From Roseomonas populi (GTDB lineage: Bacteria; Pseudomonadota; Alphaproteobacteria; Acetobacterales; Acetobacteraceae): 64,000 nucleotides of DNA. The notes under the pieces were generated by a model. That model did not search any database, was not told the DNA's origin, and was given only the letters and a program-made list of their open reading frames with translations. The position numbers were made by a program, and so were the translations under genes. Positions 1 through 64,000 of this stretch are shown one piece after another; positions within the stretch are counted from its first letter, which is position 1, and every line of letters starts with the position of its first letter. The stretch covers positions 62,001 through 126,000 of the forward strand of contig NZ_JANJOU010000004.1 of NCBI RefSeq assembly GCF_024594815.1. Direction: 5' to 3'.

Positions 1-107
1 CGCTGCGCGCCGCGCTGACGGCGGCGGCCGCGCCGGTGGTGGCGGACTGGACGTCCCGCGCCGGCGCCGAGGGCGCGGCGATCCTCAACACCTACCGGGC
101 GGGCTGA
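1..107 (+). CDS. C-terminal fragment, possibly TRAP transporter substrate-binding protein
   Basis: An open frame enters from the left edge and ends at TGA 105-107, giving about 34 residues that end in ILNTYRAG. The segment has a Trp followed by an Ala/Gly-rich helix and a closing YR. This resembles the last helix of DctP-type TRAP periplasmic binding proteins, but the match rests on very few residues. The next gene starts six bases after the stop, so the two may be co-transcribed. The family call is tentative. Confidence 0.35.
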   Translation, partial: LRAALTAAAAPVVADWTSRAGAEGAAILNTYRAG

Positions 108-112
108 AGGCT

Positions 113-1093
113 ATGGGGCGTCTTGTCGATGGCGAGTGGCACGACCAGTGGTACGACACCAAGGCGACGGATGGGCGGTTCGTCCGCAAGGACAGCGCCT
201 TCCGCAACTGGGTCACCGCTGATGGCAGCCCCGGCCCGAGCGGGGAGGGTGGCTTTCCCGCGGAGCCCGGGCGGTATCACCTCTATGTCTCGCTCGCCTG
301 CCCCTGGGCACATCGGGCGCTGATCCTGCGCGCGCGCAAGGGGCTGGAGGGGATGATCGGCCTCTCCGTCGTCCACTGGCGGATGCGGGAGAATGGCTGG
401 ACCTTCGAGGACGGGCCGGGCGTGATCCCGGACACGGTGAACCACGCGCGCTTCCTGCATCAGGTCTACACGGTGGCTGACCCGCGCTACACCGGGCGCG
501 TGACGGTGCCGGTGCTGTGGGACAAGCAGCGCGGCACCATCGTGAACAACGAGTCCGCGGAGATCATCCGCATGCTGGACCACGCCTTCGACGGCGTGGG
601 CGCCACGCCGGGTGACCACGCGCCGGCCGGGCTGCTGGGCGAGATCGATGCGGTGAACGCCAGCATCTACGACGCGGTGAACAATGGCGTGTACAAGGCC
701 GGCTTCGCCACGACGCAGCCCGCCTATGAGGAGGCGGCGCGCGCCGTCTTCGCGAAGCTGGACGAGCTGGATGCGCACCTGGCCACACGGCGCTATCTCG
801 TCGGCAACGTGCTGACGGAGGCCGACATCCGCCTCTTCACCACGCTGGTGCGCTTCGATCTCGTCTACCACGGGCATTTCAAATGTAACCTGCGGCGGAT
901 CGCGGACTACCCGGCGCTGTTCCCGTACCTGCGCGACCTCTACCAGTCGCCGGGCTTCGGCGAGACCTGCGATTTCCTGCATATGAAGCGGCACTATTAC
1001 GAGAGCCACCCGACGGTGAACCCGACGGGCATCGTGCCGATCGGGCCGGACCAGGACCTCTCGGCGCCGCATGGGCGGGAGGCGCTGGGCTAG
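113..1093 (+). CDS. glutathionyl-hydroquinone reductase (GST family, YqjG/ECM4-like)
   Basis: A 326-residue cytosolic protein of the Xi-class glutathione transferases, which reduce glutathionyl-hydroquinones back to hydroquinones. The CPWAHR motif near residue 62 carries the catalytic Cys in the thioredoxin-fold half. The downstream NNESAEIIRML segment is the family's glutathione gamma-glutamyl site. An all-helical C-terminal half with DIRLFTTLVRFD follows. Length fits the family (about 320-330). The ATG at 113 is preceded by GAAGG. In this family the enzyme often protects against quinones from aromatic catabolism; the gentisate genes lie 47 kb away, so no link is shown here. Confidence 0.93.
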   Translation: MGRLVDGEWHDQWYDTKATDGRFVRKDSAFRNWVTADGSPGPSGEGGFPAEPGRYHLYVSLACPWAHRALILRARKGLEGMIGLSVVHWRMRENGWTFEDGPGVIPDTVNHARFLHQVYTVADPRYTGRVTVPVLWDKQRGTIVNNESAEIIRMLDHAFDGVGATPGDHAPAGLLGEIDAVNASIYDAVNNGVYKAGFATTQPAYEEAARAVFAKLDELDAHLATRRYLVGNVLTEADIRLFTTLVRFDLVYHGHFKCNLRRIADYPALFPYLRDLYQSPGFGETCDFLHMKRHYYESHPTVNPTGIVPIGPDQDLSAPHGREALG

Positions 1094-1102
1094 AGGCCCG
1101 CG

Positions 1103-1810
1103 CTACTCCCGCAGCGCGCGGGCCGGCACGGCGACACCGCGGGCCGCATCCAGCGCCACAGCGACGGAGACGCCAGCCACGGCCCAGCCTCCGTCGGGGC
1201 CGCGCGCCAGCAGAGGGGCGCCGCTCGCGCCACGGGTGGCGGCGCAGTCATGCGCGATCAACCGCAGGCCTTCCAGGACCGCCGTGCCGAGAACGCGGCA
1301 GGCGGTGTCGGCCATCAGCACCTCCGGCCGGTCCTGCTGGTAGCCGCCGAGCATGAGCGGCTGGCTCGGGGTGGGATTCTCCTCCAGCAGGGGGAGCGGC
1401 TGCGCCTCGATGGGTGCTTCCAGCGTCACCACGGCCCAGTCAGCGCCGCGCGGGAGGCGCGTGCGCGGGTCGAAGCCTGGGCCGGTGCGGAAGCCCGCGG
1501 CGCGCGCCGTCGCCTTCCAGGCGCCCTGGCGATAGCCCAGCAGGAAATGGACGGAGGAGGGCTGGACCAACCGGCCGGTGCGGGGCGCCACGAGGCAGTG
1601 CGCGGCGGTGAGGACGGTGCGCGAGCCGATCAGCGTGCCGGTGCAGCGGGAGCCCAGTTCCGTCTGCACCCGGCCCAGCGAGGCCCAGGGCGGGGCCCCG
1701 GCATCCACCACCCGCCGGGCATCCCCGGCGCCGAGGCCGGGGAGGACGGAAGGGGGGATCCGGGGCTCGGCCAGGGCCGGCCCGGCGAGAAGGAGGAAGG
1801 CCGCGATCAG
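1103..1810 (-). CDS. exported trypsin-like serine protease, probable CTG start
   Basis: A chymotrypsin-fold protease of about 235 residues. The triad is visible: His in LTAAHC, Asp in ADWAVVTLE and Ser in RGASGAPLL. A hydrophobic segment ending PALA looks like a signal peptide, so it probably acts in the periplasm or outside. No ATG, GTG or TTG lies in frame for a long way upstream. The likely start is CTG at 1810, whose last bases form the TGA of cynS (CTGA overlap). The signal peptide would then lack the usual positive n-region, so the start is uncertain. Being coupled to cyanase is unusual. Confidence 0.75.
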   Translation of the reverse strand: MIAAFLLLAGPALAEPRIPPSVLPGLGAGDARRVVDAGAPPWASLGRVQTELGSRCTGTLIGSRTVLTAAHCLVAPRTGRLVQPSSVHFLLGYRQGAWKATARAAGFRTGPGFDPRTRLPRGADWAVVTLEAPIEAQPLPLLEENPTPSQPLMLGGYQQDRPEVLMADTACRVLGTAVLEGLRLIAHDCAATRGASGAPLLARGPDGGWAVAGVSVAVALDAARGVAVPARALRE

Positions 1811-2253
1811 TACCGCTTGTAGGGCAAGAACTTGCCGGACATGGTGATCCGCACGCGGTCGCCCTTCTGGTCGGGCTGGCGCTCCAGGGTCATGTCGTAG
1901 TCGATCGCGGACATAATGCCGTCGCCGAACTCCTCGTGAATCATTTCCTTCCAGGTCGTGCCGTAGACCAGCACCAGTTCGTGGAAGCGGTAGATCAGCG
2001 GGTCCGTCGGCGGCAGGGGCTGGGCGCCGCGATAGGGGATCTCGCAGAGCGTCGCCTCCTCTTCCTCGTCCAGGCCGAACAGCTCGGCGATGCCGCGGGC
2101 GTGGTGCGGCTCCGCGCTCATCTGGCCCATGCAGAGGGCGCAGGTCCAGACGGGGCTCTGCCGGATGCGGGCGGCCACCTCGGCCCATTTCAGCCCGCTC
2201 CGCTTCTTCAGCCTCAGGATCTTCCGGCCGAGTTCGGTCTTGGCGTCGTTCAT
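1807..2253 (-). CDS. cynS: cyanate hydratase (cyanase)
   Basis: A 148-residue protein, the usual cyanase length. Cyanase converts cyanate and bicarbonate to carbamate and CO2, then ammonia. The N-terminal half is the helix-turn-helix-like fold (LKKRSGLKWAEVAARI). The C-terminal half carries the catalytic Arg/Glu/Ser region around PLIYRFHELVLVYG and the conserved end MSGKFLPYKRY. The ATG at 2253 has GGGAGA upstream. Its stop overlaps the start of the protease gene. No carbonic anhydrase or cyanate transporter is adjacent, so the usual cyn operon partners are missing here. Confidence 0.96.
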   Translation of the reverse strand: MNDAKTELGRKILRLKKRSGLKWAEVAARIRQSPVWTCALCMGQMSAEPHHARGIAELFGLDEEEEATLCEIPYRGAQPLPPTDPLIYRFHELVLVYGTTWKEMIHEEFGDGIMSAIDYDMTLERQPDQKGDRVRITMSGKFLPYKRY

Positions 2254-2388
2254 CAGGTCTCTCCCGCTCCAGGGCGGGATGCCGGATGCCAGTTCGGTGC
2301 CAGGAGCCCTGCCACCCCCTTCACGGCGAGCGGCCGCGCCCGATAAGAGCGGAACTGTCGCCGCCGGATGCGGCGAGAGGAGACGCCG

Positions 2389-2727
2389 ATGATCGTGGAC
2401 CTGCGGATCTACACCTGCCAGCCGAACCGCATGGCGGAGTTCGTGAAGATCTACGAGACGATGGGCTGGGAGATCCAGAAGAAGTACCTGGGCCGCTGCC
2501 TGGGCTGGTACACCACGGTGGAGGGGCCGCTGAACCGGATTGTCCACCTCTGGGCCTATGACAGCCAGGCGGACCGCGAGGCGCGGCGCTCGGCCATGGC
2601 GAAGGATCCGGGGTTCCAGGCCTATCTCGCCAAGGTGGCGGAGCTGGGCGTGCTGCAGGAGATGGAGAACCGCATCGTGGCGCCGGCGCCGTTCTACGCG
2701 GCGCATCTGGCGGAGCAGGGGAAGTAG
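2389..2727 (+). CDS. NIPSNAP family protein
   Basis: A 112-residue protein beginning MIVDLRIYTCQPNRM, the hallmark opening of bacterial NIPSNAP proteins. These are dimeric alpha-beta barrel proteins, often found beside catabolic genes. Their biochemical role is mostly unknown. The start at 2389 is set by GAGAGGAGA just upstream; an in-frame ATG at 2368 has no good ribosome site. It is divergent from cynS, with about 135 bp between them for both promoters. A strong hairpin follows the stop. Confidence 0.88.
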   Translation: MIVDLRIYTCQPNRMAEFVKIYETMGWEIQKKYLGRCLGWYTTVEGPLNRIVHLWAYDSQADREARRSAMAKDPGFQAYLAKVAELGVLQEMENRIVAPAPFYAAHLAEQGK

Positions 2728-2734
2728 GAGAAAC

Positions 2735-2759
2735 GGCCCGGGGAGGATCTCCCCGGGCC
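2735..2759. terminator. hairpin terminator between convergent genes
   Basis: GGCCCGGGGA at 2735-2744 pairs perfectly with TCCCCGGGCC at 2750-2759 across a 5-nt loop. It lies 7 bases after the NIPSNAP stop and 10 bases beyond the stop of the convergent SDR gene, so it probably ends both transcripts. There is only a short T-rich stretch on the right side. Confidence 0.7.
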
Positions 2760-2769
2760 GCCCTGTTCT

Positions 2770-4524
2770 CTAGAGGCGGGACTTCAGGAAGGCGTTGATC
2801 CGGTCCAGCAGGCCATCGCCCTCCTGGGCCGCTTGGCGGGCGCGGCGGTCCACCTCCTTGCGGGCATGGCCGAAGAGGTGCCAGCCCTCGTCGCGCGCAT
2901 CCTCGTAGGTCTCGCGGCCGCGCTTGCGGGCGCGGTCATAGACCTCCTCGCCCTGGTCGCGGGCGCGGCCGAAGAGGCTCCAGCCGCGGTCGCGGGCGTC
3001 CTCATACGCGTCCTCGCCGCGGTCGCGGGCCTTGCTGAACAGGCTCCAGCCCCGGTCGCGCGCGTCCTCGTAGGTATCCTGGCCCTCGTCGCGGGCGCGC
3101 TTGAACAGGCTCCAGCCGGTGTCGCGCGCGTCGTCATAGGTGCCGCGGCCGCGCTTGCGGGCGGTGTCGTACAGATCCTCGCCCCGGCCGCGCGCCTGCT
3201 TGTAGTAGCTGCGGCCGCGGTCGCGGGCCTCCTCGTACAGGTCGCCGCCGCGCTCCCGCGCGTCGTCATAGGCGGAGGAGGCGTAGCGGCTCGCCCTGTC
3301 GGCGAAGCGCTCGGCCTTCTTGCGGGCATGCTTCAGGTGCGGCCGCGCCTCGCGCTCCGCCCGCTCCGCGTAGTCCAGGGCGCGGTGGGCGATGCGGCTG
3401 GCCTCATGGCCCAGCGTGCCGATCCCGTGGCCGGCGTCGCGCGCCACGCTCTGGCCGATGCGCCAGGCGCGGTCCGCCAGGCGCTCCTGCACGGGCTTGG
3501 GGCGGCGCAACGTGTACATCCCGATCGCGGCGCCGCCGAGCAGCGCGGCCGCGCCGATCAGCAGCCCGGCCGGGCCGAGCGGGTTCATCTGCGCTTCCAG
3601 CAGGAAGGAGGTCTTGCGCGGCGGCGGGCCCGAGAGGGAGGAGGTCTCCGCGAGGTCTTCCTTCGGCTCGTAAAGATTGTCGCGGCGCTCCATGCGGCCG
3701 GTCTCCTCGGTTTCCTGGGTGGGTCGGGCGATCTTCTCGAAGATCAGGTCGGTCAGGCGCGGGAAGTGGACGCCCATCATCGCCATCATGAAGCCGCCGC
3801 CGCCCACGTAGAGGTCGCGCGTGCGCGTCTCGCAGGCGTGGAGGATGGCGCGGGCGACCACGCGCGGGTGATAGGCCGGCGGCGGGTTCCGCAGGCCCGG
3901 CGAGCCGAGATGGTTGCGCGCGTGCTCCATGTAGGGCGTGTCGATCGGGCCGGGCTTGATGAGCGTGACGCTGATCGGATAGCCCTCGGCCTCGAACTCC
4001 GTTCGGAAGGCCTCCGTCACGCCCTTCACGGCGAACTTGGCGGCGGAGTAGGGGCCCTGCAGCGTCATCGCGCGCTCGGACAGAACGCTGCCCGTGTTGA
4101 TGATGGCGCCGCCCTTGCCCTTGAGGTGGCGGGCGGCGACGAGCGTGCCGTGCACCACGCCCCAGTAGTTGGTGTCGAAGAGGCGGCGCTGGTCCTCCAG
4201 CGGCACGTCCTCCAGCTCGCCGTAGATGGCGACGCCGGCGTTGTTGCACCAAGTATCGAAGCCGCCGAAGGCCTCGATGGCGCGGGCGCTGATCGCTTCC
4301 ACCTGTGCCATGTCGGCGACGTCGGCCACCACGGGCTCGGCGCGCCCGCCCTTGGCGCGGATCTCCTCCGCCAGGGCGTTCAGCGCCTCCTCGTTCCGGG
4401 CGACGAGGACGAGGGCTGCGCCCCGCTCCGCGGCCATGCGGGCAGTGGCCAGGCCGATGCCGGAGGAGGCACCGGTGATGACGATGACCTGTTCAGAAAC
4501 AGGCTTCAGCTTGGGTGCGGGCAT
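2770..4524 (-). CDS. SDR oxidoreductase fused to membrane anchor and 11-residue amphipathic repeats
   Basis: A 584-residue protein. Residues 1-250 are a classical short-chain dehydrogenase: TGASSGIG for NAD(P), NNAG, catalytic Ser in TGSVLSERA and YSAAK. A membrane helix follows near residues 316-336 (LIGAAALLGGAAIGMYTL). From about residue 418 to 565 the protein is an 11-residue repeat of the form YEDARDRGWS / LFGRARDQGEE, strongly charged and amphipathic. The ATG at 4524 follows GAGG; an upstream GTG/ATG would add ten residues. SDR enzymes are normally about 250-330 residues, so the repeat tail is extra. It may bind membrane or lipid surfaces; that part is inference. Confidence 0.9.
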   Translation of the reverse strand: MPAPKLKPVSEQVIVITGASSGIGLATARMAAERGAALVLVARNEEALNALAEEIRAKGGRAEPVVADVADMAQVEAISARAIEAFGGFDTWCNNAGVAIYGELEDVPLEDQRRLFDTNYWGVVHGTLVAARHLKGKGGAIINTGSVLSERAMTLQGPYSAAKFAVKGVTEAFRTEFEAEGYPISVTLIKPGPIDTPYMEHARNHLGSPGLRNPPPAYHPRVVARAILHACETRTRDLYVGGGGFMMAMMGVHFPRLTDLIFEKIARPTQETEETGRMERRDNLYEPKEDLAETSSLSGPPPRKTSFLLEAQMNPLGPAGLLIGAAALLGGAAIGMYTLRRPKPVQERLADRAWRIGQSVARDAGHGIGTLGHEASRIAHRALDYAERAEREARPHLKHARKKAERFADRASRYASSAYDDARERGGDLYEEARDRGRSYYKQARGRGEDLYDTARKRGRGTYDDARDTGWSLFKRARDEGQDTYEDARDRGWSLFSKARDRGEDAYEDARDRGWSLFGRARDQGEEVYDRARKRGRETYEDARDEGWHLFGHARKEVDRRARQAAQEGDGLLDRINAFLKSRL

Positions 4525-4584
4525 GAAGGGGACCTCGGCATTGCCGGGTCTCAACGACGGAATCCCCCGAGGGTTACGCCGGGC

Positions 4585-5304
4585 CTAGTCCACGATAAGC
4601 CGTGTCGTTCCCTCCGCCCCGATCGCCACCTCCGCGATGACGGGCAGGTGGTCCGAGGCGTCGCGCGCTGCCCTGTCCGTCCAGCTCCGCACCAGGGCAG
4701 CGCGCGGGCGGGCGTAGATGCGGTCCAGCGCGAAGACGGGGCGGGCAACGGGGAAGCTTCGCAGGCGGGTGCGGGAGGGGAGGGTGCCCAGGAAGGCGCG
4801 GTCTACCGGGCCGTGCGGCTCCCAGTCGTTGAAGTCGCCCATGGCGAGCATGGGCTCGGCGGCGGCGCGGGCGAGGGCCGCCAGCTTCGCCGCCTGGGCG
4901 CGCCGTTCCCGCCATCCCAGCCCGAGATGGGCCGCCAGCAGCCGCAGCGGGCCGGCCGGTGTCTCCAGCCGCGCGGTGATGGCGGTGCGCGGCTCCCGCC
5001 CGGGCACGGAGATGTCGTGCAGCGCGCCTTCCTCCAATGGCCAGCGGCTGACGAGGGTGTGGCCGTAGCAGCCATCCGTGGCGCGCATGGTGGGTGCCTC
5101 CACGGCGTGTCCGCCCAGCGCCTCGCATAGCGCGGTGAAGGGGGCGTGGCCCGGGCGGTTGCGACCCTCCACCTCCTGGATGGCTACCACGTCCGGCTCG
5201 TGCCGGCGGATCAGGGCGATGACGCGGTCCAGGTCGTGCCGCCCGGTGGGGGAGACGGCGCCGTGGATGTTCCAGGTCATCGCCCGGAAGGTGAAGCCGT
5301 CCAT
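4585..5304 (-). CDS. endonuclease/exonuclease/phosphatase-family protein
   Basis: A 239-residue DNase I-fold protein. Visible family motifs are TWNIHG at the N-terminus, IQEVE (metal-binding Glu), GDFNDW (catalytic Asp/Asn) and SDHLPV at the C-terminus. Members cut nucleic acid or act as phosphodiesterases on phospholipid or inositol substrates. It starts 13 bases after the stop of the phospholipase D gene. In bacteria this pairing with a PLD-VTT protein recurs, which suggests a phospholipid or membrane role rather than DNA repair. The ATG at 5304 follows directly on the upstream stop. Confidence 0.9.
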   Translation of the reverse strand: MDGFTFRAMTWNIHGAVSPTGRHDLDRVIALIRRHEPDVVAIQEVEGRNRPGHAPFTALCEALGGHAVEAPTMRATDGCYGHTLVSRWPLEEGALHDISVPGREPRTAITARLETPAGPLRLLAAHLGLGWRERRAQAAKLAALARAAAEPMLAMGDFNDWEPHGPVDRAFLGTLPSRTRLRSFPVARPVFALDRIYARPRAALVRSWTDRAARDASDHLPVIAEVAIGAEGTTRLIVD

Positions 5305-5317
5305 CTGCCCGACGTGC

Positions 5318-7510
5318 CTATCCCTCGTGGCGCAGGCGGCGGAACAGCTTCTGCAGGCCCCAGGTGACGAGGGCCCAGGCGACGAGAACAAGGGTGAGCA
5401 GGCCGATGTTGCGGAGCGTGGGATGCTCCAGGATGCGCGACAGGCTCTCCCCCACCAGGGAGAGGAGGGCGATGCCGGGCAGCAGGCCGAGTGCGGTGCC
5501 GATCATGTAGTCCGGGAAGCGGATCCGCATGGCGCCGGCCACGAGGTTCACCAGGGTGAAGGGCGCCACCGGCAGCAGGCGGATGGTGGTGACGGCGAGG
5601 ATGCCGTTGCGGTTCACGGCCTGGCTGACGCGGTTGATGCGCGGGCCGAGGAACCGGCGCAGCAGGTCCGGCCCCAGCTTGCGCCCGAGCCCATAGGTGG
5701 CCGCGGCCGAGACCATGGCCCCCACCCCTGCATAGGCGAGGCCTGGCCAGGTGCCGAAGGCCGCGGCGGTGCCGAGGATGAGGACGTTCACGGGGAAGGC
5801 GACGAGGCCGAGCAGGAGGAAGAGCCCGACGGAGAGGGCGGGGCCCCAGTGGCCGCGATCCGTCAGGGCGCCGCGCATCGCCTCCGGCGTCAGCAGCCCG
5901 GCGAGCGGGGTGAACTTCCACAGCAGGATCAGCAGCGCGACGGGCAGCAGCAGCAGCGCCGCCCGGGCCAGAAGCGGCCAGGGCCGCCCCGAGGGCGGGG
6001 CGACATCGGGGTGGACGAGGTAGTCCGAGAGGAACTCGCCGGACTGCATGGGGCGGCGCGGGTCGGCGGCGCGCTCGATCCCCGGCAGCAGGCTGCGGGC
6101 GGGGCGGTCGCCGTCCTTCACGTCCTGCAGGCTCTTGCCGTTGGCCGAGAGGCCCTGCACGGCCTGGAGGATGGAGCCGGTGGCGCGGATGCGGGTGGCG
6201 ACCGCCTCGGGCGGAACGCCCGTGTGCTCGGCGATCAGCCGGTCCCGCGCGCGGGCCACGGCGGCGCGCGCGGCGGCGTCCCGCGCCTCCACCATCAGGT
6301 CGCACTCCGTGTCCGTGCCCATGGAGCGGTTGCAGATGTTGGAGGAGCCGACGCGGAGGAAGCGGTCGTCCACCGCCATGACCTTGGCGTGGACCATCAC
6401 CTCCGATTCCGCCCCGTCGTGCTCAACATGCGGGAAAACGAGGCGCACGCGCTCCGCCAGCCCCGCGCGGCGGATGGCGCGCATGAAGCGGATGCGGCCC
6501 GCCAGCATGGTGCGGTGCTCCAGCCAGGTGTGGTGCGTGCGGGGAACAACGATCAGCGCCTCCAGCCCGCGCCGCGCCTTCATGCGGGCAATCAGGGCGC
6601 GCGCCACGCGGCCGCAGGTGAGGAACTGGTTCTCGATGTAGATCGTGCGCTCCGCGCTGCCGATGGCATCGAGGTAGAGGGATTCCACCTCCCGCACCTC
6701 CGGCGCGCCGGAAAAGGCGGGCATGGTGCGGGCGATGCCGATCGTGGCGTCCCGGAAATCCGGCTCGATTCCGGGGGGCCAGGGGTCGTGGTCGCCCGGC
6801 GTGGGGGCGGGTAGGTCCAGGCACTCGGCGCAGGCGGCGTTCCAGCGGGCCTGGACCAGCTCCTCCAGCGCCGCCGCGGCCTCGCCGTCCACGACCATCT
6901 GCACGTCGTGGAAGGGCGGGTAGGGCTTGCCGGCGGGGTCCAACCGGTCCGGGTCGGCCGGGTTGTGGGCGCTGCGGTCCCAGCGGCGGATGGTCAGGTC
7001 CAGCCCTCCGGAGAAGGCGACCTTGCCGTCGATCACCACCACCTTCTGGTGGTGCGATGCGCCGAAGGGCGTGCGGTCATCCAGGCACAGTTCCACGCCG
7101 TCCGGGGTGTTCCAACGGAGATGCAGCACGGGCAGCGGCTCGCGCTCCAGCGCGTAGAGGACGGAGTAGTCCCAGAGCAGCAGCTTCACCGAGAGACCGG
7201 GGCGCCGCTCCACCAGGGCGGCCAGGAAAGGCCCGAGCTCCTCCGGCAGCCCGTCCTCCGGCGGGGTGTCGCCCACCAGGCGGGTGCGGCTGTCGATGTC
7301 CCAGCCGACGACATGGATGCTGCTGCGCGCGGCCAGCATCGCCGCCCGCACCGCGCCGAAGTAGTTGGCGCCATCGGGCAGCACGGCCGCGCGCGGGGCG
7401 CGGGTGGCGCGCCACACATTGCGGCCGGGGCGGAGGATGGAGGGCGTCTCGGCCTCGGGGATCGGGGGCGCCGTCCGGGGCCGGGCGCGGGGTGGCGCTT
7501 CGGTCAGCAT
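5318..7510 (-). CDS. phospholipase D-like protein with C-terminal VTT/TVP38 membrane domain
   Basis: A 730-residue two-part protein. The N-terminal 480 residues hold two HKD signatures: HHQKVVVIDGKVAFSGG and HAKVMAVDDRFLRVGSSN. These form the phosphatidyl-transfer site of PLD and cardiolipin synthase enzymes. From about residue 500 come hydrophobic helices and a VTT/SNARE-associated region (GLVAFPVNVLILGTAAAFG and LLPVAPFTLVNLVAGA). The ATG at 7510 has GGCGGGGA immediately before it; a longer upstream frame looks non-coding. It leads a two-gene operon with the EEP nuclease-fold gene. A likely role is membrane phospholipid turnover, inferred from the domains. Confidence 0.92.
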   Translation of the reverse strand: MLTEAPPRARPRTAPPIPEAETPSILRPGRNVWRATRAPRAAVLPDGANYFGAVRAAMLAARSSIHVVGWDIDSRTRLVGDTPPEDGLPEELGPFLAALVERRPGLSVKLLLWDYSVLYALEREPLPVLHLRWNTPDGVELCLDDRTPFGASHHQKVVVIDGKVAFSGGLDLTIRRWDRSAHNPADPDRLDPAGKPYPPFHDVQMVVDGEAAAALEELVQARWNAACAECLDLPAPTPGDHDPWPPGIEPDFRDATIGIARTMPAFSGAPEVREVESLYLDAIGSAERTIYIENQFLTCGRVARALIARMKARRGLEALIVVPRTHHTWLEHRTMLAGRIRFMRAIRRAGLAERVRLVFPHVEHDGAESEVMVHAKVMAVDDRFLRVGSSNICNRSMGTDTECDLMVEARDAAARAAVARARDRLIAEHTGVPPEAVATRIRATGSILQAVQGLSANGKSLQDVKDGDRPARSLLPGIERAADPRRPMQSGEFLSDYLVHPDVAPPSGRPWPLLARAALLLLPVALLILLWKFTPLAGLLTPEAMRGALTDRGHWGPALSVGLFLLLGLVAFPVNVLILGTAAAFGTWPGLAYAGVGAMVSAAATYGLGRKLGPDLLRRFLGPRINRVSQAVNRNGILAVTTIRLLPVAPFTLVNLVAGAMRIRFPDYMIGTALGLLPGIALLSLVGESLSRILEHPTLRNIGLLTLVLVAWALVTWGLQKLFRRLRHEG

Positions 7511-7607
7511 TCCCCGCCTAACGCGGCAGGGAGGGTTTCGTTCGCAAACGCGAGGGACGGCCCGGTTCTTGCCAAATCCGGCGGGGATGCGCGGTTCGGG
7601 GGAAGCG

Positions 7608-9359
7608 ATGCTCTGGGATCTGGCGCGGGCGGAGGGGCCGGAAGCGGCGGCGCGGGCCGCGCTGGCGCGCATCGAGGCCTGGGCCGACCCCGCCCTCTTC
7701 ATCCACCGCGTGCCGGCGGAGGCGGTGATGGCGGAGGCCCGGCGGCTGGCCGGGGAAGGGCCAATGGGGCGCCCCCTCTGGGGCATCCCCTACGTGGTGA
7801 AGGACAATATCGACGTGGCGGGGATGCCCACCACCGCCGCCTGCCCGGACTACGCGTTTACGCCCGGGGAGGATGCGCCCTGCGTGGCCCGGCTGCGCGC
7901 GGCGGGGGCGGTGCTTCTGGGCAAGGTGAACCTGGACCAGTTCGCCACCGGGCTGGTGGGGGTCCGCAGCCCCCATGGCACGCCGCGCAACGCGGTGGCG
8001 CCGGATTGCGTGCCCGGCGGCTCCTCTTCCGGCTCCGCCAGCGCGGTGGCGGCGGGGATCGCGGGGTTCTCCCTGGGAACGGACACGGCGGGATCGGGGC
8101 GCGTGCCAGCGGGGTTTCAGAATATCGTCGGGCTGAAGCCCAGCCTCGGCCTGGTGCCCACGCGGGGCGTGGTGCCGGCCTGCCGCTCCATCGACACGGT
8201 TTCCGTCTTCGCCATGACGGCCGCGCAGGCCGCCGAGGTGCTGGATGCGATGGCCGGGGCCGATGCCGCCGATCCCTATTCCCGCGCCGCCCCGGCTTCC
8301 TGGCGCGCCACCGGCGGCGCCGTGCCGCCCGCCCTGCGCGTGGCGGTGCCCGAGGAGGCGGAACTGCTGCTGGACACGCCGGACGATGCGGCGCTGTTCA
8401 GGGCGGCGCTGGTGCGACTGGAGGCCATGGGCGCGACGCTGGAGCGCGCTTCCATCGCGCCCTTCCTTGCCCTCGCCCGCCGCCTCTACGACGGCGCCTG
8501 GGTAGCGGAGCGGACGGCGGCGCTGCGGGACATGGTGGAGAACCATGCGGACGCCCTGCACCCCACCACGCGCATCATCCTGGAGGGCGGCCTCGCCCGC
8601 CGCACGGTGGATGCGTTCGACGACTTCCACGCCCAGGCCGGGGCGCGCCTGTTGTCCCGCGCCCTGTTCGCGCGCTTCGACCTGCTGGCCGTGCCGACCG
8701 CGCCGGGCCTGCCCACGCTGGAGGCGGTGGCGGCGGAACCGATCGCGGTGAACAGCCGCAACGGAACCTACACCAACTTCGTGAACCTGCTGGACCTCTC
8801 CGCCATCGCCGTGCCCGCGGGGTTCCGGGGCGATGGGCGGCCTGCCGGGATCACGCTGGTCGCGCCCGCCTTTGCGGAGGCGTTGCTCTGCGCCGCCGGC
8901 GGCGCGCTGCACCACGCGGCCGGGCTGCGGCTGGGCGCTTCCGACGAGACCACCCCGCCGCCTCCACCTGGGGCCCAGCCGGCGGCCGGCGAGATCGCGC
9001 TGTTCTGCATCGGCGCGCACATGGCCGGGCTGCCGCTGAACGGGCAGGTGACGTCGCTGGGCGGGCGCTTCCTGCGGCGCGACCGCACGCGGCCGGAGTA
9101 CCGGCTGCACGCGCTGGGCAACCGGCCGGGGATGGTGCGCGCGGCGGATGGGGCAGCGATCGAGGGGGAGGTCTGGGCCTTGCCGGCCGCCGGGATCGGG
9201 CCGCTGCTGGCCCAGGTGCCGGCGCCGCTCGGCTTCGGAACGGTGGCGCTGGAGTCTGGCCCATGCCTGGGCTTCCTGGCGGAGGCCTCGGGCGTGGAGG
9301 GCGCGCCGGACATCACCGTGCATGGCGGGTGGCGGGCCTGGTTGGCCGCGCAGAGGTAA
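7608..9359 (+). CDS. atzF: allophanate hydrolase
   Basis: A 583-residue protein with an amidase-signature domain and a separate C-terminal domain, the AtzF layout. It hydrolyses allophanate to ammonia and CO2. The Ser-cisSer-Lys triad is visible: Lys in VVKDNID, Ser in GGSSSGSASA and Ser in TDTAGSGRVP. The C-terminal domain (from about residue 460) opens with IALFCIGAHMAGLPLNGQ, typical of this family. The ATG at 7608 follows GGGGGAAG; an ATG at 7587 would add seven residues. No urea carboxylase subunit is adjacent, so the allophanate source must be encoded elsewhere. Confidence 0.93.
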   Translation: MLWDLARAEGPEAAARAALARIEAWADPALFIHRVPAEAVMAEARRLAGEGPMGRPLWGIPYVVKDNIDVAGMPTTAACPDYAFTPGEDAPCVARLRAAGAVLLGKVNLDQFATGLVGVRSPHGTPRNAVAPDCVPGGSSSGSASAVAAGIAGFSLGTDTAGSGRVPAGFQNIVGLKPSLGLVPTRGVVPACRSIDTVSVFAMTAAQAAEVLDAMAGADAADPYSRAAPASWRATGGAVPPALRVAVPEEAELLLDTPDDAALFRAALVRLEAMGATLERASIAPFLALARRLYDGAWVAERTAALRDMVENHADALHPTTRIILEGGLARRTVDAFDDFHAQAGARLLSRALFARFDLLAVPTAPGLPTLEAVAAEPIAVNSRNGTYTNFVNLLDLSAIAVPAGFRGDGRPAGITLVAPAFAEALLCAAGGALHHAAGLRLGASDETTPPPPPGAQPAAGEIALFCIGAHMAGLPLNGQVTSLGGRFLRRDRTRPEYRLHALGNRPGMVRAADGAAIEGEVWALPAAGIGPLLAQVPAPLGFGTVALESGPCLGFLAEASGVEGAPDITVHGGWRAWLAAQR

Positions 9360-9363
9360 AAGG

Positions 9364-9391
9364 CTGGGGGAAGAAAGAATTCTTCCCCCAG
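9364..9391. terminator. hairpin after allophanate hydrolase
   Basis: CTGGGGGAAGAA (9364-9375) pairs perfectly with TTCTTCCCCCAG (9380-9391), giving a 12-bp stem and 4-nt loop five bases after the atzF stop. No clear T-run follows. It is the left arm of a composite intergenic element repeated near 47.2 kb. Confidence 0.6.
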
Positions 9392-9439
9392 ACCCCCATC
9401 ATCTTTCTCTTCGAGTTGGCTACGGGGAGGCCTGTCCCG

Positions 9440-9464
9440 CGCCTCGGGTCATAGACCCGAGGCG
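9440..9464. repeat. central palindrome of composite intergenic repeat, copy A
   Basis: CGCCTCGGGTC at 9440-9450 and GACCCGAGGCG at 9454-9464 form a perfect 11-bp stem with a 3-nt loop. Nearly the same palindrome occurs at 47133-47157. Both copies lie between convergent genes. Confidence 0.7.
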
Positions 9465-9523
9465 AACCGCAAGTTCCCCATTCCACGGCAGTCCTGAAGA
9501 AAAAGATGAGGGTGAGGGGTCCG

Positions 9524-9553
9524 GGGAGAGGGAGAATTCCTTCTCCTTCTCCC
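9524..9553. terminator. hairpin downstream of nucleotide-sugar dehydrogenase
   Basis: GGGAGAGGGAGAA (9524-9536) pairs with TTCTCCTTCTCCC (9541-9553) with one mismatch and a TTCC loop. It lies just beyond the stop of the minus-strand dehydrogenase gene and probably ends the polysaccharide operon transcript. The flanking GAAGA...ATGAGGGTGAGGGG sequence matches the arm of the copy near 47.2 kb. Confidence 0.6.
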
Positions 9554-9565
9554 TGGTCCGCATCG

Positions 9566-10900
9566 TCATGCCGCGACCACCACCCCCGGCCCCGCCCCCC
9601 GCATCGCCCCGCGCGTATCCACCACCAGCGGCGCCGCGCGGCGCACCAGTTCCAGGTCCATGCCCGGCTGGGGCGTGACGAGCAGCACCGCGTCCTGGGC
9701 CGCCAGCACGGCCTCGTCCAGGGCCACGCTTTCCAGCGCGGGGGAGGTGCCGTGCAGGCGGCGGGTGGTGGGGAAGCGGGGGACGAGGGGGTCGTGGTAG
9801 GAGACGACCGCGCCGCGCTGCTCCAGCAGGCGGAAGATCTCCACGGCCGGACTTTCCCGCGTGTCCGGCACGCCGGGCTTATAGGCAAGGCCGAGGAGGA
9901 GGATGCGGGCGCCGCGAAGGGGGATTTGGCGGTCGTCCAGCGCGTCGCGCAGGCGCATCACGGCATAGGCGGGCATGGCGTCGTTCACGCGGCCGGCGAG
10001 TTCCACGAAGTCGCTGGGAACGCCGAGTTCCCGCGCCTTCCAGGCGAGGTAGTAAGGGTCCACGGGGATGCAGTGGCCGCCGAGGCCGGGGCCGGGGCGG
10101 AAGGGCATGAAGCCGAAGGGCTTGGTGGCGGCGGCGTCGATCACCTCGTTCACGTCGAGGTGCATGGCGTGGGCGATGCGCTTCAGCTCGTTCACCAGGC
10201 CGATGTTCACGGCGCGGAAGACGTTCTCGTAGCACTTCGCCAGTTCCGCGACGGCGAGCGACGAGACGGGGACAAGGCTGCCGGCGACGGGAGCATAGAG
10301 TGCCTGCCCGACGGCGAGGCAGGCCGGTGTCGCGCCGCCTACCAGCTTCGGCACGCGCGCCACCGTGCCCTCCGGGTTGCCGGGGTCCTCGCGCTCCGGC
10401 GAGTAGATGGCGAAGGCGTCCTGGCCCACGCGCAGGCCAGCGGCGGCGAGGACGGGGAGGACCAGCTCCTCCGTCGTGCCGGGATAGGTGGTGCTCTCGA
10501 GCGCGATCGCCTGACCGGCGCGGAGATGCGGGGCCAGGGCGGCCAGCGTGTCCCGCACCGCGGAGAGGTCGGGCTCCTTGTGCGGGCCGATGGGGGTTGG
10601 GACGCAGATCACCAGCACGTCGCAATCCGCCGCCGCCACGGTATCGACGTGGGCTCGCATGGCGCTGGCAGCGATACGATTGTCGGCGATGCCGTGGACG
10701 GGGCTGCGGCCGGACGCGATCGCGGAGACCTTGGCGGGATCGATATCGAAGCCCTCGATGGCGAAGCCGGTCTCGGCGAAGCGGAGGGCGAGGGGGAGGC
10801 CGGCATAGCCGAGGCCGACGATGCCGATCCGGGCCCGCCGGGCGGCGATCCTGGCGATCAGCGCGTCGCGCCAAGTGGCAGAGGCTTGGGAGCCGTCCAT
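9566..10900 (-). CDS. nucleotide-sugar 6-dehydrogenase (UDP-GlcNAc/ManNAc type)
   Basis: A 444-residue UDP-sugar dehydrogenase that oxidises C6 of a UDP-hexose(amine) to the uronic acid in two NAD steps. Features are the N-terminal Rossmann motif IGIVGLGYAGLPLA, the PTPIG loop, ESTTYPGTTEE, and the catalytic Cys in PGPGLGGHCIPVDPYYL. The YxxPGPGLGGHCIPxDP pattern is that of WbpA/WecC rather than UDP-glucose dehydrogenase. With WecB and the CapD-type dehydratase upstream, the product is probably an amino-uronic acid for the polysaccharide. It is the last gene of the minus-strand operon. The exact substrate is inferred. Confidence 0.9.
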   Translation of the reverse strand: MDGSQASATWRDALIARIAARRARIGIVGLGYAGLPLALRFAETGFAIEGFDIDPAKVSAIASGRSPVHGIADNRIAASAMRAHVDTVAAADCDVLVICVPTPIGPHKEPDLSAVRDTLAALAPHLRAGQAIALESTTYPGTTEELVLPVLAAAGLRVGQDAFAIYSPEREDPGNPEGTVARVPKLVGGATPACLAVGQALYAPVAGSLVPVSSLAVAELAKCYENVFRAVNIGLVNELKRIAHAMHLDVNEVIDAAATKPFGFMPFRPGPGLGGHCIPVDPYYLAWKARELGVPSDFVELAGRVNDAMPAYAVMRLRDALDDRQIPLRGARILLLGLAYKPGVPDTRESPAVEIFRLLEQRGAVVSYHDPLVPRFPTTRRLHGTSPALESVALDEAVLAAQDAVLLVTPQPGMDLELVRRAAPLVVDTRGAMRGAGPGVVVAA

Positions 10901-10906
10901 CGAGAA

Positions 10907-10924
10907 TCACTCACTTTTGAGTGA
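10907..10924. promoter_or_regulatory. short perfect inverted repeat upstream of dehydrogenase gene
   Basis: TCACTCA (10907-10913) and TGAGTGA (10918-10924) form a perfect 7-bp stem with a CTTT loop. It lies in the 74-bp gap between the OmpA-like gene and the dehydrogenase gene, which starts at 10900. It could be a small attenuator, a processing site or an operator; sequence alone does not decide. Confidence 0.4.
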
Positions 10925-10974
10925 CGGTAGGGAACCGCAACCGTGCGGGTGCCGCAAGTCGGCGCAGGTGGTCC

Positions 10975-11433
10975 CTACACCACCCACACCTCGACGCGCC
11001 GATTCCCCTCCTCCGGCGTGCGGGGCGGAGTGAGGATCAACGGCCGGGTCGCCCCGACGGCGGTCGTCGTGATCAGGCCGGCCGGAACGCCGTTCAGCAC
11101 CAGGAAAGCAGTCACCACCTCCGCGCGCCTGCGGCTGAGAGCCATGCCGCCCAGGCGCTCCTCCGCCCCGTCGCAGTGTCCTTCCACGCGCATCCGCTGA
11201 CCTGCCAGCGGCCCCAGGAAGTTCTCCAGCATGGTCAGGGTGGTGCGCTGGGCGGTGAGCGTGAGTTCGGAACGGCCGGGCTCGAAGCGCAGCATCATGG
11301 AGCGCGCATAGTCCGGGCCGCCTGTCCGGCCCCTCGTAGGTGCCGCGTCGCCGCAGGCGGCCAGCGGCCCGGTCAGGCTGGCAACGGCAAGGAGGCTGCG
11401 CCGGCCCGTCTGCCTGGCAAGCGAGGTTCTCAC
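10975..11433 (-). CDS. OmpA-family peptidoglycan-binding lipoprotein
   Basis: A 152-residue protein with an N-terminal lipoprotein signal (basic start, hydrophobic core, lipobox LAAC near residue 27) and an OmpA-C-like domain. The domain shows MLRFEPGRSELT, RVEGHCDG, LSRRRAEVVTAFLVLNGV and a final NRRVEVWVV, the diaminopimelate-binding fold that tethers the outer membrane to peptidoglycan. The start is GTG at 11433, which overlaps the TGA of the capD-like gene (GTGA), so translation is coupled. Inside a polysaccharide operon it may anchor the export apparatus, but that is inference. Confidence 0.85.
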   Translation of the reverse strand: MRTSLARQTGRRSLLAVASLTGPLAACGDAAPTRGRTGGPDYARSMMLRFEPGRSELTLTAQRTTLTMLENFLGPLAGQRMRVEGHCDGAEERLGGMALSRRRAEVVTAFLVLNGVPAGLITTTAVGATRPLILTPPRTPEEGNRRVEVWVV

Positions 11434-13370
11434 GCCCGCCCGGCGGCCGGCGTGTTCGGGGCGTGCTCGAATTCCGGCACCAGCCGCGCCAGCCCGGCCA
11501 GGGCCAGCCGCGCCTGCCCGCCGCGGGCGGCGGAGGCGATTTCGTCGATGGCGCGCCCCACAAGGGCCGCGTCCGCCGTGCGCGGGGTGGCGACGAGGAG
11601 GCCGGGGAACTGCGTCGGGCTCGGCGCCTCCTTGCCGTGGAACAGCTCCTCGAAGAGCTTCTCGCCGGGGCGCAGGCCGGTGAATCGGATCTCCACGTCG
11701 TCGTCCGGCTGCAGCCCGGCGAGGCGGATCATGCGGCGGGCGAGGTCCACGATCTTCACGGGCTTGCCCATGTCGAGGACGAAGATGCCGCCATCCTTCA
11801 GCTCCGGCGGCTGGTCCGCACGGTCCTCGGCGCCGATCACGCTGGCCTGGAGGACGAGGCCCACCGCCTCGCGCACCGTCATGAAGTAGCGGCGCATGTC
11901 GGGGTGCGTGACCGTCAGCGGCCCGCCGCGCTCCAGCTGGCGGCGGAACAGGGGCACGACGGAGCCGGTGGAGCCGAGGACGTTGCCGAAGCGCACGGTG
12001 ACGCAGCGCATGCCGCCGCTGCCATTCGCCATGCCCTGGCGGGCCTGCATGTCCAGCGCCTGGCAGTACATCTCCGCCAGGCGCTTGGAGGCGCCCATGA
12101 CGGAGGTGGGGTTCACCGCCTTGTCCGTGGAGATGAAGACCATGGCGCGGCAGCCATTGGCACGCGCGGCGTCTGCGATGAGTCGGGTGCCGAGGGCGTT
12201 GGTGAGCAGGCCCTCCAGCGGGTCGTTCTCCACCATCGGCACGTGCTTCAGGGCGGCGGCGTGGAAGACCAGCTCCGGCCGGATCTCCTCCATCAGCCGG
12301 CGCAGGCGCGGCTCGTCCCGCACGTCGGCCAGGACGGGGCGGCGGGTGATGCCGGGATGAGTCTCCGACAGCTCCAGGTCGATCTCGTAGAGGGCGAACT
12401 CGCCGTGATCCAGCAGGGTCAGGGTGGAGGGGCCGAGGGCGGCAATCTGGCGCGCCAGCTCGCTGCCGATCGTGCCGCCGGCGCCGGTGACAAGGACGCG
12501 CCGGCCCTGGATCAGCCGCGCCATCCCCTCCCGGTCCAGCGGGACCTGCGGGCGGTCCAGCAGCTCCTCGATGGAGACGGGGCGCAGCTCCAGGCGCCTG
12601 GCCGTCGCCTGGGGGCGGGCGGAGGCAGGGTCCAGCGAGGTGGGGCGCGGGGCGCGGCGCACGGGCACGCCGTGGCGGTCGGCCGCGTCCAGCAGCGACT
12701 CCAGCGCCGCGCCGGAAAGGGCGGGATCGGCGAGGACGAGGAGGGCGGGCAGGCGGCTTTCCGCCCGCAGCGCGTCCAGCACCGCCCCCGCATCCTCCAC
12801 CGTGCCGAGGATGGGCACGCCGAGGATGCGGCGGCCGCGCTGGCGGGCGCGGGGGGCCAGGATGCCCTCCACCCGGTAGCCCGGGGCGCGCTGGGCGATC
12901 AGCGCGCGGAGGAACAGGTCCGCCGCGTCGCCGCCGCCCGCCAGCAGCACGGGCTGGGCCGGCACGTCGGAGGCCGGGCCGGCGCGGTGGGCGGATTGCA
13001 GCCGGCCCAGCAGCCGCGCGCCGCCCAGCAGCGCCGCGAGGACGCCGGCGTGCAGCAGCGGGAAGGCGGGATTGGGCGGCCGCCAGCCGCCGGCCAGCAG
13101 CAGCCCCGCCCAGAACAGGGCGGCCGCGGCGGCCGAGGCCGCCACCACGGGCAGCAGGTCCGGCAGGCCAACATAGCGCCAGTACTGGCGGGGCAGGCGC
13201 AGGGGCAGCGCGGCGGCGGTGAAGGCCAGCAGGGCGCCGGGCAGCCCGCCCGCCCACCAGAGGGCCGGTGGCCAGGTCCCGGGTGCGGCGAGGGCGAGGG
13301 CGGCCGGCAGGGCCAGCGCCGCCAGCGTCAGGTCCAGCCCCAGGTTGAGAAGGATGCGTTGCGGCGCCAC
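11430..13370 (-). CDS. polysaccharide biosynthesis NDP-sugar 4,6-dehydratase (CapD/WbpM-like)
   Basis: A 646-residue membrane protein. The first 130 residues hold about four hydrophobic helices. A CoA-binding-like Rossmann segment follows, then the extended SDR catalytic domain with VLVTGAGGTIGSELARQI, FHAAALKHVPMVE and FISTDKAVNPTSVMGASKR. The catalytic Tyr of classical SDRs is replaced by Met, as in the WbpM/FlaA1 long forms. These convert UDP-GlcNAc to UDP-4-keto-6-deoxy sugars. The start is GTG at 13370, with GAGGG in the tail of the upstream gene. It sits mid-operon between a glycosyltransferase and the OmpA-like lipoprotein. Confidence 0.92.
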   Translation of the reverse strand: MAPQRILLNLGLDLTLAALALPAALALAAPGTWPPALWWAGGLPGALLAFTAAALPLRLPRQYWRYVGLPDLLPVVAASAAAAALFWAGLLLAGGWRPPNPAFPLLHAGVLAALLGGARLLGRLQSAHRAGPASDVPAQPVLLAGGGDAADLFLRALIAQRAPGYRVEGILAPRARQRGRRILGVPILGTVEDAGAVLDALRAESRLPALLVLADPALSGAALESLLDAADRHGVPVRRAPRPTSLDPASARPQATARRLELRPVSIEELLDRPQVPLDREGMARLIQGRRVLVTGAGGTIGSELARQIAALGPSTLTLLDHGEFALYEIDLELSETHPGITRRPVLADVRDEPRLRRLMEEIRPELVFHAAALKHVPMVENDPLEGLLTNALGTRLIADAARANGCRAMVFISTDKAVNPTSVMGASKRLAEMYCQALDMQARQGMANGSGGMRCVTVRFGNVLGSTGSVVPLFRRQLERGGPLTVTHPDMRRYFMTVREAVGLVLQASVIGAEDRADQPPELKDGGIFVLDMGKPVKIVDLARRMIRLAGLQPDDDVEIRFTGLRPGEKLFEELFHGKEAPSPTQFPGLLVATPRTADAALVGRAIDEIASAARGGQARLALAGLARLVPEFEHAPNTPAAGRA

Positions 13371-13380
13371 GGGCCGGCCC

Positions 13381-15945
13381 TCAGGCGCCCTGCGCGGGCT
13401 GGGCGGCGCCGGGCTGCTGCAGCAGGCGCCATTCCGCCAGGATTGACCCCGGTGGCAGGGCGCGCGGCGCGGCGCGCAGCCCGGCCTCGATCAGCGGGAC
13501 GTCGGAGGTGATGGCGGGCGCGGCGGGCGGTGCCTCCGCCTCCTCGGGCGGGCGGGCGAGCACGGCGGCAACGCCTGCGGGCAGGCCGCCGCCGGAGAGG
13601 TTGGCCTCCGACAGCAGCCGGGCGCCCGCGCCTCGTGGCACCTCGATGGGGCGGCCCGTCAGGGCGGGGATTGCCGGCCCGGGCTGCGGTTCGGGCAACG
13701 GGCGGGGCGGTGTGGGCGGCGGGGGCGGGGCCTCCGCCGCGGCCCGCATGCCCGCCAGCAGCGCGAAGACCGGCTCCGCCGGAGGGGGCACGGGGCGGGG
13801 CGGGGGGGCGACGCGCAGCGCCTGGACCATGGATCCGAGCGCGACAGTGGGGGTCTGCGTCTCGGCCATGGCCGGGGCGGCAGGCAGTTCCGGCATGGGC
13901 CCGAGCACCTGGGAGGGCGGGGGCAGCTCGCCGGGCGGCGGAGCGACGGGAGGCGGGCCGGGCGTGGGCTCCGGCGCCTCTCGCGCGAGCACCGCGGCGA
14001 GGCTGGCCGGGACCTCCCGCGCGCCGGCCAGCGCAGCGTCTGCGAGAAGGCGGGGCTGGGCGGCCTGCGCGGGCGCCGGACCGGGGAGCTGGGCGTCCTG
14101 AACCGAAACCGGGACCGGGGCCGAGACGGGAGACGGGGGCGCAGCCTCGGCCAGCAGGCGGAAGGGCGCGGCCTCCTGCGGGGCGGGGCTGGGCGCGGCG
14201 GGCGCCGGCCCGCGGCCGAGAAGGGCGGTGAGAGAGGGCGGCACGGCCCCGTCGCCGAGGCCGGCCTCGTCCAGGAGCCGCGGCGCGGCCGCGGCCGGGC
14301 GGGCCTGTCCGCGCATCGCGGCGGAGAGGCTGGCGAAAGCATCCGCCGGGCTGAGAGGGGCGGCGGCAGCCGGCGCGGGCGTGGCGGGCGGCGGAACCGG
14401 GGCGGCAGCCGGTGCGGGGGCCGGCGGCGCAGGGACGGGCCTAGCCGGAGCGAGGGCCGCCGGAGCGGGCCTCGGCGCTTCCACAAGGCTGGCCGGCACG
14501 GCGGCGACAGGGGCGGCCACCGGGGCGGGCGCGGGTGCCCGGGGCGGCAGCTCCGCCGGGGCCGGGGCAGCTGCCAGAGCGGCCATCGCGGGCGCGGGCA
14601 TCGGAGGCGGGGCCGGGGCCGGCTCGGCGGTCCGGGCCACCGGGGCCGGAACTGGAACCGGGGCGGGCGCGGACCGCGCCTCCTCCGCCCGAACATGGAC
14701 CGGTGGGGGGGCTGGCAGCGGGGCCAGCACCTCGTAGAGCGCCACGAGCCGCTCCGCCTCTCCTGCCCAGCCGTAGCGGCCGAGGGCGGCGGCGCGGCCG
14801 GCGGCGCCCATCTCGGCGCGGAGATGCGGGTCGGCCAGGGCGCGCACCGCCTCGGCCACCGTGTCGGGGTCGGCGGTGTTCACCAGCACGCCGCAGCCCG
14901 TCTCCCGCACCACCGCCGCCACCTCTTCGGCGAAGTTGGGGACGATGACGGGCAGGCCGGCCAGCATGCAGTCGAAGAGCTTGTGCGGCAGGGCCAGGCG
15001 GTGGTTCTCGTGGCCGGGCTGGAAGAGGACGAGGCCGATGTCGGCGTCCGCCGCGAGCGAGACGGCGGCCTCGTGCGGGAGCCAGCCGTGGCGTTCCACC
15101 GCGCCCGCCACGCCGAGGCGCTTGGCCTCGGAGAGGAACTCGGTCTCCGAGCTGTCGTTGAAGCGGCCGATGAGGGAGAGGCGCGTGCCCTCCGGGCACT
15201 TCGCAAGCGCCCGCAGCATCTCGAAGGCGCCCCGCTCGCGCGTGAGCGCGCCGAGATGGACGAGAGTGAGCGGGCCGTGGCGGTGGTCGCGCGGCGCCAC
15301 CGGCACGGCGGCGGCGTAGTTGCGGACGGGCACCACCTCGGCATCGAAGGCGTCCTCCAGCCCGTCCTTGGCCACCACCACGGCATCGGACCGGGCGGCC
15401 ATCCAGCGGCAGGCCGCGATCACGGCGCGGCGGCCGAGGCCGCGGAACATCCCGGGCAGCCGCGTGTCCAGGCGCGAGGGGTAGTGCTCGTGCACGTCCA
15501 GCACCACCGCGGCGCCCGTCATCCGGGCGGCGAGGATCGCGGCGTACCAGCTGTCCGGCTCGTGCGCGTGGATCACGGCGGGCTTCAGCTTCGCGGCGCG
15601 CCGGGCCAGGGTGCGGGCGGCGCGCAGGCGGCCAATCCAGCCGGAGACGCGGGGATAGGTGTGGATCTCCACCCCCGCCATCTCCTGCGGCACGTCCTTC
15701 GCGCCACGCAGCGGGGCGGGGGCGAGGTGGGCGACGCGCCAGCCGGCCGCGGCCAGGGCCGCGCCCTCCTTGCCGACGATGCGAAGGTCCGTCGGCGGGT
15801 GCGCGGCGGAGAGCATGAGGACCAGCGGCACCTCGCGCGAGGCGGCGAGGCGCAGCGCGGCGGCGGAGCGCTGGGGCTCCCGCCCCACGTCGCGGGTATG
15901 GGGCACCTTCGCCGGGGTGCGGCGGGCTTCGTTGCGGCCGCTCAT
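13381..15945 (-). CDS. family 4 glycosyltransferase with long Pro/Ala-rich repeat tail
   Basis: An 854-residue protein. Residues 40-390 are a GT-B family 4 glycosyltransferase: HAHEPDSWYAAILAA, DVHEHYPS, the phosphate-binding region VHLGALTRERG, and FDCMLAGLPVIVPNF near the donor site. The remaining 460 residues (about 13381-14780) are Pro/Ala-rich. They contain a repeated helix-like motif: RLLDEAGLGDG...PPSLTALLGRG, RLLADAALAG...PASLAAVLARE and RLLSEANLSGG...PAGVAAVLARP. Family members are usually 350-420 residues. The ATG at 15945 overlaps the wecB stop (ATGA). The tail may be a docking or scaffolding arm; this is inference. Confidence 0.85.
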   Translation of the reverse strand: MSGRNEARRTPAKVPHTRDVGREPQRSAAALRLAASREVPLVLMLSAAHPPTDLRIVGKEGAALAAAGWRVAHLAPAPLRGAKDVPQEMAGVEIHTYPRVSGWIGRLRAARTLARRAAKLKPAVIHAHEPDSWYAAILAARMTGAAVVLDVHEHYPSRLDTRLPGMFRGLGRRAVIAACRWMAARSDAVVVAKDGLEDAFDAEVVPVRNYAAAVPVAPRDHRHGPLTLVHLGALTRERGAFEMLRALAKCPEGTRLSLIGRFNDSSETEFLSEAKRLGVAGAVERHGWLPHEAAVSLAADADIGLVLFQPGHENHRLALPHKLFDCMLAGLPVIVPNFAEEVAAVVRETGCGVLVNTADPDTVAEAVRALADPHLRAEMGAAGRAAALGRYGWAGEAERLVALYEVLAPLPAPPPVHVRAEEARSAPAPVPVPAPVARTAEPAPAPPPMPAPAMAALAAAPAPAELPPRAPAPAPVAAPVAAVPASLVEAPRPAPAALAPARPVPAPPAPAPAAAPVPPPATPAPAAAAPLSPADAFASLSAAMRGQARPAAAAPRLLDEAGLGDGAVPPSLTALLGRGPAPAAPSPAPQEAAPFRLLAEAAPPSPVSAPVPVSVQDAQLPGPAPAQAAQPRLLADAALAGAREVPASLAAVLAREAPEPTPGPPPVAPPPGELPPPSQVLGPMPELPAAPAMAETQTPTVALGSMVQALRVAPPPRPVPPPAEPVFALLAGMRAAAEAPPPPPTPPRPLPEPQPGPAIPALTGRPIEVPRGAGARLLSEANLSGGGLPAGVAAVLARPPEEAEAPPAAPAITSDVPLIEAGLRAAPRALPPGSILAEWRLLQQPGAAQPAQGA

Positions 15946-17048
15946 GCCCGGGCCTCCACGGCGGCGGGCGTGCCCAGGTATTCTGCCAGATGCGCCACCA
16001 TGCGGGCGCCCGCCCCGCCGTCCCACAGCGGGATGGGCCGGGCGCGGGGGCGGTCCCCGGCGAGCACCGCACACACCGCATCCGGCAGGGCTTCCGGCGC
16101 GACGAGGCGGTTGGTGCCGGCCTCCAGCGTCACCGGCCGCTCGGTGGAGGGGCGCAGCGTCAGGCAGGGCAGGTCCAGCGCCCAGGCCTCCTCCTGCACG
16201 CCGCCGCTGTCGGTGGCGACGAGGCGGGCGCGGGCGAGCAGGCCGAGAAAGTCACGGTATCCGAGCGGCGGGAGGGACATGACCCCTTCTGGCACGAGGA
16301 GGCCGAATTCCGAAAGACGTTGTGCGGTGCGGGGATGCACCGGCCAGGCAAGCGGCAGGTGCCGGGCCGCCGCCTCCACGGCCCGCAGCAGGGCCGAGAG
16401 CGCCTCCCGGCTGTCCACGTTGGCGGGGCGGTGCAGGGTGAGGACGCCGTAGCTGCCGGGCCGCAAGCCGCCCGGCAGGGGGCGGGCCCGGGCGGCGGGC
16501 AGGGTCCGCAGCAGGCTGTCGATCATGGTGTTGCCCACGGCGCGCACGGCGGCGGGATCGTGGCCTTCCGCCAGCAGCCGGGCGGCGGTGCCTTCGTCCG
16601 GTGCCCAGAGGAGGGTGGAGATCGCGTCCACGGCGCGGCGGTTGATCTCCTCCGGCATGTCCAGGTCGCCGCAGCGCAGCCCAGCTTCCAGATGCGCCAC
16701 GGGGATGCCGAGCTTGCGGGCGGCGAGGGTGGCGGCCAGCGTGCCGTCCACGTCCCCGGCCACCACCACCATGGCGGGGCGGCGGGCGGACCAGAGCTCG
16801 GCGCAGGCGATCATGGTGCGCCCTGTCAGCCCGGCATGGCCGCCGCCGGAGATGCCGAGGGAGACGTCCGGCGGCGCCAGGCCGAGGTCCGCCAGGTGTC
16901 CGCCGAACATCGCGGCGTCGTGGTGCTGGCCGGTGTGCACCACCACAGGGCGGCAGAAGGGCGGGGCCTCCGCCAGGGCGTGGATCAGCGCCGCCAGCTT
17001 CGGCAGGTTCGGCCGGGCGGCCGCGATCATGTGGAGTTCGGGAAGCAC
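15942..17048 (-). CDS. wecB: UDP-N-acetylglucosamine 2-epimerase
   Basis: A 368-residue GT-B-fold enzyme that interconverts UDP-GlcNAc and UDP-ManNAc. Recognisable parts are ARPNLPKLAAL at the N-terminus, VVHTGQHHDAAMF, HLEAGLRCGDLDMPEEINRR, VLTLHRPANVD and ATDSGGVQEEAWALDLP with the UDP-binding Ser-Gly-Gly-Glu cluster. The start is GTG 17048 with an AGGACGG upstream; ATG 17030 is an alternative. It supplies ManNAc precursor for the dehydrogenase three genes downstream. It overlaps the next glycosyltransferase by 4 bp. Confidence 0.93.
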   Translation of the reverse strand: MLPELHMIAAARPNLPKLAALIHALAEAPPFCRPVVVHTGQHHDAAMFGGHLADLGLAPPDVSLGISGGGHAGLTGRTMIACAELWSARRPAMVVVAGDVDGTLAATLAARKLGIPVAHLEAGLRCGDLDMPEEINRRAVDAISTLLWAPDEGTAARLLAEGHDPAAVRAVGNTMIDSLLRTLPAARARPLPGGLRPGSYGVLTLHRPANVDSREALSALLRAVEAAARHLPLAWPVHPRTAQRLSEFGLLVPEGVMSLPPLGYRDFLGLLARARLVATDSGGVQEEAWALDLPCLTLRPSTERPVTLEAGTNRLVAPEALPDAVCAVLAGDRPRARPIPLWDGGAGARMVAHLAEYLGTPAAVEARA

Positions 17049-17080
17049 GTCGCGCCGTCCTGGCCGGGAGAGGGGGTGGT

Positions 17081-18358
17081 TTAGGCCGCCCGCGCCAGGG
17101 CCGGCACCCCTGCCGCCGCCTCCAGAACCTCGCAGAAGCGCGCCGCATGGATCCGGCGGTCCCAGAGCCGCACGGCCCGCCCCCGTGCGGCGGCGCCCAT
17201 CGCGGTCCGGCGGGCCGGATTCGCGGCGAGCGCCGCCAACGCGTCGGCCAGGGCCGGCGCGTCGCCGGGGGGCGCGGCGATGCCGCAGGCGGTCCCGTCC
17301 GCCCCCGCCCCCACCAGCCGCGCGGCGCGGCCCGGGGCGTTGGTGACGACGGGCAGGCCCGCGGCGAGGTAGTCCATCAGCTTGTTAGGCGCCGTCCACT
17401 CCGCGAATTCCGGGATGGGGGCCAGCAGGTGCAGCCCGATCCCGGCGCCGGAGAGCAGGGCGGCCAGCCGCGTCTTCGGCAAGGGATCGAGGAAGGTGAC
17501 ATTGCGAAGGTCGCGGCGCCGCGCCTCCTCCATCAGCCGGGCGCGCTCCCCGCCCTCTCCCACGAGCACGAGGCGGATGCGGCGCTCCCCCGCGTTGCGG
17601 AGGATGGTGGCGGCCTCAATCGCCGTGCCCAGCCCGTTGGCGCGGCCATGGGCGCCGGCATAGACGGCCAGCACCTCCCAGGCGGCGGCCTCCGGCGGGC
17701 GCCAGGGCGCGACCTGCGGGCCGAAGAGGTCGAGGTCGCAGCCGTTCGGCACGACATGGACGCGATCGGGCGCGGCGCCGCGGGCGAGGGCGGTTTCTGC
17801 CATGCCCTCGGTCAGCCCGATCACGGCGGCGGCGTTGCGGCAGGCGGCGTCCGCCAGCCGGCCCATGGCGGCCAGCACGGGGGCGGGCACGCCGCCGCCG
17901 AGATGCGCCTCCGACAGGGCGCGGGGCAGTTCCGGCCAGGGGTCGCGGATCTCGAAGACGAAGGGAAGGCCGCGCAGCCGCCGCGCGGCGAGCGCGGGGA
18001 TGGCGACGGTGAGGGGGGTGGAGGAGGCGAGCGCCAGGTCGAACCGCTCCCGCATCGCCAGCCGCGCGGCGCGGTGGGCGTAGCGCAGGAAGGCGCCGGT
18101 GCGGGCGCCCAGGCCCTGGGCGTTGCCGCAGGGGATGTCGAACTCCACCACCCGGAAGCCGGCCACCCGGCCTTCCCGCACCCCACGCCGGAAGGGGCCG
18201 GAAAGGCCCGTTTCCGCCCCCTCGTAGCGGCCGCAGGCGAGGGTGACGGCGTGGCCGCGCGCCGCCAGGGCGCGGGCCATGGCATGGGCGCGGGTGGCGG
18301 TGGCGCCGCCGGGCCCGGAATAGTGCTGGTGGAGGTAGAGGAGGTTCAGGGGGATCAG
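17081..18358 (-). CDS. family 4 glycosyltransferase, probable CTG start
   Basis: A 425-residue GT-B glycosyltransferase when read from CTG at 18358. The N-terminal NLLYLHQHYSGPGGATATRA includes the Gly-rich acceptor loop that the family needs. Starting at the first ATG (18280) would delete this loop. No ATG, GTG or TTG is available between the loop and the aminotransferase stop. CTG 18358 forms a CTGA overlap with that stop; CTG 18349 is another option. Other motifs are EIRDPWPELP, VPNGCDLDLF, VGEGGERARL and APNKLMDYLAAGLPVV (nucleotide-sugar site). It presumably adds one sugar of the repeat unit on the cytoplasmic side. Confidence 0.85.
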   Translation of the reverse strand: MIPLNLLYLHQHYSGPGGATATRAHAMARALAARGHAVTLACGRYEGAETGLSGPFRRGVREGRVAGFRVVEFDIPCGNAQGLGARTGAFLRYAHRAARLAMRERFDLALASSTPLTVAIPALAARRLRGLPFVFEIRDPWPELPRALSEAHLGGGVPAPVLAAMGRLADAACRNAAAVIGLTEGMAETALARGAAPDRVHVVPNGCDLDLFGPQVAPWRPPEAAAWEVLAVYAGAHGRANGLGTAIEAATILRNAGERRIRLVLVGEGGERARLMEEARRRDLRNVTFLDPLPKTRLAALLSGAGIGLHLLAPIPEFAEWTAPNKLMDYLAAGLPVVTNAPGRAARLVGAGADGTACGIAAPPGDAPALADALAALAANPARRTAMGAAARGRAVRLWDRRIHAARFCEVLEAAAGVPALARAA

Positions 18359-19584
18359 ATCCGGGCCAGGCGCCGGATCACCTCGACCACGCGGGCCTGC
18401 TCGCCCGGCTCCATGGCGCCGGAGGGCAGGCAGAGGCCGCGCTCGAAGAAGCCGGTGGAGACGCCGCCGCCGATCATGCGGCTGCCCCGGAAGGCTGGTT
18501 GCAGATGCAGCGGCTTCCAGACCGGACGGCTCTCGATCCCCGCGGCGTCCAGGGCGCGGCGCACCACCTCCCGGTCGGCCCCGAAGCGCTCCGGGTCCAC
18601 CAGCATCACGCTGAGCCAGCGGGAGGAGCGGCCCCAGGCGGGCTCAGGCATGAAGGAGATGCCGGGCAGGTCCGCCAACCCCGCCACGTAGCGCGCGAAG
18701 ACCGCGCGCCGGGCGGAGACGCGGGCCTCCAGCGCCCGCAGCTGCACCAGCCCGACGGCGGCGAGGACGGAGGAGAAGCCGTAGGAGTAGCCGAGCGTCT
18801 CGTGCTGGTAGTGCGGCGTGGACTCCTTTGCCTGCATGCTGAAGTGGCGGGCGGTGGTGATCAGCCGCGCGTCGTCGGAGGCGAGGGCGCCGCCGCCGCC
18901 GGCCGTGATGATCTTGTTGCCGTTGAAGGAGAAGCAGGCCAGCCGCGCGCCCTTGCCGGCGGGGCGCAGCCGCCCCTGGCCGCCAAGGCTCTCGGCGGAG
19001 TCGCTCAGCACCGGCACGCCCCAGCGGTCGCAGGCGGAGACGATCGCATCGAGGTCCGCGCACTGGCCGTAGAGATCGACCGGTACCACCACCCGGGGAA
19101 GCCGCCCCTCCCGCGCCGCCTGGGCCAGGGCGTCGCGCAGCAGGTCGGGGTCCAGGGTCCAGCTGCCCGGCTCCACGTCGAGGAAGGTGATGCGCGCACC
19201 CATCTGCGCGGCGGGGGCAACGGTCGCGACGAAGGTGAGGCTCGGCGCCCAGACCTCGTCGCCCGGCGTCACGCCCAGCACGCGATAACTGAGGTGCAGG
19301 GCGGCCGTGCCGGAGGAGACGGCGAGGACCTCGTCGAAGCCCGCCGCCTCGGCAAAGGCGGCCTCGAAGGCCTTGGGGATCGGGCCGGCGGGGGCCAGCC
19401 AGCCGCTCCGCAGCGTCTCCTCCAGCGCCTGCATCTCGCCGCCGGCGAGCTGGGGCGGGGAGAGGTGCAGGCGGCGGGGCGGCCCGGCCTCCGCGCTGGG
19501 ACGGCGGAAGGGCAGGATGTTATCGATAGAGGCGAGGTCCGCGCCCGCCAGGGTGTCGGTGGACGGGATAAGGCGGAGCGCCAT
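18355..19584 (-). CDS. DegT/DnrJ/EryC1/StrS-family sugar aminotransferase
   Basis: A 409-residue PLP enzyme that transaminates keto-sugar nucleotides. Family features are LSPPQLAGGEM, AVSSGTAALHLSY, the aromatic PLP-stacking region and the Schiff-base Lys in FSFNGNKIITAGGGG, followed by HYQHETLGYSYGFSSVLAAVGL. It probably acts on the 4-keto sugar made by the CapD-type enzyme, to give a 4-amino-6-deoxy sugar. The ATG at 19584 has GAGGGG nine bases upstream; a longer frame to 19707 runs through AT-rich promoter-like DNA and is unlikely to be coding. It is the first gene of its transcription unit. Confidence 0.92.
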   Translation of the reverse strand: MALRLIPSTDTLAGADLASIDNILPFRRPSAEAGPPRRLHLSPPQLAGGEMQALEETLRSGWLAPAGPIPKAFEAAFAEAAGFDEVLAVSSGTAALHLSYRVLGVTPGDEVWAPSLTFVATVAPAAQMGARITFLDVEPGSWTLDPDLLRDALAQAAREGRLPRVVVPVDLYGQCADLDAIVSACDRWGVPVLSDSAESLGGQGRLRPAGKGARLACFSFNGNKIITAGGGGALASDDARLITTARHFSMQAKESTPHYQHETLGYSYGFSSVLAAVGLVQLRALEARVSARRAVFARYVAGLADLPGISFMPEPAWGRSSRWLSVMLVDPERFGADREVVRRALDAAGIESRPVWKPLHLQPAFRGSRMIGGGVSTGFFERGLCLPSGAMEPGEQARVVEVIRRLARI

Positions 19585-19664
19585 TCGGCCCCTCACGGAA
19601 TTGCTACTACGTAGGTTGTGGCGCCTCGTGGCGAGTCCGCAAGGGTCATCACAACCGGCAGAAT

Positions 19665-19725
19665 GAATCTTATTTTTTAACCATACCGTGTTTATCCCGG
19701 AGAACATTTACCAAAGATAAGATTC
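19665..19725. promoter_or_regulatory. AT-rich promoter region with 9-bp inverted repeat
   Basis: GAATCTTAT (19665-19673) and ATAAGATTC (19717-19725) are perfect inverted copies, 43 bp apart. The DNA between them is AT-rich, which is rare in this window. It lies upstream of the aminotransferase gene (minus strand), and the right half-site overlaps the stop of the sugar-phosphate transferase gene. It could be a looping operator or promoter for the second half of the polysaccharide cluster. Confidence 0.5.
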
Positions 19726-20437
19726 AGCCGGCCCGGCCGCGACGCGCTGAGCGATGTGCCCCGGTCCGGTCCGGGTGTCCGCCCGGCTTGTTCCCATGTG
19801 GCCGGCCGGGCAGCCGCCGCGTGTCGCGGGGGTTCCGGGGCGGCAGCTCCGGCATGGTGGCGTGGCCCGGGGCATTCACCCCGCGGCCGGAGAGCAGGAC
19901 GCGCAGCGTGCCCAGCACCGCCGCCAGGTCGCCGCGCGCGGTAACCGCGGCGGCGTAGCGCGCATCCCATTCCAGCCGGGCGGGCCAGGGCACGGCGTTG
20001 CGTCCGCGGGCCTGGGCCAGCCCTGCCAGCCCCGGCCGCACCCGCAGCCGCTCCGCCTGGCGCGGCGTGTAGCGGGGCAGGTAGTCCATCGGCAGGGGGC
20101 GGGGGCCGACGAGGCTCATCTCCCCCCGCAGCACGTTCAGCAGCTGCGGCGCCTCGTCCAGCGCGGAGGCACGGAGAAGCCTGCCGAAGCGAGTCAGCCG
20201 CGCCGCGTCCGGCTCCCCCGCGAAGCGGGGCGCGCGCATGGAGCGGAACTTGAACAGGGTGAAGGGCACGCCGCCTCGCCCCGCCCTTTCCTGCCGGAAC
20301 AGCACGCCGGGGCCGAGGGCGATCCGCACCGCCAGGGCCACCCCGGCCAGCAGGGGGCTGAGCAGCACCAGCAGAAGCCCCGCCGCGGCGGCATCCAGCC
20401 AGCGCTTCCCGTGCCGGGCGTAGAAGCCTTCAGGCAA
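19724..20437 (-). CDS. initiating sugar-phosphate transferase (bacterial sugar transferase family)
   Basis: A 237-residue monotopic phosphoglycosyltransferase of the PglC/WcaJ C-terminal type. It transfers a sugar phosphate to undecaprenyl phosphate and starts the repeat unit. One membrane re-entrant helix (LLLVLLSPLLAGVALA) is followed by FRQERAGRGG, FTLFKFRSMR, LDEAPQLLNVLRGEMSLVGPRP and VRPGLAGLAQARGRN. The start is TTG 20437, with GAAGGG in the tail of the upstream gene. The last 45 residues are a Pro/Arg-rich tail not typical of the family. It follows the polymerase-like gene by three bases. Confidence 0.9.
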   Translation of the reverse strand: MPEGFYARHGKRWLDAAAAGLLLVLLSPLLAGVALAVRIALGPGVLFRQERAGRGGVPFTLFKFRSMRAPRFAGEPDAARLTRFGRLLRASALDEAPQLLNVLRGEMSLVGPRPLPMDYLPRYTPRQAERLRVRPGLAGLAQARGRNAVPWPARLEWDARYAAAVTARGDLAAVLGTLRVLLSGRGVNAPGHATMPELPPRNPRDTRRLPGRPHGNKPGGHPDRTGAHRSARRGRAG

Positions 20438-20440
20438 GGG

Positions 20441-21688
20441 TCATTCCCTTCTCCGCTCCATGCGGCGCGGCCGCGCCTCCAGCCCGGCGGAGAGGGCGAG
20501 GCCCAGCGCGAACCAGACCATGCGGTTCCCCATGTCCGTGGACACCATCGCCCCCATTGCCACTGGCAGTACCAGCGCCACCAGCCGCCCCGCTGCGCCC
20601 GGCGGCAGCGCTCGCAGGCGCCCCGCCAGCAGCGCCGCCCCGCCTCCGAAGGCGCCGAGCCAGAGCACCAGCCCGGGCAGCCCGCCCTCCGCCAGCGCCT
20701 CCAGTAAATGGTTGTGGGGGTAGAGGCCGCGCCTCTCGCCATTCCCCGCCGCGAGGGTGAAGCCGCCCGTGCCCAGGCCCCAGGGCAGCGTCTCCCCCGT
20801 CCAGCGCAGGGCCTCTGCCCACAGCACGGGGCGGGCCGATGCGGCGATGCCATCCCCCGTGAAGCGCTCCAGCGTGCGCAGCCCCTCCGCGCGGGTGGGA
20901 TCGGCCAGCACGACGGCCAGGCCCAGCAGCACGGCCCCGGCCGCCAGCCCCACCCACCCCAGCGCTGCCCTGGCCCGCCCGACGGACCAGAGATGTGCGG
21001 CCGGCGCCAGCGCCACGGCCAGCCCCATCGCGATCAGCCCCGCCCGCCCGCCAGGCAGCAGCCCCGCCCCGCCGAGGAAGGCGGTGAGCAGCGCCCAGGG
21101 CAGGCGCCGGACGCCCCGCGCCTCCACCACCCGCAAGGCGGAGAGCCCCGCCGCGGAGGCGATGGCGAGCCCGGCGAGCTGGTACTGCACGCGCACCATG
21201 TCCGGGTTGGCGCCCACCGCGCCGCCCAGCACCACGCTCCCGCTGGCCAGGCCCAGGGCGATGGAGGCAGCGATAAAGGGGCCGAGGAACAGGGTGGCGC
21301 CGGCCAGGACGCGCCGCGTCCCGGCCTCGCCGCCCACTGCCAGCCCCGCCAGCAGCATGGCCGGGCCCACCAGCACCACCTCCGGCAGCTTCGCCGCCAG
21401 CACCTCGCGGGACGGGCTCCAGAGACCGGCGACGACGAGCCAGACCCAGAGCAGGGCGCAGCACGCGAGCGGAGGGGCCAGCGAGGGCAGGGCCCGCCAG
21501 TGCGTGCCCGCGGCCAGCAGCAGCAGCCCGGGCAACAAGCCCAGGGTGCAGGCCAGCGTCAGGTCGAAAGGCAGGCCCGCCAGCAGCGGGGTGGATTTCA
21601 GCCCGCCCGCGAACTGCATGCCGGCGGCGGGAAGCCCGGCCAGGGCCGCCAGGGCGGCGGCGCTGGGGCGGGGGACCGTCAGGGGCAT
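20441..21688 (-). CDS. O-antigen ligase / Wzy-polymerase-like membrane protein
   Basis: A 415-residue polytopic protein with about ten hydrophobic segments. Its large periplasmic loop contains ARPVLWAEALRW and GLYPHNHLLEALAEGGLPG; the PHNHLLE motif marks the O-antigen ligase/polymerase superfamily. Here it most likely polymerises exopolysaccharide repeat units, because the neighbours are EPS genes and no lipid A-core genes are present. A ligase role cannot be ruled out. The ATG at 21688 follows a GC-rich dyad (GGGGGCG-CCGCCCCC region near 21700) with no clear ribosome site. Confidence 0.87.
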   Translation of the reverse strand: MPLTVPRPSAAALAALAGLPAAGMQFAGGLKSTPLLAGLPFDLTLACTLGLLPGLLLLAAGTHWRALPSLAPPLACCALLWVWLVVAGLWSPSREVLAAKLPEVVLVGPAMLLAGLAVGGEAGTRRVLAGATLFLGPFIAASIALGLASGSVVLGGAVGANPDMVRVQYQLAGLAIASAAGLSALRVVEARGVRRLPWALLTAFLGGAGLLPGGRAGLIAMGLAVALAPAAHLWSVGRARAALGWVGLAAGAVLLGLAVVLADPTRAEGLRTLERFTGDGIAASARPVLWAEALRWTGETLPWGLGTGGFTLAAGNGERRGLYPHNHLLEALAEGGLPGLVLWLGAFGGGAALLAGRLRALPPGAAGRLVALVLPVAMGAMVSTDMGNRMVWFALGLALSAGLEARPRRMERRRE

Positions 21689-21719
21689 CCCGGGCTGCCC
21701 CCAGGGGGCGCCGCCCCCA

Positions 21720-22622
21720 TCACTCCTCTCGTTTGCGCGCCAGGGCCGGCCGCAGCAGGCGGGCGCCGGCCGGGCGGCGTTCCGGCACCGCGGGCACGCC
21801 GAAGAGCAGCACGCGGCAGGCGGCGAGGAGGGTGCAGGCCAGTGGCACGGTCACCCCCAGAAGCATCAGCAGGAGGGGGCGGTTGGGCAGGGCGGGCCAG
21901 AGGCCGACACTGGGGGAGGAGACGAGGCGGGCGGCCACCGCCTCGTCCGCCGCCGCGATCACGCCGGCGCGCTGATGCTGTGCCAGCAGCTCGTACATCG
22001 GGGTGCGGAGATAGATGTCGCGCTCCGTCGCCAGCCGGGCCTCCAGCGCGGCGACGCGGCGGCGGGCCAGGTCGTCCAGGCTCGCGCGCACCTGCCTTTC
22101 CCCGAAGGCGTGGAGGCGGCGCAGGATGTCCAGCGCCGCCGCGCGGTCCGGGTGGGGGATGGAGAGGCTGGTGGTGATGGTGGCGAGGGACTGGGTGGCG
22201 CCGAGATTGCGGTCCAGCCAGCGGTCCACGTCGTCCAGGTCGGCGGGGGAGGGCGGAAAGCCTACAAGGGTGCGGAGGCGGCCCGTCACGCCCTCCCGCT
22301 TCTGGCGGGTGAGCTCGGCTAGGATATCCGTCTCGCGCGCCAGCATCGCCGCGGCCTCCGGGCTGCGGAGGGCGGCGAGGTAGATGGCGAAGTTGCCGCC
22401 GGCGCGCGTGTCCAGCAGGCCGCCGGGCATGACGAGGCCGCCCTGGATGAGGGTGGAGGCGGCCAGGCCCGTGGTCTCGGCCGGGGCCACCACCGCTTCC
22501 GCGACGTACTGGCGGGGCCAGAGCATGACGAGGGTGGCGCCGAGGAGGAGCAGGGCGAGGCTGGCGGAGACAACCCTCCAGCGGAGGCGCCAGACGCCGA
22601 GCAGGAGGAGTTCGAGCGGCAT
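21720..22622 (-). CDS. Wzz-like polysaccharide chain-length/co-polymerase protein
   Basis: A 300-residue inner-membrane protein with one hydrophobic helix at residues 18-35 and another near 255-275. Between them lies a periplasmic helical domain with coiled-coil character (LDDLARRRVAALEARLATERD). This two-helix layout is that of Wzz/PCP co-polymerases, which set chain length. There is no C-terminal tyrosine-kinase domain, and no separate BY-kinase is visible nearby. It lies between the heparinase-like and polymerase genes on the same strand. Confidence 0.8.
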   Translation of the reverse strand: MPLELLLLGVWRLRWRVVSASLALLLLGATLVMLWPRQYVAEAVVAPAETTGLAASTLIQGGLVMPGGLLDTRAGGNFAIYLAALRSPEAAAMLARETDILAELTRQKREGVTGRLRTLVGFPPSPADLDDVDRWLDRNLGATQSLATITTSLSIPHPDRAAALDILRRLHAFGERQVRASLDDLARRRVAALEARLATERDIYLRTPMYELLAQHQRAGVIAAADEAVAARLVSSPSVGLWPALPNRPLLLMLLGVTVPLACTLLAACRVLLFGVPAVPERRPAGARLLRPALARKREE

Positions 22623-22650
22623 CCCCGATCACGAGACTGTGTGGGTTATT

Positions 22651-24420
22651 CTAGGCGCCAATTTTGCGCTTGGTGCAACCGGCATGGAACGTGATTCGCG
22701 TTTTGATCGTGCCCACGGGGGCTGTGGCGCGTGCCACGAGCACCGGAGCGCGCCGCGCCGACCCGTAGGCGGGACTGTCCCAGCCTTCCTCCAGAGAGAG
22801 GTCCAGCGGGGCATCGGCCGAGAGCTCGATCCGGGCGGCCGGGCTCTCCAGGGCCATGCCCTTCGGCTGCCAATGGCCGGGGGCGAGGTGCCAGCGCAGG
22901 GCCAGCGCGCGGAAGGGACCGGAAACCCTGTCCTCCACGACCCACTCCCCGTCGCCCGGCCACACCTGCCGGGCGTGGCGGTTGCCGCGGGAGTCCCGGG
23001 TGGAGCCGCCGCCGGGCAGGGGCTCGGTGGCGACCCAGCGGGCGAGAAGGAAGCGGCCGGCGCGCGGCATGGGCTCCGCGTCGTCGAAGAGGATCAGGTT
23101 GTGGGCGACGGCAGAGGCGAAATGGGCCGTCCACCACTCGGATCCCCGGGGCGGGTTGTAGGCGCCGGTTCCCGTGTCCCGCAGGAGGTTCAGCGGCCCG
23201 TGCCAGAGGTCGAGGTGCAGCAGGTCCGCCTGGCCCGGGCGGAAGCGCAAGGGGCCGGTGCGGAGGAGGGCACGGGCGCCGCCCCGATGCCAGCCGCGCG
23301 TGCCCTGGGCGGCCCACTCCGCCTCCTCCGGCAGAGGTGGGGCTGGGGGCAGCGCGAGCCAGGCGCAGCCCGGGTCCTCCGGGAAGCCCGCCGAGGCGCC
23401 GAGGAAGAGGCGGGCGGCGCGCTCCGCGCTGCCGCGGGCATCGGCCGGGCCGGCGAGGGAGAGGTCGGCGAAGGCGGAGCCGTCCTGGTGACCCAAGCGG
23501 GGGGTGGCGCCCGTCTCGGGGGCCACCAGGCGGGCGAGCCAGCGCGCGGCGGCGGCGGCACGATCGGCGAAGGGAGCGGGGAGAGAGGGGGCGCCGTGGT
23601 GCCGGCGCAGCCATTCCACGGCCGAGAGCACGTCCAGCAGCAGTCGGTGATACCCCGTGGAGACCTGCGCGAAGCCGCCATCCGGCGCCACGAGCCGCGC
23701 TAGGGCGCGCGCGAGGTCGCGGGCGGCGTGGCGGGCCATGGCCGCCTCGCCCAGGATCCAGGCGCAGGCGAGCAGGCCGGCGGGCTCGCTGACGGAGTGG
23801 TTGTTGTCCTGCGCCACGGCGTAGGCACGGGTGGCCGCGATCCGGCGGGCGTGCAGGCGCAGCAGGGCGGCCATCCCCGGCGACGGCGGACCGCCGCCGA
23901 GAAGGGCGTGGGACAGGGCAAGGTGCAGGGCGCGCAGGGCGGCTTCCTGCCCGCAGGCCCAGGCTGGGCCGCGGAAGGGCGGGTTGGCGGAGGCCCATTC
24001 GGCGAGCCGGGACTCGGCCCGCGCGCGGTGGCCGGCCTCTGGCGAGAGGCGATGCGCCTGGGACAGCAGGGGCAGCCAAGCCAGGCGGTTCTCTTCCCAG
24101 ACCGGGCGGATGTCGCCGGGGGTGAAGAGATCCATGCCCAGCCCGGGCGCGGCGGGATCGAAAGGGCCGTGCGCGACGGCGGGTGAGAGGGCGCCCGCCG
24201 CCGCCAGCAGCGCCGCCCGGGTGCCGGCCGGCAGTGGCGGCATAGGGGGTACGGCTTCCGGCAGGAAAGGGGCGGTGGGGACCGGCGCATCCCGCAGCGC
24301 GCGCCCGGGCAGCCCTGCCGCGGCCCGGCCCCTGTGCCATGCCAGCCATAGCAGCGGGCGCGCGCCCAGCCGGGCGGCGGCGTCGAGGCGCAGCAGGGCT
24401 CGGGGTGCTTGGACAGGCAT
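22651..24420 (-). CDS. heparinase II/III-family polysaccharide lyase
   Basis: A 589-residue protein. The N-terminal helical toroid includes AVAQDNNHSVSEPAGLLACAWILG, and the C-terminal beta-sandwich heparinase II/III region includes LLHLDLWHGPLNLLRDTGTGAYN and WWTAHFASAVAHNLILFDD. Such lyases cut uronic-acid-containing polysaccharides. The locus encodes a nucleotide-sugar 6-dehydrogenase, which fits a uronate polymer. No signal peptide is obvious, so where it acts is unclear. It is the first minus-strand gene, starting at ATG 24420, and it diverges from the Wza-like exporter gene. Confidence 0.88.
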   Translation of the reverse strand: MPVQAPRALLRLDAAARLGARPLLWLAWHRGRAAAGLPGRALRDAPVPTAPFLPEAVPPMPPLPAGTRAALLAAAGALSPAVAHGPFDPAAPGLGMDLFTPGDIRPVWEENRLAWLPLLSQAHRLSPEAGHRARAESRLAEWASANPPFRGPAWACGQEAALRALHLALSHALLGGGPPSPGMAALLRLHARRIAATRAYAVAQDNNHSVSEPAGLLACAWILGEAAMARHAARDLARALARLVAPDGGFAQVSTGYHRLLLDVLSAVEWLRRHHGAPSLPAPFADRAAAAARWLARLVAPETGATPRLGHQDGSAFADLSLAGPADARGSAERAARLFLGASAGFPEDPGCAWLALPPAPPLPEEAEWAAQGTRGWHRGGARALLRTGPLRFRPGQADLLHLDLWHGPLNLLRDTGTGAYNPPRGSEWWTAHFASAVAHNLILFDDAEPMPRAGRFLLARWVATEPLPGGGSTRDSRGNRHARQVWPGDGEWVVEDRVSGPFRALALRWHLAPGHWQPKGMALESPAARIELSADAPLDLSLEEGWDSPAYGSARRAPVLVARATAPVGTIKTRITFHAGCTKRKIGA

Positions 24421-24519
24421 GGGGGCCGTGTTAGCACGATCACGGGTTCGTTATATCAGTGTCTCGCGGGCGGGTTGCGGCGCGCGGCGGGGCTCGGCCA
24501 GGGGCGGGGCGGGTTGCCG

Positions 24520-27399
24520 ATGCGGGATGTCGCAGTCAGGGCCGGGCGCCTCGGGGCAGCTCTTCTGGTCGCGCTGGGGCCGGGCGGGGCTTTCGGCCAG
24601 GGCGCGGGCCAGCCGCTGATGCCGCCCTCGCTACCCTCCGCCCTGCCGGGCGGCATGTCGCTTCCGGGCCTGCCCTCCGGTTCCCAGCAGGACATCCTGC
24701 AGCGCATCCTGGACGCGGCGGGATCGCGCTTCCCCGGCGGTGGTTCCGCCATGCCCGCGCCGGCGCCCGTCGCGCCGCCCGTCATGCAGCCCCTGCCGGT
24801 GCCCGCGGCCCCGCTCCCCAACAGCTACCCGGCCTCTCCGGCGCCGCGCCTCGATCTCGCCGAGCCGCTTTCCAACACCGAGGCCTTCTTCGCCGCCCGC
24901 CTGCCGGAGCAGCAGCCGCCGCTGCGGCAGTTCGGCTACGACACCTTCCGCAACCTCGGCGCCCCGCCAGGGCCCGGGCCGGGCGTGGTGGGAGCGTTGC
25001 CGGACAGCTACGTGCTGGGCCGGGACGACGAGGTGGTGATCGCGATCCGCGGGCGATCGCGCCAATCCTACACACTGCGCATCGGGCGGGACGGGCTGCT
25101 GACCCTCCCGGACATCCCGCCCTTCCCTGCGGCCGGGCGCACGTTGCGGGATCTGCGCGCCGACATCGAGGCGCGGGTGGCGCGGGAGCTGGGCGGGTCC
25201 GAGGCCTATGTCTCGATCGGGCAGACCCGGCAGATCGCGATCTTCGTGGCGGGGGAGGTGGTGCGGCCGGGACTGGTGCCGCTGCCGGCCGTCGCCTCCC
25301 TGCTGGACGCGCTGGGGGCGGCGGGGGGCATCCGCCGCACCGGCAGCCTGCGCGCCGTGCGGGTGGAGGGGCCGGGAGGGGCGCGGGTGGTGGACCTCTA
25401 CGCCGCCATCGCCGGCACGCCGGGTAGCCCGGACCTGTCCCTGCGAGAGGGCGAGCGGGTGGTGGTGCCGCCGCTGGGCGGGGTTGTGGCGCTGGCCGGG
25501 GACGTGACGCGGCCCGCCATCTATGAACTGCCAGCGGGGGCCGGCGCCGCCCCGCTCTCCGCCCTGCTGGCCCTGGCGGGCGGGGCGCTGCGCCCGGCGG
25601 GGAACCGGTTCCTCTCCACGGGTACGGATGCGGGCGGGCGGCGGGCCCTGGCGGAGCTGGCGCCGGGATCGCCGGTGCGGCGGGGCGATGCCGTGACGAT
25701 CTCCCCCGGCGTGGACGCGGTCTCCGGCGGGCTGCGCCTGGCCGGGCATGTCGTGGCCCCGGTGATGCGGGGGGTGGGCGCGCGGGGCGGGGCGGGGCTG
25801 CGAGCCCTTCTGGCGGATCCGCGGGTGATCCGGCCGGACCCCTATGTCCGCATGGGCGTGGTCTGGCGGCAGGACGAGCGCACGCGGGTGCGGCGCTTCA
25901 TCGGCTTCGACCTGGGGCGGGTGATGAACGGGGGTGCGGAGCTGCCGCTGCGCGAGGGGGACGAGGTGATCCTCCTCTCGCAGGCGGACGTGCTCTGGCT
26001 CGCCTCTCCCGCCGTACAGCGGGCCCTGAAGGGGGATGTGGGGCAGGGCGCGGTGGCCGGAGCCCCGGTGCCCGGCGCTTCCGCGCCTGGGGCGATGCCG
26101 GGGATGGCGGGGGCCGCGACCCCCGGGGCGGCAGTGCCCGCGTCCCTGCCCGCCGGAGCGATGGCTGCGGCCGGCGCGGCGCCTTTCCCGGCGGCGGTGG
26201 CCACCGGGCCGGACTGCCCGGCGCTGACCGCCCTGGCGATCGCCGCGCGCTCCTCGCCGCTGCGTTTCGCGCATGCGCGCAGCGCGGGCTTCCCTGATAT
26301 CGGCACCCCGGGTTGCCCGCAGCTCTTCGTGGACTATCCGGCGCTGCTGCCCTTCCTGCTGGACCAGTCCGTGCTGCTCTCGGGCGAGGTGCGGCTGCCC
26401 GGGCTCTACCCCGTCCTCGACGACACGGGGCTGGACATGGTGCTCGCGGCCGCCGGCGGCACGGCGGACACGGCCGACCTCTCTTCCGTGGAGTTCGCGC
26501 GGGAGCCGCTGGAGAGCGCGGGCGCCATCCCGCTCACCCGCACGCTGCTGGACCTGCGGAGCCGGAACTTCGCGGCCATCCGTCTCTCCCCGCGCGACGC
26601 GGTGCGGGTGCCGCGCGGCTTCGGGGACCGCGACACGGGGCCGGTGACGCTGGTGGGCGAGTTCCTGCGCCCCGGCACCTACGACATCCGGCGCGGGGAG
26701 CGGCTTTCCGAGCTGCTGGCGAGGGCGGGAGGGCTGACGCAGCAGGCCTATCCCTACGGCGCCGTCTTCACGCGGGAGAGCGTGCGGCAGCGCCAGCAGG
26801 AGGGTTTCCAGCGCACGGCGCGGGAGCTGGAGACGAGCCTGATTCAGGTGGCGGCCGGGCAGGCCGTGGCGGGCAGCCGCCAGGGCAACCTGGACCTGGG
26901 CGGGGCGATCAACGCCGGCCAGGCGCTCGCCTCCACCCTGCGGGAGGCGCGGGCGGCGGGACGGATGGTTGTGGAGGCGAATCCGGTGGTGCTCGCTTCC
27001 CGCCCCGAGCTGGACGTGCTGCTGGAGCCGGGCGACCTGATCGTGATGCCCAAGCGCCCGAACGAGGTGACGGTGGTGGGCGCCGTGCTGAACCCGGGCA
27101 GCCTGCAGTTCGCCACGGGCTGGAAGGCGAGCCAGTACGTTCGCGGGGCGGGCGGGGAGCAGCGCTTCGCCGACATCTCCCGCGCCTTCATCGTGCTGCC
27201 GAACGGGCAGAGCGTGCCGGCGGGGCTGGGGAGCTGGCAGGCCGGCGGGCCGCCCGTGCCGCCGGGCAGCCTCGTCGTCGTGCCGCAGGATCCATCTCCC
27301 TACGAGACCTGGGGCTTCATCCGGGACCTGACCTCGGTGCTCGGGCAGATCTCCATCAGCTCGGCGGCGCTGGCGGTGATTTCGCGGCAGGCGAAGTAG
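24520..27399 (+). CDS. Wza-like polysaccharide export protein with multiple SLBB domains
   Basis: A 959-residue outer-membrane/periplasmic export protein. A signal-like segment (residues 1-30) precedes the Poly_export domain (YVLGRDDEVVIAIRGRSRQ). SLBB soluble-ligand-binding domains follow (IFVAGEVVRPGLVPLPAVASL, then VLLSGEVRLPGLYPVL, TLVGEFLRPGTYDI and VVGAVLNPGSLQF). A Gly/Ala/Pro-rich linker interrupts it near residues 507-565. Standard Wza is about 380 residues; this long multi-SLBB form resembles exporters in other alphaproteobacterial EPS loci. The ATG at 24520 follows GGGGCGGGGCGGG. It diverges from the lyase gene across a 99-bp promoter gap. Confidence 0.9.
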   Translation: MRDVAVRAGRLGAALLVALGPGGAFGQGAGQPLMPPSLPSALPGGMSLPGLPSGSQQDILQRILDAAGSRFPGGGSAMPAPAPVAPPVMQPLPVPAAPLPNSYPASPAPRLDLAEPLSNTEAFFAARLPEQQPPLRQFGYDTFRNLGAPPGPGPGVVGALPDSYVLGRDDEVVIAIRGRSRQSYTLRIGRDGLLTLPDIPPFPAAGRTLRDLRADIEARVARELGGSEAYVSIGQTRQIAIFVAGEVVRPGLVPLPAVASLLDALGAAGGIRRTGSLRAVRVEGPGGARVVDLYAAIAGTPGSPDLSLREGERVVVPPLGGVVALAGDVTRPAIYELPAGAGAAPLSALLALAGGALRPAGNRFLSTGTDAGGRRALAELAPGSPVRRGDAVTISPGVDAVSGGLRLAGHVVAPVMRGVGARGGAGLRALLADPRVIRPDPYVRMGVVWRQDERTRVRRFIGFDLGRVMNGGAELPLREGDEVILLSQADVLWLASPAVQRALKGDVGQGAVAGAPVPGASAPGAMPGMAGAATPGAAVPASLPAGAMAAAGAAPFPAAVATGPDCPALTALAIAARSSPLRFAHARSAGFPDIGTPGCPQLFVDYPALLPFLLDQSVLLSGEVRLPGLYPVLDDTGLDMVLAAAGGTADTADLSSVEFAREPLESAGAIPLTRTLLDLRSRNFAAIRLSPRDAVRVPRGFGDRDTGPVTLVGEFLRPGTYDIRRGERLSELLARAGGLTQQAYPYGAVFTRESVRQRQQEGFQRTARELETSLIQVAAGQAVAGSRQGNLDLGGAINAGQALASTLREARAAGRMVVEANPVVLASRPELDVLLEPGDLIVMPKRPNEVTVVGAVLNPGSLQFATGWKASQYVRGAGGEQRFADISRAFIVLPNGQSVPAGLGSWQAGGPPVPPGSLVVVPQDPSPYETWGFIRDLTSVLGQISISSAALAVISRQAK

Positions 27400-27512
27400 C
27401 GGGCGATCACGAAACGTTGCGGAGAGATGACGGGCGGGTAAGGTTTCCACTAGGATCGGCTTGCGCGGGGTGCCCAGGGCCCCCGCGCCAAGATCCGGGA
27501 TGGGAGGCCAAG

Positions 27513-27659
27513 ATGCACACCGCCCTGTATTCGAGCCTGCACACGCTCCGCGGCCCGAACCTTTCGCTTTCGCTCCTCGCCCTCGCGCTCGTGGTGACAC
27601 TGTTGGTGATGGAGCACGTCGTCGAGTGGCCGTTCCCGCTCTACCGCGAGACGCGGTAG
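27513..27659 (+). CDS. 48-residue single-helix membrane protein
   Basis: A short gene with a good ribosome site (GGGAGG, 5 bases before ATG 27513). It encodes 48 residues: a short polar start, one membrane helix (LSLLALALVVTLLVMEHVV) and a basic end YRETR. No family is recognised. It stands alone, 113 bases after the exporter gene, and the helix with its clear Shine-Dalgarno argues that it is real. Its partner and role are unknown. Confidence 0.6.
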   Translation: MHTALYSSLHTLRGPNLSLSLLALALVVTLLVMEHVVEWPFPLYRETR

Positions 27660-27825
27660 GGGCTGCACGGGCCCGTAGCTGCCGGCCGGTGCCGCCCGGC
27701 CGCCGCTTCGGGCTGGGCACTGCCGGGTAGGACGCATCGCCTTCCCGGGGCTCCGCCGCGCCCTGGCGGTGAAGTGCGCGCGAGGTTCCTTGCGCCGCCT
27801 CGGCTTTCCGCCGACAGGATCGGGG

Positions 27826-28992
27826 ATGCCGTCCCTGAACCCCCTCCTGCTCGACACGGGCAGCCCGCCCATCCCGGAGATCCAGCGCTGGGGCAGCCTC
27901 TACAACGGTGGGGGCGGGCCGCTGCTGAACATGTGCCAGGCCGTGCCCTCCTACCCGCCCGCGCCGGGGATGCTGGAGCGGCTGGCAGCGGCCGCGGGCG
28001 ATCCCGCTTCCGCCTCCTACGGCCCGATCATGGGCGACGCGGCGCTGCGGGCGGCTTACGCGGCCGATCTCAATCGCGCCTATGGCGGGCGGATCGGCGC
28101 GGCGGAGGTGGCCATCACCGCCGGCTGCAACCAGGCCTACTTCGTCGCCATGATGGCGCTGGCGGGGCGCGGGGACGCGGTGCTGCTGCCCACGCCCTGG
28201 TACTTCAACCACCGCATGGTGCTGGACATGTTCGGCGTGGAGCCGCGGCCGCTGCCGTGCCGCTCCGCGCGCGGCTTCGTGCCGGACCCGGAGGAGGCGG
28301 CGGCGCTGATCGATGAGCGCGTGCGCGCGATCGTGCTGGTGACGCCGAACAACCCGACCGGCGCGATCTACCCGCCCGAGGTGATCGCGCGGTTCCACAC
28401 CCTGTGCCGGGAACGCGGCATCTGGCTGGTGCTGGACGAGACCTACCGCGACTTCCTGCCCATCGGGGTGGACCGGCCGCATGGCCTGCTCTCCGGCGAT
28501 GAGTGGCCGGAGAACCTTGTCCAACTCTACAGCTTCTCCAAGTCCTTCGCGATGCCCGGGCACCGGCTGGGCGCGATCGGGGCGCCCACGGCGCTGCTGC
28601 CGGAACTCGGCAAGGTGATGGATTGCGTGCAGATCTGCGCCGCCCGCGCCGGGCAGGCCGCGCTGGCCTGGGGGCTGGGCGCGCTGGACGAGTGGCGCGC
28701 GGAGAAGCGGGCTGCAACGCAGGAGAGGATCGAGACGGTGCGCGCCGCCTTCTCCCGCCTGCCGGGATGGGAGCTGGAGGCGCTGGGGGCGTATTTCGCC
28801 TATGTGCGCCATCCCTTCGGCGAGACCTCCGCCTGGCGCGTGGCGGAGGAGCTGGCGACGAAGCACGGGCTGATGTGCCTGCCCGGCCCCGCCTTCGCCG
28901 GGGAGGAGGCGCATCTGCGGATCGCCTTCGCCAACGTGGACGAGGCGGGGATCGTGGCGATGGAGGAGCGGCTGCGGGCGGCGACGCCCTGA
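27826..28992 (+). CDS. class I/II PLP-dependent aminotransferase
   Basis: A 388-residue fold-type I aminotransferase. Visible elements are NNPTGAIYPPE, LDETYRDFLP and the PLP Lys in YSFSKSFAMPGHRLGA, with the substrate Arg likely in HLRIAFAN near the C-terminus. Such enzymes act on aspartate, aromatic or branched amino acids, and the substrate cannot be read from sequence. The ATG at 27826 has AGGATCGGGG before it; an upstream GTG/ATG adds nineteen unlikely residues. It has no clear operon partner. Confidence 0.9.
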   Translation: MPSLNPLLLDTGSPPIPEIQRWGSLYNGGGGPLLNMCQAVPSYPPAPGMLERLAAAAGDPASASYGPIMGDAALRAAYAADLNRAYGGRIGAAEVAITAGCNQAYFVAMMALAGRGDAVLLPTPWYFNHRMVLDMFGVEPRPLPCRSARGFVPDPEEAAALIDERVRAIVLVTPNNPTGAIYPPEVIARFHTLCRERGIWLVLDETYRDFLPIGVDRPHGLLSGDEWPENLVQLYSFSKSFAMPGHRLGAIGAPTALLPELGKVMDCVQICAARAGQAALAWGLGALDEWRAEKRAATQERIETVRAAFSRLPGWELEALGAYFAYVRHPFGETSAWRVAEELATKHGLMCLPGPAFAGEEAHLRIAFANVDEAGIVAMEERLRAATP

Positions 28993-29126
28993 GCGGCCGC
29001 CCCGGTAAGAGCGCCGCCATTCCCGGCCCATCCCGCGCTCCCAGCGCATCGTTTCTGTGCCAGCCTGGGCCGTGACGGGGCGGGCCCATGCTGGACGACT
29101 CGATCTGCACACGAGAGGGGACGGAA

Positions 29127-30089
29127 ATGGACCAGCATCCGGCAAGCCGGCGCGACGTGATGGGGATGGGGGCCGCCGCGATCGGCCTCGGGGTCCTCCC
29201 GGTTGCGGCCGCGCACGCACAGCAGGCGCCCACAGCAGCGGCGGAGAGGGCGGCCTATGCCCCGCGCTTCGTCAACTCGCCCGATGGCGTGCGCCTGGCG
29301 ACCTATGAGTTCGGCAATCCGCGGGGGGCCGCGATCCTTTTCCTGCACGGCTTCGCGCAGGCCGCCCTGTCCTGGGACCGGCAGCTGCGCGACCCCGCGC
29401 TCGCGCGCGAGTTCCGCGTGGTCGCGATCGACCTGCGGGGCCACGGCATGAGTTCCAAACCCGAGGGGGACGCCTTCTACAAGCCGGGCCAGGTCTGGGC
29501 CGACGACGTGCGGAGCGTCATCGCCGAGCTGGGCCTGCAGCGGCCCGTCCTCGTCGGGTGGTCCTATGCCGGGCGGGTCGTCGGCGATTACCTCAACGCC
29601 CATGGGGCCGCCGCGCTGGCGGGCATCAACTACGTCGATGCCAGCAGCTCGCTCAGTGATCCGGCCTTCTTCGGGGCCGATGCTGGGCTCCTCGGCCCGC
29701 AGGCCATGCTGGCGCCGGGCATCGATGGCTTCATCGATGGCACGGTCCGCTTCCTGCGCTCCTGCTTCGCCACCCAGCCCGAGCCCGCGGACTTCCAGAC
29801 CATGCTGGCCTTCAACATGCTGGCGCCGCACTACGTGCGCGCCGGCCTCGCGGGCCGCCCTGCGAATTATGACGAAGCCCTGAAGGCGCTGCGCCTGCCC
29901 GTGCTGGTCAGCCATGGCGAGAAGGACCGGATCCTCACCACGGCGATGGCCCGCTTCACGGCCGGCGCGGTGCCGGGCGCACGACTCTCGCTCTACGCGG
30001 ATAGCGGCCACGCGCCGTTCTGGGAGGAGGCCCCCCGCTTCAACCGCGAGCTGGCCGACTTCGTCCGGCTGGCCCAGGCGGCGCGGTAG
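29127..30089 (+). CDS. Tat-exported alpha/beta hydrolase
   Basis: A 320-residue alpha/beta hydrolase. The N-terminus carries a twin-arginine-like signal (SRRDVMGMGAAAIGLGVL, cleavage near AHA). The nucleophile elbow is VGWSYAGRV (Ser). The oxyanion region is LFLHGFAQAALSW, the acid is in VSHGEKDRIL, and the His is in SGHAPFWEE. It resembles chloroperoxidase/esterase-type hydrolases. The ATG at 29127 follows GAGAGGGGACGG; an ATG at 29088 would place extra residues before the signal. The substrate is unknown. Confidence 0.88.
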   Translation: MDQHPASRRDVMGMGAAAIGLGVLPVAAAHAQQAPTAAAERAAYAPRFVNSPDGVRLATYEFGNPRGAAILFLHGFAQAALSWDRQLRDPALAREFRVVAIDLRGHGMSSKPEGDAFYKPGQVWADDVRSVIAELGLQRPVLVGWSYAGRVVGDYLNAHGAAALAGINYVDASSSLSDPAFFGADAGLLGPQAMLAPGIDGFIDGTVRFLRSCFATQPEPADFQTMLAFNMLAPHYVRAGLAGRPANYDEALKALRLPVLVSHGEKDRILTTAMARFTAGAVPGARLSLYADSGHAPFWEEAPRFNRELADFVRLAQAAR

Positions 30090-30183
30090 CAGGGCGGCGC
30101 GGTAACAGGGCGGCCGCCCCGGCGGGCAGGCCCGGCCGGCGGGGCGGGTTTGCCCGGCGGACGGGCCTGGGCGGGGTTCCGGC

Positions 30184-30510
30184 TCAGCGTCGCGTTCGTG
30201 CCCGCCTTCGGACCGAGATCGCGAGGAGAAGGACCGCCGCGCCCGCCAGAACGGGCGCAAGGGCTGGCGCTGCCCGCATCAGCGGGACGTAGAGCCGGCC
30301 GTAGGCAAGGCTGGGTTCGTCGCGGTCGAGCACTATCTGCTCCGGGAGGGGTCGATCCCGGGCCTCCGGGCGCTCGATCCACATCGCCGGTTCTCGCTTG
30401 AGCACGAGGATGGCTGTCGGTTCGTCCGACAGGTAGATCACCCCGGTGAAGAGGCGGGCACCTCCGATCAGGAGGGACAGGACGAACAGCCCCAACGCAA
30501 GCTTGCGCAT
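30184..30510 (-). CDS. small two-helix membrane protein, unknown function
   Basis: A 108-residue protein with a membrane helix at each end (LALGLFVLSLLIGGARLF and ALAPVLAGAAVLLLAISV) and a charged periplasmic-type loop between (ERPEARDRPLPEQIVL). The C-terminus is very basic. No family is recognised. It starts 36 bases after the stop of the PurD-like gene, probably in the same transcript. An in-frame GTG at 30546 would add twelve residues; ATG 30510 was chosen because the helix begins right after it. Confidence 0.6.
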   Translation of the reverse strand: MRKLALGLFVLSLLIGGARLFTGVIYLSDEPTAILVLKREPAMWIERPEARDRPLPEQIVLDRDEPSLAYGRLYVPLMRAAPALAPVLAGAAVLLLAISVRRRARTRR

Positions 30511-30546
30511 CGGCGGGTGCTCAGGCCCTTCTCTTCCCGCGGCCAC

Positions 30547-31812
30547 TCAGCCCGGCAGCCAGCCCAGGGCGCGCAGCCGTTCCCGCTCGCCCCTGAGAAA
30601 CCGGTCCCCGATATCAGCCCTCCAGCGCAGCTCGGGGGCGACGACGTTGCGGGCGCGGGTGCGAGCATCTTCCTGCGCCTCTTCCACCGTGGCGCCGGTG
30701 CCGGTGACGATCATCAGATGGCCGGAGCGGCGGTGGCCAAGGAGCTGGCCGTCCTCCATCCGCACATCGACGAGGTGGTAGCGGTCCAGTTCCGGGCCCT
30801 CGGGCTGGCGAAGGAAGAAGATCGGAGGGTCTTCATCCGGCGCGGAGGATTCCGTGTGGGCGGGGAAGGGCGGCACGGTGAGGACGATGGCCACGGACCA
30901 GCCGGGGCGGGTGGTGAAGCGGTCCGTGCCGCCCGCGGCCATGCGTGCCATGAGGTCGCCCCAGCCATCGGGCTGCAGCGCGGCCAGCACGGCGAAGCCG
31001 GGGTTGCCGAAGCGGCAGGTGAACTCCAGGGGCCAGACGCCCCGCTCGTTCACGATGAGATTGAGGTTCACGTAGCCGACATGGCCGGCCTCCGCGAAGT
31101 GGGGTGCCATGCGGTCCAGCGTGGCGGCGAAGAGCTTCTCGGAGTCGTCATAGGCGGCGAGGGTGCCCATCTCGCCGGTCATCTCGCCCATCTCGCCGGT
31201 GAAGAAGCGCTTGTGCTCGAAGTCGATGCAGGCGGGGCGGAGGAACTTCGTGCCGTCGAAATAGGCGCCGACGCCGACCTCCACCCCGTCCAGCCGCTCC
31301 ATCAGCAGCACGCGGCCCTCGCCCGCGCGGCGGAGCATGAAGGCGAGGTCCGCGCCCTCCGGGTGATCTCCGACGAAGGTGGTGCGGGCGGTGTCGTCGT
31401 GCTTCAGCACGTAGCGGCCGGGGTGGCGGGCCAGCCATTCGAGGGCGAGGGAGGGGTGGGCGAAGGAGTGGCTCTCCGCGATGGCGAGCCCGGCTTCCTG
31501 CAGGACGGTTTGGCCGAACTCGCGCTCCGCCTCCAGCCGGTCGCCGAAAGTGCTGCCGCCGACGACGCGGTAGCCCTGGGCGCGCAACTCCTCCTGCACG
31601 GCACCGCGGCCGATGCGCTCGAAGAAGATGATGCCGTCGCGCCCGACCCAATCCAGTTCGGCCCGCCAGTCCGGCACGGTCTCGATGATGCCGCCGAAGG
31701 CGCGGCGCTCCGGCGGGTCCTCCGCGTGGACGCGGACCTCGTGGCCTTCCCGGCGGAGGGAGAGGTAGACGTCGCCGAGATAGGCGCGCGGGCCGATGGC
31801 GAGGATCCGCAT
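30547..31812 (-). CDS. PurD-like ATP-grasp protein (GAR-synthetase paralogue)
   Basis: A 421-residue ATP-grasp protein related to phosphoribosylamine-glycine ligase. The middle holds the ATP-grasp signature (YVLKHDDTARTTFVGDH, VLLMERLDGVEVGVGAYFDG) and WPLEFTCRFGNPGFAVLAAL, close to PurD's metal-binding segment. The N-terminal GGREHA loop of true PurD is absent: it starts MRILAIGPRAYLGDVYLSL. This is a divergent group, often labelled PurD but with unproven substrate. The ATG at 31812 has GGAG upstream; GTG 31818 is two codons earlier. A purine role should not be assumed. Confidence 0.8.
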   Translation of the reverse strand: MRILAIGPRAYLGDVYLSLRREGHEVRVHAEDPPERRAFGGIIETVPDWRAELDWVGRDGIIFFERIGRGAVQEELRAQGYRVVGGSTFGDRLEAEREFGQTVLQEAGLAIAESHSFAHPSLALEWLARHPGRYVLKHDDTARTTFVGDHPEGADLAFMLRRAGEGRVLLMERLDGVEVGVGAYFDGTKFLRPACIDFEHKRFFTGEMGEMTGEMGTLAAYDDSEKLFAATLDRMAPHFAEAGHVGYVNLNLIVNERGVWPLEFTCRFGNPGFAVLAALQPDGWGDLMARMAAGGTDRFTTRPGWSVAIVLTVPPFPAHTESSAPDEDPPIFFLRQPEGPELDRYHLVDVRMEDGQLLGHRRSGHLMIVTGTGATVEEAQEDARTRARNVVAPELRWRADIGDRFLRGERERLRALGWLPG

Positions 31813-31877
31813 GCTCACTCCGTCTCAGCGATGGTTCCTGAAGATGTGGACGGCACGGGATGTCTCAACCCCGCCCG

Positions 31878-33656
31878 CTACATCCCCGCGAATTGGAGCC
31901 GCGCCAGCCGCGCGTAGAGGCCGTCCTCCCGCACCAGCGCATCATGCGTGCCCTCCGCCACGAAGCGCCCCTCCTCCATCACCAGGATGCGGTCCGCCCG
32001 GCGCACGGTGGCCAGGCGGTGGGCGATGACGAGGACGGCGCGGCCGCGGGAGAGGCGGGCGAGCGCGGCCTGCACGGCCGCCTCGCTCTCCGCGTCCAGC
32101 GCGCTCGTCGCCTCGTCGAGCAGCAGCAGGGGTGGGTCGCGCAGGACGGCGCGGGCGATGGCGATGCGCTGGCGCTGCCCGCCGGAGAGGCGCACGCCCT
32201 TCTCGCCGAGGAAGGTGGCGTAGCCCTGCGGCAGGGCGTCCACGAAGCCCTCCGCGTCGGCGGCGCGGGCGGCGGCACGGATCTCGGCCTCCGTCGCGTC
32301 GGGGCGGCCGTAGCGGATGTTCTCCGTCACGTCCGTGCCGAAGATCACGGGGTCCTGGGGGACAAGGGCGATGCGGGCGCGGATGGCGGCGGGGTCGGCC
32401 GCGCGCAGGTCCACGCCGTCCAGCGTGACGCGGCCGGCGTCCGGGTCGCGGAAGCGCAGCGCGAGCTGGAAAAGGGTGGATTTCCCGGCGCCGGAGGGGC
32501 CGACCACGGCCACCGTCTCGCCGGGCTCCACGCGGAGGGAGGCACCGTCCAGCGCCGCGCGCTCCGGGCGGCTGGGATAGAGGAGGCGGACGTTCTCGAA
32601 GGCCAGGCGGCCCACCGGGCGGCCGGGGGCAGGGGCGGGCAGGGGCGCGGGGTTCGCGGGCGCCCGGATCTCCGGCGTGACGGCGAGGAACTCGCCCACC
32701 CGCTCCGCCGCGCCCGCCGCGCGCTGCACCTCGCTCCACAGCTCGGAGAGCGAAGTGGAGGAGCTGGCGAGGAGCACGGCATAGAAGACGAAGGCGGAGA
32801 GCTCCCCGCCCGTCAGGCGCCCGGAGAGCACGGAATGGCCGCCGACCCAGAGGGCGAGGGTGATGGCGCCGAAGCCGAGCAGGATGAGGGAGAGCATGAA
32901 GCCCGCGCGCACGCGAATGCGGGCGAGGGAGGCGGCGACGCTCTCTTCCGCGCGCTCCACGAAGCGGGCGAGGTCCGCCGCCTCGTGGTTCTGGGCCTGC
33001 ACGGTGGACATCGCGTTCAGCGTTTCCTCCGCCTGGGCGCCGAGATCGGCCACGCGCTCCTGCGCCACGCGGCTGAGGCGCCTCTCCCGCCGCCCGAAGA
33101 GGACGAGGGGCAGGACGATGAGCGGCGTGACGGCGACGACGACGAGGGTGAGGCGCGGGCTGGTGAAGAACAGCATCGCCAGCGCGCCGAGGGCGGTGAC
33201 GAGGGCGCGCAGCCACTGCGAGACCGCCGCGCCGACGAGCCCGCGCAGGATCTCCGTATCCGCGGTGAGGAGGGTGAGCACGTCGCCCGTGCGGCGCTGC
33301 TCGTAGAAGCTCGGCGGCAGGTCCAGTGCGTGGGAGAAGACGCGGCGGCGCAGCGCCGCGCCCACCCGCTCCCCCAGCCACGAGACGAGGTAGAAGCGCG
33401 TGGCGGTGCTGACGGCGAGCAGGACCACGAGGCCGAAGAGGAGCAGGGCCTGGCGGTTCAGGGCCTCGATGCTCTCGAAGCCCTGGTCCACCATGTGCCG
33501 CAGCCCCTGGCCGAGGAGCAGCAGCAAGCCGGCGGCGGTGGCCATGGCGAGCACCGCGCCCGCGACACGGCCGGCATGGGCGCGCAGCAGCGGCAGCACG
33601 ATTCGCAGAGCGGGCAGGCGGCTCACGCGTTGGGATGCGGGGGCGGCGTTGCTCAA
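31878..33656 (-). CDS. ABC exporter, fused permease and ATPase (MsbA-like)
   Basis: A 592-residue half-transporter. The N-terminal six-helix type IV exporter domain precedes a nucleotide-binding domain with Walker A GPSGAGKS, Q-loop VPQDPVIFG, signature LSGGQRQR, Walker B LLLLDEATSALD and H-loop AHRL. It would work as a homodimer, moving lipids, drugs or glycolipids out of the inner membrane. The start is TTG 33656, in a TTGA overlap with the phosphoesterase stop, so translation is coupled. The substrate cannot be read from sequence. Confidence 0.93.
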   Translation of the reverse strand: MSNAAPASQRVSRLPALRIVLPLLRAHAGRVAGAVLAMATAAGLLLLLGQGLRHMVDQGFESIEALNRQALLLFGLVVLLAVSTATRFYLVSWLGERVGAALRRRVFSHALDLPPSFYEQRRTGDVLTLLTADTEILRGLVGAAVSQWLRALVTALGALAMLFFTSPRLTLVVVAVTPLIVLPLVLFGRRERRLSRVAQERVADLGAQAEETLNAMSTVQAQNHEAADLARFVERAEESVAASLARIRVRAGFMLSLILLGFGAITLALWVGGHSVLSGRLTGGELSAFVFYAVLLASSSTSLSELWSEVQRAAGAAERVGEFLAVTPEIRAPANPAPLPAPAPGRPVGRLAFENVRLLYPSRPERAALDGASLRVEPGETVAVVGPSGAGKSTLFQLALRFRDPDAGRVTLDGVDLRAADPAAIRARIALVPQDPVIFGTDVTENIRYGRPDATEAEIRAAARAADAEGFVDALPQGYATFLGEKGVRLSGGQRQRIAIARAVLRDPPLLLLDEATSALDAESEAAVQAALARLSRGRAVLVIAHRLATVRRADRILVMEEGRFVAEGTHDALVREDGLYARLARLQFAGM

Positions 33657-34153
33657 GCGGCCGCCGCGGCGCGCGGGCGCAACTCGTCCAGGCGCACGGG
33701 ACGGTAGCCGCGCGGGTCCACGCCGACATCGTATTGCCGGGGCAGGGGCTTCAGCGTGCCGTGGGAATGGCCGTGCAGGTTCCAGGCTCCTTTCCTCTGC
33801 CCGTTCCAGTGCCGCAGCGCGTAGTGGCAGAGGACGAGGGCGTGCCCCTCCCGCTCGATCTCCGCGAAGGGCTGCGCGCTGGCCCAGCCGGGCAGGGCGC
33901 GGATGGCGGGCGGGTCGTTGTTGCCCCAGACCAGGTGCTTCGTGCCGTGGAGCGACGCGAGCAGCCCGGCCGGGTCCTTGTGCCCCACGGCGAAGTCGCC
34001 GAGGTGCCACACCTCGTCCTTCGGCGCGACAGCGGCGTTCCAGGCGGCGGCGAGGGCGGCGTCCATCTCGGCGGTGCTCCCGAAAGGGCGGCGCATCAGA
34101 GCCCTGAGGGAGCCGTGGCCGAAATGGGTGTCCGCCGTGAACCATGTTCGCAT
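33653..34153 (-). CDS. calcineurin-like metallophosphoesterase
   Basis: A 166-residue protein with all five metallophosphoesterase motifs: TADTHFGH, WHLGDFA, WGNND, LCHYALRHW and HGHSHG. It is a short stand-alone version, similar to phage and bacterial proteins of unknown substrate. It probably binds two metal ions and hydrolyses phosphomono- or diesters in the cytosol. The ATG at 34153 is chosen because TWFTADTHFGH, the family start, follows at once. Its stop overlaps the start of the ABC exporter. Confidence 0.88.
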   Translation of the reverse strand: MRTWFTADTHFGHGSLRALMRRPFGSTAEMDAALAAAWNAAVAPKDEVWHLGDFAVGHKDPAGLLASLHGTKHLVWGNNDPPAIRALPGWASAQPFAEIEREGHALVLCHYALRHWNGQRKGAWNLHGHSHGTLKPLPRQYDVGVDPRGYRPVRLDELRPRAAAAA

Positions 34154-34481
34154 CTGCGGAAGATGGGGCGGTGCGCGGGGGGGCGCAGCCTCCGTAACCG
34201 TCTTGTCAGCTTCGCGTAAGCTTCGTGCGATCCTGATTTCCTTCCTGCAACGAAGCGGCCGCTGTCCGGTGCTGCCTTCGATGGGCAAGCTGATCCCCGT
34301 GATGGGCGCCGTGTGGCGCCTACTGGGTCTGCGCCGGTTCCGGCCGGTGCGGGACGCCGCGCTGTCGCTGCGGGCGCCGGTGGACCGAAGGCCGCGCTGG
34401 TTCGACCGCTGACGTTGCCGCGCCCCTGATCAGATCCGATCCGCGGCGCTGTCGGCGGGGCGGGACCGAATAAGGCCGGTG
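34154..34481. other. 328-bp gap upstream of the metallophosphoesterase gene
   Basis: This stretch includes a moderately AT-rich segment near 34195-34255 that could carry the phosphoesterase promoter on the minus strand. It also contains a weak 43-codon frame (see 34281-34412). I see no RNA gene or strong hairpin here. Confidence 0.5.
34281..34412 (+). CDS. doubtful 43-residue basic peptide
   Basis: An ATG frame encoding 43 residues, rich in Arg and Leu (MGKLIPVMGAVWRLLGLRRF at the start), ends at TGA 34412. There is no Shine-Dalgarno sequence before ATG 34281, and no family is recognised. It fills the gap upstream of the phosphoesterase and may be chance coding in GC-rich DNA. Confidence 0.2.
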   Translation: MGKLIPVMGAVWRLLGLRRFRPVRDAALSLRAPVDRRPRWFDR

Positions 34482-35864
<1,383 letters not shown>

Positions 35865-35868
<4 letters not shown>

Positions 35869-36716
35869 CCCTTCGGCGCGACCCGGGAAGAAGCGGGGGG
35901 AGCCTCGTTCTCGGCGTAGAGATAGATGCCGAGGTTCACCCGCCGTGTCGGCGTGCCGGGCTCCGCCTCGCCTTCCTCCAGCAGCGAGAGGGCGAGGCGG
36001 TTCATCTCCAGCAGCAGGCGCTGTGCACCCTCCCGCCCCGCCTCCTCAAGCCTGGCGGCGGCCTCCGGGCGCAGGCGGTCGTAGTGCAGGCTGCGATCGA
36101 AGAAGGGGGGCGCTCCGCCGGAAGAGATGTTGGCGCCGGCCGCCGCCATGTGGTCGTGCAGGTTCCGCGCGAAGTAGAAGAGCCGCCCCTCCAGGTCCTC
36201 GCTGGGCAGGTAGGCGGCGACGTTCAGGCGCAGCCGCTCGTCCGGGCCGGATGCCACGAGCCCCTGCTCCAGCCAGCCGTCCAGCACGGCGCGCGGGCGG
36301 ACATCGGTGGTGACGGAGGCGACAAGCGTGTCGAAGGAGGGTTCGCCCGGGGGCGCGCTGCGGGGCAGGGGAAGGGGGCGGCCCTCCGCGTCCGCGTAGC
36401 CGGGAAGGCCGAGCCAGCGGGCGATCACCTGGCTTGCCAGCGTCACCACGGCCGGCACCTCCTCCGTCTCGCGCGGGGTTTCGCGCAGGCGCCGCAGTTC
36501 CTTGCGGTGCACGCCGGTGAGGAGGCTGAGGCGGCTGTCCGTCCGCCCGCGCGCGTCCTCGGCCATGCTTGCCGCCACCTCCACGTAGAGGCCGCGCAGC
36601 AGATCGGCCAGCACCGGGAAGGTGAGGCCGGCGCGGATCGTCAGCCGCACCAGCGGGCGCAGCAGGCGGCGAATGGGACGGAGGAGACTTTCGGCCGGAG
36701 GGGGCGAGGGGAGCAT
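35865..36716 (-). CDS. DUF6502 family protein
   Basis: A 283-residue soluble protein. The N-terminal half contains RPLVRLTIRAGLTFPVLADL and the conserved RLSLLTGVHRKELRRLRE, an HTH-like helical pair typical of DUF6502. The rest is helical. Its function is not established. It is coupled to the DUF5666 lipoprotein (TTGA overlap). ATG 36716 starts the conserved part; ATG 36740 is also possible, and the frame open to 36806 runs through the operator DNA. The HTH-like part and the two upstream palindromes make an autoregulatory role possible. Confidence 0.75.
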
Positions 36717-36759
36717 GGGATCCAGCGACAGCGCGCACATTCCATAGCACGGCCATTCG

Positions 36760-36804
36760 GTGGGAAAAAGTCCCACGCTCGCTTGACGTGGGAAATTATC
36801 CCAC
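36760..36804. promoter_or_regulatory. two 17-bp palindromic operators in divergent promoter
   Basis: GTGGGAAAAAGTCCCAC (36760-36776) and GTGGGAAATTATCCCAC (36788-36804) share the pattern GTGGGA-N5-TCCCAC with perfect arms. Their centres are 28 bp apart. They lie between the DUF6502 gene (minus) and the histidine-kinase gene (plus), and the second fills the spacer of a predicted promoter. Binding there would control both directions. Confidence 0.75.
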
Positions 36805-36811
36805 ATAGGGT
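36783..36811 (+). promoter_or_regulatory. candidate sigma-70-type promoter for the histidine-kinase gene
   Basis: TTGACG at 36783-36788 is followed by a 17-bp spacer and a weak -10 TAGGGT at 36806-36811. The spacer is the second GTGGGA-N5-TCCCAC palindrome, so a bound protein would block polymerase. The -10 box matches only half of the consensus. Confidence 0.45.
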
Positions 36812-36844
36812 CCGGCTACTCCCACCCGGCTCCCGGAGCCAAAG

Positions 36845-37549
36845 ATGGACCGCCCGACCATGACCTACCTCTCCGCCCGCTCCCTGCACCCGGAGGCACC
36901 CTGGTCGCCCCTGCCGCCGCGCGGCGCCGTGCCGGCCGGGGAGGACGCAGTCTCGATCGGGCTGCTGCGCCACCACACGAAGAACGCGCTGCAGCGGATC
37001 CTGACGGAGGTCTCGAAGGTGCGGGGGCTGGAGGAGACGCGGGAGGGCCAGAAGCTGATGCTGGAGGTGGAGCGGCGGGTGATGCTCAGCGCCGCCCTCT
37101 CCAACGCGCTCTTCGGCCTCACCCACGCGCCGGGCGGGATGGAGGACCGGCTGCGCTCCGTCTGCGAGGCGACGCTGGAGCTGATGGGCGACGCCGACCA
37201 GATCCTGCGCCTGGCCGTGGCGGTGGAGGGCGACTGCCCCGTGCCGCTGCGCGCCACCGCGCTGCGCGCCGCGCACGAGATGGTGGGGAACGCGGTGAAG
37301 CACGGCATGCACGCCCGCCTTGTCGGCCATATCCAGGTGCGCCTGACGAGCGGGGACGGGTGGACCCGGCTGATGGTGGAGGATGACGGCTGGGGCTATG
37401 GCGGCGCGCGCGACGGCGGAGAGGGGCTGGGCCTTCTCCGCGCCCTGGCCGGGCAGCACGAGGGCACGACGACGCTGGAGCGTGTCCAGGACGGCACGCG
37501 CGCCGCGATGGACCTGCCCCACGGCCCGCAGGACATGCCGCTGGGCTGA
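36845..37549 (+). CDS. minimal HWE/HisKA_2-type histidine kinase without sensor domain
   Basis: A 234-residue protein with the phospho-acceptor His in LLRHHTKNALQRI (H-box of the HisKA_2/HWE group), an N-box AHEMVGNAVKHG and a G-box VEDDGWGYGG...GLGLLRAL for ATP. There is no PAS, GAF or membrane domain, so any input must come from a partner protein. No response regulator is adjacent. The ATG at 36845 follows GGAG with 6-base spacing. It diverges from DUF6502/DUF5666 across the palindrome pair. Phosphotransfer in general stress signalling is possible, but this is inference. Confidence 0.85.
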   Translation: MDRPTMTYLSARSLHPEAPWSPLPPRGAVPAGEDAVSIGLLRHHTKNALQRILTEVSKVRGLEETREGQKLMLEVERRVMLSAALSNALFGLTHAPGGMEDRLRSVCEATLELMGDADQILRLAVAVEGDCPVPLRATALRAAHEMVGNAVKHGMHARLVGHIQVRLTSGDGWTRLMVEDDGWGYGGARDGGEGLGLLRALAGQHEGTTTLERVQDGTRAAMDLPHGPQDMPLG

Positions 37550-37648
37550 GCCGGCCGGGCGGACCCGATCGGCCGGGATCACAGGCCCCTGGTCTGGCCT
37601 TTCGCGCCCGCCCGCCTAACCTCGCCCGGACTTCAAGGGGATTCGGGC

Positions 37649-39040
37649 ATGTACGACCTGGCGATCCGCGGCGGCACGGCCGTGTTGGGCGACGCGGTGG
37701 TCCGCTGCGATATCGGCGTCTCCGGCGGCCGCATCGCCGCCATCGCGGAGCACATCGACGAGGCGCGGCAGGTGATCCGGGCGGACGGGCTGCTCGTGAT
37801 GCCCGGCGGCGTGGATACGCACTGCCATATCGAGGAGCCGCTGCCCGAGGGCGGCTTCCAGGAGGAGAGCTGGGAGAGCGCGTCCCGCTCCGCCTTCGCC
37901 GGCGGCACGACCAGCGTGGTCTGCCACACCACGCAGGACAAGGGCGGCACGCTGCTGGAGCGGCACCGTTCCAACCGCGAGCGCGCGGCGGCGGGCGCCA
38001 TGGTGGATTACGGCTTCCACCAGATCGTGGCGGACCCTTCGGACGCGGCGCTGGCGGAGATCCCGGCGCTGGCGGCGGACGGAATCGGCAGCCTCAAGGC
38101 CTTCCTGACCTATGACAACGTCCACCTGGACGACGCCGCCTTCCTGCGCGTGCTGCAGGCCGCCAAGCGCAACGGGCTGATGGTGCACGTCCACTGCGAG
38201 AACTACGACGCGATCAACCTGGCCGTCTCCACCCTGCTGGCCAATGGCTGCACCGCACCGAAGTTCCACGCCCTGTCCCGCCCGCCCGTGGTGGAGCGGG
38301 AGGCGACGGCGCGCGCCATCGCGCTGGCGGAGCTGGTGGGCCAGCCCATCCACATTTTCCACGTCTCCTGCGCCGAGGTGGCGGAGGAGATCGCGCGCGC
38401 CCAGGCCCGCGGCGTGGCCGTGAAGGGCGAGACCTGCCCGCAATACGTGACGCTGACGGCGGACGACATGGACCGGCCGGGCTTCGAGGGCGCGAAGTTC
38501 ATGTGCAGCCCGCCGCCCCGCACCGCAGCCGACCATGCGGGCGTATGGTCCATGATCCGGCGCGGCGTGCTGGACATGATCACCTCGGACCACTGCGCCT
38601 TCTCCTTCGAGGGCACGCGCGGCAAGGCGAAGAACGGGCGCGACGCGGCCTTCGACGTCATCCCGAACGGCGTGCCCGGGCTGGCCGCGCGCCTGCCGGT
38701 CGTCTTCTCCGAGGGCGTGTCCAAGGGGCGCATCGACCTGCCGACCTTCGTGAAGCTGGTGGCGGAGAACCCCGCGCGCATCGCCGGGCTCTACCCGCGC
38801 AAGGGCGTGATCGCCGTGGGCAGCGACGCCGACCTGGTGTTGTGGGACGCCGAGCGCCCGGTGACCCTCACCAACGCGCTGATGCAGCACGCCGTGGACT
38901 ACACGCCCTACGAGGGGCTGGAGGTGGTGGGTTGGCCCGCCGCCACCATCCGGCGCGGCGAGGTGGTGATGCAGGCGGATGTCGTTCTGGCCCGGCCCGG
39001 GACCGGCCAGTGGCTGCCGCGGGGCCCCGGGGCGCGGTAG
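37649..39040 (+). CDS. dihydropyrimidinase / D-hydantoinase
   Basis: A 463-residue amidohydrolase that opens dihydropyrimidine or hydantoin rings. The metal site is visible: HxH in VDTHCHIEEP, the carboxylated Lys in IGSLKAFLTYD, His in MVHVHCEN and HIFHVSC, and Asp in ITSDHCAF. Length fits the family (450-490). The ATG at 37649 follows AAGGGGATTCGGGC. Pyrimidine breakdown would need beta-ureidopropionase and a dihydropyrimidine dehydrogenase, neither of which is nearby. It converges with the glycosyltransferase gene downstream, only 16 bp away. Confidence 0.92.
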   Translation: MYDLAIRGGTAVLGDAVVRCDIGVSGGRIAAIAEHIDEARQVIRADGLLVMPGGVDTHCHIEEPLPEGGFQEESWESASRSAFAGGTTSVVCHTTQDKGGTLLERHRSNRERAAAGAMVDYGFHQIVADPSDAALAEIPALAADGIGSLKAFLTYDNVHLDDAAFLRVLQAAKRNGLMVHVHCENYDAINLAVSTLLANGCTAPKFHALSRPPVVEREATARAIALAELVGQPIHIFHVSCAEVAEEIARAQARGVAVKGETCPQYVTLTADDMDRPGFEGAKFMCSPPPRTAADHAGVWSMIRRGVLDMITSDHCAFSFEGTRGKAKNGRDAAFDVIPNGVPGLAARLPVVFSEGVSKGRIDLPTFVKLVAENPARIAGLYPRKGVIAVGSDADLVLWDAERPVTLTNALMQHAVDYTPYEGLEVVGWPAATIRRGEVVMQADVVLARPGTGQWLPRGPGAR

Positions 39041-39056
39041 GGCGGGGCGGGCGCCC

Positions 39057-40166
39057 TCAGAGGCCCAACAGGTCCAGCGTCCGCTCCACCACCGCGCGCT
39101 CGTCGTAGAGCTCCAGGGCCCGGGCCCGCCCGGCCTCGCCCATGCGCGCGCGCAGGGCGGCATCCCCCGCCAGGCGGTTCAGCGCGGCGGCCAGGGGCTC
39201 CACCGTCGCGGGGGGGACGATGAGGCCGGTCTCTCCCTCCAACACCTGTTCCCGCGGGCCGCCGATATCAGTGGCGACGACGGGCAGGCCGGTCAGCATC
39301 GCCTCGATCACCGACATGGGCAGGCCCTCGAAATGGCTGGGCAGGCAGAAGATGTCGGAGGCCGCCAGCACCCGTTCCGTGTCGTGGCGATAGCCCAGGC
39401 GGCGCAGCCGGGGGCCCAGATGGGCGGCGGCGCGGGCGAAGTCCGGCTCCAGGTCGGCGCCGTGATCGCTCGACAGCCGCTCCCCCACCACCCAGAGCGT
39501 GGCACCGGGGACGGATTCCATGGCCCGGAGCAGTTCCGGATAGCCCTTGTGGCGCACGAGGCGGGAGAGGGCGGTGATCACCACCGCGTCCGGCGCCTCG
39601 CCCAGCTGCTCGCGCAGGGCGGCGCGGGCCGCCGGGTCCGGGTGGAAGCGCACGGGGTCGCGGCCGTTGCGGACGGCAACGGGGTTGGGGTGGATGCGAA
39701 GGCGGCGCGCGTCGCCCGCCTCTTCCTCGCTGACGGTCAGGAAGGTGTCGGTCAGCCGCCCGCCGAGGGATTCCAGGGCGAGCGAGAGGGCGCGGCGCCA
39801 GGGGCGGCCGGGCTGGTTGAAGAGGAAGCCGTGCACCGTATAGGCCGTGCGCGGCACCCGCTCCATCCGTGCCGCCGCGCGGGCGAGCAGGCCGGAGATG
39901 GGGAAATGGGCGTGCACCAGATCCGGCCGCGTCTCCCGGATCACCCGGCGCAGGGCCCGAAAGGCGCGCAGGTTCGCGGCCGGGGAGAGGCTGCGGGCCA
40001 TGGGCACGGGAATGACCGTGAAGCCCTCCGCCCGCGGCAGGTCCAGCAGCGGGCCCTCCGCGCAGGCGGCGAAAACCTCGTGCCCGCGCGCGCGGGCGCC
40101 CCGCATCAGCGGCAGGAGGAAGTGCCGGAGGGAGAAGTCGATATTGGCGACGAAGAGGACGCGCAT
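39057..40166 (-). CDS. family 4 glycosyltransferase
   Basis: A 369-residue GT-B glycosyltransferase. The opening MRVLFVANIDFSLRHFLLPL and DLVHAHFPISGLLA form the acceptor half. VRNGRDPVRFHPD, ITALSRLVRHKGYPELL and LPSHFEGLPMSVIEAMLTGLP form the donor half with the EGxPxxxxEA motif. It resembles EPS and capsule transferases such as EpsD or PglA. The ATG at 40166 is chosen because the family start follows directly. It is 15 kb from the main polysaccharide locus and has its own terminator side. Confidence 0.9.
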   Translation of the reverse strand: MRVLFVANIDFSLRHFLLPLMRGARARGHEVFAACAEGPLLDLPRAEGFTVIPVPMARSLSPAANLRAFRALRRVIRETRPDLVHAHFPISGLLARAAARMERVPRTAYTVHGFLFNQPGRPWRRALSLALESLGGRLTDTFLTVSEEEAGDARRLRIHPNPVAVRNGRDPVRFHPDPAARAALREQLGEAPDAVVITALSRLVRHKGYPELLRAMESVPGATLWVVGERLSSDHGADLEPDFARAAAHLGPRLRRLGYRHDTERVLAASDIFCLPSHFEGLPMSVIEAMLTGLPVVATDIGGPREQVLEGETGLIVPPATVEPLAAALNRLAGDAALRARMGEAGRARALELYDERAVVERTLDLLGL

Positions 40167-40218
40167 GGCCGGGGACTTCGCGCATTTCCCGCGGCCTGTG
40201 CAGCCCGGCGGGCACGAA

Positions 40219-40250
40219 AAAGGGCCGCCGGACATCTCCGGCGGCCCTTT
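40219..40250. terminator. strong 14-bp hairpin terminator
   Basis: AAAGGGCCGCCGGA (40219-40232) pairs perfectly with TCCGGCGGCCCTTT (40237-40250) over a 4-nt loop. On the minus strand the second arm ends with AAAs and the first with TTTCGTGC. It sits downstream of the small secreted protein gene (stop at 40281) and upstream of the glycosyltransferase, so it separates the two minus-strand genes. Confidence 0.8.
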
Positions 40251-40280
40251 CCTCGGCGCCCCGCGGTGCGGGGTGGCGGA

Positions 40281-40490
40281 TCAGCCGTGCTGGCCGCCGC
40301 CGCCCGTCGCGCCGCTCTGCTCCAGGATCGTCTGCCCGGAATTGCCGGCCAGGGCGGTGCGGCTGTCCGCGGCGACCCAGCGGCCGGAAGCGGTCGCGCC
40401 CTCGGGCACGCGGACCTGGTCGGCGAAGGCGGGGGCGGCAACGGAGCCGATCAGGGCGGCGGCGAGGGCAAGGGTGCGAAGGTTCATCAT
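40281..40490 (-). CDS. small exported protein with LEQSGATGGGGQHG tail, copy 1
   Basis: A 69-residue protein: a clear signal peptide (LRTLALAAALIGSVAAPAFA), a short variable middle, and the C-terminus GQTILEQSGATGGGGQHG. The last 14 residues are identical to those of the gene at 42152-42367, 1.9 kb away. The rest is not similar, so the tail is probably the functional part. Mature size would be about 47 residues. The ATG at 40490 has AGGA upstream; a second ATG follows at once. CCAGGGAAATG (40539) and CCAGGAAATG (40597) upstream recur before copy 2. No family is recognised. Confidence 0.75.
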   Translation of the reverse strand: MMNLRTLALAAALIGSVAAPAFADQVRVPEGATASGRWVAADSRTALAGNSGQTILEQSGATGGGGQHG

Positions 40491-40640
40491 GGCTGCATGT
40501 CCTGGGTGGATCGGGCGGCAGGGTGCCGCCCTTTGTTGCCAGGGAAATGCGCCCGGAAGGTCTGAAGTTCCAACGCAGGGGATGGATGACACCTATCCAG
40601 GAAATGGATGGTCCGTCCTGAAACCCTGAGGAGGCGGTGA

Positions 40641-41888
40641 TCAGCCCCGGCGGAAGCGGGCTACGAAGAAGCCGTCCATCCCGCCCTTCTCCGCCCAGAG
40701 ATCGGGCCGCGTCCGCAGCGCGCCCTGTGCCGTCACGGCCTCCTCCAGCCCCGGCACCTCTTCCGGCCGCACGGGCTCGGGCGTCAGGCCCAAGGCGGCA
40801 ATGCGGGCGAGGTGGGCCTCCCCTTCCTCCGGCTGGAGGGAGCAGGTGGCGACCACCAGCCGCCCCCCCGGCGCCAGCAGGCCGGCGGCAGCCTCGATCA
40901 GCGCCGCCTGGGTCTCGGTGAGCTTCGGCACGTCCTTCGGGCGGCGGAGGAGCTGCACCTCCGGGTGGCGGCGGATGGTGCCGGTGGCGGTGCAGGGGGC
41001 GTCCAGCAGCACGGAGTCGAAGCGGCCCTGGTGCCCGGCGGACCAGTCCAGGGCGTCCGCGACCACCAGATCCGCGTCCAGCCGCAGCCGCGCCAGGTTC
41101 TCCCGCAGCCGTTCCGCGCGGTGGGGGTCCTTCTCCACGGCCGTCACCTTCGCGCCCATCGCGGCGAGCTGGGCAGTCTTGCCACCGGGCGCGGCGCAGA
41201 GATCGGCCACGCGCCCGCCGGGGGAAGGGGCAAGCAGCCGGGCGGGCAGGCTGGCCGCGGCGTCCTGCGCCCAGAACCCGCCCTCGGCGAAGCCGGGGAG
41301 TTCCGTGATGCGGGTGCCCGGCGCCAGGCGGGCCGTGCCGTTGGGCAGGATCTCCGCCCCTTCCGGCGCGGCGGCGCCGGGGGCGAGGGAGAGGTCCAGC
41401 GGCGCGGGGCGGGTGTGCGCCTCCGCGATCGCGCGCACCTTCGGGCCATAGGCGGCGTGCCAGGCGGACCAGAGCCAGGCGGGGGTGTCCAGCCGGGCGG
41501 CGTCCAGTTCCTCCAGCGCGGCGGGGCCTTCGGCGGCCACCTTGCGGAGCACGGCGTTCACCAGCCCGGCCAGGGGGCGCGGCGCCAGCGCAACCGCTTC
41601 CGCCACCGCCGCGTGGGCGGGCGTGCCGAGGAGGAGCAGGTCGGCCGCGCCGATGCGGAGCGCCTGCATGGCCGGCGGCGAGGGCTCCCGGCGCAGATAG
41701 GGTTCGAGCACCGCGTCCAGGCTGCCCAGGCGGCGCAGCACGGCGGCGGCGATGCGGTGGGCGGCGGCGCGATCCCGCGGCTGCAGATGGCCGGGCAGGG
41801 CATCCAGCGCCTCGTCGAGCGCGCGGCGGCGCTCCAGCACGGCGGTGAGGAGGGCGAGGGCGGCGGAGCGGGTGGGGTTGGACGGCAT
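40641..41888 (-). CDS. rsmB: 16S rRNA m5C967 methyltransferase
   Basis: A 415-residue RsmB. The N-terminal NusB-like helical domain (RSAALALLTAVLERRRALDEAL) precedes a Rossmann SAM domain with DLCAAPGGKTAQLAAMGA. The catalytic Cys pair is in DAPCTATGTIRRHPEV (motif IV) and ATCSLQPEEGE (motif VI). It methylates 16S rRNA using S-adenosylmethionine. The start at ATG 41888 follows family length; ATG 41909 adds seven residues. The open frame continues upstream through the hairpin-repeat array but is not likely translated there. The gene is flanked on both sides by the twin small exported proteins. Confidence 0.93.
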   Translation of the reverse strand: MPSNPTRSAALALLTAVLERRRALDEALDALPGHLQPRDRAAAHRIAAAVLRRLGSLDAVLEPYLRREPSPPAMQALRIGAADLLLLGTPAHAAVAEAVALAPRPLAGLVNAVLRKVAAEGPAALEELDAARLDTPAWLWSAWHAAYGPKVRAIAEAHTRPAPLDLSLAPGAAAPEGAEILPNGTARLAPGTRITELPGFAEGGFWAQDAAASLPARLLAPSPGGRVADLCAAPGGKTAQLAAMGAKVTAVEKDPHRAERLRENLARLRLDADLVVADALDWSAGHQGRFDSVLLDAPCTATGTIRRHPEVQLLRRPKDVPKLTETQAALIEAAAGLLAPGGRLVVATCSLQPEEGEAHLARIAALGLTPEPVRPEEVPGLEEAVTAQGALRTRPDLWAEKGGMDGFFVARFRRG

Positions 41889-41949
41889 GCTGGGGGCGGC
41901 TTGGCGCATTTCGCGCGGAATGTGCAGGTCTTTTGCTGCATGCCCGGCC

Positions 41950-42071
41950 ACGCGCTTGCGTGGCCCCCCCACGCGCTTGCGTGGCCCCCCCACGCGCTTG
42001 CGTGGCCCCCCCACGCGCTTGCGTGGCCCCCCCACGCGCTTGCGTGGCCCCCCCACGCGCTTGCGTGGCCC
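41950..42071. repeat. six tandem 21-bp hairpin-forming repeats
   Basis: The unit ACGCGCTTGCGTGGCCCCCCC occurs six times from 41950; the last copy is cut after 17 bases. Each CCACGC-GCTT-GCGTGG makes its own 6-bp hairpin, so the array is a row of hairpins joined by C-runs. It lies between the start of rsmB and the end of the second small exported protein gene, which are on the same strand. The unit length keeps a reading frame open on both strands (PTRLRGP or GGPRKRV), but coding is unlikely. Confidence 0.9.
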
Positions 42072-42081
42072 TTGATGCGGC

Positions 42082-42110
42082 GAAGGCCGCCAGCGGGGCT
42101 GGCGGCCTTC
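42082..42110. terminator. 13-bp hairpin terminator after small exported protein copy 2
   Basis: GAAGGCCGCCAGC (42082-42094) pairs perfectly with GCTGGCGGCCTTC (42098-42110) around a GGG loop. It lies 42 bases downstream of the minus-strand gene at 42152-42367 and just before the 21-bp repeat array, so it probably stops that transcript. Confidence 0.75.
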
Positions 42111-42151
42111 GGTCCAAGACCTAAACCGGGGCGATCGCTCCCGGGCGGGGA

Positions 42152-42367
42152 TTAGCCGTGCTGGCCGCCGCCACCCGTGGCGCCGCTCTGCTCCAGCAGG
42201 GTCTGGCCACCGTACTGGTAGCCCGTGCCGGAGGTGTCGGCCTCGCTGGCCACGCCCTCGCCGCCAACGCTCCAGGCGCGCGCGGCATGGGCATCCTGCG
42301 AGAGGACGGGCGTGAGCAGGGCAGCGGCTAGGCCAAGAATTCCGAGGGTCTTCGTAATGCGCGACAT
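42152..42367 (-). CDS. small exported protein with LEQSGATGGGGQHG tail, copy 2
   Basis: A 71-residue protein with a signal peptide (KTLGILGLAAALLTPVLS, cleavage near AHA), a Gly/Ser-rich middle and the C-terminus GGQTLLEQSGATGGGGQHG. The tail equals that of the gene at 40281-40490. Mature size would be about 43 residues. The upstream DNA has ATAATA just before the ATG and CCAGGGAATG at 42457, like copy 1. No known family fits. It might be a secreted signal, a metal-binding peptide (C-terminal Gln-His-Gly) or a surface component. Confidence 0.75.
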   Translation of the reverse strand: MSRITKTLGILGLAAALLTPVLSQDAHAARAWSVGGEGVASEADTSGTGYQYGGQTLLEQSGATGGGGQHG

Positions 42368-42504
42368 TGTATTATCTCATGCGTGAATGGCGGCGGCACC
42401 GTGTCGTCGTCTTGCCGCCCTGATATCGGCGCATGCTGCACCGCACACCACCCCGGCCAGGGAATGGGTGCCATTCGCTTGGTGGATGGAACTCGCGCGA
42501 TCCT

Positions 42505-42546
42505 GATTAGCCCTGTCCGATTAGCCCTGTCCGATTAGCCCTGTCC
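42505..42546. repeat. three tandem 14-bp repeats giving stop codons in all six frames
   Basis: GATTAGCCCTGTCC is repeated three times (42505, 42519, 42533). Because 14 is not a multiple of three, the TAG on the plus strand and the TAA on the minus strand fall in all three frames of each strand. The first minus-strand copy supplies the stop of the DMT transporter gene. Confidence 0.85.
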
Positions 42547-43449
42547 GGCCGCCCGCGCGCGGGCCTGTGCCTGGAACAGCAGGAAGAGCCCGACCAGGGT
42601 CAGGACTCCACCGGCCAGGTCGGCCCAGCCCAGCACCTCGTCCAGCACAGCCCAGCCGATCACGGCGGCGACCGGCGGGGCAAGGAGCTGCAGCGCGGCG
42701 GCCGTGGAGGGCGGGAAGCGCCGGAGCATGATGAAGAGCAGCGCGTAGCCGCCGACCCCGACGACGGTGACGCTGTAGGCCAGGCCGAGCCAGGCATGGG
42801 TGCTGGCTCCCGCCGGGGCCGGGCCGCCGAAGGCGATGGCGAGAGGAAGGAGCATGGCGGCGCTGACAAGGCTCTGCCCGGTGCTGGCGGTCCAGAGGTC
42901 CACGCGGCCGCGTGCCGGGGCGAAGATCAGCAGCCCCGCCGCCTGGGAGACGGCGCCGAGCAGGGCGAGGAGGACGCCGAGCGCCTCGGCGGGGCCGTGG
43001 CCGCCGGCATGGTCCTGGAGTTGCCCGGCCAGCCGCACGCCGCCCAGCAGCGCCACCCCGGCCCAGCCGAGCGCCAGCCCGATCCAGGCGAGGCCAGAAG
43101 GACGGCGGCGCAGGAAGGCCGCTTCCCCCAGCGCCACCACCAGCGGCGTAGCGGCGCTGATGAGCGCGACGAGGCCGGAGGGGATGAGCGACATGGCCCA
43201 CCAGGAGAGGGCGAGGTAGCCGCCGGTGCCGAGCAGCCCCAGCAGCGCCACGCGCCCCCGATCCCCCGGCGCCGGCATGCGGGAGCGGGTGGCGGCGGCG
43301 ATGGCCAGCAGCAGCGGGGCGGTGAGGAGGAAGCGGATGGCCAGCGCCCAGAAGGGCGGCCATTCCAGCACCACGAAGCGCGCCGCATTGAAGGCGGAAC
43401 CCCAGATGAGGACGAAGACGGCGGCCAGCAGCAGGTCGGCCGGCTTCAT
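42535..43449 (-). CDS. EamA/DMT-family transporter
   Basis: A 304-residue membrane protein with about ten helices in two EamA halves. Family motifs include LIWGSAFNAARFVV, YLALSWWAMSLIPSGLVALI and STAAALQLLAPPVAAVIGW. Drug/metabolite transporters export amino acids, sugars or nucleosides; the substrate is not predictable here. The ATG at 43449 overlaps the upstream gene's stop (ATGA). The stop lies inside a 14-bp tandem repeat. Confidence 0.9.
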   Translation of the reverse strand: MKPADLLLAAVFVLIWGSAFNAARFVVLEWPPFWALAIRFLLTAPLLLAIAAATRSRMPAPGDRGRVALLGLLGTGGYLALSWWAMSLIPSGLVALISAATPLVVALGEAAFLRRRPSGLAWIGLALGWAGVALLGGVRLAGQLQDHAGGHGPAEALGVLLALLGAVSQAAGLLIFAPARGRVDLWTASTGQSLVSAAMLLPLAIAFGGPAPAGASTHAWLGLAYSVTVVGVGGYALLFIMLRRFPPSTAAALQLLAPPVAAVIGWAVLDEVLGWADLAGGVLTLVGLFLLFQAQARARAAGQG

Positions 43450-43733
43450 CCCCGGGTGTCCAGCCGGGCGGCCAGGGCGGCCTGCGCCGCCTGGAGCCGC
43501 ATCACCATCAGCCCCAGCCGGCCGAGCGCGAGGAGGCTGAGGGCGGAGATCGCCCCCGCGCCGGCGTAAAGGATGCGCGGGCGGGACCATTCCGGCCCCA
43601 GCAGCGGCGTGCCCTGCAGGGCCAGCACGGCGCAGCCGACCAGCGCCAGGATCCCGACGCCCTGCAGGATTCGGAACAGCACGGCGTCAGGCCAGGCCGG
43701 GGCCGTGGCCGTAGGATTGCTCCGGCGTGGCAT
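43446..43733 (-). CDS. small two-helix membrane protein, unknown function
   Basis: A 95-residue protein with two hydrophobic helices ([17 protein letters not shown] and [19 protein letters not shown]) and a C-terminal amphipathic helix. No family is recognised. The ATG at 43733 has GGAG five bases upstream but overlaps folD by 47 bp. GTG 43682, just past the folD stop, is a possible shorter start (78 residues). It is coupled to the DMT transporter by an ATGA overlap, so the two may work together. Confidence 0.6.
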
Positions 43734-44613
43734 GCGTCTCCGCCACGCCGCCATTGGGCTCCAACGGCACGTGGGCGCGGCGGGCCAGGGCGGCCTCCAG
43801 CGTGTTCTCCAGCAGGCAGGCGATGGTCATGGGGCCGACGCCGCCGGGCACGGGGGTGATCCAGCCCGCGTGTTCCTTCGCGGCCTCGAAGTCCACGTCG
43901 CCGGTCAGCTTGCCGTCCGCCTTGCGGTTGATGCCCACGTCGATCACCACGGCGCCGGGAGCGATCCAGTCGCCCTGAACCATGTTCGCGCGGCCCACCG
44001 CGGCCACCAGCACCTCGGCGCGCCGGCACTCCGCCGCGATGTCGCGGGAGCGGGAATGGAGCATGGTGACCGTGGCGTCGGCGGCCAGCAGCAGCGCGGC
44101 CATCGGGCGGCCGACGATGGCGCTGCGGCCCAGCACCACGGCGCGGGCGCCGGAGAGCTTCACCCCGGCCTCCGCCAGCAGATGCATCACCCCCTTCGGC
44201 GTGCAGGGCACCAGCCCCGGCAGGCCGGCGGCCAGGCGCCCGGCATTGACGGGATGGAAGCCGTCCACGTCCTTGGCCGGGTCCACCGCCTCCAGCACCT
44301 TCTGCGCGTCGATGTGCTTCGGCAGGGGGAGCTGGACGAGGATGCCGTCCACCGCCGGGTCGGCGTTCAGCCGGGCGATGGTCTCCAGCAGGGCAGATTC
44401 GGCCACGTCCTCCGGCAGGAGGATGGTCTCGCTGTCGTAGCCCGCCTCCTTCGCCGCGCGGTCCTTGGAGCGGACATAGACGACGCTGGCGGGATCATCC
44501 CCCACGCGCACCACGCGCAGGCCGGGGCGGAAGGGCAGGGCACGCACCCGATCCGCGAGCCCGGCGCGGATGCGGGCGCCGACGGCCTTCCCGTCGAGCA
44601 GCTGGGCCACCAT
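43687..44613 (-). CDS. folD: bifunctional methylenetetrahydrofolate dehydrogenase/cyclohydrolase
   Basis: A 308-residue FolD, cytosolic, interconverting methylene-, methenyl- and formyl-tetrahydrofolate with NADP. Signatures are [15 protein letters not shown] (catalytic Lys), [29 protein letters not shown] for NADP, and [17 protein letters not shown]. Length fits the family (about 285-310). It starts one base after the yggT-type stop, so the two are probably one operon. The partner enzyme formate-THF ligase lies 13 kb away in this window. Confidence 0.96.
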
Positions 44614-44614
44614 C

Positions 44615-44917
44615 TCAGGCCGCCAGCCGCCAGAGGGCGGGGAAGACGGTGACGTTGAGGAAGATCCGCAGCGCCTGCAGCAGCAGGATGAGCACCAGCG
44701 GCGAGAGGTCCACCCCGCCCAGGTCCGGCAGGATGCGGCGGATGGGCCGCAGGGCGGGCTCCGTGACGCGCCAGAGGAAGTCGCCGATGGTCCAGACCAG
44801 GCGGTTGCGCGTGTCCAGCACGTTGAAGGCGGTGAGCAGGCTGAACACCGCCGCGATGATGAGCACCCAGACGTAGAGGCCGATCACCTGGTCGATCAGC
44901 CAGAACAGAGCCGTCAT
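44615..44917 (-). CDS. YggT family membrane protein
   Basis: A 100-residue protein with two membrane helices ([17 protein letters not shown] and [18 protein letters not shown]). The conserved [27 protein letters not shown] is diagnostic for YggT. These proteins are linked to cell-division and osmotic phenotypes in other bacteria, but their molecular role is unclear. The ATG at 44917 has GGAAGGCGGG upstream. It heads the folD-containing operon. Confidence 0.93.
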
Positions 44918-45085
44918 CCCGCCTTCCCCTTCCGCCCCTTGCCAAAACCGTGTTGCCGGGCCGAGCAGGCCCCCGTGTATGGCCCGCATCCCCGCCCGTC
45001 CAGCGGGACGCTTGACGTGCGGGCCGTGGCGGGGAATAAGCCGCCCCACGCCCGCGGTCCCCAAGCCTGCGGGAGCGGTGGTTAA

Positions 45086-45161
45086 GGGGCTGTAGCTCAG
45101 TTGGGAGAGCGCGTCGTTCGCAATGACGAGGCCAGGGGTTCGATTCCCCTCAGCTCCACCA
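45086..45161 (+). tRNA. tRNA-Ala (anticodon CGC)
   Basis: A 76-nt cloverleaf. Acceptor GGGGCTG pairs with CAGCTCC; the D-arm is GCTCAGTTGGGAGAGC; the anticodon stem is CGTCG/TGACG with loop TTCGCAA (anticodon CGC, reading GCG). The T-arm is AGGGG-TTCGATT-CCCCT, and CCA is encoded at the 3' end. It decodes a codon common in this GC-rich genome. tRNA 3' ends are frequent integration targets, and the next 400 bp are less GC-rich. Confidence 0.96.
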
Positions 45162-45575
45162 TCCCCCCTCCGAGAATAAATCTGGGATCCGTGGTCCGCC
45201 TGACCTGAGCGTGCCGGGTTGTTCGGTTGCTCGCCCTGTTGGCTGGAGCATCGGCTACGGCGTTCTGCGGAGTTGCGCGGCACCCGGCCGGTACGCACGG
45301 CAGCTGTTCCGAACGCTCACGCCACAGCCGCGCAGCGACGACGGCTATCCTTATCCTCTCGGGGCAACCGCCCTCTCTGTGAGCCCGGGATGCAACTGCA
45401 GGTAGGTTAACAACTTCATTAATCTCTCTTTGATTGCGTTCTAGTTGTGGAATTCTACCGCGCTGCATGTTGTTTTCCCGCCAAGGTAGATTTTCAAGAC
45501 GGGCGCCATGCTGGCTGACGTACTACTGCCCAAGGGGACGGACGGCCGGATCACCGGTCATTCGCCGGGGCCGGC
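45162..45575. other. 414-bp gap after tRNA-Ala, lower GC, no gene seen
   Basis: This stretch is less GC-rich than its surroundings (for example near 45405-45450). It contains only short, non-family frames. I see no clear direct repeat of the tRNA 3' end and no transposase. It may hold the promoter of the plus-strand glycosyltransferase gene at 45576. Confidence 0.5.
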
Positions 45576-46997
45576 ATGCTGAGGAAGGCTTCCGCACCCC
45601 GTGTCCTGATCGCCACTTTCGGGTCGCGCGGCGACATCCGGCCCCACCTCCTGCTCGCGCGGGCTCTCATCGCCCGCGGCCATGAGGTCACCCTCCTCAC
45701 CAACGAGGAGTTCGTGAACTACTGCCGGAGCTTCGGGATCGAGCCGGTCCTTCTTCCCACGCCGGTGGGGCGGCTCCTCGGCGCGCACTCGGCGGGCGCG
45801 CCTCGTCCGGGCCTCTCCGCGCTCCTGCGGGAAGCGAATGAGTTCATCGCCACCGCCATCCAGACGTGCCATGCCCTGACGCGGGCCGCGGACCTCGTCG
45901 TCTACAACGCCTCGGCTTTCTTCTGCGCCGAGTTCGCCCGGGAGCAGGGGAAGCCCGCGATCCACGTCGCCCTCCAGCCCCTTCTGCCCTCGCGCCGCGC
46001 CCCGCTTTCCCTGTTGAGCGGCGCGGGCCGAGGCTCGCTCTCCACCCGCCTCTCGCACCATGCGATGCGCGTCGTACCGCTGCTTCTCCACTCGGGTATC
46101 CGCAAGGCGCGTCGGCAGACCGGGGCCGGGGCCCGTCTCCGCCCCTGGAGCAATCCCCTCACCGTTGGCCTGCACTACGCCGACCAGGTCCTTGCCTTCA
46201 GCGGCGCCCTCGTCCCGGATCCCGGCGATTGGCCCGGCCGGAAGACCCAGACTGGCTTCTGGTTCGACAGCAGCCCCCCGCCGCCACTCTCCGAGGAGAT
46301 CCGCCGCTTCCTCGCCGCCGGGCCACCCCCGGTCTATATCGGCTTCGGCTCCATGGTCTGGCGCAGCCGCGCGAATGCGCGGCTCGTGCTCGAAGCCCTT
46401 CGCCGGTTCGAGGGCCGCGTCGTCCTCGGCCCCGCCATCGCCCGGACGGACGAGGAACTGCCCCCCAACGTCCTGCGCCTGGGCTTCCACGACCACGCGC
46501 CCCTGTTCCCCCATATGGGCGCCGTGATCCACCATGGCGGCGCCGGCACCACGGCCGAAGGGCTTCGCCATGGCCTTCCCACGGCGGTGTTTCCCGTGAT
46601 CGGGGACCAGACCTTCTGGGGCACGCAAGTCGCCCGCCTCGGCGCCGGCCCGTCCCCGGTCCTGCTGCGTTCCGTCACCCCCTCCACCCTCGCCGACACC
46701 CTGCGCCAGATCACCGGCACCCCAGCCTATGCGAGGGCCGCGGCCGGGCTTGCCGCCGGCCTCGCTGCCGAGCCGGGCCTGGACGTGGCCGTGCAACTCA
46801 TCGAGCGCAGGCTGGAGGAGAGGGCAGTTCAGCAGAAACGGCCTGCCAGCGCCGAGCTTCAGGCCCGGGCAGGGCGCCCCCGCGGCCTCGATATGGGTGA
46901 TCTGCTCCTGCCCTCGGCGGCGCTGCGCCGGGCCTGGCACAAGGTCCCGTTCAGGAAGGCGGCGACGCCTTCCCGTACCGCCTTGCCGCTGTCCTGA
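45576..46997 (+). CDS. UGT-like glycosyltransferase (family 1, rhamnosyl/sterol type)
   Basis: A 473-residue GT-B enzyme of the family 1 type found in glycolipid and macrolide modification. It opens RVLIATFGSRGDIRPHLLLARAL. The donor site holds VYIGFGSMVW, HHGGAGTTAEGLRHGLP and PVIGDQTFWG. A typical acceptor would be a lipid or hydrophobic aglycone. It sits right after tRNA-Ala and uses more CTC and CCC codons than its neighbours, which hints at transfer. There is no good Shine-Dalgarno before ATG 45576. Confidence 0.88.
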   Translation: MLRKASAPRVLIATFGSRGDIRPHLLLARALIARGHEVTLLTNEEFVNYCRSFGIEPVLLPTPVGRLLGAHSAGAPRPGLSALLREANEFIATAIQTCHALTRAADLVVYNASAFFCAEFAREQGKPAIHVALQPLLPSRRAPLSLLSGAGRGSLSTRLSHHAMRVVPLLLHSGIRKARRQTGAGARLRPWSNPLTVGLHYADQVLAFSGALVPDPGDWPGRKTQTGFWFDSSPPPPLSEEIRRFLAAGPPPVYIGFGSMVWRSRANARLVLEALRRFEGRVVLGPAIARTDEELPPNVLRLGFHDHAPLFPHMGAVIHHGGAGTTAEGLRHGLPTAVFPVIGDQTFWGTQVARLGAGPSPVLLRSVTPSTLADTLRQITGTPAYARAAAGLAAGLAAEPGLDVAVQLIERRLEERAVQQKRPASAELQARAGRPRGLDMGDLLLPSAALRRAWHKVPFRKAATPSRTALPLS

Positions 46998-47008
46998 ACT
47001 GTCGCAGC

Positions 47009-47058
47009 CCAGGGGGCGCTGCCCCCTGGAACCCCCGCCAGGAGGCTGAGCCTCCTGG
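47009..47058. terminator. two adjacent stem-loops after the glycosyltransferase gene
   Basis: CCAGGGGGC (47009-47017) pairs with GCCCCCTGG (47021-47029), and CCAGGAGGC (47038-47046) pairs with GCCTCCTGG (47050-47058). Both are 9-bp perfect stems with 3-nt loops. They lie 12 bases after the stop and probably end the transcript or protect its 3' end. Similar GGGGGC-dyads occur near 21700. Confidence 0.6.
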
Positions 47059-47132
47059 ACCTGCATCGGGCTGCCGCGGGACTGACATGAGGCGTCGTGC
47101 CTGACGATTGGGTCTGATCCTGCCCTTGCAGT

Positions 47133-47157
47133 CGCCTCGGGTCATCGATCCGAGGCG
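47133..47157. repeat. central palindrome of composite intergenic repeat, copy B
   Basis: CGCCTCGG (47133-47140) pairs with CCGAGGCG (47150-47157), extended inward by G-T, T-A and C-G pairs. It differs from the palindrome at 9440-9464 by few bases and also lies between convergent genes. Confidence 0.7.
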
Positions 47158-47209
47158 TGCCGCCAGTGAAATCAGACCAACTCGAAGAAAAAATGATGGT
47201 GAGGGGGCG

Positions 47210-47241
47210 GGGGAGAGGAAGGATTCCTTTTTCCTCTCCCC
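47210..47241. terminator. hairpin downstream of the cupin gene
   Basis: GGGGAGAGGAA (47210-47220) pairs with TTCCTCTCCCC (47231-47241), with further pairing around GGATTCC inside. It lies just past the stop of the minus-strand cupin gene (47274). Its flanks, CCAACTCGAAGA and ATGATGGTGAGGGG, match the inverted left arm of the element near 9.4 kb. Confidence 0.65.
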
Positions 47242-47273
47242 GGGATGAGCGACATTCCGGGAGAACGACCCGT

Positions 47274-47603
47274 CTAGGGCGCGTGGTGGATCACGAACCA
47301 CAGCGTCGGTGGCTCTGCCTGTGTCCAGGCCACGCGGTGGCGGCGGCGCGCTGGCAGGTGGACCCAGTCGCCGGGGCGCAGGCGGCGGGAGGTGCTCTCT
47401 CCCTCGATGTCCAGCACGGCCTCCCCGGCCACGAGCAGGACGAACTCGTCCTCTGCCTGGTCGTACCAGAAGCCGGGCGGGCTGGCCTGGCCGGCGGAGA
47501 CGATCCGGCCGATGCGAAGGCCGGGGCGGGAGAGAAGGGTTTCCTCCACCTCCTGCGCCGGGTCGGCGGCCAAGCCTTCGTGCAGATTGCCGTGCGGGAC
47601 CAT
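47274..47603 (-). CDS. single-domain cupin protein
   Basis: A 109-residue cupin beta-barrel. The second half shows the family pattern FWYDQAEDEFVLLVAGEAVLDIEGE and LRPGDWVHLPARRRHRVAW, with His/Glu positions for a metal. It resembles the small cupins beside aromatic or phosphonate genes, whose role is often unknown. The ATG at 47603 has GGAGAAGG upstream. It follows the FAD monooxygenase gene by 19 bases on the same strand, so it is probably co-transcribed. Confidence 0.85.
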   Translation of the reverse strand: MVPHGNLHEGLAADPAQEVEETLLSRPGLRIGRIVSAGQASPPGFWYDQAEDEFVLLVAGEAVLDIEGESTSRRLRPGDWVHLPARRRHRVAWTQAEPPTLWFVIHHAP

Positions 47604-47622
47604 CCGGGCCTTCTCCGCGGGA

Positions 47623-48843
47623 TCAGGCGGGGACGCTGCTGCGGCTCTCCGCTGGCGACCGGTCCAGCCCGGTGTCGCCATAGAGCCAGGCGATCGCGTC
47701 GTACCATTCCTCCCGCGACTTGGCGGACATGATGGCGTTGCGGAGTGCCGCGTGCGGGCCGGACGGGTGATAGATGTGGTCTCCCACCTCGCGCGACTGG
47801 AGCTGCACGCGGGCGGTGCGGAGCACGCGGCGGCGGCGGTAGGCCTCTAGCGCCGCCTCCGGCGCGCCGGCATGCGCCTCCATCTCCTGGGAAAGAACGA
47901 CGGCGTCCTCCATTGCCATGCAGGCGCCCTGGGCCAGGTAGTGCAGCGTGGGGTGTGCGGCATCGCCCAGCAGGGCCACGCGGCCGTCCACCCAGCGCTC
48001 CACCGGATCGCGGTCGCACAGCACCCAGAGTTTCCAGTCGCGGCCGTGGCGTATGATGCTCTGCGCGCGGGGATGGACGTGGGTGAAGCCGGCCATCACC
48101 TCCTCCATCCCGACGGGCTGCCCGGCCACGGGCTCCGGCGCCCCGTTGTGGTAGGTGACGACGAGGTTGAACTGCTTCCGGCCGGGGAGCGGGTAGTGGA
48201 CGATGTGGCACTTCGGCCCGGCCCATAGGGTGGCCGCGTTCCAGCGCAGGTCTTCCGGCATCATCTCCGTGGGAATGACGGAGCGGTAGGTGGTGTGGCC
48301 CGTCACGCGCGGCGGGCCATCCCCCACCACCCGCGCGCGGATTCGGGACCAGAGCCCGTCCGCCCCGATCAGCACCGCGCCGCGCAGCGTCTCGCCGGAG
48401 GACAGCCGGGCGGTGACGCTGGCGCCGTCCTGCTCGTAGCCTGAGACGGTGGCGCCGGTGCGGAGGGTGACCCGCGGGTTGTCGCGGCAGGCGCGGACGA
48501 GGACGCCGTGCAGGTCGCCCCGGTGCACCACGGCGTAGGGATTGCCGAAGCGGCGGCGGAAGGGCTCCGTCAGGTCGATGCTGGCGATGTCCTCCGCCGT
48601 CAGCGCGTCCATCAATCGCAGGCGGTCCACGTACACGGCCATGGCGCGCGCCTCGTCGCCCATGCCGAGATGGTCGAAGGCCTCGAACGCGTTGGGGCCG
48701 AGCTGGATGCCCGCGCCGATCTCGCCCAGCTGAGGGGATCGCTCCAGCACCGTCACCTCGTGGCCCGTGCGGGCAAGGCCGAGGGCCGCCGAGAGACCGC
48801 CGATGCCGCCCCCCGTGACGAGGATCGGTCCTTCCTGGCGCAT
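47623..48843 (-). CDS. FAD-dependent monooxygenase (3-hydroxybenzoate 6-hydroxylase type)
   Basis: A 406-residue group A flavoprotein monooxygenase. It has the FAD motif VTGGGIGGLSAALGL, the DG motif GADGLWSRIR and the GD motif ALLGDAAHPTLHYLAQGACMA. The pairing with gentisate 1,2-dioxygenase supports 3-hydroxybenzoate 6-hydroxylase, which makes gentisate with NADH and O2; salicylate 5-hydroxylation is less likely because that usually needs a Rieske enzyme. The ATG at 48843 has GGAGGGG upstream. It diverges from the dioxygenase gene. Confidence 0.88.
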   Translation of the reverse strand: MRQEGPILVTGGGIGGLSAALGLARTGHEVTVLERSPQLGEIGAGIQLGPNAFEAFDHLGMGDEARAMAVYVDRLRLMDALTAEDIASIDLTEPFRRRFGNPYAVVHRGDLHGVLVRACRDNPRVTLRTGATVSGYEQDGASVTARLSSGETLRGAVLIGADGLWSRIRARVVGDGPPRVTGHTTYRSVIPTEMMPEDLRWNAATLWAGPKCHIVHYPLPGRKQFNLVVTYHNGAPEPVAGQPVGMEEVMAGFTHVHPRAQSIIRHGRDWKLWVLCDRDPVERWVDGRVALLGDAAHPTLHYLAQGACMAMEDAVVLSQEMEAHAGAPEAALEAYRRRRVLRTARVQLQSREVGDHIYHPSGPHAALRNAIMSAKSREEWYDAIAWLYGDTGLDRSPAESRSSVPA

Positions 48844-48982
48844 GCTGGTTCCCCTCCGCCGGTTCTTTGCCGGCCTGCTTTCGTCGTGGGGCGTTCCGGG
48901 CGGCCCGCCCCACGAGATCGAGATTGACCCTACACAGATAAAACGCACACTGTCTAATAAGTGAGCAAGGGAGGAGGCCGGC

Positions 48983-50041
48983 ATGACCGACATCCAGGCA
49001 CAGGAAGCGGGGATCGCGGCGAAGCGCCAGGAATTCTACGACCGCATCGGCGGCCAGAACCTGACGCCGCTCTGGCTCTCCCTGGCCGAGCTGGTGACGC
49101 CGGAGCCGCGCAGCAACTGCCGGCCGGCAAGCTGGCGCTTCGCCGATATCCGCGCGGCGATGATGGAGGCGGGCGGCCTCATCACCGCCAAGGAGGCGGA
49201 GCGGCGCGTGCTGGTGCTGGAGAATCCTGGCCTGCGCGGGCAGTCGAAGATCACGACGGACCTCTATGCCGGCGTGCAGCTCGTGCTGCCCGGCGAGGTG
49301 GCGCCGGCCCACCGGCACACGCAGACGGCGCTGCGCTTCGTGCTGGAGGGGAAGGGTGCCTACACCGCCGTGGACGGCGAGCGGACGCTGATGAACGAGG
49401 GCGACTTCATCATCACCCCGCCCATGACCTGGCACGACCACGGCAATGAGAGCGATGCGCCGATCTTCTGGCTGGACGGGCTGGACATTCCGCTGGTGCA
49501 GTTCCTCGACGCCTCCTTCGCCGAGCATCTCGGCCAGGACGAGCAGCCCGTGACGCGCCCGCTGGGCGACAGCGACGCGCGCTTCGGCGCGAACCTGCTG
49601 CCGGTGGACCACAGGCCGCGCGGCGGCACCTCCCCGGTGTTCAACTACCCTTATGAGCGCACGCGGGAAGCGCTGGAGCGGATGCGCCAGGCCGCGGAGT
49701 GGGACCCCTGCCACGGGCTGAAGATGCGCTACAGCAACCCCGTGACGGGCGGGCACGCGATGAACACGATCGGCACCTTCGTGCAGCTTCTGCCGAAGGG
49801 CTTCTCCACCGCCGCCTACCGCGCCACCGATGCCACCGTCTTCGCGCCGATCGAGGGGCGGGGACGCAGCATCATCGGCGACGACTTCGTGGTGGAGTGG
49901 GGCAAGCGCGACATCTTCGTCGTGCCGTCCTGGAAGAGCGTGCGGCACGAGGCGGCGGAGGACAGCGTGCTCTTCTCCTTCTCCGACCGGCCGGTGCAGG
50001 AGGCGCTGCACCTGTGGCGCGAGGATCGCGGGAACGCCTGA
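48983..50041 (+). CDS. gentisate 1,2-dioxygenase
   Basis: A 352-residue bicupin that opens the gentisate ring to maleylpyruvate with Fe(II) and O2. The N-terminal cupin has [16 protein letters not shown] (HxH ligands) and [14 protein letters not shown] second cupin-like half includes [21 protein letters not shown]. Length fits (340-370). The start at 48983 has a strong AGGGAGGAGG. Maleylpyruvate isomerase and fumarylpyruvate hydrolase are not in this window. It is convergent with the IclR gene. Confidence 0.95.
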
Positions 50042-50059
50042 TCGCGGCCCTCCCGACGA

Positions 50060-50761
50060 TCAGCCCGCGACGGCCTGGCCGAGGCGGCGCGCGCAGTCCG
50101 TGACCCAGGCCGAGGCCCTGTCCACGTCCAGGTCGTCGAGCGCGACGACGCCGAGGCTGGCCTCGAAACCCGGTAGGCCGGGAATGGGGCTGGCCACGCC
50201 CACCGCGCCGCGCTGCAACTCGCTGCGGGTGATGCTGACGCCGCTCCGCCGGGCCTCGCGGACCGCATCGGTGTCCCCCGCGCCCTCCGGGCGGCCCGCG
50301 AGGATAGCGATGCCGGCCGCCCCGCGCGAGAGAGGGTGGCGGTTGCCGACCCTGTAGGCGATGTGGAGCAGCCGGCCCTCCGGCTCCGCTACGGCGACGG
50401 CGACGCATTCCTCGCCCTGCGCGACGGAGAGGAAGGCGGCCGCGCCGGATCGCCCGGCCAGTTCCTGCAGGAGCGGCTGCGCCCGCGCGCGAAGCTGCGG
50501 CCCGAAGCGGGAGGCGAGGGTGAGGATTCCGGCCCCGAGGTGAAGCGCCCCTGCCGCATCCCGCGCGATCAGGCCGTGCATCTCCAGCGTGGTGGCGAGG
50601 CGGTAGGCGATGGCACGGTGCACCTCCAGCCGCGCGGCCAGGGCCGCCACCGAGATGCCCTCCGGCTGCCCGGCGATGACCGACAGCGCCTGGAGGCCGC
50701 GATCCAGGGTCTGGAGCGTGTTGCCCGGCTTCTCCGCCGCATTATCGGCCTTCCGAACCAT
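50060..50761 (-). CDS. IclR-family transcriptional regulator
   Basis: A 233-residue regulator. The N-terminal winged helix (TLDRGLQALSVIAG, GISVAALAARLEVHRAIAYRLATTL) precedes the IclR effector domain (SGAAAFLSVAQGEECVAVA, HPLSRGAAGIAILAG). IclR proteins commonly control aromatic pathways, and this one lies between the dioxygenase and the P450 gene. It diverges from the P450 gene, and the direct TGTGCG repeats in the gap may be its operator. The effector is unknown but could be gentisate or a precursor. Confidence 0.93.
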   Translation of the reverse strand: MVRKADNAAEKPGNTLQTLDRGLQALSVIAGQPEGISVAALAARLEVHRAIAYRLATTLEMHGLIARDAAGALHLGAGILTLASRFGPQLRARAQPLLQELAGRSGAAAFLSVAQGEECVAVAVAEPEGRLLHIAYRVGNRHPLSRGAAGIAILAGRPEGAGDTDAVREARRSGVSITRSELQRGAVGVASPIPGLPGFEASLGVVALDDLDVDRASAWVTDCARRLGQAVAG

Positions 50762-50812
50762 GTCCGTTCCTCCCGCAGCAACGCGTTGACGCGCGGCCCC
50801 GGCCCTTCCTAT

Positions 50813-50848
50813 TGTGCGTTAACAGTATCGATCTGTGCGATATTAGTA
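50813..50848. promoter_or_regulatory. candidate operator: 15-bp direct repeat upstream of P450 gene
   Basis: TGTGCGTTAACAGTA (50813-50827) and TGTGCGATATTAGTA (50834-50848) are imperfect direct repeats 21 bp apart, or two helical turns. A related TGTGCG with TTATTAG lies on the minus strand at 48944-48960 in the monooxygenase/dioxygenase gap. Both gaps border the IclR target genes, so this may be the IclR site. Confidence 0.45.
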
Positions 50849-50862
50849 AAATGGAGGAAGCG

Positions 50863-53193
50863 ATGGACGGGATGGACAAGCTGGCGCCGGCCGCTTCCGG
50901 CTGCCCCTTCCACGGCGCCACGGCCCCGAATGGCTGCCCCGTCTCGCACGAGGCGGCGAACTTCGACGCCTTCACCGGCCCCTACCAGATCGACCCGCCG
51001 GAGGCGCTGCGCTGGGCGCGCGCGAAGGAGCCGGTCTTCTACAGCCCGCGGCTCGGCTACTGGGTGGTGACCCGCTACGAGGACGTGAAGGCGGTGTTCC
51101 GCGACAACATCACCTTCTCCCCCTCCATCGCGCTGGAGAAGGTGACGCCGACCTCGGAGGAGGCCAACGCCATCCTTCGCCGGTACGACTACGGGATGAA
51201 CCGCACCCTCGTGAACGAGGACGAGCCGGCGCATCTGGAGCGGCGCCGCGCCCTGCTGCACTCCTTCCTGCCGGAGGAGCTGGCGCATCACGAGCCGATG
51301 GTGCGGCGCCTGACGCGGCAGTACGTGGACCGCTTCATCGACCGCGGCGAGGTCGATCTGGTGGATGAGATGCTGTGGGAGATTCCGCTGACCGTCGCGC
51401 TCCACTTCCTCGGCGTGCCCGAGGAGGACATGGGCGCGCTGCGGCAGTACTCCATCGCCCACACCGTCAATACCTGGGGCCGCCCGAGCCCGGAGGAGCA
51501 GCTCAAAGTCGCGGAGGCCGTGGGCAACTTCTGGCAATATGCCGGGCGCGTGCTGGAGAAGATGCGCGCCGATCCCTCCGGCCATGGCTGGATGGAGTAC
51601 GCGATCCGCCGGCAGAAGGAGATGCCGGATGTCATCACGGATTCCTACCTGCACTCCATGATGATGGCGGGCATCGTGGCCGCGCACGAGACGACGGCGA
51701 ACGCCACCGCCAACGCGCTTGTGCTGCTGTTGCGGAACCGCGAGGCCTGGGACGCGATCTGCGCCGATCCTTCCCTTATCCCGAACGCGGCGGAGGAGTG
51801 CCTGCGGCTGTCGGGCTCCATCATCGCGTGGCGGCGGCTGCTGACGGCGGATGCGCGCGTGGGCGGGGTGGATATCCCCAAGGGCGAGCGGCTGCTGATC
51901 GTCATGACCTCGGCCAATCATGACGAGCGGCACTTCGAGAATCCAGACGAGCTGGACATCTACCGGGACAACACGACGGAGCATCTGAGCTTCGGCTATG
52001 GCAGCCACCAGTGCATGGGCAAGAACCTCGCCCGCATGGAAATGCGGATCTTCCTGGAGGAGCTGACGCGCCGCCTGCCGCATATGGAGCTGGTGCCGGA
52101 GCAGGAGCTGGAATACCTGCCCAACACCTCCTTCCGCGGGCCGGACCACCTGCGCGTTCGCTGGAACCCCGCGCTGAACCCGGAGCGGCGCGATCCCGCC
52201 ATCCTCGGCCGCAAGGTGGACTTCGCCATCGGCGCGCCGGAGCGGGGCGCGATCGCGCGGCAGATGCGCGTGGCGGAGATGAGGCCGGAGGCGGAGGGTG
52301 TGCTCGGCCTCGCGCTGGAGGACCCGAACGGCCACGACCTGCCGGGCTGGACGCCGGGCGCGCATATCGACGTCACGGTGGGGGAGTACCAGCGGAAGTA
52401 CTCGCTCTGCGGCGATGCGGGGGACCGGCGGCGCCTGCAGGTCGCCATCCGGCGCGAGGATCTGGGGCGCGGCGGCTCCGCCTATATCCACACCGCCATC
52501 CGGCCGGGCGACATCATCCGCGTGCGCGGGCCGAAGAACCACTTCCGGCTGGATGAGGGGGCGGAGCAGTACCTGCTCGTGGCGGGCGGGATCGGGATCA
52601 CGCCGATTATCGCCATGGCGGACCGGCTGCGGCGGCTGGGGAAGAGCTACGCCATCCACTACGCCGGCCGTTCCCGCGCCGCGATGGCATTCCTGGACCG
52701 GCTGAAGCGCGACCACGGCGCGCGGCTGCATCTCTATCCCAAGGACGAGGGCATCTGCCTCAACCTGCCTGCCGTGATCGCGGCGGCGTCGCAGGACGCG
52801 CAGGTTTATGCCTGCGGGCCGGAGCGGATGCTGGCGATGCTTGAGGACGCGGCGGTGTGCCGGCCGGAGCGGCTGCATGTCGAGCACTTCTCGGCCGCCG
52901 AGGCGCTTCTCGATCCCTCGGTGGAAACGCCCTTCGAGGTGGAGCTGAAGGATTCCGGGCTGTCCGTGCCGGTCCCGGCGGACCGGACCCTTCTCCAGGC
53001 GCTGCACGCCGCGGGGATCGACGTGCCGAGCGATTGCGGGGAGGGCCTCTGCGGGTCCTGCGAGGTGCAGGTGCTGGAGGGCGAGGTGGACCACCGGGAC
53101 AAGGTGCTCAGCGCCGCGGAGCGCGCGGGCAGCGCGCGCATGATGGCCTGCTGCTCCCGCGCCCGCGGGCGGAAGCTCACCCTGGCTCTTTGA
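50863..53193 (+). CDS. self-sufficient cytochrome P450 with fused reductase (CYP116B/P450RhF type)
   Basis: A 776-residue three-part enzyme. The P450 domain shows AGIVAAHETTANATA (O2 site), EECLRL (ExxR) and the haem loop FGYGSHQCMGKNLARME. A phthalate-dioxygenase-reductase domain follows (YQRKYSLCGD, VAGGIGITPIIAM for FMN/NADH). A 2Fe-2S ferredoxin domain ends it (CGEGLCGSC...C). The order haem-FMN-FeS is that of P450RhF. It hydroxylates or dealkylates aromatics and alkanes without partner proteins. The start is ATG 50863 with GGAGGAAG; ATG 50851 is less likely. Here it may feed the gentisate route, for example by aromatic O-dealkylation; this is inference. Confidence 0.95.
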   Translation: MDGMDKLAPAASGCPFHGATAPNGCPVSHEAANFDAFTGPYQIDPPEALRWARAKEPVFYSPRLGYWVVTRYEDVKAVFRDNITFSPSIALEKVTPTSEEANAILRRYDYGMNRTLVNEDEPAHLERRRALLHSFLPEELAHHEPMVRRLTRQYVDRFIDRGEVDLVDEMLWEIPLTVALHFLGVPEEDMGALRQYSIAHTVNTWGRPSPEEQLKVAEAVGNFWQYAGRVLEKMRADPSGHGWMEYAIRRQKEMPDVITDSYLHSMMMAGIVAAHETTANATANALVLLLRNREAWDAICADPSLIPNAAEECLRLSGSIIAWRRLLTADARVGGVDIPKGERLLIVMTSANHDERHFENPDELDIYRDNTTEHLSFGYGSHQCMGKNLARMEMRIFLEELTRRLPHMELVPEQELEYLPNTSFRGPDHLRVRWNPALNPERRDPAILGRKVDFAIGAPERGAIARQMRVAEMRPEAEGVLGLALEDPNGHDLPGWTPGAHIDVTVGEYQRKYSLCGDAGDRRRLQVAIRREDLGRGGSAYIHTAIRPGDIIRVRGPKNHFRLDEGAEQYLLVAGGIGITPIIAMADRLRRLGKSYAIHYAGRSRAAMAFLDRLKRDHGARLHLYPKDEGICLNLPAVIAAASQDAQVYACGPERMLAMLEDAAVCRPERLHVEHFSAAEALLDPSVETPFEVELKDSGLSVPVPADRTLLQALHAAGIDVPSDCGEGLCGSCEVQVLEGEVDHRDKVLSAAERAGSARMMACCSRARGRKLTLAL

Positions 53194-53293
53194 CGGGGGC
53201 TCTTTAACGGGCGGGCCGCTTCTGCGGGGCGGCCCGGTGTTGCAGGATCGCGGGGGAAACTGCCCCTGCGGGCAGATGATGGGGAACACGTTC

Positions 53294-54268
53294 ATGATCA
53301 CACGACGCGCCGCAATCGGCGCCGGGCTGGCCGCGGCCGCCCTTCCGCTCGGCAGGGCTTGGGCCGCCTATCCGGAGCGGCCGATCCGCTGGATCGTCGG
53401 CTACGCGGCGGGCGGGGGCACGGACATCCTGGCGCGCCTCGTCGCCGGTTCCATGTCCGCGCGGCTGGGGCAGCCCATCGTCATCGAGAACCGCCCGGGC
53501 GCCGCGACGGCCGTGGGGGCGGAGGCGGCGGCGAAGGCCGCGCCCGATGGCTATACGCTGTTCACGGCGGGCAACGAGACGCTGATCTTCAACCCGAACC
53601 TCTACAAGCGCCTGGCCTACGACCCCACGAAGGACTTCGCGCCGATCGGGCTGATGGCGCGCTTCCACCTCGTTCTGACGGTGAAGAAGGATTCCGGGTT
53701 CCGCGACGCGAAGGGCCTGATCGCGCGCGCCAAGGCGCAGCCCGGCGCCATCGCCTACGGATCGCCCGGCGTCGGATCGCCGCACCACCTGGCAATGGAG
53801 CGGCTGGCGAAGGAGGCGGGCGTGAGCATGAATCACGTGCCCTATCGCGGCATGGCGCCCGTGCTGAACGACCTGATGGCGAACACGCTGGAAGCGGCGG
53901 TGGTGGATGCGGCGGCGGGAGGGGAGACGCTGCGTTCCGGCCGGGTTCGCCCGCTGGCGGTCTGCGCGCCGGAGCGCCTCTCCACCCTGCCGGACGTCCC
54001 GACGGTGACAGAGGCGCTCGGCCTGCCGCGCTTCGAGGCCTATGCCTGGCAGGGCGTCGTAGCGCCGGCCCGGACGCCGGAGGCCGTGATCGCCAGGCTG
54101 TCGCAGGACGTGGCTACGGCCTTGCAGGATCCCGCCGTCCGCTCCCGCATGATGGAGATCGGGCTGGAGCCGCTGAGCGGAGGGCCGGCCGACTACGCGA
54201 AGCTGATCGCGGATGAGCGGGCGGTGTGGGATCCGGTGGTGAAGGGGCTGAACCTCAGCCTGGATTGA
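53294..54268 (+). CDS. Bug-family tripartite tricarboxylate binding protein
   Basis: A 324-residue periplasmic binding protein with a Tat-like signal (TRRAAIGAGLAAAALPLG). Typical Bug features are PIRWIVGYAAGGGTDILARLV, IENRPGAATAVGAEAAAKA and DGYTLF in the N-terminal lobe, with HVPYRGMAPVLNDLM in the hinge. It captures a carboxylate or aromatic acid for a TctAB permease; none is nearby. The ATG at 53294 follows GGGGAA. It follows the P450 gene by 100 bp and may take up the aromatic substrate. The artefact-like tract begins just after its stop. Confidence 0.93.
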   Translation: MITRRAAIGAGLAAAALPLGRAWAAYPERPIRWIVGYAAGGGTDILARLVAGSMSARLGQPIVIENRPGAATAVGAEAAAKAAPDGYTLFTAGNETLIFNPNLYKRLAYDPTKDFAPIGLMARFHLVLTVKKDSGFRDAKGLIARAKAQPGAIAYGSPGVGSPHHLAMERLAKEAGVSMNHVPYRGMAPVLNDLMANTLEAAVVDAAAGGETLRSGRVRPLAVCAPERLSTLPDVPTVTEALGLPRFEAYAWQGVVAPARTPEAVIARLSQDVATALQDPAVRSRMMEIGLEPLSGGPADYAKLIADERAVWDPVVKGLNLSLD

Positions 54269-54274
54269 CCGGCC

Positions 54275-54370
54275 GGGGGGGGGGGGGGGGGGGGGGGGCG
54301 CGCCGGCGCCCCCCGCCCCGGGGGGGGCGGGGGGGGCGCGGCGGGGGCCCCCCCCCCCCCCCCCCCCCCG
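54275..54370. other. poly-G/poly-C tract, probable sequencing or assembly artefact
   Basis: A run of about 24 Gs, a mixed GC stretch and a run of about 22 Cs make up this tract. It sits at the joint of two convergent genes and cuts off the end of the phytanoyl-CoA-dioxygenase-like gene. It is like the tract at 34743-34900. Confidence 0.75.
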
Positions 54371-54371
54371 G

Positions 54372-55431
54372 CGGGTCCATCGGGCTGACTGCGCCCGTGT
54401 CGTGCCAGGTCTGCTTGCCCAGCCCGAGGCGGGCGAGACGGTCCGCCAGGCCCCAGAAGGCCACCACCTGCCGGTCCCGCACCGCGGGCAGGCTGGTGGG
54501 GGAGAGGCCGGTCCAGGGCAGGAAGGGGTTGCGGCGCTGCTGCGCCCAGAGGGCGACCCGGGTTGAGGGGCGGCTGCTCGGGCCGCGGGCGTGGAAGCCG
54601 TAGGTGTCGGCGACGACGAGGGTGTTGGCGGGCACGGCGTAGGTGACGGGCGGGCCATAGCCCAGGCGCCGCAGCATCTCCCCCGAGATGCGGAGGGAGC
54701 CGCGGCGGTGGTGGCCGTTGCCCTCCCGCCAGGAGAGGCTGGAGGCGCGTTCCCACCACAGGCGGCGCGGCGTGGCACGGTGGGAGCCGGGGACATAGAC
54801 GAAAGGGCCGTCCTCCACGGGCACGTCGTGCAGGTACAGCCAGGCCTTCATGCTGGGGTAGAAGGTGTCGCTGTGCAGCTCGGTCTGCGGGTCGTCCTCC
54901 CCGGCCGTGGCATGGCTGTGAATGGTCTGGATGAAGAGGACGGGGCCGGCGCGGGTGCTGGCCGCGTAGTTCAGAAGGCCGCTCCAGCCCGGCGAATCGA
55001 TGAGGGCGCGGGTTTCCGGCAGCGCCCTGAGCGTGGCGGGGGAGAGAGGCATCAGGCGGCTGACGGCGTCGCCCTGCACGGTCTCGCGCGGGGGCGCGCA
55101 GCGCCTCAATCTCCGCGCGCAGGCGGGCGAAGGTCTCGGGCGGCAGGAAGTCACGCTTCACCACGATGCCGTCCCGCTCGAACGTCGCGCGGTCCTCCGG
55201 GGAGAGCCCGGCGCCGAGGCGTTCGCGGCGGGACCGGGCCATGCGCTGGGCCATGGCGACGCGGCGGGCATGCAAGCCCCAGCGGTTCAGCCGCTCGCTG
55301 CCGAGGACCGGGTTGCCCGCGAAGGAACGGGCGGATGTGGCGATGGCCGCGAGGTGCAGCGGCGCCATGAGGACCCGCCGGACGGCCTGCAGCGGGCTGC
55401 GGGACACGGAGGTGCTTGGAGGGCCGTGCAT
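54372..55431 (-). pseudogene. phytanoyl-CoA dioxygenase-like gene, frameshifted and truncated
   Basis: Two frames together encode a 2-oxoglutarate/Fe(II)-dependent dioxygenase. The first (from ATG 55431) reads to FARLRAEIEALRAP. A shift near 55083-55100, in a GGGGG run, moves to the second. The second carries the iron ligands ELHSDTFYP and FHARGPSSR with VPGSHRATPRR. The end is lost in the poly-G/C tract at 54370. The shift may be a sequencing error or a true mutation. An intact gene would be about 350 residues. Its substrate is unknown. It converges with the Bug gene. Confidence 0.7.
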
Positions 55432-55526
55432 GCCCCAGCGTCGCGCAGCGGGACGGCGTTGGCTGCCATCATTCGTTGATTGCGCGAAAAGGTGATGGGC
55501 GGGGAAGCCCCGCCCATCCCGGATGC

Positions 55527-56207
55527 TCAGAACCGGTACCGGACGCTGGCGCCTACGATCCAGGGGTTCAGGTCCGCGCGGGCGCCGATGGTGCCGCTGT
55601 TGACGCTGACGCTCGGGTCCAGCCAGAGCTTCTTCGCGTCCAGGTTCACCAGCCAGCGCGGCGCCACCTCGATATCCACGCCGAAGTTCACGGCGTAGCC
55701 GAAGTCGTTCTTCACATCGACCTTCGTGACGGGCGCGGTGCGGCCGCCGCCTTCCCCGTAGAAGATCGTGTAGTTCAGGCCGGCGCCGACATAGGGGCTG
55801 ATCCGCGCCTGCGGGAAGGGGTGGAACTGCAGGGTCAGGGTGGGCGGCAGGGCCCAGACATGGCCGAGGTCCACGGCGCCAAGGGCGGAGCCGCGCACCT
55901 CCACGTCGTGCCGCGTCGTGGCGGCGATGAGGTTGAGCGAGAGGTTCGGGGTGAGGAAGTAGGAGAGGTCGAGCTGCGGGGTGGCGGTGCTGCTGGCGTG
56001 CGGCTTGCCGCCGATGGCATCCACGCGGCCACCATCCTCCGGCAGCATGCCGATGGCGCCGAAGCCGAGCACGAGGTCGCCGGCCCTCTTGCCGCGCACG
56101 GCCTGGCCGAAGAACAGGCCCTCCTGCGCCTGGGCGGGCGCGGGGAGGGAGACGAGGGCGGAGAGGGCCAGAAAGGCCGCAGCGGCCGCACCCGAACGGA
56201 TGAACAT
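55527..56207 (-). CDS. OmpW-family outer-membrane beta-barrel protein
   Basis: A 226-residue outer-membrane protein with a signal peptide (AAAAFLALSALVSLPAPAQA). Family features are DLVLGFGAIGMLPEDGG near the start, LDLSYFLTPNLSLNLIAATTRHDV, SPYVGAGLNYTIFY, and the C-terminal aromatic strand ending SVRYRF. OmpW forms a small eight-stranded channel for hydrophobic compounds. It could admit aromatic substrates for the nearby catabolic genes. The ATG at 56207 follows a GAGGAATT site. Confidence 0.93.
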   Translation of the reverse strand: MFIRSGAAAAAFLALSALVSLPAPAQAQEGLFFGQAVRGKRAGDLVLGFGAIGMLPEDGGRVDAIGGKPHASSTATPQLDLSYFLTPNLSLNLIAATTRHDVEVRGSALGAVDLGHVWALPPTLTLQFHPFPQARISPYVGAGLNYTIFYGEGGGRTAPVTKVDVKNDFGYAVNFGVDIEVAPRWLVNLDAKKLWLDPSVSVNSGTIGARADLNPWIVGASVRYRF

Positions 56208-56304
56208 GAATTCCTCGCTTCCGCGGAGCCGGCACGCGCCGTGTCTCCGTGAGAGCGGGGCTAATCCTCCGCCGCGGGCGCGGCCTTGACCTGCATCAAG
56301 CCTC

Positions 56305-57294
56305 TCAGGAAGCGACGATGCGGGCCGCGCGGATCACCTCGCGCCAGCGCGCGATCTCCGCCTCCTGGAAGCTCCGGTAGGCGTCGGGCGTGCCCGGCAC
56401 CACGTCGAAGCCGATGCGCTCCAGCGCCGCGCGCGTCTCGGCGTGGAGGAGGGAGTCGCGCAGCGCGCCGGCCACGCGGTCGCGCAGCGGGGTGGGCATG
56501 CCGGCCGGTGCCATGAAGGACTGCCAGGAGGTGACGACGAAATCCTTCAGCCCCGCCTGCTCCGCCGTCGGCACGCCCGGCAGCACGGGGTGCGGGCGCT
56601 CGCTCGTCACCATCAGCGCGCGCAGCCGGCCGCCCTCGATATGGCCGGCCACGGTCCCGAGGTTCTGGAAGGAGAGGCTGACGTTGCCGGCGATCAGGTC
56701 CGTCGCCGCCGCGGCGCCGCCGGTATAGGGGACATGGGTGATCTCCGTGCCGGTCCGCAGCTTGAACAGTTCGGTGGTGAGCTGGTCGGAGGAGCCGACG
56801 CCCGAGGTGGAGTAGGAGGCGCGGCCGCCCGATTCCTTCAGCCACTGGATCAGCCCGGCGACGTCGCGCGCCGGGTGGTCCCGGTTCACCACCAGCACGT
56901 TCGGCGTGGTGACGGCGAGGACGAGGGGGGTGAAGTCCTTCACCGGGTCGTAGCCGAGATTGGGGCGCAGGGCGGCGTTGATGGCCCAGACGCCGATGGA
57001 GCCGACCATCAGCGTGTAGCCGTCTGGCGCCGCGCGCATGGCGACACGGGCGGCCACCTCCCCGTTCGCGCCGGGGCGGTTCTCCACCACCACGGCTTGG
57101 CCGACCGTCTGGGCCATGCGGTTCGCGGCGGCGCGGGCCACGATGTCGGAAGGGCCGCCGGCCACGAAGGGCACCAGCACCGTCACCGGCCGGGTGGGCC
57201 AGGCCTCCGGCCGGGCCCCGGATTGCGCCCGGGCCAGGACGGGGACCAGGGGCGCGGCCCCGGCGAGTGCGAGCAGGGTGCGGCGGGTGGCCAT
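56305..57294 (-). CDS. Bug-family tripartite tricarboxylate binding protein
   Basis: A 329-residue Bug binding protein with a Tat-like signal ([17 protein letters not shown]). It shows [38 protein letters not shown] and [11 protein letters not shown], with [15 protein letters not shown]. It is not closely similar to the Bug at 53294, so it probably binds another ligand. No TctA/TctB permease lies nearby. It diverges from the formate-THF ligase gene across 153 bp. Confidence 0.93.
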
Positions 57295-57447
57295 GAACGA
57301 GAATCCTCCGTGTTCACGCGCCTTGGCGGCGCTTCGCGGGGATGGTGCCGCAGGGCCGGGCCGGAAGGCGAGACTTTCCGCGCCCTCCCGCGTTGCGCCG
57401 GGCGGGCCGCCCGGCTAACCGGGTTGGAGGCCAGGGAGAGGGCTTGC

Positions 57448-59118
57448 ATGACGACGGATCTGGAGATCGCGCGGGCGGCCACGCTGCGCCCCATCGCCGA
57501 GATCGCCGCGCGGGCCGGAATCCCCCTGGATGCGCTGGAGCCGCACGGTCGGTTCAAGGCCAAGATCGGCACGGATTTCGTGCGGACCCAGGCCGGGAAG
57601 CCGGAGGGCGCGCTGGTGCTGGTGACGGGCATCAGCCCGACCCCGGCCGGCGAGGGCAAGACCACCACCACCATCGGGCTGGGCGACGCGCTGAACGCGC
57701 TGGGCACGCGCACGATGATCGCGTTGCGGGAGCCCTCCCTCGGCCCCTGCTTCGGGGTGAAGGGCGGGGCCACGGGCGGCGGGCGGGCGCAGGTGGCTCC
57801 GATGGAGGAGATCAACCTCCACTTCACCGGCGACTTCCACGCGATTACATCCGCCAACAACCTGCTGTCGGCGATGATCGACAACCACATCCACTGGGGC
57901 AACGCGCTGAACCTGGATGTGCGGCGCATCGCGTGGAAGCGCGCCATCGACATGAACGACCGCGCCCTGCGCCTGGGCACCTTCGGGCTGGGCGGCGTGG
58001 CGAACGGCTTCCCGCGGGAGGACGGGTTCGACATCACCGTGGCGTCCGAGGTGATGGCGATCTTCTGCCTGGCCAAGGACCTGGACGACCTGCGCGCGCG
58101 GCTCGGGCGCATCATCATCGGCCAGTCGGGCGATGGGCGTGCCGTGACGGCGCATGAGCTGAAGGCGGATGGCGCCATGGCCGCGCTGCTGCGGGACGCG
58201 CTGATGCCCAACCTCGTGCAGACGCTGGAGGGGAGCCCGGCACTGGTGCATGGCGGGCCCTTCGCCAACATCGCGCATGGCTGCAACAGCGTGATCGCGA
58301 CGCGGCTGGGGCTGCAACTGGCCGACGTGGTGGTGACGGAGGCCGGCTTCGGCGCCGACCTGGGCGCGGAGAAGTTCCTGGACATCAAGTGCCGCTCCGC
58401 GGGGATCGCGCCATCCGCCTGCGTGATCGTGGCGACCGTGCGCGCGCTGAAGATGCATGGCGGCGTGGCGAAGTCGGCGTTGGGGGCGGAGGACGTGGCG
58501 GCGGTGCGGCGCGGCCTGTCCAACCTGGAGCGCCATGTGGAGAACACCCGCAAGTTCGGCCTGCCCGTGGTGGTGGCGCTGAACCGCTTCACCTCCGACA
58601 CGGAGGCCGAGATCGCTGCGGTGCAGGAGGCGATAGCGGCGCTGGGCACGCGCGCCATCCTCTGCACGCACTGGGGAGACGGCGCGGCGGGCGCGGCGGA
58701 GCTGGCGCGGGCGGTGCAGGAGCTGATCGCGGGCGGCACGGCGCGGTTCCGGCCGCTGTACCCGGACGACATGCCGCTGGCGGAAAAGATCGGCACGGTG
58801 GCGCGGGAAATCTACCACGCGGCCGAGGTGGCGATCCCGCCGGCGCTGGCGACGCGGCTGAAGCGCTTCGAGGAGGCGGGATTCCGCCGCGCGCCGGTCT
58901 GCATCGCCAAGACGCAGTACTCCTTCTCCGCCAACCCCGCGCTGCTGGGCGCGCCGAGCGGGCACGTGCTGCCTGTGCGGGAGGTGCGCCTCTCCGCGGG
59001 GGCGGGGTTCGTGGTGGCGGTCTGCGGCGACGTGATGACCATGCCCGGCCTGCCGCGCGTGCCCGCGGCCGAGGGGATCGGGCTGGACGCGGAAGGCCGG
59101 ATCGACGGGCTGTTCTAG
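57448..59118 (+). CDS. fhs: formate-tetrahydrofolate ligase
   Basis: A 556-residue cytosolic enzyme that makes 10-formyl-THF from formate, THF and ATP. The P-loop is [18 protein letters not shown]. Other signatures are [21 protein letters not shown], the potassium/THF region [15 protein letters not shown] and [14 protein letters not shown]. Length fits (550-560). The ATG at 57448 has CAGGGAGAGGGC upstream. With folD at 44 kb it supports one-carbon flux from formate, released for example by demethylation reactions. Confidence 0.97.
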
Positions 59119-59160
59119 CGGGGGGCGTTCCGGGAGGAGGCGGGCGCCCGTGCCCGTACC

Positions 59161-60129
59161 CTACTGGTCGTCTTCGACCAGGGCGGCGGGGCTCTCTCGC
59201 GCGATCGCCCGCCATTCCCGCGGCGTGCAGCCGAAAGCCTCGCGGAAGGCACGGCTGAACGAGGAGTCCCTGGCGAACCCGACCGCGCGGGCGATCTGCG
59301 TGATGGGGCGGGCATCCCGGGGATCGCGCAGGGCTGATGCGGCCCTCTCCAGGCGCAGCCGGGTCAGATAGGCGGAAATCCCGGCCTCGTCGGGGAAGGC
59401 GCGGTACAGCGTGGCGCGGGAGACGCCGAGCAGGGCGGCGATCCGGTCGGTCGTCAGGTCCGGCTCCCTGAAGCGCTGCGCGATGATCCAGCGTATCTCC
59501 ATCCCCAGCCGCGCCTGCTCCGCCTCCTCCGAGAGAGTGCAGACATCCGATGCGCCCAGGCAGGACAGGACCGCCCCGGTCAGGAGCGTGCCCGCCCTGG
59601 CGCCATCCTCGTCGGTCATGCCCGGCAGGCGCCCGAGGAGGTCGGTTACGAGCTCCACCAGCGGCTGGGCATCGTGGCCGGACAGCACCAACCCATGGAG
59701 TCCATCGATGCGAGGAACGAAGCGCTGAATCGTGCTCCGGGCGAAGGTGAGGTTCACGCAGCGGGAATTCGTCGAGGACTGCCGGAAAGGTCTTCCCATA
59801 TCTACGATGAGGACAGTCCGGGCGGCGCCGCGATAGGAGCCGGCCGGGGTCTCGCCGTGAAATCTGCCTTCCAGGGTGATGGCCAGGTTGATGCTGTCGA
59901 AGCCGTCGGCACGGATCAGCGAGGCTGAGCGGTCATAGGTCTGACCCGTGATCCGGTTGTCGGCCAGAACCAGCTTCCCAAGATCGAACGTCTGGGCATG
60001 CGCGTAGAACTCTCCCCCCGGCGGCTCGGTGCGGACCAGCTTTGCGAGACTCGGCCACGGGCGACCACGCCAGGCCTCGTAGCGCTCGCGGGGAGCGATG
60101 CCGCGCGTGGTGAAACTCAGGAACCGCAT
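59161..60129 (-). CDS. AraC-family transcriptional regulator
   Basis: A 322-residue regulator. The N-terminal part is an AraC-binding-like domain (VLADNRITGQTYDRSASLIRAD). The C-terminal HTH pair is LTTDRIAALLGVSRATLYRAF and ITQIARAVGFARDSSFSRAFR, typical of the XylS subclass. XylS-type proteins respond to aromatic compounds. It is convergent with fhs and faces a 799-bp gap, so its target may be itself or an unseen gene. The ATG at 60129 has a weak ribosome site. Confidence 0.93.
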   Translation of the reverse strand: MRFLSFTTRGIAPRERYEAWRGRPWPSLAKLVRTEPPGGEFYAHAQTFDLGKLVLADNRITGQTYDRSASLIRADGFDSINLAITLEGRFHGETPAGSYRGAARTVLIVDMGRPFRQSSTNSRCVNLTFARSTIQRFVPRIDGLHGLVLSGHDAQPLVELVTDLLGRLPGMTDEDGARAGTLLTGAVLSCLGASDVCTLSEEAEQARLGMEIRWIIAQRFREPDLTTDRIAALLGVSRATLYRAFPDEAGISAYLTRLRLERAASALRDPRDARPITQIARAVGFARDSSFSRAFREAFGCTPREWRAIARESPAALVEDDQ

Positions 60130-60928
60130 GAGGCCGGATCATCATGCACGGGCCATGATCGATTCGCTAAAGTAAAGTTCGATCGATGGCCCGGAATCAC
60201 TGCTCCGTGGCATTTCCCCGGAGGTGGGGTGAACAACTCATCTGGCTCACTGCGTCGGTCGGCAAGACCCTTTGGCGGGGGCATCTCGACGCGATGGCTC
60301 AGCAACTGGATCTTGTGCACTCAAGATTAAGAGCGGAATGGCGGGAAGCGCGCATCATGAAATCATTTATATCATCCCGCCGCGCTGTTATCAGTATTGC
60401 CAACACAAGATGATTTTTCCTGGTGTCTCGCGAGACCGGGGAAGGCGTCGACGCGCGCGCGCAAAATCTCTAGCGGGAGAGATGCTGTGGCGGCATGGAA
60501 GGACATGCGGCTGTCCTAGTAGTTTCACGCGGGCGGCAAGGCCCGGCGGGGATGAACGGGCGAAAGTCCTGCTAGCTCTTGCCGGCGGCAGAGCCGGTAT
60601 CGAGTCCGGCCCACAGCACTGACCCAAAGCACCGTGCCGGACGCGAGAGGCAGCGCTTCCTCATCGGATGTCGGCCCACCAGATCGGCCCTGCCGTTTCG
60701 CTGCCTGAACCCGCGTGCGGGCAGGCCGGCTCCAAAGTGGGCGCATCGCCGATCGGCTTCGGATCGGGATGCGCGGCCACGGTGCCGCCCGATGCAGCAG
60801 CCGCGGAAGGGATGCGTCGAGCTCACCGAACGTGGCGGTGTCCGGCGCGTCAGGAGTGACGAGGATCGGATCCGCGCACGCCCAGGGCCAGCGCGCCGCG
60901 CTGGGGCGGCACGCCGGCATTCGGGCCT
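60130..60928. other. 799-bp stretch with lower GC and no recognised gene
   Basis: The first part (60130-60430) is less GC-rich and contains a weak frame (60186-60413, 75 codons) with no family match. The part from 60480 to 60925 contains only short frames without codon bias. No transposase or clear terminal repeats are visible. It may be a decayed mobile element or a long regulatory region upstream of the AraC gene. Confidence 0.5.
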
Positions 60929-62071
60929 TCAGGCCGGGGTTGGGGCGCGCCCGTCGATCAGCCCTTCCTTCTTCATCTCCGCCCAGAAGCCGGCAGGAAT
61001 GGTGGTGCGGAAGGCCTGCGCGTTCTGGCGCGGCTGCTCCGGCGTGCTGGCACCGGGGATGAAGCAGGAGACCACGGGGCTGGCGTTGAGGAAGTGCAGC
61101 GCCGCCACGCGCAGGTCCACGCCGTGGTTGCGCGCCACGTGCTCCATCCTCTCCCGCTTCTCCGTCATCGCCGCGGGGATGCTGGGGCCGTAGTTGAAGC
61201 GGTTCTTGCCCGCCAGGAAGCCGCCGTTCAGCGGCGCGCCGACCATGATGGAGGCGCCCTTGGCCTGGATGGCGGGGATGATGCCGTCCAGCGCCTTGGA
61301 ATGGTCGGCCAGCGAGTACTGGGTGGCGGCGAGGAAGATGTCGGGCTCGGCCACTTCCAGCGCGGCCATGATCGGCTCTGGGTCGTTCACGCCCATGCCC
61401 CAGGCCTTGATGATCCCCTCCTCCTTCATCTTCGCCAGTGCCGGGAAGGCGCCGCGGCGGGCGATCTCGAACTGGGCGCGCCAGTCCTTGTCCGGGATGT
61501 CGGAGGTGCTGGGCGAGAGGTCGTGCACGAAGACGATGTCGATGCGCGACAGGCCCATGCGCTGCAGGCTGTCCTCGATGGAGCGGCGCGTGCCGTCGGC
61601 CGTGTAGTCGAAGACGTGGCGGAAGGGCGGGGCATCGGCCCAGTTGGCCACGCGGCGCAGGCCCAGCTCGCGGTCCGGGTTCAGCAGGCGGCCGACCTTG
61701 GTGGAGAGGACGAACTCATCGCGCGGCTTGCTGCTGAGGACCTGGCCCATGCGGCGCTCGCCCCGGCCCAGCGTGTACCAGGGGGAAGTGTCGTAGAGGC
61801 GGATGCCGGAATCCCAGGCGGCGTTCATCACCTCGATGGCGGTCTCGTCGGAGACGACCTTGCCGAAGCCGTTGGAGAGGGGCTGGCCGCCGAGGCCCAG
61901 GCGGTGCGGCGGGCGCCAGCGGTCGCCCTGGCGGGGGCCGTTCATGGGCAGGCCGCTGCTCGTGGTGCTGCCAGAGGGGGTGCTGCCAGAGGTGGTCTGG
62001 GAGGCCAGCACGTGCGGGGCGAGCAGGGCGCCGATCGTGGCGGCGGAGAGAAGGCTGCGTCGGGCGGTCAC
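60929..62071 (-). CDS. exported aldo/keto reductase
   Basis: A 380-residue aldo/keto reductase of the D-threo-aldose/pyridoxal dehydrogenase type. Catalytic residues are Asp and Tyr in LYDTSPWYTLG, Lys in VLSTKVGRL and His in FVHDLSP. A signal-like N-terminus (TARRSLLSAATIGALLAPHVLA) precedes a Ser/Thr/Gly-rich linker. Export is unusual, because the NADP cofactor is not normally periplasmic. The start is GTG 62071 with AGGAG upstream. It diverges from the GH15 gene. Confidence 0.9.
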   Translation of the reverse strand: MTARRSLLSAATIGALLAPHVLASQTTSGSTPSGSTTSSGLPMNGPRQGDRWRPPHRLGLGGQPLSNGFGKVVSDETAIEVMNAAWDSGIRLYDTSPWYTLGRGERRMGQVLSSKPRDEFVLSTKVGRLLNPDRELGLRRVANWADAPPFRHVFDYTADGTRRSIEDSLQRMGLSRIDIVFVHDLSPSTSDIPDKDWRAQFEIARRGAFPALAKMKEEGIIKAWGMGVNDPEPIMAALEVAEPDIFLAATQYSLADHSKALDGIIPAIQAKGASIMVGAPLNGGFLAGKNRFNYGPSIPAAMTEKRERMEHVARNHGVDLRVAALHFLNASPVVSCFIPGASTPEQPRQNAQAFRTTIPAGFWAEMKKEGLIDGRAPTPA

Positions 62072-62495
62072 GGGGTGACTCCTGAAGGGTGGGGTCGCTC
62101 CGGGCGCTGGCTTCCGCCGCGCCCGCTGTCCAACTCGTGCCGTGGCCAGGGGTTGGGGGCGCCATTTAGTTTCGGATCACCTATGGCCCCATGGATGGGC
62201 GTGCAGGCGGCGCGGCGGAAATGTAGCTTTTCCAAATAGATCGGCTTCGCCCGCGCGTGATCCGGGCGCCTGGGACGGCGGGGTTCCCGGGCTTCGCTGA
62301 ATTGCTAAGAAATGTCACGGATTTCATTTTCGCTCGAAGCAGCTTCCCGCCTGGCCGCCATTTCCCCTCGCGGAAGTGGCGGCCAGGCGGTGCGCGGGGC
62401 CAACGGGATCGCGCCTTCACGAGCGCGCGGTGCCCGATGCGCCCGTGCCGATCCGCCACATCTTGCGTTGGTGCCGCAGGAGGTCCGCCCCGCCT
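62072..62495. other. 424-bp divergent gap with long hairpin
   Basis: This gap lies between the minus-strand aldo/keto reductase and the plus-strand GH15 gene, so it should hold both promoters. A less GC-rich part spans about 62215-62340. The only strong structure is the hairpin at 62347-62390. No small gene is convincing. Confidence 0.6.
62347..62390. repeat. long inverted repeat able to form a 19-bp stem
   Basis: CCGCCTGGCCGCCA (62347-62360) pairs perfectly with TGGCGGCCAGGCGG (62377-62390). Inside, TTTCC and GGAAG continue the stem with one wobble, leaving a 6-nt loop. It lies 105 bp before the GH15 start. It might be a mobile-repeat unit or a transcript leader structure. Confidence 0.75.
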
Positions 62496-64000
62496 ATGTC
62501 CCCCCCTATCGCCGACTACGCCATGATCGGCGACACGCACTCCAATGCCCTCATCGCGCGTGACGGCTCCATCGACTGGCTCTGCTGGCCGCGGCACGAC
62601 AGCCCCGCCCTGTTCCTGCGCCTGCTGGACGAGAGGAAGGGCGGGTCCTGCACGATCGGGTTCAAGCGGCTGATCGGCACCGCCCGCCGCTACCTGCCCG
62701 GCACGAACATCCTGGAGACGGTCTTCACCACGGCCACGGGGCGCGCGGTGCTGACGGACTTCATGCCGCTCTCCCGGCCGGAGGAGATTCCGCCGGAGGG
62801 GCCGGACGGGATCGCGGAAGGGCGGGTGATCCGCATCCTGCGTTGCGAGGAAGGGCGGGTGTCCGGCCGCTTCCTCGTACGGCCTACCTTCGACTACGCG
62901 CGCCGCCCTTGCGCGCCCGCGTTGCAGCCGGACGGCACCGCCCTGTTCGAGGCGGGGGAGCAGCGCCTGTGTGCGGCCGCCCTGCCTGGAGGGCTGGTGT
63001 TAGAGGGCGAGGTCGTCTCGGCGGGTTTTGACCTGGGGCTGGGAGAGGGCATGGCGCTCGTGCTCTCCGGCGGGGAGGACGGGCGGACGGTGCCCCCGGT
63101 GCGGTTCGAGGAGGCCGAGGAGCGGCTGGCGGCCACGCGACACTACTGGGAGGAGTGGAGCGCGTGCTGCACCTATGCGGGCGGCTACCGGGAGGCGGTG
63201 CTGCGCTCCGTCCTGTTGCTGAAGCTGCTGACCTACTCGCCCACGGGGGCGATCATCGCGGCGCCGACGCTGGGTCTGCCGGAGGCCGTGCCGGGGAACC
63301 GCAACTACGATTACCGCTACGCCTGGCTGCGGGACGCCAGCTTCACCGTCACCTCCTTCGTCATGCTGGGCTACGTGCGGGAGGCGGCGGAGTACCTGCG
63401 CTTCCTGCGGCTGGCCGATCCCAGCCACGGCAAGAACCTCAGGCTGATGTACGCCATCGATGGCGGGCCGCCGGCGGAGGAGGCGTATTTGGAGCACCTT
63501 TCGGGCTGGCGGGGCGTGGGGCCCGTCCGGATCGGCAACGGCGCTGCCGACCAGAGCCAGTACGACATCTACGGCGAGCAGCTGCTGGCGCTGGAGACCT
63601 TCCTGGAGGCGGTGGACTACGATCCGCCGCAGAAGACGAACGACCGCCTGCCGGAGGGGCTGACGAACCTGGCCGCCTCCGCCATGGCCGCGCGCGACAA
63701 GGAGGACCACGGCATCTGGGAGCCGCGAACGCCGAAGCGGCAGATGTTCCACACCAAGGCGCTGATCTGGGTGGCGCTGAACAGGGCGGCGAGGATGGCC
63801 CGGCGGATCGGCCGGATCGAGGAGGGGCAGATCCGGGAGTGGGAGCGCGTGGCGGAGGAGGTGCGGGCGGAGTACCACGAGCGGGGATGGAACCCTGCGC
63901 GCGGGGCCTTCACCCAGTCCTACGGCTCCGACCTGCTGGACGCGGCGGTGCTGCGGACTGTGCTGTTCGGCGCGATCGAGCCGCACGACCCGCGCCTGGT
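62496..64000 (+). CDS. glycoside hydrolase family 15 (glucoamylase/trehalase-like), 3' truncated
   Basis: The first 501 codons of a protein that runs off the right edge. The N-terminal beta domain begins DYAMIGDTHSNALIARDGSIDWLCWPR, the standard start of bacterial GH15 proteins. The (alpha/alpha)6 barrel shows NRNYDYRYAWLRDASFT, the family substrate-binding segment with a catalytic acid, and later QSQYDIYGEQLLALE. These enzymes cut alpha-glucosidic bonds or trehalose. No signal peptide is seen, so it is probably cytosolic. The ATG at 62496 follows AGGAGG with an 11-base spacer. The truncation is only the window edge. Confidence 0.92.
   Translation, partial: MSPPIADYAMIGDTHSNALIARDGSIDWLCWPRHDSPALFLRLLDERKGGSCTIGFKRLIGTARRYLPGTNILETVFTTATGRAVLTDFMPLSRPEEIPPEGPDGIAEGRVIRILRCEEGRVSGRFLVRPTFDYARRPCAPALQPDGTALFEAGEQRLCAAALPGGLVLEGEVVSAGFDLGLGEGMALVLSGGEDGRTVPPVRFEEAEERLAATRHYWEEWSACCTYAGGYREAVLRSVLLLKLLTYSPTGAIIAAPTLGLPEAVPGNRNYDYRYAWLRDASFTVTSFVMLGYVREAAEYLRFLRLADPSHGKNLRLMYAIDGGPPAEEAYLEHLSGWRGVGPVRIGNGAADQSQYDIYGEQLLALETFLEAVDYDPPQKTNDRLPEGLTNLAASAMAARDKEDHGIWEPRTPKRQMFHTKALIWVALNRAARMARRIGRIEEGQIREWERVAEEVRAEYHERGWNPARGAFTQSYGSDLLDAAVLRTVLFGAIEPHDPRL

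Follow-up and report, generated by a model that had tools for sequence, protein, structure and literature searches.

A dispersed family of short exported-type proteins with a constant C-terminal tail and a mostly shared promoter in Roseomonas

The two short proteins P0001 and P0002, which are encoded in the window (the whole 64,000-nucleotide stretch of Roseomonas populi DNA analyzed here), belong to one family with at least 13 intact members. The tail LxxSGATGGxGQHx, followed by a stop codon, is encoded 15 times in the genome, of which 13 are intact genes and 2 are damaged, and its sharing is therefore not a matter of chance. What the sequence-only reading had presented as a twin pair is instead a dispersed family. 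We tentatively favor, with a probability of about 0.4, that its members are co-regulated, disordered exported proteins whose constant C terminus docks on one envelope partner.

Both window genes lie on the minus strand and flank rsmB, and both products start with a signal-peptide-like N terminus, as had been described from the sequence before (Table 1). The claim of identical tails is borne out: the last 14 residues are the same, and 17 of the 18 C-terminal residues agree. Across the last 14 codons, the two genes differ by two synonymous and no amino acid changes, and a 60-nt alignment of the gene ends shows 88% identity (E 4e-16, small database). Strong terminators had been assigned to both genes. 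This holds for P0001, with its long hairpin and T5 run, but not for P0002, where a strong hairpin on the 3′ side (z -3.4) is accompanied by no T4 run within 120 nt past the stop. A simple terminator scan listed neither of the two; among 68 family genes, 25 combine a hairpin with a T4 run in such a 120-nt span. The leader hairpin of the P0001 type is absent from some subgroups of the family. The CCAGGGAAATG-like sites, which had been taken for a common upstream element, are only pieces of other elements: the site at 40539 shares bases with the -10 region and what follows it, the site at 40597 lies inside the P0001 operator, and the site at 42457 shares bases with the third P0002 half-site. This motif was therefore dropped, and the conserved element is ATYC-N7-GRAT-N7-ATYC.

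Table 1. Features of the two family genes and their rsmB neighborhood (window positions).
Feature	Position	Strand	Details
Hairpin + T5 3′ of P0001, likely terminator	40215..40280	-	z -5.1
P0001, 69-aa family member, signal-peptide-like N terminus	40281..40490	-	MMNLRTLALAAALIGS...FADQVRVPEGATASG...SRTALAG...LEQSGATGGGGQHG
P0001 conserved tail, 14 codons (LEQSGATGGGGQHG)	40284..40325	-	
P0001 5′ leader, hairpin GGGCGGCA-CCC-TGCCGCCC	40491..40537	-	fold z -2.2
P0001 promoter	40538..40609	-	operator ATCC-N7-GGAT-N7-ATCC (40583-40609), -35-like TTGGAA, -10-like GCATTT
rsmB, 16S rRNA m5C967 methyltransferase, neighbor outside the system	40641..41891	-	NCBIfam E 8e-84, below model's cut-off
P0002, 71-aa family member, divergent middle, without RTPLA block	42152..42367	-	
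P0002 conserved tail, 14 codons (LEQSGATGGGGQHG)	42155..42196	-	
P0002 5′ leader, contains GACGACGACACGGTGCCGCCGCC	42368..42415	-	
P0002 promoter, weaker match	42416..42487	-	operator ATCC-N7-GAAT-N7-ATTC (42461-42487)

The products of the 13 intact genes are 69-117 amino acids long, and relatives are present in 11 of 15 genomes of the genus. The database search for the tail that the sequence-only reading had called for found it in other genomes; in a scan of 84,980 species genomes, the tail pattern was confirmed only in Roseomonas/Pararoseomonas records. The impression that no known family is involved likewise stands for the members scanned against Pfam, NCBIfam, and PDB. In Pfam-A and NCBIfam, none of seven proteins reached the curated cut-off (best E 0.12), and a PDB sequence search gave one unconvincing match (E 3.7). 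The seven proteins scanned per library were P0001, P0002, L009, and L180 from the same genome and L148, L177, and L179 from relatives; 10 other intact tail-bearing members of the genome stood outside the Pfam/NCBIfam scan. Open-licence articles in PMC returned nothing for the tail string, for small secreted proteins of Roseomonas, or for such families. Counts out of 68 refer to the family genes that we extracted, a set smaller than the sum of all relatives, which leaves out the fragments L014, L135, L155 (cut by a contig end), L163, and L164 and one spurious frame. A mobile or plasmid origin was rejected, as P0002 as a query gave no plasmid match, and so was a viral origin (0 of 87 tail-pattern stretches in viral contigs confirmed).

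Several genomic slots of the family are common to different species, as judged from nucleotide matches and a query with the DMT protein. The slot of P0001 beside rsmB is filled in G302 (L129) and G305 (L139), the slot of P0002 between rsmB and the DMT transporter gene is filled in G202 (L178), and L162 of G301 adjoins rsmB on the P0002 side. The slots of L016 and L017 are also shared between species. Identified neighbors are rsmB, a glycosyltransferase, the DMT transporter, chvI, chvG, and pckA; the others are mostly bare reading frames.

Nine of the 13 intact genes possess one promoter, in which the operator ATCC-N7-GRAT-N7-ATCC is placed just upstream of a -35/-10-like pair. Exceptions are L011, L012, L018, and L019, which score -7 to -18 bits and thereby speak against the reading that we favor. 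Of the 68 upstream regions, 22 were removed by eye and 46 kept, 41 of which match one search expression. The operator aligns without gaps in these 41 sites, giving the consensus stated above; its columns 1-2, 14-15, and 24 are not independent evidence because the expression required AT, AT, and T there. Five further regions missed by the expression show the same fixed positions (26.7-37.9 bits). When the 22 removed rows were scored with a matrix from other genomes, degenerate sites appeared at L150 (18.3 bits) and L148 (14.0 bits), one L149 gene reached 9.0 bits, and the remaining 19 scored at most 2.5 bits.

A matrix derived from 33 rows of other genomes recovers the eight rows of this genome with 18.8-50.0 bits. 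Within the 64-kb window, it assigns 44.7 bits to P0001 and 28.5 bits to P0002, whereas the best score elsewhere is 0.9 bits, apart from the two sites read in reverse (8.8 and 1.7). We also built a 72-nt model (R1) on 37 of the 41 rows, omitting L013, L167, L171, and L175 for their spacing differences. Genome-wide, with 150 of 10,126 first-look candidates scored and matches individually examined below E 0.04, it yields 10 matches at E ≤ 8.1e-4, all belonging to the family (7 rows of the model and 3 others). Nine are family genes, and the tenth is a leader truncated at a contig end. The promoters of P0001 (E 4e-11) and P0002 (E 9e-7) are both rows of the model. The 27-bp operator alone, with at most one mismatch, occurs at 11 sites in the genome, 9 of them of the family (P0001 with 0 mismatches, P0002 with 1), and its reversed pattern at none. 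At a strict threshold, the promoter layout was detected upstream of family members alone. The shared control sequence suggests a coordinated response, but it could also be cargo of cassette duplication rather than maintained by selection. A GACGACGACA-TGCCGCCGCC leader is found at four places in the genome with at most two mismatches: three are exact, each before a family gene, and one lies elsewhere. This pattern is specific only when exact, because the reversed control gave five. A peptide-coding upstream frame in this leader was rejected, as frames and stops vary by eye among copies.

The candidate regulator would be of the LysR type, judging by the geometry of the operator, or ChvI, judging by position. 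The operator matches the site spacing rule of OxyR as given in PMC8787470. Like LysR/OxyR sites (T-N11-A; ATAG-N7-CTAT), it has four-base inverted half-sites at N7 spacing and a further half-site 7 bp on (positions 23-26). This further half-site and a -35-like element at about 37-42 may correspond to the second (activation) site of such operators. In contrast to OxyR sites, the half-sites are ATCC/GRAT instead of ATAG/CTAT, and a fourth half-site is not conserved. T2-N11-A14 is present in all 41 aligned sites, where the expression demanded both bases, and in all 5 missed sites, although it is a weak criterion alone. A gene beside L011 that looks LysR-like by eye, the one LysR gene recognized next to a family copy, was rejected as master regulator: 9 of the 11 family-bearing genomes contain no relative at E ≤ 1e-40, and 4 of the 6 genomes (of 15) with such matches lack the family.

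A connection to ChvG/ChvI is suggested by position. In 6 of the 15 genomes, chvI and chvG are separated by a family cassette, with pckA nearby (neighbors ChvG-like and PckA), an arrangement suggesting a link with the envelope-stress circuit. The family could be a ChvG/ChvI effector set, in which ChvI would bind the operator and the proteins would buffer the envelope-stress sensor in the periplasm or act on it as feedback ligands. Small periplasmic regulators play such roles in other systems. Compared with the query, the response regulator shows 96-100% identity in the 11 genomes that bear the family and 90-93% in the 4 without it. We nevertheless regard this explanation as unlikely. In the 15 chvI loci, inspected over 1.5 kb on each side, the sole operators are the six cassette promoters, and none precedes chvI; moreover, in 5 of the 11 genomes with the family, chvI is not directly followed by a family gene. 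By eye, the inverted-repeat operator array resembles neither of the ChvI motifs quoted in PMC9731502 (TTGC-N3-GCAA and GCC-N8-GCC), nor does it resemble the CenR motif TGA-N8-TGA (PMC9275681); the 11-bp motif of S. meliloti and the 14-bp BvrR motif of Brucella were outside this comparison. PMC9731502 also counts 190 binding sites for Caulobacter ChvI, whereas the operator described here serves one family.

The members share a common layout of a signal-peptide-like N terminus, a short variable middle, which often holds [GP]ATAS-x-W...RTPLA, and the tail exactly at the C terminus. By eye, the 13 intact members show a putative AxA-type cleavage site, with Ala-28 invariant and Ala-26 in at least 90%. 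The canonical 14-residue tail forms the very C terminus in 57 of the 68 extracted genes; the 11 others, which do not enter the tail counts, comprise 1 truncated copy, 3 slightly different tails, and 7 endings of the NFDxxxQG type. Leu-1, Gly-5, Thr-7, Gly-8, Gly-11, and Gln-12 are invariant across the 57 canonical tails. Fixed residues are encoded by mixed synonymous codons. Together with the prevalence of the canonical tail, this synonymous change supports the earlier contention that the tail is under constraint. Over all 14 tail columns, pN/pS is 0.54 (13 genes of this genome); low amino acid change in the eight “core” columns is circular because these columns were picked for conservation. 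An AlphaFold2 model shows one helix (residues 5-17) and no confident fold (mean pLDDT of 53), but it was built from 13 short sequences, and its low pLDDT is weak proof of disorder.

The roles proposed from the sequence alone, secreted signals, metal-binding peptides, matrix components, or processed precursors, are all candidates. A nearly fixed end as the conserved part would also be expected of secreted peptide precursors, from which cleavage frees the C-terminal 10-14 residues as a signal or antagonistic peptide and many copies raise the dose. The shortness of the proteins, the lack of a confident predicted fold, and the promoter common to most copies point in the same direction. We consider such precursors improbable, since no protease, dedicated exporter, or receptor is found among the neighbors identified, which vary by locus, and since thirteen copies of nearly one peptide per genome would be unusual for a signal. 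Modification or export genes, as expected for RiPPs, are likewise absent among the identified neighbors, most other neighbors being listed only as frames. There is also a slim chance that a regulator of their own turns on a dozen scattered genes, all of which deliver SGATGGGGQH to the envelope or the outside, and that the free C terminus is read there by one receptor or one anchoring enzyme. In such a genus-specific peptide system, the tail would be a previously undescribed portable C-terminal address or signal.

Alternatively, the genes might be cassettes of promoter and gene that spread by duplication, selfishly or by drift, and their tail would then owe its constancy to recent copying or gene conversion and not to function. 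Recent copies do exist (L020/L021, 93% identical over 438 bp; L010/L015, 97% over 211 bp), two copies carry a TAG inside the tail, and some are fragments only, e.g. L135 and L163. However, the slots common to species (chvI-chvG, both sides of rsmB, L016, and L017), the synonymous differences between tails, and the retention of the tail by members with different middles and by those lacking the promoter make this quite improbable. A metal- or ligand-binding function of the Gly-rich tail, for which His near the C terminus (position 13 in 43 of 57 canonical tails) could speak, is very unlikely, as this His is replaced by Gly, Gln, or Ser in 14 of 57 while the six invariant residues stay constant, and the tail contains neither Cys nor a His cluster.

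In the reading that we favor, docking of co-regulated disordered proteins on one envelope partner, one activator would bind ATCC-N7-GRAT-N7-ATCC just upstream of the -35 element and switch on the whole set together. The proteins would then exit the cytoplasm by Sec and remain largely unfolded. The constant tail would be the functional element, by which the proteins dock on or attach to the single envelope partner, and signal peptides and middles would drift while the tail stays.

Large groups of very small exported proteins, without a database name or a known role, can occur in bacterial genera. The family described here gives an unusually clean handle on such a group: its C-terminal motif is fixed, an operator singles out its members, and genomic slots are conserved, including one in the ChvG/ChvI operon. 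Regulator, partner, and purpose are therefore directly testable. Proteins of the DUF4148 type in Burkholderia also occur as many short exported paralogues of unknown role per genome. Whereas this multi-copy organization is alike, the host group differs, and seven family proteins gave no DUF4148 match in Pfam at E up to 10. Pheromone precursors of the Phr type are likewise short and exported with a C-terminal functional part, but they are divergent peptides encoded beside their receptors, whereas the present family repeats a single tail at scattered loci.

The rsmB gene is bracketed by two genes for small proteins, P0001 and P0002, that share 17 of their 18 C-terminal residues (Table). Their last 14 codons differ only by two synonymous changes, and in a nucleotide alignment the gene ends are 88% identical over 60 nt. 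The sequence-only reading described a twin pair of a kind that it did not recognise and suggested searching for the tail in the genome and in databases. The tail (LxxSGATGGxGQHx, followed by the stop codon) was found at 15 places in the window's own genome (13 intact genes and 2 damaged copies), as well as in other genomes, and thus belongs to a family instead of a pair; none of the named families fits the members scanned. In both damaged copies (C16:37580 and the fragment C20:48364), the tail Gln codon is replaced by TAG. A tenth family promoter and leader (L191) run into a contig end; the genome therefore probably contains at least one further copy. Across the 13 aligned intact genes, Ala-28, Leu-58, Gly-62, Thr-64, Gly-65, Gly-68, and Gln-69 (P0002 numbering) are invariant.

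Table. Positions of the two genes beside rsmB and of related or neighboring features
Feature	Position	Strand	Description
P0001	window, 40281–40490	minus	69 aa; N-terminal hydrophobic signal-peptide-like segment; C-terminal end LEQSGATGGGGQHG
P0002	window, 42152–42367	minus	71 aa; N-terminal hydrophobic signal-peptide-like segment; C-terminal end LEQSGATGGGGQHG
Repeat directly upstream of rsmB	window, 41948–42071		21-bp unit CCACGCGCTTGCGTGGCCCCC with internal palindrome; 5.9 perfect copies
Repeat at 3' end of DMT transporter gene	window, 42505–42547		GATTAGCCCTGTCC; 3.1 perfect copies
L015	G000 (own genome), C16:37580–37792		TAG for tail Gln codon; 97% identity with L010 across 211 bp of CDS; L010 promoter wholly absent
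L014	G000, C20:48364–48492		TAG for tail Gln codon
L191	G000, C19:72668–72773		tenth family promoter and leader, cut by contig end
NFD-type set: L148, L149 (twice), L153, L154, two-repeat forms L179 and L180			block middle, NFDMSRQGA-like end

Members occur in 11 of the 15 genomes of the genus (profile search, E ≤ 0.05). At E ≤ 1e-5, the same output contains 15 matches in the window's own genome, and the remaining ten genomes contribute 1–10 each (66 in total, variant tails included). Within the taxonomic family, 43 of 299 genomes reach E ≤ 0.01. Apart from G205 (E 6e-19), however, all matches beyond the genus have E values of 3e-4 or weaker and are often partial, and such weak or partial matches were left uncounted as members. 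Scanning 84,980 species genomes with the pattern SGATGG[GA]GQ, which is blind to deviating tails, gave 94 matching stretches, of which 10 were confirmed, all from Roseomonas or Pararoseomonas. The viral search confirmed no relative, no plasmid match was found for P0002, and open-licence papers yielded no report of the tail or of such a set in Roseomonas.

The canonical 14-mer ends 57 of the 68 extracted genes. In all 57 tails Leu-1, Gly-5, Thr-7, Gly-8, Gly-11, and Gln-12 are unchanged, whereas position 13 is occupied by His (43), Gly (9), Gln (4), or Ser (1). As the fixed residues helped to define the 14-mer, codon usage is the independent test. Codons at fixed or near-fixed residues are mixed (ACG 30, ACC 26, and ACT 1 for Thr; mostly GCG, 27, and GCC, 25, for Ala), indicating at the sequence level that conservation acts on the protein rather than on the DNA, in line with the selection on the tail claimed earlier. 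The mild pN/pS of 0.54 among the 13 genes of the window's own genome reflects the inclusion of variable columns, as it covers all 14 tail positions.

Many members also have a middle block, [GP]ATAS-x-W...RTPLA, in common. Block and tail are separable: one set combines the same middle with the ending NFDMSRQGA or its kin (Table), and in other members (e.g. L159) the tail follows another middle and the upstream region is unrelated. Searched with a profile of the NFD-type set, 7 of the 299 genomes give matches at E ≤ 1e-4, five of them in this genus; via the common middle, this profile catches tail-type members too. L180 (G000:C8) and L179 (G301:C52) carry two GP[TA]A..W...RTPLA repeats and have F-D-L-x-S-Q-G-G as their alternative ending; by eye, GGAA-rich repeats lie upstream of both. 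The AlphaFold2 prediction, made with 13 sequences, has a mean pLDDT of 53, with one helix (residues 5–17) that corresponds to the signal region.

Despite differing proteins, most copies have a common upstream layout. The 41 aligned promoter rows follow the pattern ATYC-N7-GRAT-N7-ATYC, with a −35-like TGG at 38–40 and a −10-like GCATAT at ∼60–65. The selecting expression imposed the AT pairs at 1–2 and 14–15 on these rows, but both pairs are also present in five rows that it missed. Scored with a matrix derived from the 33 rows of other genomes, the eight own-genome rows reach 18.8–50.0 bits. Within the 64-kb window the matrix detects both family promoters (44.7 and 28.5 bits), and besides these and their reverse reads (8.8 and 1.7 bits) no site exceeds 0.9 bits. 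With the 72-nt model (37 rows), 10 sites in the genome reach E ≤ 8.1e-4, the next one having E 0.04; nine of the 10 lie in front of intact family genes, and the remaining one enters the leader cut by the contig end. Seven of the 10 are themselves model rows, the others being L013, L017, and the contig-end site. The bare 27-bp operator (ATCC-N7-GRAT-N7-ATCC, one mismatch allowed) occurs 11 times in the genome, 9 times with the family, once within a long reading frame, and once ∼280 bp before an unrelated frame; the reversed control pattern gave no site. Four of the 13 intact genes (L011, L012, L018, and L019) lack the promoter.

Judged by nucleotide matches, several genomic slots are shared. 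The P0001 slot (rsmB–glycosyltransferase) is filled in G302 (L129) and G305 (L139), and the P0002 slot (rsmB–DMT transporter) in G202 (L178); L162 (G301) adjoins rsmB on the P0002 side. The L016 slot recurs in G302 (L134) and G305 (L142), with one flank also common to L147, L167, L171, and L175, and the L017 slot recurs in G305 (L136). L020 and L021 are recent copies (93% identity over 438 bp). From these comparisons, we infer that the family is older than the species and is still duplicating.

The operator resembles LysR-class sites in its geometry (inverted four-base half-sites, a spacing of seven, and T-N11-A, a motif named for this class in the excerpt of PMC11739112). Its spacing equals that of the OxyR tandem ATAG-N7-CTAT, as quoted in the excerpt of PMC8787470. 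A different regulator is suggested by a cassette of promoter, gene, and hairpin (the latter by eye): in 6 of 15 genomes it separates the gene for a ChvI-like response regulator from that for a ChvG-like kinase, and in the window's own genome pckA is close by. The own-genome kinase, the copy scanned, matches the NCBIfam ChvG model with E 4e-121, below the model cut-off. This position points to the envelope-stress system. Against a ChvI link, the motifs quoted in source excerpts for ChvI of Caulobacter and Sinorhizobium meliloti (PMC9731502), and likewise for CenR (PMC9275681), are unlike the family operator; an 11-bp S. meliloti motif and a Brucella BvrR motif are named, without their letters, in the excerpts of PMC3687685 and PMC9491525, respectively. 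In addition, the operators at the 15 chvI loci are the six cassette promoters only, with none upstream of chvI. By eye, the gene after chvI at L224 and L225 is not chvG but one resembling a c-type cytochrome (CGNCH), and at L228 it is a GntR-like regulator gene. The LysR-like gene adjoining L011 was rejected as the regulator, as it is not conserved alongside the family.

That these genes form a family with a fixed C terminus, a shared promoter, and a restricted range is close to certain. In our tentative model, a single activator would switch on the whole set, and the products would leave the cytoplasm and remain unfolded, while the constant tail would dock on one envelope partner; we give this entire chain a probability of roughly 0.4. 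Families of small exported proteins present in many copies are already known as a kind, and we therefore rank the present family as a variant thereof. What we call new here is the combination of a family at the level of a genus, a tail common to its members, and an operator nearly exclusive to it.
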